Shown piece by piece: positions 1 through 34,588 of a DNA stretch of 34,588 nucleotides; the stretch's first letter is position 1, and each line of letters starts with the position of its first letter. The notes beneath the pieces were generated by a model. That model searched no databases. It saw nothing but the letters and a program-made list of their open reading frames with translations, and was not told where the DNA came from. Source of the stretch: Marinilabilia salmonicolor JCM 21150 (lineage in GTDB: Bacteria; Bacteroidota; Bacteroidia; Bacteroidales; Marinilabiliaceae); contig NZ_AJKI01000025.1 of the NCBI RefSeq assembly GCF_000259075.1, positions 1 to 34,588 of the forward strand. The letters run 5' to 3'. Both the position numbers and the translations under genes were made by a program.

Positions 1-9
1 GGGGGGGGG

Positions 10-200
10 TGACCTTGGCAGGTAAGCCTAAAAACAAGGTTGTTTTATCGTAAATCGTCTCTGTTTGAATCTCGTGCGCACAGCAAGCGAGATGAGTTTT
101 GACGATTACGATAAAAGAGCCGTAGTTTTTAGAGCGAAAGCTGGCAAAGTCTTGACCTTTTTTTGATTACTTTTTTTGTGTCAAGACAAAAAAAGTAATT
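10..200. repeat. Palindromic extragenic element plus T-rich hairpin (called E)
   Basis: This is an imperfect dyad about 145 bp long. TTTTATCGTAAATCGTC at 43-59 pairs with GACGATTACGATAAAA at 101-116 with one bulged A. TAAAAAC at 29-35 pairs with GTTTTTA at 125-131, and ATCTCG at 69-74 pairs with CGAGAT at 88-93. A second hairpin follows, with perfect 14-nt arms at 166-179 and 186-199. GTCTTGAC at 149-156 can alternatively pair with GTCAAGAC at 180-187. No coding potential is seen. It has the layout of a large palindrome followed by a T-run hairpin, as also seen at 7765-7930. Function unknown. Confidence 0.6.
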
Positions 201-278
201 CAGGGTTTAAGGGATGAAATCCCTTTTGGGAAAACATTTTAATCATTAATAAAAAATCATTAAAACACATAAAAACAC

Positions 279-791
279 ATGCTACACACCTGGTTCGAAT
301 GCAAGGTAAAATACATTAAAACAGACGAAAACACCGGAAAAGAAAAAAAGGTAACAGAGCCATACCTGGTCGATGCCGTTTCGTTTACAGAAGCTGAAAG
401 CCGCATCCATGAAGAGATGCAAACCATGATCAGGGGAGATTTCCAGGTCACAAATATCCGCAAAGCCGATTACAGTGATTTATTTCCTGATTTCCCGGGA
501 GATAGATGGTATAAATGCAAAGTCAGCCACCTCTCCATCGACGAAAATGCAGGCAAAGAAAAGAAAATCAGCAGCCAGATGCTGGTCATGGCTGACAATG
601 TGCGTGATGCATACGACAACCTCATGAAAGGGCTCTCCGACATGGTGGTGGATTTTGAGGTGCAAAGCATTACCGAAAGTCCCCTGATGGACGTATTCCC
701 GTATAATGCAGAGAATGCATTCTCCACAGAAGAAACTCCGGTCGCTGATGAAGAAGAAGCGGTGCAGGAAGAGAATCCTGATCTGGAGTAG
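279..791 (+). CDS. DUF4494 family protein with internal duplication
   Basis: A 170-residue soluble protein with no signal peptide or membrane segment, recognised as the DUF4494 family of Bacteroidota; function unknown. The sequence shows two tandem copies of one unit. Copy 1 (about residues 5-70) runs from WFECKVKYI through DENTGKEKK to DYSDLFP. Copy 2 (about 77-141) runs from WYKCKVSHL through DENAGKEKK to PLMDVFP. An acidic tail (about 145-170) ends in NPDLE. The ATG at 279 is the natural start because copy 1 begins at once and the upstream sequence is repeat DNA. A terminator-like hairpin follows 25 nt after the stop, so the gene is probably monocistronic. The family call is from memory of the conserved pattern. 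Confidence 0.8.
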   Translation: MLHTWFECKVKYIKTDENTGKEKKVTEPYLVDAVSFTEAESRIHEEMQTMIRGDFQVTNIRKADYSDLFPDFPGDRWYKCKVSHLSIDENAGKEKKISSQMLVMADNVRDAYDNLMKGLSDMVVDFEVQSITESPLMDVFPYNAENAFSTEETPVADEEEAVQEENPDLE

Positions 792-815
792 AAGCAAAGA
801 AATATAAAATGATAT

Positions 816-849
816 AAAAACGATTCCGGGATGGGGTCGTTTTTTTTTT
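816..849 (+). terminator. Rho-independent terminator after the DUF4494 gene
   Basis: AAAAACGATTCC at 816-827 pairs with the GGGGTCGTTTTT side at 833-845 (two G-T pairs, loop GGGAT), followed by a T run to 849. It lies 25 nt after the stop codon. Confidence 0.75.
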
Positions 850-958
850 AGACTGAGGTTGAGGTTGAGACTGAAACTGAGCAGATCGATAAGAGAAAAA
901 GGATGAGGGTTGAGCGATGAGGAATGAGGTACAAGTTAAGCCTCAGGTTGAGATTTTT
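850..958 (+). repeat. Degenerate GAGGTTGA / GAGGAAT-type satellite
   Basis: Just past the terminator the plus strand carries short purine-rich units: GAGGTTGAGGTTGAGACTGA at about 853, GAGGGTTGAG at about 905 and GATGAGGAATGAGG at about 916. These are the same units as in the regular array at 14254-14381, in the same orientation relative to the upstream gene. No ORF is present. Confidence 0.6.
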
Positions 959-960
959 TA

Positions 961-1077
961 GAACAGCCGCATGAGATTAGCCCCCGTCTTTAGGCTGGGG
1001 ATTACCAGACACCTTAGCAGCACTATACCAGCCGGCTTCAAGCCGGCTTCTGAATAAAATCACTGCCGGGGCTGTTC
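961..1077. repeat. Inverted-repeat element bounded by GAACAGCC / GGCTGTTC
   Basis: Eight-base arms at 961-968 and 1070-1077 enclose smaller hairpins, including AGCCGGCT twice around TCA at about 1030-1048. The right end (GCCGGGGCTGTTCCAT) recurs as GCCGGAGCTGTTCCAT at 14199-14214, and a related GC-rich phrase is at 30370-30450, so this is a dispersed repeat. From 1078 to 1337 I see no gene or clear structure. Confidence 0.5.
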
Positions 1078-1337
1078 CATTTTTATAAGGAGTTGATGAT
1101 AATTTCTTGTTTTTACCTGGTTGGTTTATGAGTTTCATTCCATTTTTTCTAACAAATAAGAGTTCTCTGCTCGAGCGATAAGGAAGTCGCTCGTCCTGTT
1201 TGCTATTCCGCTTCTTCCAGCTTTCAGCTTTTTTCCCTAAGAGCCAACAGCTTTTTCACCTTTGCCCCTTGCTCCCTTCTAACAACCTTTTCCCCTCACA
1301 TTTTGTTAAAAGATATAAACCCAATAAACGAAAGTCC

Positions 1338-2003
1338 ATGCCACAACGAAAGCAAAAAGAGTTATTCCCGGCAAAGGTTCTGACAAAAGAAGAAATATCA
1401 CCCGGCGTATTCACCCTCTGCACCGAAAGAACATTTGATTTCATTCCCGGACAAGTTGTTGCCGTTGCCCTGACAGCAGACGAAGAGCCTCGCCTGTATA
1501 GCATCGCCAGCGGAAACAATACCGGTCACATCCGCATTCTTTTCGACATCAACCCTGCCGGAAGTTTAACACCCCGCCTGGCGCAATTAAATCCGGGAGA
1601 TGAGTTAATGATGTCAGAACCATTTGGTCGCTTTCTGGGTACGAAAGATCCGGCATGGTGGATCGCCACAGGCACCGGTGTAGCACCTTTTATCAGCATG
1701 AGCGAATCGGGCCTGATTCAAAATAAAAAACTTATTCACGGAGCGCGCACACCAAAAGAGTTTTGGTTTTCGGAACACTTTTCCTCCTCATTAGACGATA
1801 ATTATGTTAGATTCGCCACCCGGGAAACGGCTCCCGGCATCCGCTCCGGGCGTTTAACACAGTGGCTGAAAGAACAAAATAATTTACCAAACAATATAAA
1901 ATATTACCTTTGTGGGAACGCCAATATGGTTGTAGATGTTCGAGATATATTGGTCAACAAGGGAATTCCTTATGATAATATTATTGCAGAAATCTACTTT
2001 TAA
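1338..2003 (+). CDS. Ferredoxin/flavodoxin-NADP(+) reductase-like protein
   Basis: A 221-residue single-subunit flavoprotein of the ferredoxin-NADP reductase fold, expected to pass electrons between NAD(P)H and a small carrier in the cytoplasm. The FAD half has FIPGQVVAVAL and the FAD-binding RLYSIAS motif. The NAD(P) half has the glycine-rich WIATGTGVAPFIS segment, then YYLCGNANMVVDVRDIL, and ends in AEIYF, the usual aromatic C-terminus. No 2Fe-2S cysteine cluster is present, so it is not an oxygenase reductase. The frame is open back to 1200, but the first 46 codons do not look like protein and are not needed by the fold, so I choose the ATG at 1338. The physiological partner cannot be read from the neighbours. 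Confidence 0.8.
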   Translation: MPQRKQKELFPAKVLTKEEISPGVFTLCTERTFDFIPGQVVAVALTADEEPRLYSIASGNNTGHIRILFDINPAGSLTPRLAQLNPGDELMMSEPFGRFLGTKDPAWWIATGTGVAPFISMSESGLIQNKKLIHGARTPKEFWFSEHFSSSLDDNYVRFATRETAPGIRSGRLTQWLKEQNNLPNNIKYYLCGNANMVVDVRDILVNKGIPYDNIIAEIYF

Positions 2004-2064
2004 TTCATAAAAAACCCGGTAAGATTATTTAACATTCTTGTAACCCAATTTTCCTGATAACCTG

Positions 2065-2095
2065 TTGAATTTTTTTTATTATTGCGTTACATTTC
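2065..2095 (+). promoter_or_regulatory. Candidate Bacteroidota-type promoter of the large PEPCK-like gene
   Basis: TTG at 2065-2067, then 20 nt, then TACATTTC at 2088-2095 fit the TTTG-N19-21-TAnnTTTG pattern of the Bacteroidota primary sigma factor with one or two mismatches. It would start transcription about 40 nt before the ATG. Confidence 0.45.
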
Positions 2096-2139
2096 CTACC
2101 CGCAGAGCAAACAAAGAAATTTATTAAACACTTACTAAT

Positions 2140-5100
2140 ATGGACCTAAAGAAATCATTTGGATTTAAAGAGGATGGTACCAATGAAATACCCAAGCCCA
2201 AAAGGGTCATTGAGTACATCAACCTCAAACTGGCGGCTATGGGCCAGCCTTATTTCAAATCGAGTTCCCGGATGGGCCTTCTGGAACTGGCCAACGACCT
2301 CATCAATAACTACAAAGAAAAAAACCGGTTACTCACCTCATATCTCTGCCCGGCAGATCAGCGTATCCAGAATTTCCTGGACCATTACCTGGCAGATTTC
2401 AAAGACAAAAAAGACTTCAGGCTCCCGTCAGAGACTTTTGTCGTTGACAATCATGGCATTGCACGGGCACTGTCGCTTCCGCCGGATGCCGACAAATTTG
2501 AGAACGACATTATTCACTCCTTCCGCCTGAAACAGGGAATTCTAAACAATCCCAAAAATGACCGGAGAACCACCAAAGGCGTTTTCCATGTGGTAGAGGG
2601 AGGACTTCCCATCCCGCACGACAAAAAAGGAGTGCCCAAAGAAGCTTTTGCAAGCTTGTTGGAGAAAGCATTGCAGCCTCCCCAAGAATTGCTCGAAATA
2701 CCTTTTACATCAACTCAGGAAGAGAAAGCAGCCTCCTTTGTTTCTTTGTTGCTCCGACCGGTGGTGGAACCCGCCGTAGGCAATAAGAACAAGGAAAGAA
2801 GAATGGAGATCCGCTTCTTTGCCCCGGGTAACCTGGTAAGCAACCTGGATTTTGTGGAATCCATTTTTGGGAATGCCGGAGATCCATATCTGACCGAAAA
2901 CGATTCAGCCCTCGACATTGAAGGCTGGACCGGCCACTCCGGTTGTGTTATTCTGGCTCCCCATCTCACCAAATTAAAGAAAAAAGAGCTGGGCCTTCCG
3001 CACATCAACGAAGCAACAGAACGTCAGAAGCGCGATGGTATGTGCTGGGAAAAAGAAGATGAGCTCTACAACGATGGTGGTGCATTTAAAGTTACTGCCC
3101 GTACCGCAGAGGGCATCATCGTAACCCTCATTGCCGACAACTATTTCGGATATTCCAAGAAAGAAGTTAAGACACAGATTGGCTATGCTGCCAACCTGTT
3201 GGGAAATGTGGAAGAAGAACACGCCGGCGGAGCTATTGCATTCCCGACCTATAACCTGGGGGATGAATTTTCTGATCGCAAACAATTCAACCGCAACGAC
3301 CTCTCTTTTGAGAAGATGGCCGCCATGTACACCGACTATATGGAGCTGCAACCTGAGGGGCACGCAGTGGACAGGAAATACAAGGACATTATTTATGTTC
3401 CCGAAGATGCTGCCTTCAACCTGATGGAGCAAAAAGTTTCCTGGACCAAAGACGGAAAGAAACATTCCATCAGACTGAATCCGAAAAATACTTATATGCT
3501 GCCTGCAGGATATAAAGTACGGATGAACAAAAACCCTTATGTGCCTTCATGGAGATTGATTGGTTCCGTGGCTGAAGGAACTTTCTGTCACAAGCCCTGT
3601 ACCGTTTCAGGTGGAGGTAAGTCCGAAATCTCCAAATCCATTGAAGATGCCATTATTTACGGTCCATTCTTCACTGCTGATTATGAAAATGATTTCAAAA
3701 AAGTGGAAGAAATCATCAATAAGGATTACTCGGACATCTACCTTCCACACATCAAAACAGATAAAAATCGTCCCATCCTGAGCTCCCAACGTTCACTTGG
3801 TTCGGTTATAAAGCTGCTGACACCTGCTCCAAACCGCTATACCAAAGAATACAACGAATGGCTGGAAACCATCCCACACCACATCAAAGGGCTGGTTTAC
3901 ATTGTGAAGCGATTCTACCGTGCCGAATGGGGTAAAGAGTGGAAAAAATACTTTACCGTTGATATCATCGATGGTAAACACGGTAATGAACTGAAATTCA
4001 AGAACCGTAAGCTGGTTGCCAGTTACCTGCGTGTGGGACTTACCAACGAAGGGGCATGGCGTACCTTTAAGCTGCGTCAGGACTATATCGCCAGCGATAA
4101 GTTGCAGATGGAAGATGACATCACAGCCTCAACGGTTGTGCCCGCTTCACAATTGAAAGATCTGGCTCCGGATTTCAACCATCCATCAGCCAAATTCATC
4201 ACCAATTGCGAATACCGTTTCTTCCAACGACCCGACGAAGCTGTTAACCGCGGTTACGACAAACAGGCAGAACTGGATTTGTCAACCCCCAACACTTTCA
4301 TTTCTAATTTTGAGCCACTGACCATCAGTGACGCAAAAGAGATAATGGACGATGCCATCGAGTTTGACAAATACACTCAACCGATGAAGAACCTGATTAG
4401 GGAAGTGGCTAAAAAGAAAGAGAACAATTATTTTGTCTCCTCTTCCCATCCACGGATTTTTGAAGGCAAACCGTCGGCCAACGTGAGGTATCTGCAAAAC
4501 CGTCCGGGGCTCATCAAGCACCGCGAAAACTATATAGCCGAAATGGGCACACGCCTATACAGGAAAGTGCCTGCTGGAGAACCTGTGCTCACCCCGGTAA
4601 ATGCAGTGCTGGGTGGTCGCAGAAACAACCCGCCGCAACCTGGTATTCGTCCACTGGCAGTTTACAATCCTATCCACTATCAGGATTTACCCGAACTGTT
4701 CATGGACTTTGTTTGCAGTCTCACAGGAAAGTCCCCTTCCACCACCGGTGCCGGTTCAGAGGGAGCACTTACCAAAGGGCCTTTTAATGCCCTGAGTCCG
4801 GTAACAGACCTTAACAATGCACTGGTTTCATTTATCCTTACCGGATATGCCGGCTTTACCACCGCAGCAGGTCATATTGGTCCAAATTACAGGGTCGATC
4901 ACGACATCAGTCTGCTGGTACCTGAGATTTGGAGCCGACTGAGTGCTGAAGAGGCAGATGCAGAATTCCTGAAAGAACATAATTATCTGGAAAAACTCGA
5001 AGATTTCGAGCACAACGGTAAAAAAGTGCTGGCTTCACGTTTGGGATATCGCATCAATGCAAAATTTGCACGCACCTTCCTGGGACGTGTTTTCGAGAAC

Positions 5101-5589
5101 CCTGATGCCGTATTTAACAGTGAAATATTGCAGCCAGAGACACAGGACCAGGAGGTATTTGTGGACGGAATCAACAACATTGTGGAAGCCCAGCAAAGAG
5201 TTGCCAAAAGTTATTTTGAGGATGGCAGCGTAGAAGGAGCTATTCCTCCTCTCAAAGCAATTCTGCACGTGATGGCTCATGGTGAATACAACGGCAAGAC
5301 CATTGACGATCCTGAAATCAGAAAAATGTTTACCCTGGAAAATATGGTGGCCAGTGACTGGTATCACGAGCGCCTGACCAACAAGCAACTGGGTGACATC
5401 ACCTTATGGCAAAAACACCTTAAGTATCTCCGCGATTACCTCACAACCAGGAAAAACATCGCACCTGAAGTGGAGGTTAAAATCAAATCGAGCATCGAAC
5501 TCGCTGAACAAAACATCAAGAAGTTTAAGTCAGCTGAGTATCTGAAATCACTGGAAGGTTGCATTGGACTGGATACTTTTGTGAAGTAA
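2140..5589 (+). CDS. Probable pyrophosphate-dependent phosphoenolpyruvate carboxykinase
   Basis: A 1149-residue cytosolic protein (about 130 kDa) with no signal or membrane segment. I read it as the PPi-type PEPCK, which interconverts oxaloacetate + PPi and PEP + CO2 + Pi. Visible support: SGGGKSEISKS (residues 490-500, Lys494) matches the PEPCK P-loop pattern S-A-C-G-K-T-N-L, and GGRR (825-828) followed by P..G..PLAVY resembles the FGGRRP.GVPLV motif of GTP-type PEPCK. Known for the family: PPi-PEPCK is unusually large (about 130 kDa, Entamoeba and Propionibacterium), against about 600 residues for the GTP form. Gly-rich conserved blocks follow (SPSTTGAGSEGALTKGP, then GYAGFTTAAGHIGPN). The gene has its own promoter-like boxes and terminator, so it looks monocistronic. 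The alternative is an uncharacterised PEPCK-fold enzyme with another donor. Confidence 0.65.
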   Translation: MDLKKSFGFKEDGTNEIPKPKRVIEYINLKLAAMGQPYFKSSSRMGLLELANDLINNYKEKNRLLTSYLCPADQRIQNFLDHYLADFKDKKDFRLPSETFVVDNHGIARALSLPPDADKFENDIIHSFRLKQGILNNPKNDRRTTKGVFHVVEGGLPIPHDKKGVPKEAFASLLEKALQPPQELLEIPFTSTQEEKAASFVSLLLRPVVEPAVGNKNKERRMEIRFFAPGNLVSNLDFVESIFGNAGDPYLTENDSALDIEGWTGHSGCVILAPHLTKLKKKELGLPHINEATERQKRDGMCWEKEDELYNDGGAFKVTARTAEGIIVTLIADNYFGYSKKEVKTQIGYAANLLGNVEEEHAGGAIAFPTYNLGDEFSDRKQFNRNDLSFEKMAAMYTDYMELQPEGHAVDRKYKDIIYVPEDAAFNLMEQKVSWTKDGKKHSIRLNPKNTYMLPAGYKVRMNKNPYVPSWRLIGSVAEGTFCHKPCTVSGGGKSEISKSIEDAIIYGPFFTADYENDFKKVEEIINKDYSDIYLPHIKTDKNRPILSSQRSLGSVIKLLTPAPNRYTKEYNEWLETIPHHIKGLVYIVKRFYRAEWGKEWKKYFTVDIIDGKHGNELKFKNRKLVASYLRVGLTNEGAWRTFKLRQDYIASDKLQMEDDITASTVVPASQLKDLAPDFNHPSAKFITNCEYRFFQRPDEAVNRGYDKQAELDLSTPNTFISNFEPLTISDAKEIMDDAIEFDKYTQPMKNLIREVAKKKENNYFVSSSHPRIFEGKPSANVRYLQNRPGLIKHRENYIAEMGTRLYRKVPAGEPVLTPVNAVLGGRRNNPPQPGIRPLAVYNPIHYQDLPELFMDFVCSLTGKSPSTTGAGSEGALTKGPFNALSPVTDLNNALVSFILTGYAGFTTAAGHIGPNYRVDHDISLLVPEIWSRLSAEEADAEFLKEHNYLEKLEDFEHNGKKVLASRLGYRINAKFARTFLGRVFENPDAVFNSEILQPETQDQEVFVDGINNIVEAQQRVAKSYFEDGSVEGAIPPLKAILHVMAHGEYNGKTIDDPEIRKMFTLENMVASDWYHERLTNKQLGDITLWQKHLKYLRDYLTTRKNIAPEVEVKIKSSIELAEQNIKKFKSAEYLKSLEGCIGLDTFVK

Positions 5590-5611
5590 TTGTTTTGTTA
5601 AATCATTATTT

Positions 5612-5650
5612 AAAAGAGCTGTCGCCCGGTTATCGGGCGACAGCTCTTTT
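5612..5650 (+). terminator. Strong intrinsic terminator
   Basis: Perfect 17-bp stem (5612-5628 with 5634-5650) and loop GTTAT. The GC-rich core GAGCTGTCGCCCG is flanked by A4/T4. It ends transcription of the PEPCK-like gene 23 nt after its stop; the A-rich left side makes it usable from the opposite strand too. Confidence 0.92.
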
Positions 5651-5664
5651 CTATTATTTATCCT

Positions 5665-5672
5665 TACCTTTG
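5665..5672 (+). promoter_or_regulatory. TAnnTTTG -7 box for rlmN
   Basis: TACCTTTG is an exact match to the Bacteroidota -7 consensus, 25 nt before the rlmN ATG and directly after the previous terminator. No good -33 TTTG is visible, because that position lies in the terminator stem. Confidence 0.5.
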
Positions 5673-5697
5673 CCCTGTCACAATTAAAAATCACCTT

Positions 5698-6735
5698 ATG
5701 GAAGCGCTTTTTGGAAAAACTCTGGAAGAATTAAAAATCGTTGCTGCGGAAAACGGATTGCCCGGATTCACTGCCAAACAAATGGCGCAATGGCTTTACA
5801 CCAAAGGGGTAAGTGACATTGACGACATGACCAATCTTTCGAAGGATGCGCGTGACCGGCTTAAAGAAAAATATATTATAGGAAGGGTGGCACCATCCAA
5901 AGTTCAAGCCTCTGTTGATGGCACCAAAAAATATCTCTATCCCGCACAAAAAGGACTTTTCATTGAGGCAGCATACATCCCCGAAAAGGAGCGCCACACG
6001 TTGTGTATCTCGTCTCAGATTGGTTGCAAAATGGGATGTCTGTTTTGCATGACAGGCAAACAGGGCTTTCAGGGACAACTGACCGCCGGAGAAATAGTGA
6101 ATCAGGTTATCAGCCTGCCCGAAAGCGATCAACTTACCAATATTGTTTATATGGGAATGGGAGAACCCATGGACAATGTGGAAAATGTGCTGAAAAGTCT
6201 GGAAATATTCACCTCCGATTGGGGGATGGGTTGGAGCCCAAGACGTTTCAATGTCTCTACCATCGGCGTGGAACCAGCCATGAGGCGTTTTATCGAGGAA
6301 AGCGACGCACATCTGGCCATCAGCCTGCACACGCCCTTCAATGAGGAACGTAAAAAACTCATGCCTATCGAACAGGTTTATCCCATCGAAGAGGTTATCG
6401 ATTCATTAAAAGAATATGATTTCGGACGTCAGCGAAGAATCTCTTTCGAATACATTATGTTTGATGGAGTGAACGATACTCCTGCTCATGTGAAAGGCCT
6501 TACCAAACTACTAAACGGCATCCGATGCAGAATCAACCTCATCAGGTTTCATCCCATTCCCGACTCACCTCTCAGGGGTTCATCCGATGAAAAAATTAAG
6601 TGGTTCTCAGACCAACTCAATAGAAAAGGGCTTACCACAACCATCCGTCGATCGAGAGGTGAAGACATCTATGCAGCCTGCGGATTGCTATCCACTAAAA
6701 ATATGCTAAAGGAGGATACGGAAAAAGATTATTAA
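5698..6735 (+). CDS. rlmN: 23S rRNA (adenine-2503 C2) methyltransferase RlmN
   Basis: A 345-residue radical-SAM enzyme that methylates C2 of A2503 in 23S rRNA (and A37 in some tRNAs). The [4Fe-4S] cysteines form C-x3-C-x2-C at Cys110, Cys114 and Cys117 (GCKMGCLFC). Family blocks are MGMGEPMDN, SLHTPFNEERKKLMPI and RFHPIPDSPLRGS. The C-terminal GEDIYAACGLL holds Cys328, the position of the cysteine that carries the transferred methyl. Length and order are typical. The ATG at 5698 fits the family N-terminus and is preceded by a TACCTTTG box. The gene stands alone between a terminator and a repeat-rich intergenic stretch. Confidence 0.96.
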   Translation: MEALFGKTLEELKIVAAENGLPGFTAKQMAQWLYTKGVSDIDDMTNLSKDARDRLKEKYIIGRVAPSKVQASVDGTKKYLYPAQKGLFIEAAYIPEKERHTLCISSQIGCKMGCLFCMTGKQGFQGQLTAGEIVNQVISLPESDQLTNIVYMGMGEPMDNVENVLKSLEIFTSDWGMGWSPRRFNVSTIGVEPAMRRFIEESDAHLAISLHTPFNEERKKLMPIEQVYPIEEVIDSLKEYDFGRQRRISFEYIMFDGVNDTPAHVKGLTKLLNGIRCRINLIRFHPIPDSPLRGSSDEKIKWFSDQLNRKGLTTTIRRSRGEDIYAACGLLSTKNMLKEDTEKDY

Positions 6736-6779
6736 CAATTAGCTTTTAGCACAGACCAGGCGACAATTTCAGTCTGGTT

Positions 6780-6865
6780 TATTGACTTCGTCAATCTTCG
6801 ATTCATGAGTTTTCGCTATGAGATGTTTAAATCCCAATAAATTCAGGCAACCGCAAAGGAAAATG
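6780..6865 (+). repeat. Dispersed repeat D, copy 1
   Basis: ATTGACTTCGTCAATCTTCG then TTCATGAGTTTTCGCTATGA, GATGTTTAAATCCCAA and a tail GCAACCGCAAAGG. The same order recurs at 13832-13912, and its 3' part (CGTTATGAGATGCTCAAA) is found at the start of menC (19599-19616). No function known. Confidence 0.65.
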
Positions 6866-7085
6866 TTGTTGCGTTTTTTTAAGGCCGAAGGTCTTTAAGC
6901 AACAGCCTGGGGCAACGTCCCAGGGAAATTGTAACTACTCCCCCCCCTCATTATTGGTCGCGACGCGACCAATAATGAGGGGGGCATGAGGAATACCTCA
7001 AAACCCAGGGCGTTGCCCTGGGCTATTGCTCTCAGGCTTTCAGCCTGTTTACATTTCACCTGTCTTATGTATAAGGTCGGTTGGA
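6858..7085 (+). repeat. Nested-palindrome repeat A, copy 1 (full length)
   Basis: Left arm GGCCGAAGGTCTTTAAGCAA then AGCCTGGGGCAACG; right arm CGTTGCCCTGGGCTATTGCT then CTCAGGCTTTCAGCCTG. The two arms are inverted repeats of each other. At the centre is a perfect palindrome, arms 6942-6962 and 6964-6984, made of a C6 run and TCATTATTGGTCGCG. It ends with CCTGTCTTATGTATAAGG. Other copies are at 15947-16151, 18371-18480, 19417-19598, 28130-28500 and 34431-34588. The design of hairpins without a reading frame resembles REP/BIME or IS200-derived elements. Confidence 0.8.
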
Positions 7086-7101
7086 TAAAATCATCCAATT
7101 A

Positions 7102-7140
7102 AGCCCTGTTTTTGGTTGAGATGCAACCAATAACAGGGCT
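7102..7140. repeat. 17-bp hairpin related to the core of repeat A
   Basis: AGCCCTGTTTTTGGTTG (7102-7118) pairs with CAACCAATAACAGGGCT (7124-7140) with one mismatch, loop AGATG. It shares the TTGGTYG...CRACCAATAA motif with the centre of the A elements and looks like a solo core. A shorter hairpin TTGGAT/ATCCAA lies at 7081-7098. Confidence 0.6.
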
Positions 7141-7145
7141 AACCA

Positions 7146-7328
7146 TTAATTATTCATTTCAGGAATAATGCGAAGGCGCTTTTTGAGATTTTCCACAATC
7201 TCCCTTCTCGGGCTGATCAGGACCTCCTTCAGTCTAGCCTCCGGCAGGTTTAACAGCAATTCCTGCAGATAATAACTTTTAGAAATCATAAAATCCAAAT
7301 CCATAGTAGAACATTTCTTCATAAGCAA
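7146..7328 (-). CDS. Possible small protein or gene remnant, unrecognised
   Basis: An open frame of 60 codons. The predicted protein is soluble and helical, with charged C-terminal text (SPRREIVENLKKRLRI). I do not recognise it and see no promoter box or operon partner. It lies in a repeat-dense region, so it may be a decayed fragment. It is listed because its composition is more protein-like than other frames here. Codon 9 (ATG at 7304) is an alternative start. Confidence 0.25.
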   Translation of the reverse strand: MLMKKCSTMDLDFMISKSYYLQELLLNLPEARLKEVLISPRREIVENLKKRLRIIPEMNN

Positions 7329-8027
7329 ATTTTCTGAATTAATTATGAAACAATAATTTACCCCATTAGGGGAAAAGTCCGTTAAACCGGTCTACAACTT
7401 AAACGGAAATAATCTGAAAAAATTATTTTTATCTCCTTTATTTGTCAGTTATATGATTGATTACAGATAAACAGTCCCAGGAAAAACGGGGCATCAAACT
7501 GATTTTTTAATAAATAAGGTAGCCCTTCTATTAATCACGCTCTTCCCATTTATGAAGGCTTTAGTTTAAAGCAGGGCCTGCTTGAAAACGAATAATGTAA
7601 AGATTATGAATAACTTAATGGGGGTGTTTTCATTTGAAGTGCAAGGTTTTCAAGCTATCACTAAAATAAGATTGCACTTAAGAAGACTTGAGACGTTAAA
7701 TAATTAACAACTTACCGGTCAAAAGGATGTTTTTTGTTTAAATGAGTTTTACTGGTTGAAAGGTGGGCGGGCCCGTCCGTTTTCCGGGCCGGCGGTGGAG
7801 AGAGGGCTTAATGGGCGACTTCAAGGCCTTGCGGGCCAGCCGGAAATTAAGCCTGATGCGGGCAGATAGGTTTAAACGGACTAGACTTTTTTGTTTCCTT
7901 TTTGGGGCAATGCCAAAAAGAAAATCAATAAAATAATTAAAATTTGGATTGCTGACTTTTTCAGCAGACTCTAAAGCAACGTTTTTTCAAAGGACGAAGG
8001 TCTTTCAGCCTGTTTAGACTCTACCCA
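7329..8027. other. Gene-free stretch with a GC-rich nested inverted repeat
   Basis: No convincing ORF. From 7765 to 7881 there is a GC-rich island in AT-rich surroundings with nested arms: GTCCGTTT (7775-7782) with AAACGGAC (7874-7881), and GGCTTAAT (7805-7812) with ATTAAGCC (7846-7853). It is followed by a hairpin CTTTTTGG-GGCAAT-GCCAAAAAG at about 7897-7921. At 7990-8015 there is a small piece of repeat A (GAAGGTCTTTCAGCCTGTTT). Most of 7340-7760 shows nothing I can name. Confidence 0.45.
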
Positions 8028-8210
8028 GTGCCTGTCTATAAACTAAGTAAAGTTTGTTTTTAGTCATGTGTCTGGTCAGAAAATTCCAGTTGCAAGGCTT
8101 GCGAAGCAGCCAAAAGCGGAGTTTACATAGGTAAATGAGTATTTTGGCGGCAAGCATAACAGCCTGCCCCGATCCTTCGGGGACGCAAATGGCACTTTAT
8201 GGACAGACTC
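8028..8210 (+). mobile_element. MITE-like element B, copy 1 (183 bp)
   Basis: Terminal inverted repeats are GTGCCTGTCTATAAA (8028) and, reading inward from the right end, GAGTCTGTCCATAAAG. Inside is the family core with GTTGCAAGGCTTGCGAAG, AATGAGTATTTTGGCGGCAA and a small GATCCTTCGGGGAC insertion. Flanks TACCCA and TACCTG are a possible decayed 6-bp target duplication. No ORF. It lies 120 bp upstream of the histidine kinase gene. Confidence 0.7.
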
Positions 8211-8294
8211 TACCTGTAATATAAAGAAGGCAGGATAGATGAATGATCCAAAATAATTTTAAACAATGAAGCCTAATTAGTTAACAATTTTTCT

Positions 8295-8302
8295 CATTTT
8301 TG
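8295..8302 (+). promoter_or_regulatory. Candidate -7 box for the histidine kinase gene
   Basis: CATTTTTG differs from TAnnTTTG only at the first base and sits 30 nt before the ATG. No clear -33 box, so this is tentative. Confidence 0.3.
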
Positions 8303-8331
8303 TGGGGTAAAAGCAATACAAAGAACATAGC

Positions 8332-11300
8332 ATGTTCAAAAAACTAATAAATTTCTTTAAATCAAATGGTTCCATCAGTCAGAAGGTCCTTGGAGGATAC
8401 CTTTTCAATCTGGTGCTGCTGATTCTGGTTGCGGGGTTCAGTCTTTTTGGTATCGCCCGCCTTAAAGACTGGGTACGGAGCACAGAGAAAGTGGATCTAC
8501 TGCTGCATCAAATATACGTATCACGCATTCAGGCCGAAAATCTCACTCTCAAAAGCGATACTACTTCCACACACATGGTGGACAGCCTTACCCTGAAAAT
8601 AGAAATACTCCTGCAAAATGCCCGCGAAAGCAGGCTGAATTCCATCAGCCGTGATGAGTTATCCACCGTAAGCAGTTGGCTGGACGATTACAAGCGGTAC
8701 TGGGTTTTAGTCATCAACCTGAAAAAAGGTCGCAGCGCAACAGAACAAAAAATGGATGCACTATTTCAAAAGGTTTTTTATGCTGCACGCCAACCACTTC
8801 CGCAAAGAGCAACAACGAATCCCAAATCAAAAAAGGGGGAACCTGACCTCTACAACGACCTGATGTATCAACTCCTTCATCTGAAAGAGATTGAAAAAAA
8901 ATTGTGGAACTACCCGGTCAACTTTGTTACCAGGGAAATGGTGGATACCGTCTTCACACGTATCAACAGCCTTGTTCCCCCACCCGATGTGGTCTCTCCC
9001 GGATCTGATTCTTTCAGGTCCCTGTCACGTCTTAGAAGCGGCCTTTCGGGCTATCAAAAAGAAATGCTTGACCTGGTTGGGGAACTGGAAGAGATAGAAA
9101 GAGTTCAAACACTGATGGACAGAAGCTCTCAAAGCATTCAGATAGCCGGAGAAAAAGCCAATTACCATCAAAACCATGCCATGGAGAGATGGGTAATTAT
9201 CGGGTTTGTCCTGCTATCGGTCTTTATGTCACTGGCCATTATTATTGGCATCTGGATGGCAGTTATCTATTTCAGAAGAATCAAACACGATGAGGAACTC
9301 CGGGAAGAGGCCAACAAGCAGTTACAGACCAACCGACAATTGCTTAACGACATCATCAACAACAGTTCGGCGCTGATTTATGTCAAAGACAAAACGGGAA
9401 GGTTTACACTCATCAATCAACCTATGGAAGAAACGCTGGGACTGGAAGCCCACCGTATTATAGGTCATACAGACAAAGATATTTTCCCAGAAGAAATAGC
9501 TGCGGTATTCAGTGAAAATGACGCAGAAGTACTCACCGGTAAAAAATCGATTCAACGGGAAGAATTCTTTCCGTCCACAACCGGAAAACGCACCTTCTTA
9601 TCCAACAAATTTCCTATTAAAGACAGTTCAGGAAAAGTCATATCTGTTTGTGGAGTGTCCACCGATATCACTGAGTTGCGCAGAGCACTGCACGATCTGG
9701 AGAGAAGTCGTGAGAACTACCGCAACATCGTTACCAATGTTCCGGGCATTGTCTATCATTGCCAGAGCGATTACAAACGCACCATGCTTTTCATCAGCGG
9801 CGGCGTGGAAAACATTATCGGGCTGGGCATTAACGCATTCATCCAGGAAGGGCAGTCCATCATCCCATTCATCATAAAAGAAGACAGAGATAAAGTCAGA
9901 GAAATCCTGAGCCGGGCTTTACAAAATCAGTCCCCCTTCGAAATGGAGTACCGGATTCGCGACCTGGTGGGAAATCGCAAATGGGTTTATGAAAAAGGAT
10001 TGCCCGTGGTTGACCGGCAAACCGGACAAGTCACTTTCCAGGGGGTTATCATTGACATAACAGCCCAAAAAGACGCAGTCAATGAGATAATGATGCGCGA
10101 CAAACTGCTGGAAGGGGTCTCGGAAGCGCTCAAAGAGTTAATTGCCAGCACCAACTTCAAAGAAGCACTGCTTAAAGCCCTTCGGGTACTGGGAGATGGT
10201 GCCGGCGTGGATCGTGCATTTGCGTTTCGGAATTACAGAAATGAACCCGGGCAACTGCTATTCAAACATTTTGTGGAGTGGGAGCATTCATCATTGGAAC
10301 CCATTTACCGAAAAGATCTGACCGACCTGGCCTATGAAAGAATCAGCCCTTCATGGTATTTTGCCCTCAACGATCAGAAAGACCTGGAGGTAAATGTTCA
10401 TTCGGCTACCACCAGAGAGAAATCCTTCCTGGCCAAGCTGAGTTCCACCTCTGCCCTTATCATCCCTGTATTTGTCCATAACTCATTCTGGGGTTTCATC
10501 GGGTTTGGCATGGAAATGAAATCGGCCAGGTGGAATGAGTCACAAAAAACGTTGTTCAAAGCTTTTGCCGTTACCATGGGCTTGATGATAGCGCGCCATC
10601 AGAGCAATATTGAATTACAAAAAGCCAAGGAAGCAGCTGAAAATGCAACACGGGCAAAAAGTGACTTCCTGGCACGTATGAGTCACGAAATACGCACCCC
10701 CTTGAATGCCATCATTGGATGGACACACCTGGGACTTGAAAACTCAGGTTTCCGGGGCCAGAGCGATTACCTCAAGCGCATTCAGTCCTCCTCCCGGTCT
10801 CTGCTTGGAATTATCAACGACATACTCGACTTCTCCAAAATTGAGGCAGGCCGGCTGGAACTTGAGTACATCGACTTTGACCTGGAACAAGTACTACAAA
10901 ACCTGGCCGACATGGTACTTTTCCGGGCCAATGAAAAAAACCTGGAGCTGGTCTTTGACATAGATCCTAAAGTCCCGCTGAGCCTTGTTGGTGATCCGCT
11001 GAGACTGGAGCAGGTATTAATTAATCTGGTCAATAATGCGGTAAAATTTACCGATAAAGGACACGTAAACGTAAAGATTAGCCTCAAATCATCCGAAAGT
11101 GAGAAGACGGAACTTCTTTTTGCAGTTGAAGATACAGGAATCGGTCTCAAAGAAGAGCAAAAGAACAACCTTTTCAAGGCATTTTCACAAGCCGATGTAT
11201 CCACCACCAGAAAATACGGAGGTTCCGGCCTTGGACTGGCCATCTGCAAGCGCATTACTCAAATGATGGGTGGAGAGATTTGGGTGGAGAGCGATTATGG

Positions 11301-12606
11301 CAAGGGCAGCACCTTCTTCTTCACTGCTTTCATTGATCGACAAATGATTCAGAAAAAAGATCAGATGCTTCATGCTTTTGAAGTGGAAGGCGATGAGGCA
11401 ATGATTGGTTGCAACAATGTTAAAACAGCCATCGGACTGAAAAGTATGCTCACCGATTTTGGTTTTAAAGTTCACCGCACCTGTGCTTTCAAATCCCTCC
11501 TGGGTAAACTGGAAAGCATCAGTCCTTCAGGTCCCCTATGGCTATTGTTCCTGGATTGGCCGATGATCGCGGGCCTTGGTAAAGAAGCCATAAAGGATTT
11601 ACTAAGATACAACGACCGTTTCGAACATCTTGTAATCATGGCCTCCCCTTTTCATGAAGAAGAACTCAAAGAAACCTGGCCCGAGGAGGAAATTCCTTAT
11701 GTATTGATGCATAAACCGGCCAATTATTCCATCGTGTTTGACACCCTGATGGACGCCATGGGCGGAGTGGAATTTCCGCAATCGGAGGGTGGTTCCAAAA
11801 AGAAAAATTACAAAGATCTCCTGATCAAAGAGGAACCACTTAAGCTACTGATGGTAGAGGACAACGATACCAACCGGGAACTTACCAGAGAGTTGCTTGC
11901 CATGGCCAACATTACAACCGACCTGGCGGTGAACGGACAGGAGGCATTGGATCTGGCCCGGGAACAAGAAGGAAACTGCCCATACGACCTGGTGCTAATG
12001 GACATTCACATGCCGGGAATGAACGGCTATACAGCAACCCGCAGGATGAAGCGAATCGAAGGATGGAATGAAGTACCCGTGGTGGCAATGACTGCTGAAG
12101 CTCTGGGAGATGTGGAAAACCAATGCTTACAGGCAGGAATGACCGGACTTGTGGCCAAACCCATTGATCCGGACGACCTGTTCAGAGTCATTTATCGTCT
12201 TGTTTTCGGAGAGGTCAGAGATTCCGATACCATCATGCAACATTCCGAAAAAGGACGTGAATACAAGTTTCCAAAAATTGACGGTCTCGATGTGCAGGCA
12301 GGAATTCGCCGCATGGGAGGTCGTTCAGACCTCTACAATCGTCTGCTCAAGGGCTTCTGTCACGATTATGCGGACATTGGAAACCGCCTGAAGCAACTGG
12401 AAGATGAGGAAGAAACAGAAGAAACTGCCCGTTTGTTACACTCCCTCAAGGGTATCGTCGGTACTATGGAGGCTTCCACCCTTTATCAGCAAGCTCAGAA
12501 AACCGAAAAGGCATTTAAAGAGCAGGCTTCCGGTTACAAACAACTAAAGGAAAAACTCATCAAAGAGGTAAAAAGACAGATAAAACAAATCAATAAAAAA
12601 ATTTAA
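8332..12606 (+). CDS. Hybrid sensor histidine kinase (PAS-PAS-GAF-HisKA-HATPase-REC-HPt)
   Basis: A 1424-residue inner-membrane phosphorelay protein. TM1 about 20-41, periplasmic sensor about 42-286, TM2 about 287-314. In the cytoplasm: PAS1 (about 335-450), PAS2 (about 460-580, PAC motif WVYEKGLPV), GAF-like region (about 585-765), HisKA with His785 in SHEIRTPLN, HATPase with N box at 901-902 (NLVNNAVKF), DTGIG at 934 and GGSGLGLAI. A degenerate receiver (about 1020-1140) keeps an Asp (1075) and Lys (1128) but not the acidic pair. A true receiver follows (acidic pair 1176-1177, Asp1224, Lys1276), then an HPt with His1370 (LLHSLKG). It has no DNA-binding output, so the final phosphate acceptor must be a separate protein. 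An ECF sigma gene follows 120 nt downstream. The ligand is unknown. Confidence 0.95.
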   Translation: MFKKLINFFKSNGSISQKVLGGYLFNLVLLILVAGFSLFGIARLKDWVRSTEKVDLLLHQIYVSRIQAENLTLKSDTTSTHMVDSLTLKIEILLQNARESRLNSISRDELSTVSSWLDDYKRYWVLVINLKKGRSATEQKMDALFQKVFYAARQPLPQRATTNPKSKKGEPDLYNDLMYQLLHLKEIEKKLWNYPVNFVTREMVDTVFTRINSLVPPPDVVSPGSDSFRSLSRLRSGLSGYQKEMLDLVGELEEIERVQTLMDRSSQSIQIAGEKANYHQNHAMERWVIIGFVLLSVFMSLAIIIGIWMAVIYFRRIKHDEELREEANKQLQTNRQLLNDIINNSSALIYVKDKTGRFTLINQPMEETLGLEAHRIIGHTDKDIFPEEIAAVFSENDAEVLTGKKSIQREEFFPSTTGKRTFLSNKFPIKDSSGKVISVCGVSTDITELRRALHDLERSRENYRNIVTNVPGIVYHCQSDYKRTMLFISGGVENIIGLGINAFIQEGQSIIPFIIKEDRDKVREILSRALQNQSPFEMEYRIRDLVGNRKWVYEKGLPVVDRQTGQVTFQGVIIDITAQKDAVNEIMMRDKLLEGVSEALKELIASTNFKEALLKALRVLGDGAGVDRAFAFRNYRNEPGQLLFKHFVEWEHSSLEPIYRKDLTDLAYERISPSWYFALNDQKDLEVNVHSATTREKSFLAKLSSTSALIIPVFVHNSFWGFIGFGMEMKSARWNESQKTLFKAFAVTMGLMIARHQSNIELQKAKEAAENATRAKSDFLARMSHEIRTPLNAIIGWTHLGLENSGFRGQSDYLKRIQSSSRSLLGIINDILDFSKIEAGRLELEYIDFDLEQVLQNLADMVLFRANEKNLELVFDIDPKVPLSLVGDPLRLEQVLINLVNNAVKFTDKGHVNVKISLKSSESEKTELLFAVEDTGIGLKEEQKNNLFKAFSQADVSTTRKYGGSGLGLAICKRITQMMGGEIWVESDYGKGSTFFFTAFIDRQMIQKKDQMLHAFEVEGDEAMIGCNNVKTAIGLKSMLTDFGFKVHRTCAFKSLLGKLESISPSGPLWLLFLDWPMIAGLGKEAIKDLLRYNDRFEHLVIMASPFHEEELKETWPEEEIPYVLMHKPANYSIVFDTLMDAMGGVEFPQSEGGSKKKNYKDLLIKEEPLKLLMVEDNDTNRELTRELLAMANITTDLAVNGQEALDLAREQEGNCPYDLVLMDIHMPGMNGYTATRRMKRIEGWNEVPVVAMTAEALGDVENQCLQAGMTGLVAKPIDPDDLFRVIYRLVFGEVRDSDTIMQHSEKGREYKFPKIDGLDVQAGIRRMGGRSDLYNRLLKGFCHDYADIGNRLKQLEDEEETEETARLLHSLKGIVGTMEASTLYQQAQKTEKAFKEQASGYKQLKEKLIKEVKRQIKQINKKI

Positions 12607-12614
12607 CATTTGGA

Positions 12615-12650
12615 AATTTGTGTATTTTTCCGTTATTTAGACCACAAATT
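12615..12650. promoter_or_regulatory. Inverted repeat AATTTGTG / CACAAATT before the sigma gene
   Basis: Perfect 8-bp arms at 12615-12622 and 12643-12650, spacer 20 nt, between the kinase stop and the sigma start. It could be an operator or a weak hairpin. There is no T run directly after it, so it is not a convincing terminator. Confidence 0.4.
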
Positions 12651-12726
12651 AATACGAAAATACGCCGTTAAACAATAAAACAGAAGCCTATAGAACATTT
12701 TTACAAGCAAATTTTAAATATTGATT

Positions 12727-13320
12727 ATGATGACAGAACTGACTATCCTGTCTGATGAAGAGCTTGTAAAAAAGTTTATATCAGGAGATTCGAGGTGTAT
12801 TGACCTGTTGATTGAAAGACATCACCAGCGCATTTATTCATTTATTTTTCTAATGGTCAGGCAACGGGATCTGGCCGAAGATATTTTTCAGGACGTATTT
12901 GTAAAAGTTATCCATTCACTCAAAGGCGGTAAGTATGCCGAAAACGGGCGTTTTACTTCATGGGTTATGCGCATTGCTCATAACCTCATCATTGACCATT
13001 TTCGAAAGCAGAAGAATCAACAAATGGTCTCCAACGATCAGCACAGCTTTGACCTTTTTAACAATGCCAGATATTCCGACCAGACCATCGAAGACCAGAT
13101 GGTTCATGATCAATTACTCAGTGAAGTAGCAGCTTTGGTGGAAATGTTGCCTGAGTCACAAAAAGAGGTCATCAGACTCCGACACTATTTCGGTCTTTCA
13201 TTTAAAGAAATTGCCGAAGAGACCAATGTTAGTATCAATACAGCCCTGGGCCGAATGCGCTATGCACTCATCAATATGCGGAAAATGATGGAAGAAAATA
13301 ATATGTCGCTGACTATTTGA
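12727..13320 (+). CDS. RNA polymerase ECF-type sigma factor
   Basis: A 197-residue sigma-70 family factor of the ECF class. Region 2 spans about residues 20-90 (RQRDLAEDIFQDVFVKVI, then FTSWVMRIAHNLIIDHFR). Region 4 spans about 130-185 (LPESQKEVIRLRHYFGLSFK, then a helix-turn-helix with TNVSINTALGRMRYAL). No C-terminal extension or adjacent recognisable anti-sigma. The frame opens at a TTG at 12721; I prefer the ATG at 12727 (or 12730). It sits between the kinase and a degenerate acyl-carrier-like gene on the same strand. Target genes cannot be read from the sequence. Confidence 0.93.
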   Translation: MMTELTILSDEELVKKFISGDSRCIDLLIERHHQRIYSFIFLMVRQRDLAEDIFQDVFVKVIHSLKGGKYAENGRFTSWVMRIAHNLIIDHFRKQKNQQMVSNDQHSFDLFNNARYSDQTIEDQMVHDQLLSEVAALVEMLPESQKEVIRLRHYFGLSFKEIAEETNVSINTALGRMRYALINMRKMMEENNMSLTI

Positions 13321-13351
13321 AAAAAAAATCAATCCATTCTATACGTGTAAC

Positions 13352-13392
13352 CTCTCTTTCGATTGTCATATTATTAAACCATCAAAAGAGAG
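13352..13392 (+). promoter_or_regulatory. 5'-UTR hairpin before the carrier-like gene
   Basis: CTCTCTTT (13352-13359) pairs with AAAGAGAG (13385-13392), extended by GAT/ATC after a C-A mismatch. The stem ends 7 nt before the ATG at 13400, so it would cover the ribosome landing site. Confidence 0.5.
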
Positions 13393-13399
13393 TTGCCTT

Positions 13400-13639
13400 A
13401 TGAATGCAAAAGAGATAAGACGTAACCTGTATAAGGTATTCAGAATGACCGGTATTCCCCGGAACGTAATTGATGAAAAAGCATCTTTGACCGATGATTT
13501 GTTTATGGATGATGTGGATATGGCTTGTTTCCTGTTTTACCTGGAAACCCGATTCAAAGTAAATGTAAAGAATGAGGAGATGACACATCTGCAATCTGTC
13601 GGATCAACCATCAATTACCTTCAGCAGCATTGCGCATAA
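13400..13639 (+). CDS. Acyl-carrier-protein-like protein lacking the phosphopantetheine serine
   Basis: A 79-residue acidic helical protein that aligns end to end with acyl carrier proteins. LTDDLFMDDVDMACFLFYLE corresponds to the ACP segment L.(E/D)DLGADSLD..EL...LE, followed by a third-helix part (VNVKNEEMTHLQSVGSTINY). The attachment serine of DSL is replaced by Asp38 (codons GAT GAT GTG GAT read D-D-V-D), so it cannot carry 4'-phosphopantetheine. It may act as a protein-protein adaptor; that is inference. It starts 79 nt after the ECF sigma stop on the same strand, with a hairpin in between and a terminator after, so the two are probably co-transcribed. The fold call is from pattern only. 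Confidence 0.7.
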   Translation: MNAKEIRRNLYKVFRMTGIPRNVIDEKASLTDDLFMDDVDMACFLFYLETRFKVNVKNEEMTHLQSVGSTINYLQQHCA

Positions 13640-13698
13640 AACAGATCTCAAAAGCAGTCACCCGCTTCAAAATCTGGTTTTAAAACAACAACATAAGT

Positions 13699-13728
13699 AC
13701 GGCGGACTTGCTCCGCCGTTAATATTTT
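13699..13728 (+). terminator. Rho-independent terminator after the carrier-like gene
   Basis: ACGGCGGA (13699-13706) pairs with TCCGCCGT (13712-13719) around loop CTTGC, followed by TAATATTTT. It closes the sigma/carrier unit 60 nt after the stop. Confidence 0.8.
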
Positions 13729-13831
13729 GTGGACTCCTCCTCATTCCTTGCCCATCCTAACACTCCCCAAAGTTGGGTCCAAGCAAAAAATCTTACACAA
13801 TCTATAAAGGAAAAGTTTTAGCCTGAATAAT

Positions 13832-13912
13832 TGACTTCGTCGAACTTCGTTTCATGGATTTTCGTTATGAGATGCTCAAATACCAAGAAATTCAAGAAAC
13901 CGCAGGCAAGTT
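13832..13912 (+). repeat. Dispersed repeat D, copy 2
   Basis: Matches 6780-6865: TTGACTTCGTCGAACTTCGT, TTCATGGATTTTCGTTATGA, GATGCTCAAATACCAAGAAA, AACCGCAGG. The rest of 13740-14190 shows no gene; GCCGGAGCTGTTCCAT at 14199-14214 is a fragment of the element at 961-1077. Confidence 0.6.
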
Positions 13913-14253
13913 TGAGGAAGGAAATAGTGAACTATTTTCAAATCAAATTTGCTGAGGACTCTTAAATTTTGCTGGTAGTTGAGTCTCGTAATAGATAATT
14001 TGTGAATTAATCAGGTTAAATCCAGAAAGCCTCAGAACCGTTTTCCGAAGTCTTCTATTTTTGCATTGAATGATTCTGCAGCCGCATCCGAAAAGTTGGT
14101 TATTTTTCTTCTGCCTTCTACCTTTTAAACTTCTACCTGTTTATTGCTATCATCCTATAATAGGTCTTCCATAACCTCTTTATCAAAGTACCATCTCTGC
14201 CGGAGCTGTTCCATCTCAGAAAGTCATAACTCATCTCAGAACCAAAAAACAGC

Positions 14254-14370
<117 letters not shown>

Positions 14371-14381
<11 letters not shown>

Positions 14382-15903
14382 CTCCCTCCTGCTTCTCAAA
14401 AATCTTCTCCACCGACTCATCCGGACTGATGATGTTATACCTGGACCAGAAATCATCATCGTACGCTTCTATCTGATCGGACAAAATATAATCTGCCCGG
14501 AAAGCATCATTCCAGCGAAACTCTTTACGGTCTCCCGTTCTTAAATCCGTCACCAGCAATTCGGAAACCGTGTTAAATACCGTTCGAATATTTTCCTGCC
14601 GGTCAATCACTTTCATATTTACTTCTCCCCGGACACTGTTTAGAATCCATTTATCATTCCACGGACGATAATCAATGCGATAACGGGCAAAAGAAGGTTT
14701 TGTACGGAAACGCCGACTATCGCGCCTGATAAGATACTCCCTGCTTTTACGTACGGTTTTATCCGTCATCTGAAAAGTAGCACTTACAATGGCAAAGGAT
14801 GCTTCATCCACCACAATCTCACCTTCATACAACAACTCCCCCGTATCATTATATGGCTCAAAACCAATCACAAACACCGTGCGCCCGTGATCATAATCCA
14901 TGCGCTTAAAAGAATACTTATATACAGAATTTCCCGCCATATCGGGCAGAAAGCCACCCTGACGAACAATATCCACCCTGCTGAAAAGAAAAGGACCTCC
15001 CTGAAGCTTAAAATCAATCATCTCCATGTCGCCACTGTATTGTCCTTTCCGGCCTTTCACAAAACGTACACGCTCAAGAGCATATTCCTGAAAATAAGGA
15101 GGTTTAAATATCTCCACCACCGCTTCCGACACATCCACATACTTTTTATCCTGCTGAATCGACTCCCGAAAAAAGGCGGTCATAATCAGCGGATTCTCTG
15201 CATAGTTATCTTTCTTTCTACGCACCACCTCCCGCATAATTTCTTCCGGCTTTACAAGTTTCACCAACACTTCAGGCAGTTCCACGGATGTTTCAGACAA
15301 AGTCATCACCACACTGGTATCAGACGCAGGAATAGCTAATGAGTCGCGCCGGTATCCAAGGCTGGAAAAGACCAGCTTCTCCCCGGCGTATTCGGCGGGA
15401 AGAAAGAAAGCAAACTTCCCCTGACGATTGGAGGCTGTTCCAAGAGATTTTCCGGCAATTCCAATATTGACCATATCCATGGGCTCCTGATTTGCAGAAT
15501 CAACCACCAAACCTTTAATGTGTATGGATTCAACATTCACCCGTGCAGGCTCGGAAGAGATTATGATTTGCCGGTCCATCTGATGGATTTCAAGTTCCTC
15601 CTGATAAAACGTTTTTTTCAACCATTGGTCAAGCTGCACCGAATCGGCACGAGCATCAAAAATGCTGTCGCTGTCAATCAATGATGCGTCATAAGAAAAA
15701 GCGATGTCGTAATGAGTCGATAAGGAATCAAAAAAGGAAGCCACCGATATACTGTCAAAACTGAATGAATATTTTCTATCCAAAATATTTTTCTGAGCAC
15801 GAAGAGGCAGAACCATAAAGATAAGAGTCACCAGAATAACCCATCCTTTGAGTATGAAGGGGCTGAATGCCCTTTTTTTATGTTCAAAATAATAATTCAT
15901 CAT
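14371..15903 (-). CDS. Secreted STN / carboxypeptidase-regulatory-like domain protein
   Basis: A 510-residue exported protein. Signal segment about 8-37 (GWVILVTLIFMVLPLRAQ). An STN (secretin/TonB N-terminal) domain spans about 38-115, with YSFSFDSISVASFFDSLS and ending HQMDRQIIIS. A CarboxypepD_reg-like beta-sandwich spans about 125-210 (IKGLVVDSANQEPMD, NRQGKFAFFLP). A beta-rich region follows (about 215-510) that resembles lipoprotein-carrier or DUF5686-like folds; there is no TonB plug or 22-strand barrel. The first in-frame codon is TTG at 15912; I use the ATG at 15903. It lies downstream of a FecI/FecR pair, separated by two repeat elements. STN domains normally touch FecR, so it may be the signal transducer (inference). 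The last residues GDEE-stop lie in the heptamer array. Confidence 0.78.
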
Positions 15904-15946
15904 TCGGTACAAACACCTTTATTAACAGGCCCTACCTACAAATAAT

Positions 15947-16151
15947 AAAGGCCAAAGGTCTTTAAGCAATAGCCTGGAGCGTTGCCTCAAGAAAATTGTA
16001 ACAACTCCCCCCTCTCATTATTGGTCGCTTTGCGACCAATAATGAGAGGGGGGATGAGGGATACCTTAAAACCCAGGGCAACGCCCTCGGCTATTGCTCT
16101 CAGGCTTTCAGCCTGTTTAAATCTTACCTGTCTTATGTATAAGGTAGGTTG
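15947..16151 (+). repeat. Nested-palindrome repeat A, copy 2
   Basis: Same order as the copy at 6858-7085. The core is a perfect 22-bp palindrome, arms 16007-16028 and 16032-16053, loop TTT. It ends with CTGTCTTATGTATAAGG and abuts element B at 16152. Confidence 0.8.
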
Positions 16152-16347
16152 GTGCCTGTCCATAAACTAAGCAAAATTTGTTTTTAGTCCTGTTTCTGGT
16201 CAGAAAGTGCCAATTGCTAGGCTTGCGACCGCGTGCCGCCTAAAGCTTTGGCGGTGGCGCAACCCGCCAAAAACGGAATTTACTAATCGTAAATGAGTAT
16301 TTTGGCGGCAAGCGTAACGACGCAAGTGGTACTTTATGGACAGAAAC
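16152..16347 (+). mobile_element. MITE-like element B, copy 2 (196 bp)
   Basis: Left end GTGCCTGTCCATAAAC; right end, read inward, GTTTCTGTCCATAAAG. The interior has the family core AATGAGTATTTTGGCGGCAA plus an extra GCCGCCTAAAGCTTTGGCGG hairpin. The last base (C at 16347) is also the first base of the CTA that is the fecR stop on the minus strand. The right flank is TAATTA; the left flank (AGGTTG) does not match, perhaps because element A lies there. Confidence 0.72.
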
Positions 16348-17351
16348 TAATTATTTTGGGCGGACAAGAAGATGGTCTCCCCCTCCCGTTTAGACTCAAG
16401 ATTAAAGGTAGTACAAACCACCTCAAGAACAAAATCCAACGAATTATCACTAAACCGGGCAGTCAGTTTCTCTTCGCCCAATGCTTTATCTGAAAATTGA
16501 AAATCAGCTCCATACACACGACTAAGGGTTTCAACAACCTCTTTCAGTGGGGTTTCTTCAAATCGAATCTGACCGGTAAGCCACGACAAAAGGTTCGGAT
16601 CAGTAGTTTCCATCACAGAGAGCAACCCGCTTTTCTTTTCAAAAAGCGCGGTTTGTCCACGGGTCAGTACAACCATCTCCTGATCAGATGGCGGGACTAC
16701 CTCAACCCGGCCTTCAAGAACTGCTATTTCGGTAACATCCAGGTTGGGATAAGCCCGCACATTAAATTTCGTACCGGTCACACGGATGGTTACGTCTTCT
16801 GTTTTGATTACAAAAGGCCGGTTTCTGTCGCCTTCAACTTCAAAAAAACCTTCTCCCTCCAGTTGTACTGTCCGCTCCTCTTCCCCAAATGGTTGGTTAC
16901 ATAAAAACCTGGAACTGTTGTTAAGAATAACTTTACTTCCGTCACTCAGTAACATCTCCTCGCGCGGGGAGTTGGAAACAATTAAGGACGATTGATTCTC
17001 CTGCGGTTTTAACAGAAGAAACCACGAAAGCCCGAGAACAACAATCACAGAAGCTGCTACAGCCAGTGCTCTCCCTAAAGAAAAGGTTCTGCCTTTTGAA
17101 GCTTCCGGAAAAGAAGATTCTTTCGTAAAACGACGAACATTCTTCCAGGCTGATTCGATATCTGTTTGCCGGACAAACAAGGCCTCTTCTCCCCGACGCC
17201 ATGACGTTTTGATACGTTCCCATTCTTCCTCATTGGCCGGGTCAGCATGAAGCCACTGGTCCAGTAATCCACGGTCAATTTCATCAGCCTCTCCACTCAA
17301 AACACGTGCTGCCAGTTCCCAGTTTATATTTCTTTCGCTTTCCAACATCAT
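16347..17351 (-). CDS. FecR-family anti-sigma factor
   Basis: A 334-residue single-pass inner-membrane regulator of the cognate ECF sigma factor. The N-terminal cytoplasmic domain (about 1-90) has INWELAARVLSGEADEIDRG and NEEEWERIKTSWRR, followed by one TM (about 94-114). The periplasmic FecR domain (about 125-235) has EEMLLSDGSKVILNNSS, GEGFFEVEGD, VTGTKFNVRAY and VLEGRVEVV. A DUF4974-like C-terminal domain (about 265-330) starts GQIRFEETPLKEVVETLSRV. The start is ATG 17351 (or 17348). The gene follows its sigma gene after a 132-nt gap. The stop codon is TAG, its G contributed by an inserted element. In the family, FecR senses a TonB-receptor STN domain; the neighbour at 14371-15903 carries such a domain. 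Confidence 0.93.
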   Translation of the reverse strand: MMLESERNINWELAARVLSGEADEIDRGLLDQWLHADPANEEEWERIKTSWRRGEEALFVRQTDIESAWKNVRRFTKESSFPEASKGRTFSLGRALAVAASVIVVLGLSWFLLLKPQENQSSLIVSNSPREEMLLSDGSKVILNNSSRFLCNQPFGEEERTVQLEGEGFFEVEGDRNRPFVIKTEDVTIRVTGTKFNVRAYPNLDVTEIAVLEGRVEVVPPSDQEMVVLTRGQTALFEKKSGLLSVMETTDPNLLSWLTGQIRFEETPLKEVVETLSRVYGADFQFSDKALGEEKLTARFSDNSLDFVLEVVCTTFNLESKREGETIFLSAQNN

Positions 17352-17483
17352 TTCAACTATTAATCAAATACTATCATTATTAATCGTTCCTGCTGATTCT
17401 ATTTTCAATCAGGGAGCTCTTCCCTTCAAAAAATGCTCTTTGAAAAACTGTGATTTCAAACAGTCCTTTTAATCATAAATATA

Positions 17484-18029
17484 TCATACCTTTTTTTTGC
17501 TCCCCATTGGATTAAACATCTCTCTGAGTGTCTTCAGGGCTTTTCCCATCTGAACTTCCACCGTTTTTTGTGAAATGCCTAACTGCGTTGCAATCTCTTT
17601 GTATTTAAACCCATCAAAACGGCTCATTTTAAAGATTTCCCTGCGTCGGGGAGGCATCTCCTCAACAGCCTTCAGCACGTCGTCCATCAATTCATCGTCC
17701 GCTGCCTTCTCCTCCTGTTCATCCGACAAATTGTATTGCTCATCTACAGAATAAAAATGCGGTCTTCGCTTCAATTCATTCAGGCAACTGTTTCGCACGG
17801 CCGTCATCAGATAACTGTTCAATGATTCAATATTTAACTCTTTCCGCTTTTCCCAGTATTTGATAAAAACCATCTGTACAATATTTTCGGCCTCCTGGCG
17901 ATCGGCCAGATATTTATAGGCAAACAATGTCAGGCGGCCATACCACGACCGGAACAGTTCTTCAAAAACATGTTCATCTCCTCTGGCTATGAGTCGGGTA
18001 ATCTCTTTTTCCGATCGTGGTAATTGCAT
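17484..18029 (-). CDS. ECF sigma factor of the FecI type
   Basis: A 181-residue sigma factor. Region 2: HVFEELFRSWYGRLTLFAYK, DRQEAENIVQMVFIKYWEKR. Region 4: MPPRRREIFKMSRFDGFKYK, then EIATQLGISQKTVEVQMGKA. This wording (EIA..LGIS.KTVE..) is typical of Bacteroidota FecI-like factors that work with FecR. A GTG at 18047 is in frame; I prefer the ATG at 18029. It is first in a minus-strand unit with fecR. Genes under its control probably include its own cluster, which is known for the family but not visible here. Confidence 0.93.
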   Translation of the reverse strand: MQLPRSEKEITRLIARGDEHVFEELFRSWYGRLTLFAYKYLADRQEAENIVQMVFIKYWEKRKELNIESLNSYLMTAVRNSCLNELKRRPHFYSVDEQYNLSDEQEEKAADDELMDDVLKAVEEMPPRRREIFKMSRFDGFKYKEIATQLGISQKTVEVQMGKALKTLREMFNPMGSKKKV

Positions 18030-18104
18030 ATTTTTAGCTTCAGTCACTTTAATGACACTAATTTATCAAAAAACCCTTATCGGCGTTAATTCTTTTTTAT
18101 TCAT

Positions 18105-18293
18105 TTAACCTGCATTATTCACAAATAATCTATTCCGATGTCCAACTATTTTTATAGGATAACAATCTAAACCTTTACAAATTCCTCCAAGGTATTCGAA
18201 AATACGAGGTCTGATTTGGGAATCCCAAAAAGGGTAATGTTCCTTGGTGCTATAGGTTATGTGAACACAAACTTTTGATAGAGATTGAGGCAT
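18105..18293 (-). pseudogene. Truncated IS200/IS605-like (Y1, REP-associated type) transposase
   Basis: The remnant is 62 residues. MPQSLSKVCVHITYSTKEHY, then IRPRIFEYLGGICKGLDCYP and IKIVGHRN match the N-terminal third of IS200-like transposases (usual length about 150). The frame leaves the family exactly where the catalytic His-hydrophobe-His should come: GHRN is followed by RLFVNNAG and a stop. The Tyr nucleophile region is also absent, so it is inactive. It lies between the divergent sigma and menA genes, about 80 bp from a repeat A fragment. Confidence 0.78.
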
Positions 18294-18370
18294 AGTATTT
18301 GGGTTAAGATTAATATTATCAAGCAATTATTTCAAATAATAGAATAACGATTAAGGTTGTAAAAATATTT

Positions 18371-18480
18371 TGGCTATTGCTTAAAGACCTTTGGCCATTT
18401 TAGAACACAACAACATTATGTATTCTTTTAAAAAGAAAAAGCAGTAATTTTGACGGGATAAAACCGTTCCTGCCGATAAT
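18371..18480 (-). repeat. Partial repeat A (copy 3, reversed)
   Basis: GGCTATTGCTTAAAGACCTT then TGGCC, and CACAACAACATTATGTATTC followed by TTTTAAAAAGAAAAAG. This is the left half of the A element in reverse orientation; the core and right arm are missing. It lies just upstream of menA and contains a promoter-like box. Confidence 0.65.
18445..18452 (+). promoter_or_regulatory. TAnnTTTG -7 box for menA
   Basis: TAATTTTG is an exact consensus match, 64 nt before the menA ATG, inside the degenerate A copy. No clear -33 TTTG. Tentative. Confidence 0.4.
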
Positions 18481-18516
18481 TGTTTACTGATAGAGAAAAC
18501 AAAACACAATAATACT

Positions 18517-19416
18517 ATGTCAAATATTAAAGCCTGGGTAATATCATTACGACTCAGAACGCTCCCACTCGCTCTTTCTACGATCTTTATGGGCTCATTT
18601 ATTGCCGTGGACTCAGGCACCTTCCGTTGGTCTGTACTGATATGGGCCTCGCTGACGACTCTTTTTCTGCAAATCCTGTCCAATCTGGCCAATGATTATG
18701 GTGATGCCGTTTCGGGTGCCGACAATGATGAACGCGAAGGGCCCCGGCGAGCTCTGCAACAAGGCGTAATCACCCTTAAACAAATGAAGGCTGCAATCTT
18801 TACTTCCGCACTCCTGGCCTTATTCTCCGGGCTGACACTTATTTTTATTTCCCTCAAAGCAAATCATTTATATGCGTTTGTGTTTTTTCTGATGGGAATA
18901 GCAGCCATTGCTGCGGCCATCCGTTACACCGTCGGCAGGAACCCTTACGGTTACCGGGGCCTGGGAGATTTCTATGTATATCTCTTTTTTGGTCTGATGG
19001 GCGTGGGAGGCACCTTTTTCCTGCATTCAGGATTCTGGGACTGGACCGTGTTGCTTCCCGCCACTGCCGTAGGATTTTTCAGCACCGGAGTATTAAATCT
19101 AAACAATACCCGGGATATTGAAAGTGACAGGAAAAGCGGAAAAAAAACGCTCCCGGTAATGATGGGCCGCAGAAATGCAGCACTGTACCATTTACTTTTG
19201 CTTTTGCTGGGCTGGACTTCAATGTTGGTTTGGTTATTTCTTTTTGAAACACGTCAGGGAGCATGGCTGGTATTTTTATCGTTGCCATTATTTATAAAAA
19301 ACATCATTGCCATTTTCCGGTACGATGCCCCATCGACAAAACTGGATCCTGAACTGAGAAATTTGTCGCTGGGCACCTTACTTTTTGTTCTTTTGTATGG
19401 AATAGGTGTTTTTTAA
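18517..19416 (+). CDS. menA: 1,4-dihydroxy-2-naphthoate polyprenyltransferase
   Basis: A 299-residue integral-membrane UbiA-family prenyltransferase. It attaches the polyprenyl chain to 1,4-dihydroxy-2-naphthoate, giving demethylmenaquinone. Motifs: LRLRTLPLALSTIFMGSFIA at the start, the first Asp-rich site in ANDYGDAVSGADND, a second Asp site NNTRDIESDRKSGKKTLPV, and eight or nine hydrophobic helices. Length is normal. It leads the set menA-menC-menE; the menF, menD and menB genes often found nearby are not in this window. The ATG at 18517 fits the family start. Confidence 0.93.
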   Translation: MSNIKAWVISLRLRTLPLALSTIFMGSFIAVDSGTFRWSVLIWASLTTLFLQILSNLANDYGDAVSGADNDEREGPRRALQQGVITLKQMKAAIFTSALLALFSGLTLIFISLKANHLYAFVFFLMGIAAIAAAIRYTVGRNPYGYRGLGDFYVYLFFGLMGVGGTFFLHSGFWDWTVLLPATAVGFFSTGVLNLNNTRDIESDRKSGKKTLPVMMGRRNAALYHLLLLLLGWTSMLVWLFLFETRQGAWLVFLSLPLFIKNIIAIFRYDAPSTKLDPELRNLSLGTLLFVLLYGIGVF

Positions 19417-19598
19417 CGACCTTATACATAAGACAGGTAAGGTAAAAACAGGCTGAAAGCTTGAGAGCAATAGCTCAGGGCAACGCCCCAGACTATTGAT
19501 TAAAGACCTTCGGCCTTTTAAAACCACAACAACATTATGTATTCCTTTAAAAGGAAAAAGCCCCGCTTTTGCGAGGACTGATTCATTCATGAATAATC
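19417..19598 (-). repeat. Repeat A, copy 4 (reversed, core deleted), inside the men cluster
   Basis: It begins directly after the menA stop: ACCTTATACATAAGACAGGT, CAGGCTGAAAGC, GAGAGCAATAGCTCAGGGCA, then AAAGACCTTCGGCC and CACAACAACATTATGTATTC. The C-run palindrome at the centre of full copies is missing. It separates menA from menC by 190 nt. Confidence 0.75.
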
Positions 19599-19606
19599 GT
19601 TATGAG

Positions 19607-20641
19607 ATGCTCAAAGCCACTTTTCAACCATACACACTGAAATTCAGAACACCGGGAGGAACTTCAAGGGGGGTATTGACGGAAAAACCCAGCTGGTTTA
19701 TTTCCTTGTGGGACGAACAACGGCCTGACATAAAAGGGATTGGTGAGTGCTCCGTTTTACCAAAACTCAGTCCTGATGACCGCCCGGATATTGAAGCAAA
19801 ACTGGAAGAAGTTTGCCAAAATCCGGATCAGTTGAAAACCGGTTTTCATGCTGCTCTTGCTGATTGGCCGGCCATCAGGTTCGCTCTGGAGACAGCTCTT
19901 CTTGATCTCCGAAACGGAGGAAAACAAGTACTCTTCCCAGGCCCTTTTTCAATAGGGATAAAAGGCATTCCCATAAACGGATTGATCTGGATGGGCACGC
20001 CCGATGAAATGAAACAACAAATTGAAGAAAAACTAAAAGCAGGATTCCACTGCCTGAAAATGAAAATCGGCGCCATCAATTTTGAACAGGAATACAACAT
20101 CCTGAAGAGCCTGAGAAGCAGCTTCAGCGCCAACGATCTGGAATTAAGAGTTGATGCCAACGGCGCTTTTTCGGCCTCTGAGACACCTTCCGTTTTGGAA
20201 CAACTGGCAGAACTTAAGATTCACTCCATCGAGCAACCAATAAAAGCAGGACAATGGCACGAGATGGCACGGATTTGTGAGAACACACCCCTGCCCGTCG
20301 CCCTTGATGAAGAACTCATAGGAATAAATGTACCTGCCCAAAAAGAACTTTTGATACAAACCATCAGACCTCAATACATCATTTTAAAACCAAGCCTGAC
20401 TGGCGGTTTCCTGGCTTCGGAAGAATGGATTGCGGCTGCCGAAAAAAATGGTACCGGATGGTGGGTTACCTCAGCACTGGAGAGCAACGTTGGGCTCAAT
20501 GCCATTGCACAGTGGACAGCAACGCTCAATAACCCTATGCCCCAGGGACTTGGCACCGGACAGGTTTTTTCAAACAACACCGAATCATCATTAACCATAA
20601 GAAATGGTGAGTTATGGATGGAAAAACCAATAAAAAAATGA
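19607..20641 (+). CDS. menC: o-Succinylbenzoate synthase
   Basis: A 344-residue enolase-superfamily enzyme that dehydrates SHCHC to o-succinylbenzoate in menaquinone synthesis. Catalytic residues are visible: Lys151 and Lys153 in LKMKIG, metal ligands Asp183 (RVDANGAF), Glu209 (SIEQPI) and Asp234 (ALDEEL), and Lys261 (IILKPSLTGGF). The frame is open back to 19496, but those codons translate repeat A (reading DLRPFK), so an upstream start is unlikely. ATG 19607 (MLKATFQPYTLKF) fits the family; ATG 19589 is the alternative. The start codon lies in a stretch identical to repeat D. The stop overlaps menE by ATGA. Confidence 0.94.
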   Translation: MLKATFQPYTLKFRTPGGTSRGVLTEKPSWFISLWDEQRPDIKGIGECSVLPKLSPDDRPDIEAKLEEVCQNPDQLKTGFHAALADWPAIRFALETALLDLRNGGKQVLFPGPFSIGIKGIPINGLIWMGTPDEMKQQIEEKLKAGFHCLKMKIGAINFEQEYNILKSLRSSFSANDLELRVDANGAFSASETPSVLEQLAELKIHSIEQPIKAGQWHEMARICENTPLPVALDEELIGINVPAQKELLIQTIRPQYIILKPSLTGGFLASEEWIAAAEKNGTGWWVTSALESNVGLNAIAQWTATLNNPMPQGLGTGQVFSNNTESSLTIRNGELWMEKPIKK

Positions 20642-21717
20642 CCATAATGAACCACGAATACCGAAAATACACGTCGCTCACCATCTTGGGAAAGAGATAC
20701 AACAAAGCAGAATTACTTAAGCAGTGCGAAACAAAACTGAAGAGATTCGAAACGCCTGACTGGGAAATTTCACTCTATTCCTTCATTTTAGAGTGGCTCA
20801 ATGAAAGCCCATTTGTGGAGGTTAAAACCTCAGGTTCCACCGGAATTCCAAAAACCATACAAGTCCTAAAGTCAGCCATGCTTCGATCAGCTTTCAACAC
20901 CCTTAATTTTTTTGAACTTAAGGAAGATCAAACTGCTTTACTTTGTCTTCCTTGTGAATTCATTGCAGGAAAAATGATGGTTGTAAGGGCCTTTGCAGGA
21001 AAGCTGGATTTGATTCCGGTACCTGTCACCGGCACTCCGCTGGATTCGCTTCAACATCCGGTGGATTTTGCAGCCCTGACGCCACTTCAGATGAGCAATC
21101 AGCTGGGAAAAAATCCTGATAAAACAAATTTGCTAAAAACCGTAATATTAGGCGGTAGTGCAGTAAGCGAAGAACTGGCAGAAAAACTTCAGAATCAACC
21201 ATTCGATGCCTGGGAAACCTACGGAATGACAGAAACTCATTCACATATTGCATTGCGCCTCATAAACGGCCCCCGGAAGGATGATTCTTTCACCCCGCTT
21301 CCCGGTGTCCGTATTCAAACTGACAACAGAAAATGTCTTGCCATTGATGTGCCGGGAATCACCGACCAACCAATAATCACCAACGATATTGCAGAAATAA
21401 ACGAAGCCGGAAAATTCAAAATATCAGGCAGAATTGACAACATCATTAATTCAGGAGGTATCAAAATTTCACCGGAGAAAGTTGAAAGCCAAATTGCATA
21501 TATCGTCAACGCCCCCTTCTTCATAACAGGGATCCCCCACCCGCAGCTTGGACAACAAACAGTACTGGTAATGGAAAACCCTCCAAAGGATGAAAATAAA
21601 TTATTGGACCAAATCAAAAAAATGGTTCCACAATTCCATGCGCCCAAAAAAATTATATTCCGCAACCCGCTGCCACGAACAGAAAACGGAAAAATCAAAC
21701 GAACATTGAACTGGTGA
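20638..21717 (+). CDS. menE: o-Succinylbenzoate-CoA ligase
   Basis: A 359-residue member of the acyl-adenylate-forming family. It activates o-succinylbenzoate with ATP and CoA. Motifs in order: VKTSGSTGIPKTIQV (ATP loop), the ETYGMTETHSHIALR motif, GRIDNIINSGGIKISPEKVE (hinge), and the C-terminal Lys motif RTENGKIKRTL. It is short for the family (usually 450-500) but normal for Bacteroidota MenE. I choose the ATG at 20638, which overlaps the menC stop as ATGA, implying translational coupling. ATG 20614 and 20647 are alternatives. Confidence 0.93.
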   Translation: MTIMNHEYRKYTSLTILGKRYNKAELLKQCETKLKRFETPDWEISLYSFILEWLNESPFVEVKTSGSTGIPKTIQVLKSAMLRSAFNTLNFFELKEDQTALLCLPCEFIAGKMMVVRAFAGKLDLIPVPVTGTPLDSLQHPVDFAALTPLQMSNQLGKNPDKTNLLKTVILGGSAVSEELAEKLQNQPFDAWETYGMTETHSHIALRLINGPRKDDSFTPLPGVRIQTDNRKCLAIDVPGITDQPIITNDIAEINEAGKFKISGRIDNIINSGGIKISPEKVESQIAYIVNAPFFITGIPHPQLGQQTVLVMENPPKDENKLLDQIKKMVPQFHAPKKIIFRNPLPRTENGKIKRTLNW

Positions 21718-21743
21718 TTATGGTTATTTCCGGTCATCTTTGG

Positions 21744-21751
21744 TATCTTTG
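21744..21751 (+). promoter_or_regulatory. TAnnTTTG -7 box for uvrA
   Basis: TATCTTTG is an exact -7 match 22 nt before the uvrA ATG at 21773, just past the menE stop. It suggests uvrA is transcribed from its own start close to the ATG. No -33 TTTG at the ideal spacing. Confidence 0.5.
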
Positions 21752-21772
21752 CAGGTCAATTTGAGAGGAAAA

Positions 21773-24586
21773 ATGGGAAAGACCAAAGCTACAGCATCCA
21801 AATACATCAGCATAAAAGGGGCACGGGTTCACAATTTGAAAAACATCAACCTGGACATCCCCCGAAATCAGTTTATCGTTATTACCGGGGTATCAGGTTC
21901 CGGCAAAAGTTCGCTGGCTTTCGACACGCTTTACGCAGAAGGTCAACGACGCTATGTGGAGAGCCTGAGTTCCTATGCCCGACAGTTTCTGGGACGTCTG
22001 GACAAGCCGGAGGTGGACTATATCAAAGGAATTCCGCCGGCCATCGCCATCGAACAAAAAGTAAATACCAGAAATCCCCGGTCCACCGTGGGAACATCGA
22101 CGGAGATTTACGATTACCTGAAACTTCTTTATGCACGCATTGGCCGTACTTTCTCACCTGTCTCTGGCAATGAAGTTAAGAAGCATCAGGTAGATGATGT
22201 CATCGATTTTATCAACCGATTCGAAGATGGAACAAAAATGGCCGTTTTGGCAAGCATCGTCACCCCGGAAGACCGTTCCTGCCCCGATCATCTGTCCATT
22301 TTAAAGCAACAGGGCTTCAGCCGGGTGGAATCGGAGGGAACATTTCTGAGAATTGATGAATTATTACAAGACGAAGCATTGTTGTCAAAATGCGGGGAAA
22401 TTAACCTGGTCATTGATCGCATCAGTGTCAAAAAAGAAGATGAAGACAACGAATCCCGTTTGGCTGATTCGCTGCAAACAGCCTTTTACGAAGGACGAGG
22501 AGAGTGTCTGATTAAAATTTACACCGGTGAGGGCACCAAAACATACTCTTTCTCCAACCGATTTGAGGCCGATGGTATCGTCTTTGAAGAACCCACCGAA
22601 CACACCTTCTCCTTCAACAATCCCATAGGAGCCTGCCCCACCTGCGAGGGATTTGGCAATGTCATCGGCATTGACGAGGATCTGGTAATCCCCAACAAAA
22701 ATTTATCCGTTTATGACGATGCCATTGCCTGCTGGCGTGGTGAAAAAATGGGAGAATGGAAAAATGTATTAATTAACAATGCATACAAATTTGATTTTCC
22801 TGTTCACAAACCTTATTATGAACTCACTACGGAACAAAGAGAACTGTTGTGGACCGGAAACCGTCATTTTTACGGGCTGAATAAATTCTTTAAGCATCTC
22901 GAATCCAAACAATACAAAATTCAGTTCAGGGTAATGCTTTCGCGTTACCGGGGGAAAACGACCTGTCCCGACTGCCGGGGAACGCGATTGAAAAAAGAGG
23001 CCATGTATGTGAAAATAAATGACAAAAGCATTCATGAACTGGTACTGATGCCTGTATCGGAACTGTCAGATTTCTTCAAAGAGCTCAAGATAAACGAACA
23101 TGAACAAAAAGTATCCAAACGGCTTTTGATAGAAATCACTTCCCGATTGCAGTTTCTCAACAATGTGGGGCTCGGATATCTTACACTCAACCGACTCTCC
23201 TCCACACTCTCAGGAGGTGAAAGCCAGCGCATCAACCTGGCCACCTCACTCGGCAGCAGCCTGGTCGGTTCCCTGTACATTCTGGATGAACCCAGCATTG
23301 GTCTCCACCCACGCGATACCCATCTGCTCATCAATGTTCTTCAGCACTTAAAAAAAATGGGAAACACGGTTGTGGTAGTCGAACATGATGAAGAAATTAT
23401 CAGGGCAGGTGACGAAATCATTGACATAGGTCCGAGAGCCGGCCAAAACGGTGGAGAAGTGGTTTTTCAGGGGAACTTCCGGGAACTGGAAGCCACTCCC
23501 GACAGTCTTACTACCCAATACCTGAACGGCACCCGGAAAATTGAAATTCCAACCTCCCGCAGATCATGGAACAATTCGTTGGAAATTGTCGGGGCAAGAG
23601 AGAACAATCTCAAAAACCTGAATGTCAAAATTCCGCTCAATGTGCTGCATGTAATAACAGGAGTAAGCGGTTCAGGGAAATCATCACTGGTGAAGAAAGT
23701 GCTCTATCCTGCCTTAAAAAAAATCAAAGGAGGTTATGCCGATAAAACAGGCGAGTTTGACCTGCTGAAGGGGGATACAAAGACCATCTCTGATGTGGAA
23801 TTCATCGATCAAAACCCCATCGGAAAGTCTTCACGTTCCAACCCTGCCACCTATCTCAAAGCCTACGATGAGATTAGAAAACTTATGGCAGACCAGAAAC
23901 AGTCAAAAGTAAACGGGCTGAAACCGGCTCATTTTTCTTTCAATGTGGATGGAGGCCGATGCGAAGAGTGCCAGGGAGAAGGAACCATCAAAATTGAGAT
24001 GCAGTTTATGGCTGATATCGTCCTTACCTGCGAGAGCTGCCAGGGTAAACGATTTAAACCCGAAATTCTGGACATCACCTACCGGGGCAAAAACATCCAC
24101 GACATTCTGGAGATGACCGTCAATCAGGCTATTGAATTCTTCAGTAATGCAGAAGGCAATACCGAAAAACGCATCGCAGCTAAATTACAACCTTTAGCAG
24201 ATGTCGGGTTGGGATATGTACATCTGGGGCAACCATCCAGTACGCTAAGTGGAGGGGAAAGCCAGCGCATTAAACTGGCATCTTTTCTGGCGATGGAAAA
24301 AACAGCTCCTACCCTTTTCATTTTTGATGAGCCCACCACCGGGCTTCACTTTCACGACATTCAAAAACTCTTAAAAGCTTTTGAAGCTTTAATAGAAAAA
24401 GGTCATACAGTCCTGGTAGTGGAACACAATATGGAGATCATTAAGTCGGCCGACTGGATTACAGACCTGGGGCCCGAAGGTGGAAATGAAGGAGGAAACC
24501 TGGTGTTTGCAGGAAAACCCGAGGACCTGGTAAAATCAGGATTGGGACATACAGGTAAATATCTGGAGCCCTATCTGCCTCAATAG
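21773..24586 (+). CDS. uvrA: Excinuclease ABC subunit A
   Basis: A 937-residue damage-recognition ATPase of nucleotide excision repair, which loads UvrB. There are two ABC modules: Walker A GVSGSGKSSLAF near the N-terminus and GVSGSGKSSLVKK mid-protein, each with LSGGESQR and a Walker B (LYILDEPSIGLH; FIFDEPTTGLHF). Zinc-site cysteines are present as CPTC, CPDC, CEEC and CESC. A TTG at 21740 is in frame, but MGKTKATASKYISIKGARVH (ATG 21773) is the natural start. The gene is convergent with the next one, with only 13 nt between stops. Confidence 0.97.
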   Translation: MGKTKATASKYISIKGARVHNLKNINLDIPRNQFIVITGVSGSGKSSLAFDTLYAEGQRRYVESLSSYARQFLGRLDKPEVDYIKGIPPAIAIEQKVNTRNPRSTVGTSTEIYDYLKLLYARIGRTFSPVSGNEVKKHQVDDVIDFINRFEDGTKMAVLASIVTPEDRSCPDHLSILKQQGFSRVESEGTFLRIDELLQDEALLSKCGEINLVIDRISVKKEDEDNESRLADSLQTAFYEGRGECLIKIYTGEGTKTYSFSNRFEADGIVFEEPTEHTFSFNNPIGACPTCEGFGNVIGIDEDLVIPNKNLSVYDDAIACWRGEKMGEWKNVLINNAYKFDFPVHKPYYELTTEQRELLWTGNRHFYGLNKFFKHLESKQYKIQFRVMLSRYRGKTTCPDCRGTRLKKEAMYVKINDKSIHELVLMPVSELSDFFKELKINEHEQKVSKRLLIEITSRLQFLNNVGLGYLTLNRLSSTLSGGESQRINLATSLGSSLVGSLYILDEPSIGLHPRDTHLLINVLQHLKKMGNTVVVVEHDEEIIRAGDEIIDIGPRAGQNGGEVVFQGNFRELEATPDSLTTQYLNGTRKIEIPTSRRSWNNSLEIVGARENNLKNLNVKIPLNVLHVITGVSGSGKSSLVKKVLYPALKKIKGGYADKTGEFDLLKGDTKTISDVEFIDQNPIGKSSRSNPATYLKAYDEIRKLMADQKQSKVNGLKPAHFSFNVDGGRCEECQGEGTIKIEMQFMADIVLTCESCQGKRFKPEILDITYRGKNIHDILEMTVNQAIEFFSNAEGNTEKRIAAKLQPLADVGLGYVHLGQPSSTLSGGESQRIKLASFLAMEKTAPTLFIFDEPTTGLHFHDIQKLLKAFEALIEKGHTVLVVEHNMEIIKSADWITDLGPEGGNEGGNLVFAGKPEDLVKSGLGHTGKYLEPYLPQ

Positions 24587-24602
24587 GGACAGAAACTATT
24601 TA
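24587..24602. repeat. Possible solo end of element B
   Basis: GGACAGAAAC then TATTTA, between the two convergent stop codons, equals the right end of element B at 16338-16347 plus a B-type target hexamer. It may be a deletion scar or chance. Confidence 0.3.
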
Positions 24603-25079
24603 ATCCAGTTCAAGGCCAAAAAGAATGGCAACACACCCACCTGTGTCAATTTCTGGATTCTCATCATCAGGAACCGATACTTCAACCTCTATGGTACGGG
24701 TTGTTTGTACATCAAAATCCCAACTGCTCGCAAATTCAACCTGAGAATTATCGAAAAGAAGGCCGGAATTGGCATCCAACACCCTGAAGTGCAACTTCGG
24801 CAGTTCCGGGACACCTTTCACCAACAATCTGTATTTCTGCCCTTTGAAAACAGTCTTTCTGAGAACAATGGTTTCTCCTTCACCAAGAATTGTAGCATTA
24901 TAGTTACCATCATGAAGAAAAGGAGATAATTCAGGCTTAACCACAGCTTTTGCAAAACCGGAGCACTGAGCCACGGTATTTACCGACACGAAAAAAACAG
25001 TCAGAAAAGCAACGCTGATAATAACCAGCGGGCGGACAACTTTCTTGATGAGATATTTCTTACAATTCTCTTTCAACAT
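24600..25079 (-). CDS. Secreted protein of unknown function
   Basis: A 159-residue protein with a positively charged start and a long hydrophobic segment (about 16-37, VIISVAFLTVFFVSVNTVAQ), read as a Sec signal peptide with cleavage near AQ-CSG. The mature part (about 120 residues) is predicted as a beta-sandwich with alternating strands (KGQKYRLLVKGV, TRTIEVEVSVPDDENP) and two cysteines. I do not recognise the family. It follows a lipoprotein gene on the same strand after 95 nt. Confidence 0.7.
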   Translation of the reverse strand: MLKENCKKYLIKKVVRPLVIISVAFLTVFFVSVNTVAQCSGFAKAVVKPELSPFLHDGNYNATILGEGETIVLRKTVFKGQKYRLLVKGVPELPKLHFRVLDANSGLLFDNSQVEFASSWDFDVQTTRTIEVEVSVPDDENPEIDTGGCVAILFGLELD

Positions 25080-25174
25080 CCGTATTACAGTGGTTAGTAT
25101 TTTCTGATTGGCAACGGATGAAACAAAACCGCAGCCACCAGGAAAAAAATTTCAATCATGACAATAACGAAACA

Positions 25175-26113
25175 TCAGGAAATAAAATTGTTGCGAAGCT
25201 CCGCAATTTTTTCACACAGCAGAATATAATCATCCGGGGATATCTCAATCTCACTTTTCGCCCTGATGGTTGTGGTCCTGTTCAAAGTGTCGGTAACAGC
25301 TTCCACCTCCGAAGTATTTACAATCGTCACCTTATCAAAAATATCTGCCAATTCCTGCATATCTGCCAATAACCGGTCAATATCAGGATTCTCATTTCTA
25401 TAGGTTTCCATCATATTCTGAAGCGTTACCAATGAGAGTTTCTGATAAAGAATACGCTCCACCAGGTTTTTATTATTCTGAAGGCTCCCCTGAGTCAGCG
25501 ATGTGGCAAGATATAATCCCTCAATCCAACCACCGGCCAAAACAATCACCGAAACAGCCGCACGGTCGTTTTCGGAGAGATAGGCATTAGAATTCATATA
25601 GGTTTCGGAGATGATGTTCATAACCACCTCCCGGTTATTCATATTCTCCTCCAACTGACGAATGGTTTGTTCATCAATCGCCCCCAGTATCCCAAGTTTA
25701 TCAGCCAGATTTCGTGCATTTCCCATATACTCTATGGTAGTTTGCGACTGATCAAACAAACTGGCATAACTAAGATCGGCACTGTAAATACCAAGATTCA
25801 GTGCCATTTTAAAATTGGTGTTGTATTTGGCAATATTGTCCAGTGGATTAAGAATGTCAGGATCGAATCCAGCCCCGGCACGTTTGATTAACATCGCTGT
25901 TTCCAGAGGAGATGGCAGGGAATAAAAAATAAGTTTTGACTTATTCAAATCTTCCACAAGCTGCTCATTCATCGGTACAGATTCAATGATATCCTTCTCT
26001 GAATTCTCAGAATCTTTCTTAGCACCTGAATTGCAGGCAAAAAATGTTAATATAAAACCACCAAAGGCTACTAAACGAATCGTTAAAGAAGCTTTATATA
26101 AAACTCTTGTCAT
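25175..26113 (-). CDS. Predicted lipoprotein of unknown function
   Basis: A 312-residue protein with a type II signal peptide. The lipobox FFAC places the lipidated Cys at 27, followed by NSGAKKDSENSEKD, a polar linker. The mature part is mostly helical, with one stretch AVSVIVLAGGWIEGLYLATS. I do not recognise it beyond an uncharacterised lipoprotein of Bacteroidota. Its order with the secreted protein suggests a two-gene envelope unit. No promoter box seen. Confidence 0.72.
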   Translation of the reverse strand: MTRVLYKASLTIRLVAFGGFILTFFACNSGAKKDSENSEKDIIESVPMNEQLVEDLNKSKLIFYSLPSPLETAMLIKRAGAGFDPDILNPLDNIAKYNTNFKMALNLGIYSADLSYASLFDQSQTTIEYMGNARNLADKLGILGAIDEQTIRQLEENMNNREVVMNIISETYMNSNAYLSENDRAAVSVIVLAGGWIEGLYLATSLTQGSLQNNKNLVERILYQKLSLVTLQNMMETYRNENPDIDRLLADMQELADIFDKVTIVNTSEVEAVTDTLNRTTTIRAKSEIEISPDDYILLCEKIAELRNNFIS

Positions 26114-26288
26114 AGATACAACAAATTGAAGCGACCAGAATCAATGACCACTGTTTTTATAATTACACAATTTATTACTTTTCCTTACGACAATCAAAAA
26201 AACAATTGATATTTTTGACCGACGTCATAATCAGAAAGATGTGCGCTCCTTTTTCCCGGATAGTAACCCACTTAACCGGTAATAATAA

Positions 26289-27275
26289 CTATTCAAATTT
26301 GGAGAAATATTTCATAAACTGCGCTCTTTCATAAAGCGCAGGATTTTTCATATTCCTGTAGTTCATTTTCCCCTGGAAGTCCTTAATAAACGAGAAATTA
26401 TGCTCCTGCATCCAGCTTTCGATAAACTCCACCATGCGGGTAATCACCTCAGGTCCGTTTTTGTAAACAGCTGAACAAACCTGCGCAACTGAAGCACCGG
26501 CCAGTAATTGTTTTACAACGGCTGTTCCGTCGTGAATTCCGGTGGATGCCGCTATATCAGTTTTTTTAATCTTTGAACTGACGATGGCAACCCAACGCAA
26601 AGACTGACGAATATCTGAAGGATTGCTGAACACTTCTGCAGAAGTCAGGCTCAAGGTATGGATATCAATATCAGGCTCATAAAAACGGTTAAACAAAACC
26701 ACTCCCTTGGCTCCAGAAACAGAAAGACGGTCAACAACGTGCACCAAATCTGAGAAATAAGGTCCCAGTTTCATGGATACAGGAATGGAAACCACCTCAC
26801 TAACCGTTTCTGCTATTTGAAAATAGATACTCTCATAGCTCCCCGGTTCACTATTTTTATCAGTATTTACTCTGAAAACATTCAATTCCAGTGCATCGGC
26901 ACCTGCATTTTCTATTTCCTGGGCAAAATTGACCCACTCATCGGCCGAAAAACAGTTAATACTGGCAATAATCGGGATATTCACTGCAGCCTTGGCCTCT
27001 TCAATCAATGTCAAATAGGCAGAAACAGAATTTTCACGTGTGTATTCCCGCACATAATCCATGGCCTCAGGATAGTCAAATCCATGCCCACCTCTTACCT
27101 CATTGTTGACTTCGTGATTGATCTGCTCTTCAAAAAGCGATTTTAAAACAACCGCCCCTGCTCCGGCAGCTTCCAGTTTTTTAATTTGTTCAACGCTATT
27201 GGTCAGTCCTGAACTACTGACAACAACCGGATTTTTCAATTTTAACCCCAGGTAAGTAGTCTCTAAATTTGCCAT
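26289..27275 (-). CDS. Dihydroorotate dehydrogenase-like FMN protein
   Basis: A 328-residue TIM-barrel paralogue of class 1 PyrD, predicted to bind FMN (LKNPVVVSSSGLTNSVEQIK at the start; GAKGVVLFNRFYEPDID; TGIHDGTAVVKQLLAGAS for the phosphate). The substrate loop differs: class 1 enzymes have N.SCPN, while here the equivalent segment reads ELNVFRVNTDKN. INCFSADEW is found earlier. It may not act on dihydroorotate. The frame runs to 27320, but MANLETTYLGL at 27275 is the family start. Confidence 0.85.
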   Translation of the reverse strand: MANLETTYLGLKLKNPVVVSSSGLTNSVEQIKKLEAAGAGAVVLKSLFEEQINHEVNNEVRGGHGFDYPEAMDYVREYTRENSVSAYLTLIEEAKAAVNIPIIASINCFSADEWVNFAQEIENAGADALELNVFRVNTDKNSEPGSYESIYFQIAETVSEVVSIPVSMKLGPYFSDLVHVVDRLSVSGAKGVVLFNRFYEPDIDIHTLSLTSAEVFSNPSDIRQSLRWVAIVSSKIKKTDIAASTGIHDGTAVVKQLLAGASVAQVCSAVYKNGPEVITRMVEFIESWMQEHNFSFIKDFQGKMNYRNMKNPALYERAQFMKYFSKFE

Positions 27276-27361
27276 GTTCTTATAATGATTTATGCGTTTT
27301 CTTTCGTATTTGATTAACAAATATAATCAAAACCGTAAAAGTCCCAACCGTTTTGCAGCGA

Positions 27362-28036
27362 TTACAAGTAATTGCGCTCTCCAAAAATAGAACTTCCAAT
27401 GCGAACCATATTGCTGCCTTCAGCAACTGCAATGTCATAATCCCCTGACATGCCCATACTTAAAAAAGAAAACTCTTTTCTATCCTTAAAATATTTCTTC
27501 TTAACCCTGTCAAAACTGTTTTTTAAAGTACGGAACTCTCCTGCAATCTTTTCTTTATCATCAGTAAAAGTTGCCATTCCCATCAGCCCTCGAATCTCGA
27601 CATTGCCAAATTTTTGGTAATCCTCACTTTCCAGAAGCTGAAACAATTCATCTTCATCCAGACCAAATTTTGTCTCCTCACTGGCGATGTGCATCTGCAA
27701 CAAACAGGGAATCACCCGTTCACTTTTAGCACCTTCTTTATTGACAGCCCGAAGAAGACGGAGACTATCCACCCCATGAATCAATGAAACAAACGGGGCG
27801 ATGTATTTCACCTTATTGCGCTGCAGGTGACCAATCATATGCCATTCAATATCTTTCGGAAGGCTCTCCTGCTTATCCACCAGCTCCTGCACCTTATTTT
27901 CACCAAAAATGCGTTGCCCGGCTTCATAAGCCTCTATGATCATCTCGTTGGGCTTGGTCTTTGATACTGCCACAAGCGTTACTCCTGACGGCAGCTGCTC
28001 CTTTATTTTTTGAATACTCTGACTAACTGATGACAT
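27362..28036 (-). CDS. YggS-family PLP homeostasis protein
   Basis: A 224-residue protein of the YggS/PROSC/YBL036C family, a pyridoxal-phosphate-binding TIM barrel that keeps PLP homeostasis. Lys26 in LVAVSKTKPN is the PLP lysine. Other family blocks: IFGENKVQELVDK, WHMIGHLQRNKVKYI, RGLMGMATFTDD, SMGMSGDYDIAVAEGSNMVR. It ends near the typical length. The 85-nt gap to the DHOD-like gene allows co-transcription. Confidence 0.95.
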   Translation of the reverse strand: MSSVSQSIQKIKEQLPSGVTLVAVSKTKPNEMIIEAYEAGQRIFGENKVQELVDKQESLPKDIEWHMIGHLQRNKVKYIAPFVSLIHGVDSLRLLRAVNKEGAKSERVIPCLLQMHIASEETKFGLDEDELFQLLESEDYQKFGNVEIRGLMGMATFTDDKEKIAGEFRTLKNSFDRVKKKYFKDRKEFSFLSMGMSGDYDIAVAEGSNMVRIGSSIFGERNYL

Positions 28037-28129
28037 AAATCCTTTTGCTTTTTTTCACTAAAAATCCCGGTCGGAATAATATGGCAAGTTACCAAGAATT
28101 CTGCACCGGGAAAAATAATATTATTTTAA

Positions 28130-28500
28130 CCTGTTTTATTCATGAATAAAACCGTCCTCCAATAAGCGAGGCTTTCTTCTTTTAAAAGAATTCACAATGT
28201 TGTTGTGTTTTTAAAAGGCCGAAGATCCTTAAGTCCTTAAGGAAATTGTAATAAATAGTGCTTGCCCGAAAAGTCCAGTTTCTGCGTTACGCCCTTTCTG
28301 AAACCAGTTATTTACGAAAGTAAACGCCTTGATTTTCAAAAAGGACAAGCCTTGAACTTTAACTGTTCGCATCAAGCACTCAGAAAAAACTTAATTTTCT
28401 TGCTGGCACTAAATAATTCCCCCTCTCATAAACCCGGGCAATTGCTCTCAGGCTTTCAGCCTGTTTACTCATTCCCTGCCTTATGTAAAAGGTTACAGAA
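28130..28500 (+). repeat. Repeat A, copy 5, interrupted by element C
   Basis: Left part 28130-28257 (TTTTAAAAGGCCGAAG and GGAAATTGTAA); right part from 28410 (TTCCCCCTCTCAT, CAATTGCTCTCAGGCTTTCA). A 152-bp element is inserted at 28258-28409. The core palindrome is partly lost. Confidence 0.75.
28258..28409 (+). mobile_element. MITE-like element C, copy 1 (152 bp) with exact TAAATA duplication
   Basis: It begins GTGCTTGCCCGAAAAG and ends TGCTGGCAC. The 6-bp flanks are identical: TAAATA at 28252-28257 and 28410-28415. The core has CTGCGTTACGCC, TATTTACGAAAGTAAACGCC and ACAAGCCTTGAACTT, a diverged version of the B core. It is inside repeat A copy 5. Confidence 0.82.
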
Positions 28501-29751
28501 TCAAAGTTCATGAATCACCAGTCCCGACCTTAGTTTGGGTTCAAACCAGGTGGTTTTTGGCGGCATAATATTTCCGGTATCGGCAATATCTATCAACTGC
28601 TGCATGGAAACAGGATAAAGGGCAAAAGCCACTTCCATGTCGCCTGAATCCACCCGTCGCTTCAACTCTCCGAGACCACGAATGCCACCAATAAAATCTA
28701 TTCGCTTTGACGTTCGCAAATCTTTTATGTCCAACAATTTGTCGAGCACCTCGTTGGATAAGATGGTTACATCCAAAACGCCTATAGGGTCCTGATCATT
28801 ATAGGTTTTTGACTTTGCCTGAAGACTGTACCACCTCCCGTCCAGATACATTCCAAACTCATGCAGTTTGGTGGGTTTAAAGGTTTCAGTCCCCTCCTCA
28901 CGGACTTCAAAGGATGCAGTAAGCTTTTTCAGAAAATCCTCTTTCGAAAGACCATTAAGATCTTTCACCACCCGGTTGTAATCAATAATCTCCAGCTGAT
29001 TGTCAGGAAAATGAACTGCCATAAAATAGTTGTACTCCTCATTTCCGGTGTGATTTGGGTTGGAAGCTTTACGTTCAAGTCCAACTCTGGCAGCCGCTGC
29101 AGTACGGTGATGTCCGTCAGCAACATACGTACAGGGGACCTTTTCATCAAACAACCTCTCCAGCTCTTTATTGGTTTCTGCATCCTTTACCACCCAAAAA
29201 TGATGACCAAAGCCATCATCTTCTGCAATAAAATCATATTCAGGGTTCTGATTTTCCACGATGTCTTGCACGATGGCATCTATTTCCGGCACAGCTTTAT
29301 AACTGAAAAAAACAGGCTCCAGATTGGCATTGTTTGTCCGGATATGTACCATACGGTCTTCCTCTTTATCAGGACGGGTAAGTTCGTGTTTTTTAATAAT
29401 TCCGTTTTCATAATCGGAACAGGCAGCAGATCCGACAATACCATACTGGGTACGCCCGTTCATGGTTTGGGCATAAATATAAAAACGGGAATCAGACTCC
29501 GGAATCAGCCACCCCTGTTTTTTGAAATTTTGAAAATTCCCGGCCGATCTGCTGTAAACCTCATCTGAATGCACATCCACATCCTGCTCACAATCAATCT
29601 CTGCTCTGGTAATATGCAACAATGAGTAATCTTTTCCTTCGGCCATTTTTGCGGCTTCCTGCGAATTCATGACATCGTAGGGCAGACATGAAAGTCCCGC
29701 CGCAATTTCTTTGGGAGGACGAAGTCCCTTAAAAGGTTTTACTATTGCCAT
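28501..29751 (-). CDS. DUF1015 family protein of the serine gene cluster
   Basis: A 416-residue cytosolic protein, DUF1015 (COG4198), recognised by the start IVKPFKGLRPPKEIAAGLSC, LPYDVMNSQEA and the motif CTYVADGHHRTAAAARVG (DGHHR at 212-216). Function unproven. In many Bacteroidota it sits with serC-serA, as here. The DGHHR.AA motif resembles the phosphate-binding motif of ParB/sulfiredoxin-like proteins, including ADP-dependent serine kinases, so a role with phosphoserine is possible (inference). No phosphoserine phosphatase gene is in the window. It is separated from serA by 1.3 kb of inserted elements and probably has its own promoter. Confidence 0.9.
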   Translation of the reverse strand: MAIVKPFKGLRPPKEIAAGLSCLPYDVMNSQEAAKMAEGKDYSLLHITRAEIDCEQDVDVHSDEVYSRSAGNFQNFKKQGWLIPESDSRFYIYAQTMNGRTQYGIVGSAACSDYENGIIKKHELTRPDKEEDRMVHIRTNNANLEPVFFSYKAVPEIDAIVQDIVENQNPEYDFIAEDDGFGHHFWVVKDAETNKELERLFDEKVPCTYVADGHHRTAAAARVGLERKASNPNHTGNEEYNYFMAVHFPDNQLEIIDYNRVVKDLNGLSKEDFLKKLTASFEVREEGTETFKPTKLHEFGMYLDGRWYSLQAKSKTYNDQDPIGVLDVTILSNEVLDKLLDIKDLRTSKRIDFIGGIRGLGELKRRVDSGDMEVAFALYPVSMQQLIDIADTGNIMPPKTTWFEPKLRSGLVIHEL

Positions 29752-29801
29752 ATTTTATAAGTTAATTTATAAAGTTTTTTTGGTCTGTAATATCGTAATT
29801 A

Positions 29802-29876
29802 GCATCCTGTGACAAACAGCCAGATGCATGATTTACAGGGGCTGACATCATCGTTGGAAGCCAACAAACAGGATGC
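29802..29876 (-). promoter_or_regulatory. Structured leader candidate upstream of DUF1015
   Basis: GCATCCTGT (29802-29810) pairs with ACAGGATGC (29868-29876), a perfect 9-bp stem, enclosing GTTGG-AAG-CCAAC (29853-29865). It begins 51 nt before the DUF1015 ATG on the coding strand. It could be a regulatory RNA leader or another palindromic repeat. Confidence 0.4.
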
Positions 29877-29931
29877 ATACATCAAACTTAAAGGTGGTTA
29901 AAATTTTTGTGATATAAAAATACTTTAGTTA

Positions 29932-30093
29932 GTGTCTGTCCATAAAATACCACTAGCTGCGTTACGCTTGCCGCCAAAATACTCATTTACTCAAGTAAAC
30001 TCCGTTTTTGGCGGCTTCGCAAGCCTTGCAACTGGCACTTTCTGACCAGACACACGACTTTTTACAAATTTTCCCGACTTTATAGACGGACAC
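29932..30093 (-). mobile_element. MITE-like element B, copy 3 (162 bp)
   Basis: Ends GTGTCTGTCCATAAAA and TTTATAGACGGACAC are inverted repeats. Exact 6-bp flanks: TAGTTA at 29926-29931 and 30094-30099. The core reads GCGTTACGCTTGCCGCCAAA and TTTACTCAAGTAAACTCCG, the reverse complement of the core at 8028-8210. Confidence 0.88.
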
Positions 30094-30099
30094 TAGTTA

Positions 30100-30251
30100 G
30101 TCCTTGCCCGAAAAGTCCAATTTCTGCGTTACGCCCTTTCTGAAAACAGTTATTTACGAAAGGAAACGCCTTGATTTTCAAAAAGGACAAGCCTTGAACT
30201 TGAACTTTTCGAATCAAGCACTCATAAAAAGCTTAGGTTTATTTCCCGTAG
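30100..30251 (+). mobile_element. MITE-like element C, copy 2 (152 bp)
   Basis: It begins GTCCTTGCCCGAAAAG and shares the core of copy 1 (CTGCGTTACGCC, AAAGGACAAGCCTTGAACTT). Its length is identical to copy 1. It is flanked by TAGTTA at 30094-30099 and 30252-30257, the left one shared with the neighbouring B element. The right terminus (CCCGTAG) is diverged. Confidence 0.75.
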
Positions 30252-30339
30252 TAGTTAGGTAAAAGTAAAATAATCGGAAGGCAGAAAAAAGGAGTCTCTT
30301 AGCGGTTAGCTCCTGACTCTTAGGATAAATAAATGAAGG

Positions 30340-30470
30340 ATGAGAATGGCTTCATGCCATTCATGGTAAACCAGCTCCGGCGGGGCGACAGTTTGGTAGC
30401 AATGACGTTGCAATGAATGGAAAAGCCCCGGCAGGGGTGACACTTCGAAATAAGAAGTTTATGAATGGAA
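30340..30470. repeat. GC-rich dispersed repeat (called F) and hairpin
   Basis: Hairpin GAATGGC-TTCAT-GCCATTC at 30344-30362, then CCAGCTCCGGCGGGGC and AGCCCCGGCAGGGGTGACA, phrases related to the pieces at 1060-1080 and 14199-14214. No ORF. 30258-30340 shows nothing definite. Confidence 0.4.
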
Positions 30471-30587
30471 TTTGGTTATTAGTGGATACATGTAATCGTA
30501 AAGCCGAAGAAAAGATGGCAACTTCTCAATGTGACATGTCTCCACCAGAGCATGGCCTGATTCTGTAAGAACCACATAAATACAACA

Positions 30588-30623
30588 AAGCCCGGAAATA
30601 TCACAAAAAATATTTTCGGGCTT
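30588..30623. terminator. Hairpin, possible terminator
   Basis: AAGCCCGGAAATAT (30588-30601) pairs with ATATTTTCGGGCTT (30610-30623), 13 of 14 positions. No T run on either side, so termination is uncertain. 30480-30587 has no visible gene. Confidence 0.35.
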
Positions 30624-30656
30624 GTAATATAAATATTATTACGGGGAGCCTATTTA

Positions 30657-30819
30657 GAGTTTGTCAATAAAGTACTATTTTCGTCGTTACACCAACCTGC
30701 CAAAATACTCATTTACCCAAGTAAACTCCGCTTTTGGCGGCTACGCAAGCCTTGCAACTGGCACTTTCTGAACAGACACAGCTCCAGCCAGAAACCTTCC
30801 TGACTTTATAGACGGGCAC
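30657..30819 (-). mobile_element. MITE-like element B, copy 4 (163 bp)
   Basis: Left end GAGTTTGTCAATAAAG; right end TTTATAGACGGGCAC. The core has CCAAAATACTCATTTACC, AAGTAAACTCCGC and AAGCCTTGCAACTGGCACTT. Flanks TATTTA (30651-30656) and TACTTA (30820-30825) differ at one base. Confidence 0.78.
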
Positions 30820-30848
30820 TACTTAGTATGATAGACAGGCTCGATTTA

Positions 30849-31044
30849 GTGTCTGTCAATAAACCAAGCGTTTTTCACGTGTTTGAAATAGAAAGTTCAA
30901 ATTCAAGGCGTGTGAAAAATCTAAACCGCAGTCCCGAAGTAGCTTTTGTAAGGTTTTTTAAACAAAAAACCAACAAAAAGCACAATCGGGATGAGGATTT
31001 AGATTTTGAGCAACAAAGCAGAAGTTGGACTTTATAGACAAAAC
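30849..31044 (+). mobile_element. MITE-like element with B ends and a different interior (196 bp)
   Basis: Left end GTGTCTGTCAATAAAC; right end, read inward, GTTTTGTCTATAAAG. Flanks GATTTA and TATTTA (5 of 6). The interior (TTTTTCACGTGTTTGAAAT, AGGTTTTTTAAACAAAAAAC) is unlike the other B copies, though it has its own inverted repeats. The final base C at 31044 is part of the serA stop. Confidence 0.65.
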
Positions 31045-31967
31045 TATTTATTCACACGGAAAGTTTCGTCTCCATCCTTCAGGAATTTAACAATCTGATT
31101 GGCGGCGGCCACCCCTGCATTGATGTTAGCCTCCGAAGTCTGGGCTCCCATTTTCTTAGGAGTGAAAAAGAATCGTCCTGGAAATTTCTCTTCAAAAACA
31201 GCCGCATTATCGGGAGCAATATCAGAAAGGTAAGCAAAATCGGCTCGTTTTTCCATGAGTGCCACCACGCTTTCCTCATCAATCACCTCTTTACGCGCAG
31301 TATTTATCAGCACAGCGCCTTCTGGCATTTTGCCTAGCAATTCCGCATTGATAGACTTTTTAGTTTTATCGTTGGCCGGAATATGCAATGACACATACTG
31401 ACAAGTACTGTACAACTCTTCCACCGATGCAACCGGAGTGATACCGTCGGCTTTAATTTTTGCATCGTCCACAAAGGGGTCAAAAGCATACACATCCATA
31501 CCGAACCCTTTGGCTATTTTGGCCACATAAATACCTACATTTCCATAGGCATGAATTCCAATTTTCTTTCCACGAAGCTCTGTTCCGGCCGCTCCGTTGA
31601 AATGATTACGGGCCTGAAAAACCATCATTCCAAATGCCAGTTCAGCCACAGCATTGGAATTCTGTCCGGGAGTATTCATCGCCACAATATTCCGGGCAGA
31701 ACAAGCCTCCAGATCCAGGTTGTCGTATCCCGCTCCGGCACGCACAACAATCTGCAATTCCTTTGCAGCACCAATGACATCAGCGGTTACTTTATCCGAA
31801 CGAACAATCAACGCGTTGGCACCTTCCACCGCAGCATTAAGCTCATCTGCTGAAGAATATTTCTCGAGCAAAGACATTGAAAATCCTGCAGCTTCAACAA
31901 TCTCTTTTATCTGAGCTACGGCAGCAGGAGCAAAAGGCTTTTCTGTTGCAACCAGTATTTTCTTCAT
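31044..31967 (-). CDS. serA: D-3-phosphoglycerate dehydrogenase (Lys type)
   Basis: A 307-residue NAD-dependent enzyme that oxidises 3-phosphoglycerate to 3-phosphohydroxypyruvate, the first step of serine synthesis. The nucleotide-binding segment is KKIGIHAYGNVGIYVAKIAK, with Ala instead of the first Gly of GxGxxG. The substrate Arg and catalytic region lie in VLINTARKEVIDEE. The usual catalytic His motif (TPH.G) is replaced by TPKKMGAQT (Lys271/272), as in the Lys-type PGDH known from Bacteroidales and Entamoeba. No ACT domain. The frame extends to 32003; MKKILVATEKPF at 31967 is the start. Its TAG ends in a base given by an inserted element. It lies 59 nt after serC. Confidence 0.93.
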   Translation of the reverse strand: MKKILVATEKPFAPAAVAQIKEIVEAAGFSMSLLEKYSSADELNAAVEGANALIVRSDKVTADVIGAAKELQIVVRAGAGYDNLDLEACSARNIVAMNTPGQNSNAVAELAFGMMVFQARNHFNGAAGTELRGKKIGIHAYGNVGIYVAKIAKGFGMDVYAFDPFVDDAKIKADGITPVASVEELYSTCQYVSLHIPANDKTKKSINAELLGKMPEGAVLINTARKEVIDEESVVALMEKRADFAYLSDIAPDNAAVFEEKFPGRFFFTPKKMGAQTSEANINAGVAAANQIVKFLKDGDETFRVNK

Positions 31968-31991
31968 AATTATCAAAGTTTTAAACAAACA

Positions 31992-32012
31992 AAGGGCCTT
32001 CAAAGGCCCCTT
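31992..32012 (-). terminator. Hairpin between serC and serA, possible attenuator
   Basis: On the coding strand AAGGGGCCT pairs with AGGCCCTT around TTGA, followed by TTTGTTTGTTT. It could partly stop transcription after serC. Confidence 0.45.
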
Positions 32013-32026
32013 GCTGTGGGTTGATG

Positions 32027-33094
32027 TTAGTGTTTCTTTTCAAATTCCTGCATTGTTTCCACAAGGGCCTTGACACTTTCATAGGGCAGAGCATTGTAAG
32101 TTGATGCCCGGAAACCGCCCACACTGCGGTGACCTTTAATTCCAATCATTCCGCGCTCTGTGGCAAAGTCCAGAAACTCTTTTTCCAGCTCTGCAAATTC
32201 ATCATTCATCACAAAACAGATATTCATCAATGAGCGATCTTCCTGTGCCGCAGTACCCTTAAACAACTTGTTGCGATCAATCTCATCATACAACAGTGCT
32301 GCTTTCTCCTCATTTTTCTTCTGCATAGCAGGTATTCCACCCTGCTCCTTAAGCCACTTTAATGTCTGCAATGCGGCAAAAACCGGAAGCACCGGAGGCG
32401 TGTTAAACATGGAACCTTTATCAATGTGTGTTCTGTAGTCCAGCATAGTTGGAATATCACGCCCTGTTTTTCCGAGAATATCTTTCTTCACGATAACGAA
32501 AGCAACACCTGCAGGCGCCAGATTCTTCTGGGCACCACCATAAATAAGGGCGTATTTGGAAACATCAATCGGGCGCGAAAAAATATCAGATGACATATCG
32601 GCCACCAGAGGAATATTCACATCCAGATCTTCTTTGATTTCGGTACCATAAATTGTATTGTTGGTGGTGATGTGAAAGTAATCTGCATCCGAAGGCAACT
32701 CATAGCCCTTAGGAATATAATTGTAATTGGCTTCTTTTGATGAAGCAACTTCCACAACATCCCCAAAAAACTTAGCCTCTTTCAACGCTTTAGCAGCCCA
32801 AGCTCCGGTATTCAAATAAGCAGCTTTTTTCTTCATCAGGTTGTATGGTACCATGCAAAACTGAGTACTTGCTCCACCACCAAGAAAAAGCACTTCATAA
32901 TCATCAGGAATATTGAGCAGCTCTTTAAAAAGTGCCTGTGCCTCATCCATAACGGCAACAAACTCTTTTCCGCGGTGCGAAACCTCCATCACAGACAGGC
33001 CGGTACCTGCAAAATTCAAAACAGCGTCGGCTGTATTCTTAATGGTAGAATCAGGCAAAATGGATGGCCCTGCATAAAAGTTGTGTTTCTTCAT
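32027..33094 (-). CDS. serC: Phosphoserine aminotransferase
   Basis: A 355-residue class V PLP aminotransferase, converting 3-phosphohydroxypyruvate and glutamate to phosphoserine. Motifs: [14 protein letters not shown] start, [34 protein letters not shown], and the PLP Lys190 in [13 protein letters not shown]. The C-terminus has [15 protein letters not shown], the substrate-binding region. Start at ATG 33094 rather than 33100. It precedes serA on the minus strand, so serC-serA probably form an operon. Confidence 0.97.
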
Positions 33095-33148
33095 CACCAA
33101 TTCGTTTTTTTAATGAGAATATACAATAATGTTAGGTTTCAAAAATCA

Positions 33149-33171
33149 ATTGCAAGAGAATTGCTTGCAAT
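33149..33171 (-). promoter_or_regulatory. Inverted repeat upstream of serC, possible operator
   Basis: ATTGCAAG (33149-33156) and CTTGCAAT (33164-33171) are perfect 8-bp arms 7 nt apart, 55-77 nt before the serC ATG. A weak promoter-like TTTTTGAA and TATATTC follow downstream on the minus strand. Confidence 0.4.
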
Positions 33172-33328
33172 AACTATAAATGATAAGTCAGACTTGTTGG
33201 TTTTGTAAGATATTGAAACAAGAGATGATTTTTATCACGGTTCAAAGTTAGTGATTTATGATTTTTTATTCATCTGTTTATCATTTTTTTTTGCGGATTA
33301 ACCGTAAGGTCGTAAAAATGACATTTTG

Positions 33329-34417
33329 TTACAATTTCACAAAGGGAGGTTTAGCCACCTTTGCTTTGAGATCTTTATTCCTGATTCTTATAAATATTTC
33401 GGTTTCCGGTTTCCAAAAACCTTTCTTCAGATACCCCATTCCAATTCCTTGTTTCAGCATAGGAGACATAGTACCTGATGTAACCGTCCCAATATTGTTC
33501 CCGTCAGCATCCACAATTTCATATCCCTGCCGGGGAATTCCACGCTCCAGAAGCACAAACCCCTTGAGCCTTTTCTCCACACCTTCCTCCTTTTGCTTTT
33601 CAAACAGTTTGCGGGAAATAAAATCATTGCCATCCACCAGTTTGGTAATCCACCCCAGGCCGGCTTCCACAGGAGAGGTTGCATCGTCCAGATCATTTCC
33701 ATAAAGTGCCAGTCCTGCTTCCAGACGCAAAGTATCTCTGGCTCCCAGTCCGGCGGGCAATAAACCGAATTCAGCTCCTGCATCCATCACCGTATTCCAA
33801 AGCACCGGGGCATTCTCATTATAAACATAAAGTTCAAATCCTCCCGATCCGGTATATCCGGTATTAGAAACAATCACATTTTCAACCATTCCAATCTCCC
33901 CTACCTTAAAGGAATAATAAGGAATGGAAGACAAATCCATGGTCGTGATTTTCTGAAGAATCGAAGCTGCCTTCGGCCCCTGCACTGCAATCAGTGAAAT
34001 TTTATCGCTGGCATTTTCGAGCTCAGCACCAAAAGAATTATTTTCATTGATCCATTGCCAGTCCTTTTCCATATTAGAGGCATTAACCACCAACATATAC
34101 TTTTCGGCTTCGTAATGGTAAACAATCAGATCGTCCACAATTCCGCCCTGCTTGTTGGGAAGACAAGAATACTGTGCTTTACCAACTGCAAGAGCAGAAA
34201 CATCATTGCTCGTAACGTACTGAATAAGTTTTTGGGCATTGGGCCCTTTTACCCAAAACTCCCCCATATGTGAGACATCAAAAATTCCGGCAGCTTCTCT
34301 GACGGCCATGTGCTCCTTATTGATTCCGGAATACTCAACCGGCATATCAAAACCGGCAAAAGGTACCATTTTCGCTCCCAGTGCCCGGTGAATATCGTTT
34401 AATACAGTCTTTTGCAT
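33329..34417 (-). CDS. gcvT: Aminomethyltransferase, glycine cleavage T protein
   Basis: A 362-residue folate enzyme of the glycine cleavage system. It releases ammonia and methylene-THF from the aminomethyl-lipoyl H protein. Motifs: [72 protein letters not shown]. Length and start (ATG 34417) are typical. It stands alone; gcvH and gcvP are not in the window, which is common in Bacteroidota. The 234-nt gap to serC contains the inverted repeat at 33149. The serine made by serC/serA feeds the same one-carbon pool. Confidence 0.97.
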
Positions 34418-34430
34418 AATATAAATAGAT

Positions 34431-34588
34431 TATTGTGGATTATTCAGTCCTCCCAAAAGCGAGGCTTTTTCCTTTTAAAAACATACATATTGCCGCTTTG
34501 ACAAGATGAGTCCGTATTTTTAAAAGGCCGAAGGTCTTTAAGCAATAGCCTGGGGCAACGCCCCAGGGAAATTGTAACACCCCCCCCC
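34431..34588 (+). repeat. Repeat A, copy 6, truncated at the contig end
   Basis: CAGTCCTCCCAAAAGCGAGG, CTTTTTCCTTTTAAAA, then AAAAGGCCGAAGGTCTTTAA, AGCCTGGGGCAACGCCCC and GAAATTGTAACA. It stops in the C run that begins the core palindrome of full copies. The right half is missing because the sequence ends. Confidence 0.85.

Follow-up and report, generated by a model that had tools for sequence, protein, structure and literature searches.

MITEs of Marinilabilia salmonicolor with a structured core, proposed to have exchangeable ends and probably moved in trans by ISNCY-group transposases

Strain typing has long made use of the ERIC repeat, and REP/REPIN sequences move by a Y1/RAYT route without duplication. 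Published accounts describe REP/REPIN as palindromes of 20-40 bp (PMC3733652), present Correia, RUP and other bacterial MITEs as small elements with terminal inverted repeats and a target duplication, as seen here (PMC2229807), and report an effect of ERIC on the stability of mRNA in Yersinia (PMC2229807, PMC10969869). The review passages covered (PMC10969869) mention no structured core that is shared between different ends. Judged by titles and opening lines of abstracts, the literature searched, mostly outside subscription papers, contained no report of a core common to MITEs with different ends, and this silence is weak evidence of novelty.

The window (the whole stretch of DNA analysed, 34,588 nt of M. 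salmonicolor JCM 21150, contig NZ_AJKI01000025.1) was claimed in a first-pass annotation to hold seven short elements with related ends, and direct reading and scripts confirmed all seven, at sizes of 152-196 bp with boundaries set from first G to last C. Two are C-type: 28258-28409 (+ strand; ends TAGTGCTTGCCCGAAAA and TAGTGCCAGCAAGAAAA; core 28275-28361), flanked by exact, unstranded copies of TAAATA at 28252-28257 (left) and 28410-28415 (right), and 30100-30251 (+ strand; core 30117-30203). The latter adjoins a B-type element of 162 bp at 29932-30093 (+ strand; ends TAGTGTCTGTCCATAAA and TAGTGTCCGTCTATAAA) and has TAGTTA in common with it, three unstranded copies of the hexamer (29926-29931, 30094-30099 and 30252-30257) flanking the pair; its right end is decayed, yet TAGTTA still follows. 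The other B-type elements lie at 30657-30819 (+ strand; core 30675-30761; hexamers TATTTA/TACTTA, one mismatch), 8028-8210 (- strand; core 8086-8167 on the - strand; hexamers TACCCA/TACCTG, two mismatches) and 16152-16347 (- strand; core 16245-16329 on the - strand), the last with an extra internal stretch and no duplication seen. A D-type element with B-like ends, whose limits were read by eye, occupies 30849-31044 (- strand; core 30897-31028 on the - strand; hexamers GATTTA/TATTTA, one mismatch). The annotated count of three exact hexamer flanks (28258, 29932 and 30100) and two with a single mismatch (30657 and 30849) therefore held, as did the statement that the elements encode no protein, which is based mainly on their size and on ORFs of at least 100 aa. 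Identity with REP/REPIN was ruled out by the 152-196 bp size, the 6-bp duplications and the DDE-type IS ends.

The annotation had proposed that copies be collected across the genome and their ends aligned, and this yielded many copies with conserved ends and hexamer duplications. The genome has 44 exact matches to GTGTCTGTCCATAAA and none to its reversed control; TAGWGYCYGTCYATAAA, representing B/D-type ends, gave 419 matches at up to two mismatches against 17 for the reversed control. The looser C-end pattern, searched for in 31 sequences at up to three mismatches, gave 86 matches against 51 reversed and is by itself a weaker test, its support coming from end pairs with duplications. The duplicated hexamer is TANNTA rather than free sequence. 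B/D-type elements carry identical hexamers in 37 of 61 cases (11% under random pairing) and identical central two bases in 48 of 61 (15.7% at random), and C-type elements carry identical hexamers in 12 of 15 (25 of 210 at random). An empty site with a single hexamer, which the annotation had suggested seeking, was found cleanly once, in a genome of the same genus (G004), where a single TAGTTA takes the place of the window's B element, C element and three copies of TAGTTA; the 16152 and 28258 regions were uninformative as empty sites, having undergone rearrangement or deletion in the relatives used for comparison. Some copies lie at contig ends of draft genomes, as would suit immobile repeats produced by recombination or misassembly, but that reading, whose probability is negligible, is refuted by a rate of hexamer duplication well beyond random expectation and by one exact empty site. 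The elements are MITEs: short, with paired terminal inverted repeats, no transposase, a target duplication and an empty site, and the MITE reading of the annotation is thus supported.

A DDE transposase had been predicted to act from outside the window, and no match was found in the whole assembly. B-end pairs lying 1.4-4.6 kb apart in the same genome (L071-L074) enclosed apparent host genes and no transposase when their ORF translations were read. Twenty stretches at such ends were taken from relatives, of which 19 were MITEs, lone ends or host genes; the remaining one, L114, was a transposase remnant and provided the lead to the ISNCY family. The search for a transposase with the same ends, also put forward by the annotation, succeeded in other genomes, where DDE-type transposases matching NF033593 have matching ends and duplication. 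Complete insertion sequences (IS) with B ends on both sides and TAATTA flanks were present at L141, L139 and L149, and at least one B end (up to two mismatches) lay no more than about 350 bp from the transposase stretch at 15 of 17 distinct loci, which were our selection of close relatives of the B-end transposase, apart from the second clade and distant matches; the exceptions were L137/L151 and L154. The second clade had C-type ends in four of the six genomes examined (G034, G095, G115 and G154; one-sided in G029, none in G071), with IS loci at L158, L159, L161 and L163/L164. All seven longer transposases passed NF033593 (332-406 bits, cut-off 325), five of them also exceeded the cut-off for Pfam DDE_Tnp_1, and a 175-aa remnant (L117) scored 136 bits with NF033593 against the same cut-off of 325. 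A single transposase was run against PADLOC and matched nothing.

The window elements resemble these ISNCY insertion sequences in their B-type or C-type ends and TANNTA duplications and differ from them in being too short for a transposase and in carrying a core that has no match in the IS-bearing sources tested. On these likenesses, ISNCY transposases (NF033593) are the likely partners of the window elements, and we infer from sequence that such enzymes move them. No ISNCY transposase was matched in the window's assembly or in four other genomes of the genus (G000-G004), so the elements may be orphans there, or the gene may have been lost or lie in a gap. The IS1202 family, formerly filed under ISNCY, has a TnsB-like transposase of similar size, ends beginning 5'-TGT and, in the ISAjo2 group, duplications that are mostly of 5 bp (PMC10132070). 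In the window elements the first base is instead a G preceded by TA and the duplication reaches 6 bp, and IS1202 was rejected as partner on ends and duplication.

Our preferred explanation, in which we place high confidence, is that ISNCY-group DDE transposases moved these MITEs in trans and that the elements are SINE-like, with a structured core and exchangeable ends. An ISNCY-group transposase would recognise an end of about 17 bp beginning TAG and duplicate the TANNTA hexamer. One transposase clade, of about 450 aa, would correspond to the B and D ends (GTCYATAAA type), and a second, of about 500 aa, to the C ends (AAGAAAA type). The family would owe its unity to the conserved hairpin core rather than to its ends, the structured body repeatedly acquiring the ends of whichever transposase was available.

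The text common to B and C in the first-pass annotation proved to belong to a folded core of about 86 nt present in all seven window elements, 30849 included, where the apical hairpin is longer. What that annotation did not see is that B and C are two end types of a transposase family and that the core is structured and reaches far beyond the genus. The reference copy (29950-30035, + strand; 101 bits) was a training sequence of model R1. Across nine sequences 92.7% of cells were paired, with covariation of 0.379 against 0.139 when shuffled; across 54 matches, in an alignment fitted to the model, 89.2% were paired, covariation was 0.518 against 0.149, and 24 of 26 pairs had changed on both sides. 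The loops are conserved and the stems change in pairs. Paired changes in hairpins can also arise without selection, through template-switch repair. The core hairpin is missing from three of the 61 paired elements, of which two have exact hexamers; movement may therefore not require the core, although a deletion after insertion is also conceivable. The core content of the 61 is biased because similarity to B or C was the criterion for retrieving them.

The core was present in 84 of 296 genomes. In another bacterial class it is found with other ends and 4-bp duplications: GGGCACCTCTA-like paired ends enclose 17 of 28 core loci, 8 of the 17 have identical 4-bp flanks (2 of 272 at random), and L092 likewise combines the core with other ends. 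A search for the parent IS returned, among the matches listed, the GGGCACCTCTA end pattern in at least seven of nine genomes. The core is combined with at least three kinds of ends, and is probably one homologous motif everywhere. The elements could instead be ordinary MITEs that arose from ISNCY elements by internal deletion, with a family-bound core left over from the parent; their ends and duplications match ISNCY elements, and a review gives IS as the main presumed source of MITEs (PMC10969869). We consider this improbable, since the core had no match in 25 IS-bearing sources (two pairs of which, L117/L136 and L137/L151, overlap, and several of which are an IS fragment only), the same core lies within elements with unrelated ends and 4-bp duplications and in part within enterobacterial repeats, and paired changes in its stems accompany conserved loops. 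A core without a match in transposase-bearing sequences and the presence of other ends in other repeats lead to the SINE-like reading.

The enterobacterial repeat that the core matches in part scored low with model R1 (18.6-25.5 bits at three loci) and lacks the CTGCGTT part, and ERIC itself reached a modest 14.7 bits. For model R2, built without ERIC rows, the top match in 49 kb of E. coli was ERIC (23.6 bits, E 0.0012), the next match having 15.4 bits (E 0.16). ERIC / IRU / RU-1 is, like the core elements, a small palindromic MITE with loop motifs in the same order around an apical hairpin, but has different ends and shorter stems; the window ends (TAGTGTCTGTCCATAAA) do not have the ERIC terminal sequence, the outer part in L234 being TACTCTAAATAATTCGAG. 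Homology of core and ERIC is likely, though not certain. In Comamonas, Salmonella, E. coli, Citrobacter and L206 the apical hairpin of the core and its right half align with the Xanthomonas sRNA sX9 (Rfam RF02228), five of six loci scoring 31-41 bits (best 40.9, in L232), below the gathering cut-off of 44; sX9 had no match in the window up to E 5.

We propose that the core is kept because the host or the transposition process reads its fold, as DNA hairpin or RNA. That it is a functional RNA or mRNA-processing element, with the repeats retained for gene regulation, would suit its conserved loops and covarying stems, the sub-threshold sX9 matches and the effect of ERIC in Yersinia; we regard this as rather unlikely, because the copies show no preferred orientation towards neighbouring genes (20 sense and 16 antisense in 36 tandem contexts), which speaks against a role in mRNA, and four Rfam searches in all, including those of the window and of 14 core loci, gave nothing at gathering score. 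A signal at the DNA level, in which a hairpin on single-stranded DNA is bound by a host or replication factor and aids persistence or movement, would act whichever transposase is used; it agrees with a core kept while ends change, with the lack of strand preference towards genes and with side-by-side insertions sharing a duplication. No known protein site was identified in the core, and core-deleted copies with duplications exist; we give this alternative somewhat less than an even chance.

Whether the SINE-like explanation extends to a pan-bacterial superfamily, with a fold-selected core, ends of several unrelated transposase types, a range of at least three classes and ERIC as a member, is evenly balanced in our judgement, and the same balance applies to its end types, namely those of the two ISNCY clades, the GGGCACCTCTA type with 4-bp duplications and the enterobacterial type. 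Bacterial MITEs are usually explained family by family as decayed IS, and here the core persists while its ends are replaced. One fold combined with different transposase ends and duplication lengths would be a bacterial counterpart of eukaryotic SINEs, and it raises the concrete question of what reads the fold. If ERIC belongs, it gains relatives in other phyla and conserved loops that can be mutated singly. For the Marinilabilia elements, a simple transposition assay can draw on an element and the candidate enzyme that matches it (TANNTA, ISNCY).

The seven short elements that the first-pass annotation had claimed in this stretch were read in the sequence as described, at 8028-8210, 16152-16347, 28258-28409 (C type), 29932-30093 (B type), 30100-30251 (C), 30657-30819 (B) and 30849-31044 (D), each measured from first G to last C; types were defined by ends, those of D being B-like and those of C of the AAGAAAA type. 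Flanking hexamers are exact duplicates in three elements, carry one mismatch in two and two mismatches in one, and are not duplicated in the seventh. The genome has many copies with conserved ends, far in excess of reversed controls: in 5 Mb there are 44 exact copies of the 15-mer GTGTCTGTCCATAAA (control, 0), and the degenerate end TAGWGYCYGTCYATAAA, at ≤2 mismatches, occurs 419 times (control, 17), so the window elements lie far beyond chance. Genome-wide copy numbers were inferred from end counts and the matches listed.

D-type copies in the genus, kin of 30849-31044, are mostly 92-97% identical among the matches listed (lowest approximately 88-90%). Recent movement of this subtype is therefore possible, even though the partner transposase did not turn up in the five genus genomes searched. 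The left end of 29932-30093 and of other B copies doubles as the 5' arm of a long hairpin, its partner being an altered internal copy of the end (GTCTGGTCAGAAAG in place of GTCTGTCCATAAAG), of which other genera have similar versions. The true right end then remains as a tail, and the hairpin might conceal one end from the transposase. Between the neighboring B and D elements, 30820-30848 resembles a decayed extra end (minus strand, TCGAGCCTGTCTAT).

To measure target duplication, own-genome loci retrieved with B and C queries were pooled with the window; of the 82 different elements with a B/D-type end on each side, 61 were kept, with ≤6 mismatches summed over both ends. The postulated hexamer duplication held for both end types. 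B/D flanking hexamers were identical in 37/61 (11% when flanks of different elements were paired) and their central two bases agreed in 48/61 (15.7% by random pairing), and C-type hexamers were identical in 12/15 and within one mismatch in 15/15 (random pairs identical, 25/210); the C-end pattern alone is loose (86 matches versus 51 for the reversed pattern). The duplication consensus is TANNTA, and because T-A is nearly constant on both sides, most sites do not separate a 4-base from a 6-base duplication. An empty site was also recovered: TAGTTA stands at 29926, 30094 and 30252 in the window, with the B element at 29932 and the C element at 30100, and a second genome of the genus (G004, locus L144) reads straight across with one TAGTTA. 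Comparison of two further intergenic regions was uninformative, since rearrangement or deletion had altered them. Elements frequently lie side by side with one common TANNTA (loci L021, L020, L006, L013 and L012, and window 29926-30257), as if the duplication itself served as a preferred target.

In the organism's own genome, the stretches bounded by paired ends showed no transposase, and searches of five genus genomes with a 175-aa fragment (E 0.001) and a five-sequence profile (1e-20) returned no relative of ISNCY, a DDE-type transposase group (NCBIfam NF033593). The transposase outside the window that had been proposed to move the elements in trans has candidate counterparts in other genomes, with matching ends and TAATTA flanks. 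Complete insertion sequences (IS) with both ends and these flanks were read at L141, L139 and L149 (proteins 442-455 aa as read), the first two in Bacteroidales and Neomarinimicrobiota MAGs. A remnant at L114/L117, approximately 210 bp inside a perfect end, matches DDE_Tnp_1, and ISNCY_1 below the whole-protein cut-off; beside it, L114 3-1469 holds a transposase of Pfam type Transposase_29, in split form. At least one end (≤2 mismatches) was found within approximately 350 bp at 15 of the 17 separate loci that encode a close relative of this transposase, many of the 15 being contig-edge fragments with one side visible; no such end was found at L137/L151 and L154.

Within this NCBI family there is a second clade, of approximately 500 aa, and its ends follow the pattern TAGTNNNNNNAAGAAAA, which is the C-type end. 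These are clear in genomes G034, G095, G115 and G154, one-sided in G029 and absent from G071. The TANNTA hexamers on the two sides are the same in L158, L159 and L164 and differ at two bases in L163, whereas L161 lacks its left flank. Scores against NF033593 (curated cut-off, 325) were 332-406 bits for all seven of the transposases tested, and five exceeded the Pfam DDE_Tnp_1 cut-off. Since the ends of the two clades match the respective element types, B/D and C elements, both present in this genome, are assigned by sequence to a single transposase family with two types of end. The mobility side is nearly ordinary: the elements read as MITEs of ISNCY-type transposases, and no parent turned up in the genome.

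B matches in relatives often span only the element middle, and the ends there differ. A fold drawn from nine such sequences gave a hairpin motif of approximately 86 nt (the core). Its outer stem is variable and leads through the internal loop TGCGTTAC / CTT into a short stem. A bulge of 5 nt follows, then an inner stem, again variable, a second internal loop (TACTCA / CTCCG) and, at the apex, the hairpin TTTAC..GTAAA. In the nine-sequence alignment, which was not model-fitted, 92.7% of cells are paired and covariation is 0.379 (shuffled, 0.139; slid, ≤0.121). The core model built from these nine (R1) matches all seven elements, both C elements included (29 and 36 bits), which bears out the core text previously noted as common to B and C; its training rows include window 29950-30035 and own-genome locus L030, so those matches are not independent. 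The 30849 element matches on the minus strand (38 bits) with a longer apical hairpin. An alignment of 54 matches from 47 sources, fitted to R1, has 89.2% of cells paired, 24/26 pairs changed on both sides and covariation of 0.518 (shuffled, 0.149; slid, ≤0.118), values to be read knowing that fitting favours structure and that related copies are not independent. The core is present in 58 of the 61 paired elements; the other three lack the hairpin, two of them with exact hexamers, and may have lost it before or after insertion. R1 matched nothing in 25 IS-bearing sources (98 kb, some fragments). Its window matches also exclude another palindromic intergenic repeat family (GGCAACGCCCCAGG, CAGGCTTTCAGCCTG), partly many-copied in the genus, with copies at 6874-7084, 15941-16150, 18372-18442, 19417-19596, 28143-28232, 28396-28500 and 34436-34588. 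Elsewhere, 14241-14388 consists of tandem short units, CTCAACC then CTCATTC, and adjoins the 3' end of frame 14371-15912.

R1 matched 84/296 genomes (E 1e-4) and, in an even phylum sample, 34/395, own genome included in both, the remaining 361 serving as negative control. Of the 34, 32 fall in two genera of a single family, probably Chlorobiia, that lies outside the class of the window, and one lies elsewhere. Elements measured in that family are 142-143 bp and end like GGGCACCTCTA; among the 28 loci L199-L226, paired ends were seen at 17, and 8 of the 17 have identical 4-bp flanks (2/272 random pairs). Similar ends, AGGGAACCTCTAAAAACTCC, were found at L092 in the window's own family.

Blastn matches of L206, one of these elements, cover 59-62 nt (87-90% identity) in records from E. 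coli, Salmonella, Klebsiella and Citrobacter. In Comamonas the match is longer, 96 nt, at 73%, and other records gave shorter pieces (14 plasmid-collection and 8 phage-collection records). The L206-type repeat is present in 304/5426 E. coli genomes, nearly always singly. The two clearest enterobacterial copies (L230 and L231), whose ends differ again, scored low in R1 (25.5 and 21.8 bits), as did L233 (18.6, over part of the model); enterobacterial copies lack the CTGCGTT part. The match extends over the whole model in Comamonas, at 40.3 bits, and in two viral contigs, at 32-38 bits. Rfam sX9, a Xanthomonas sRNA, matches five of six such loci at 31-41 bits, below the cut-off of 44; PMC9029176 lists sX9 with the most abundant of the annotated sRNAs of bacteria.

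ERIC, a repeat of Enterobacteriaceae and Vibrionaceae (PMC10969869), scored 14.7 bits in R1 and 23.6 in R2, a model built from the 54 matches without ERIC rows, although E. coli and Salmonella each contributed one repeat of the other kind. With R2 run without filters on 49 kb of E. coli, ERIC was the best match (E 0.0012; next, 15.4 bits, E 0.16), the comparison comprising one ERIC locus in two strains. Motif order agrees with the core; on the complement the motifs read AAGGC, GGAG, apical hairpin, UGA and ACGCAG, and tandem G-A pairs could form where GGAG lies opposite UGAG. ERIC is regarded as a likely but tentative relative; the words Bacteroid- and Chlorobi- are absent from the text of the MITE review (PMC10969869).

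Among 61 core sites (from 122), none lies inside an ORF >130 aa by a simple ORF rule; the gene context is tandem for 36 (20 sense, 16 antisense), divergent for 13 and convergent for 7, and the other 5 are edge sites. The near-equal tandem counts give no orientation bias, which makes it slightly more likely that the fold acts at the DNA level in this genome; an RNA-level role, to which ERIC and sX9 point, is kept alongside. The unusual feature is modularity, one fold occurring with two ISNCY end types in the window and with further ends and duplication lengths elsewhere. As the fold joins several end types while the tested IS do not carry it, the core may be viewed, by analogy with SINEs and LINEs, as a body that persists on its own account and borrows its ends.
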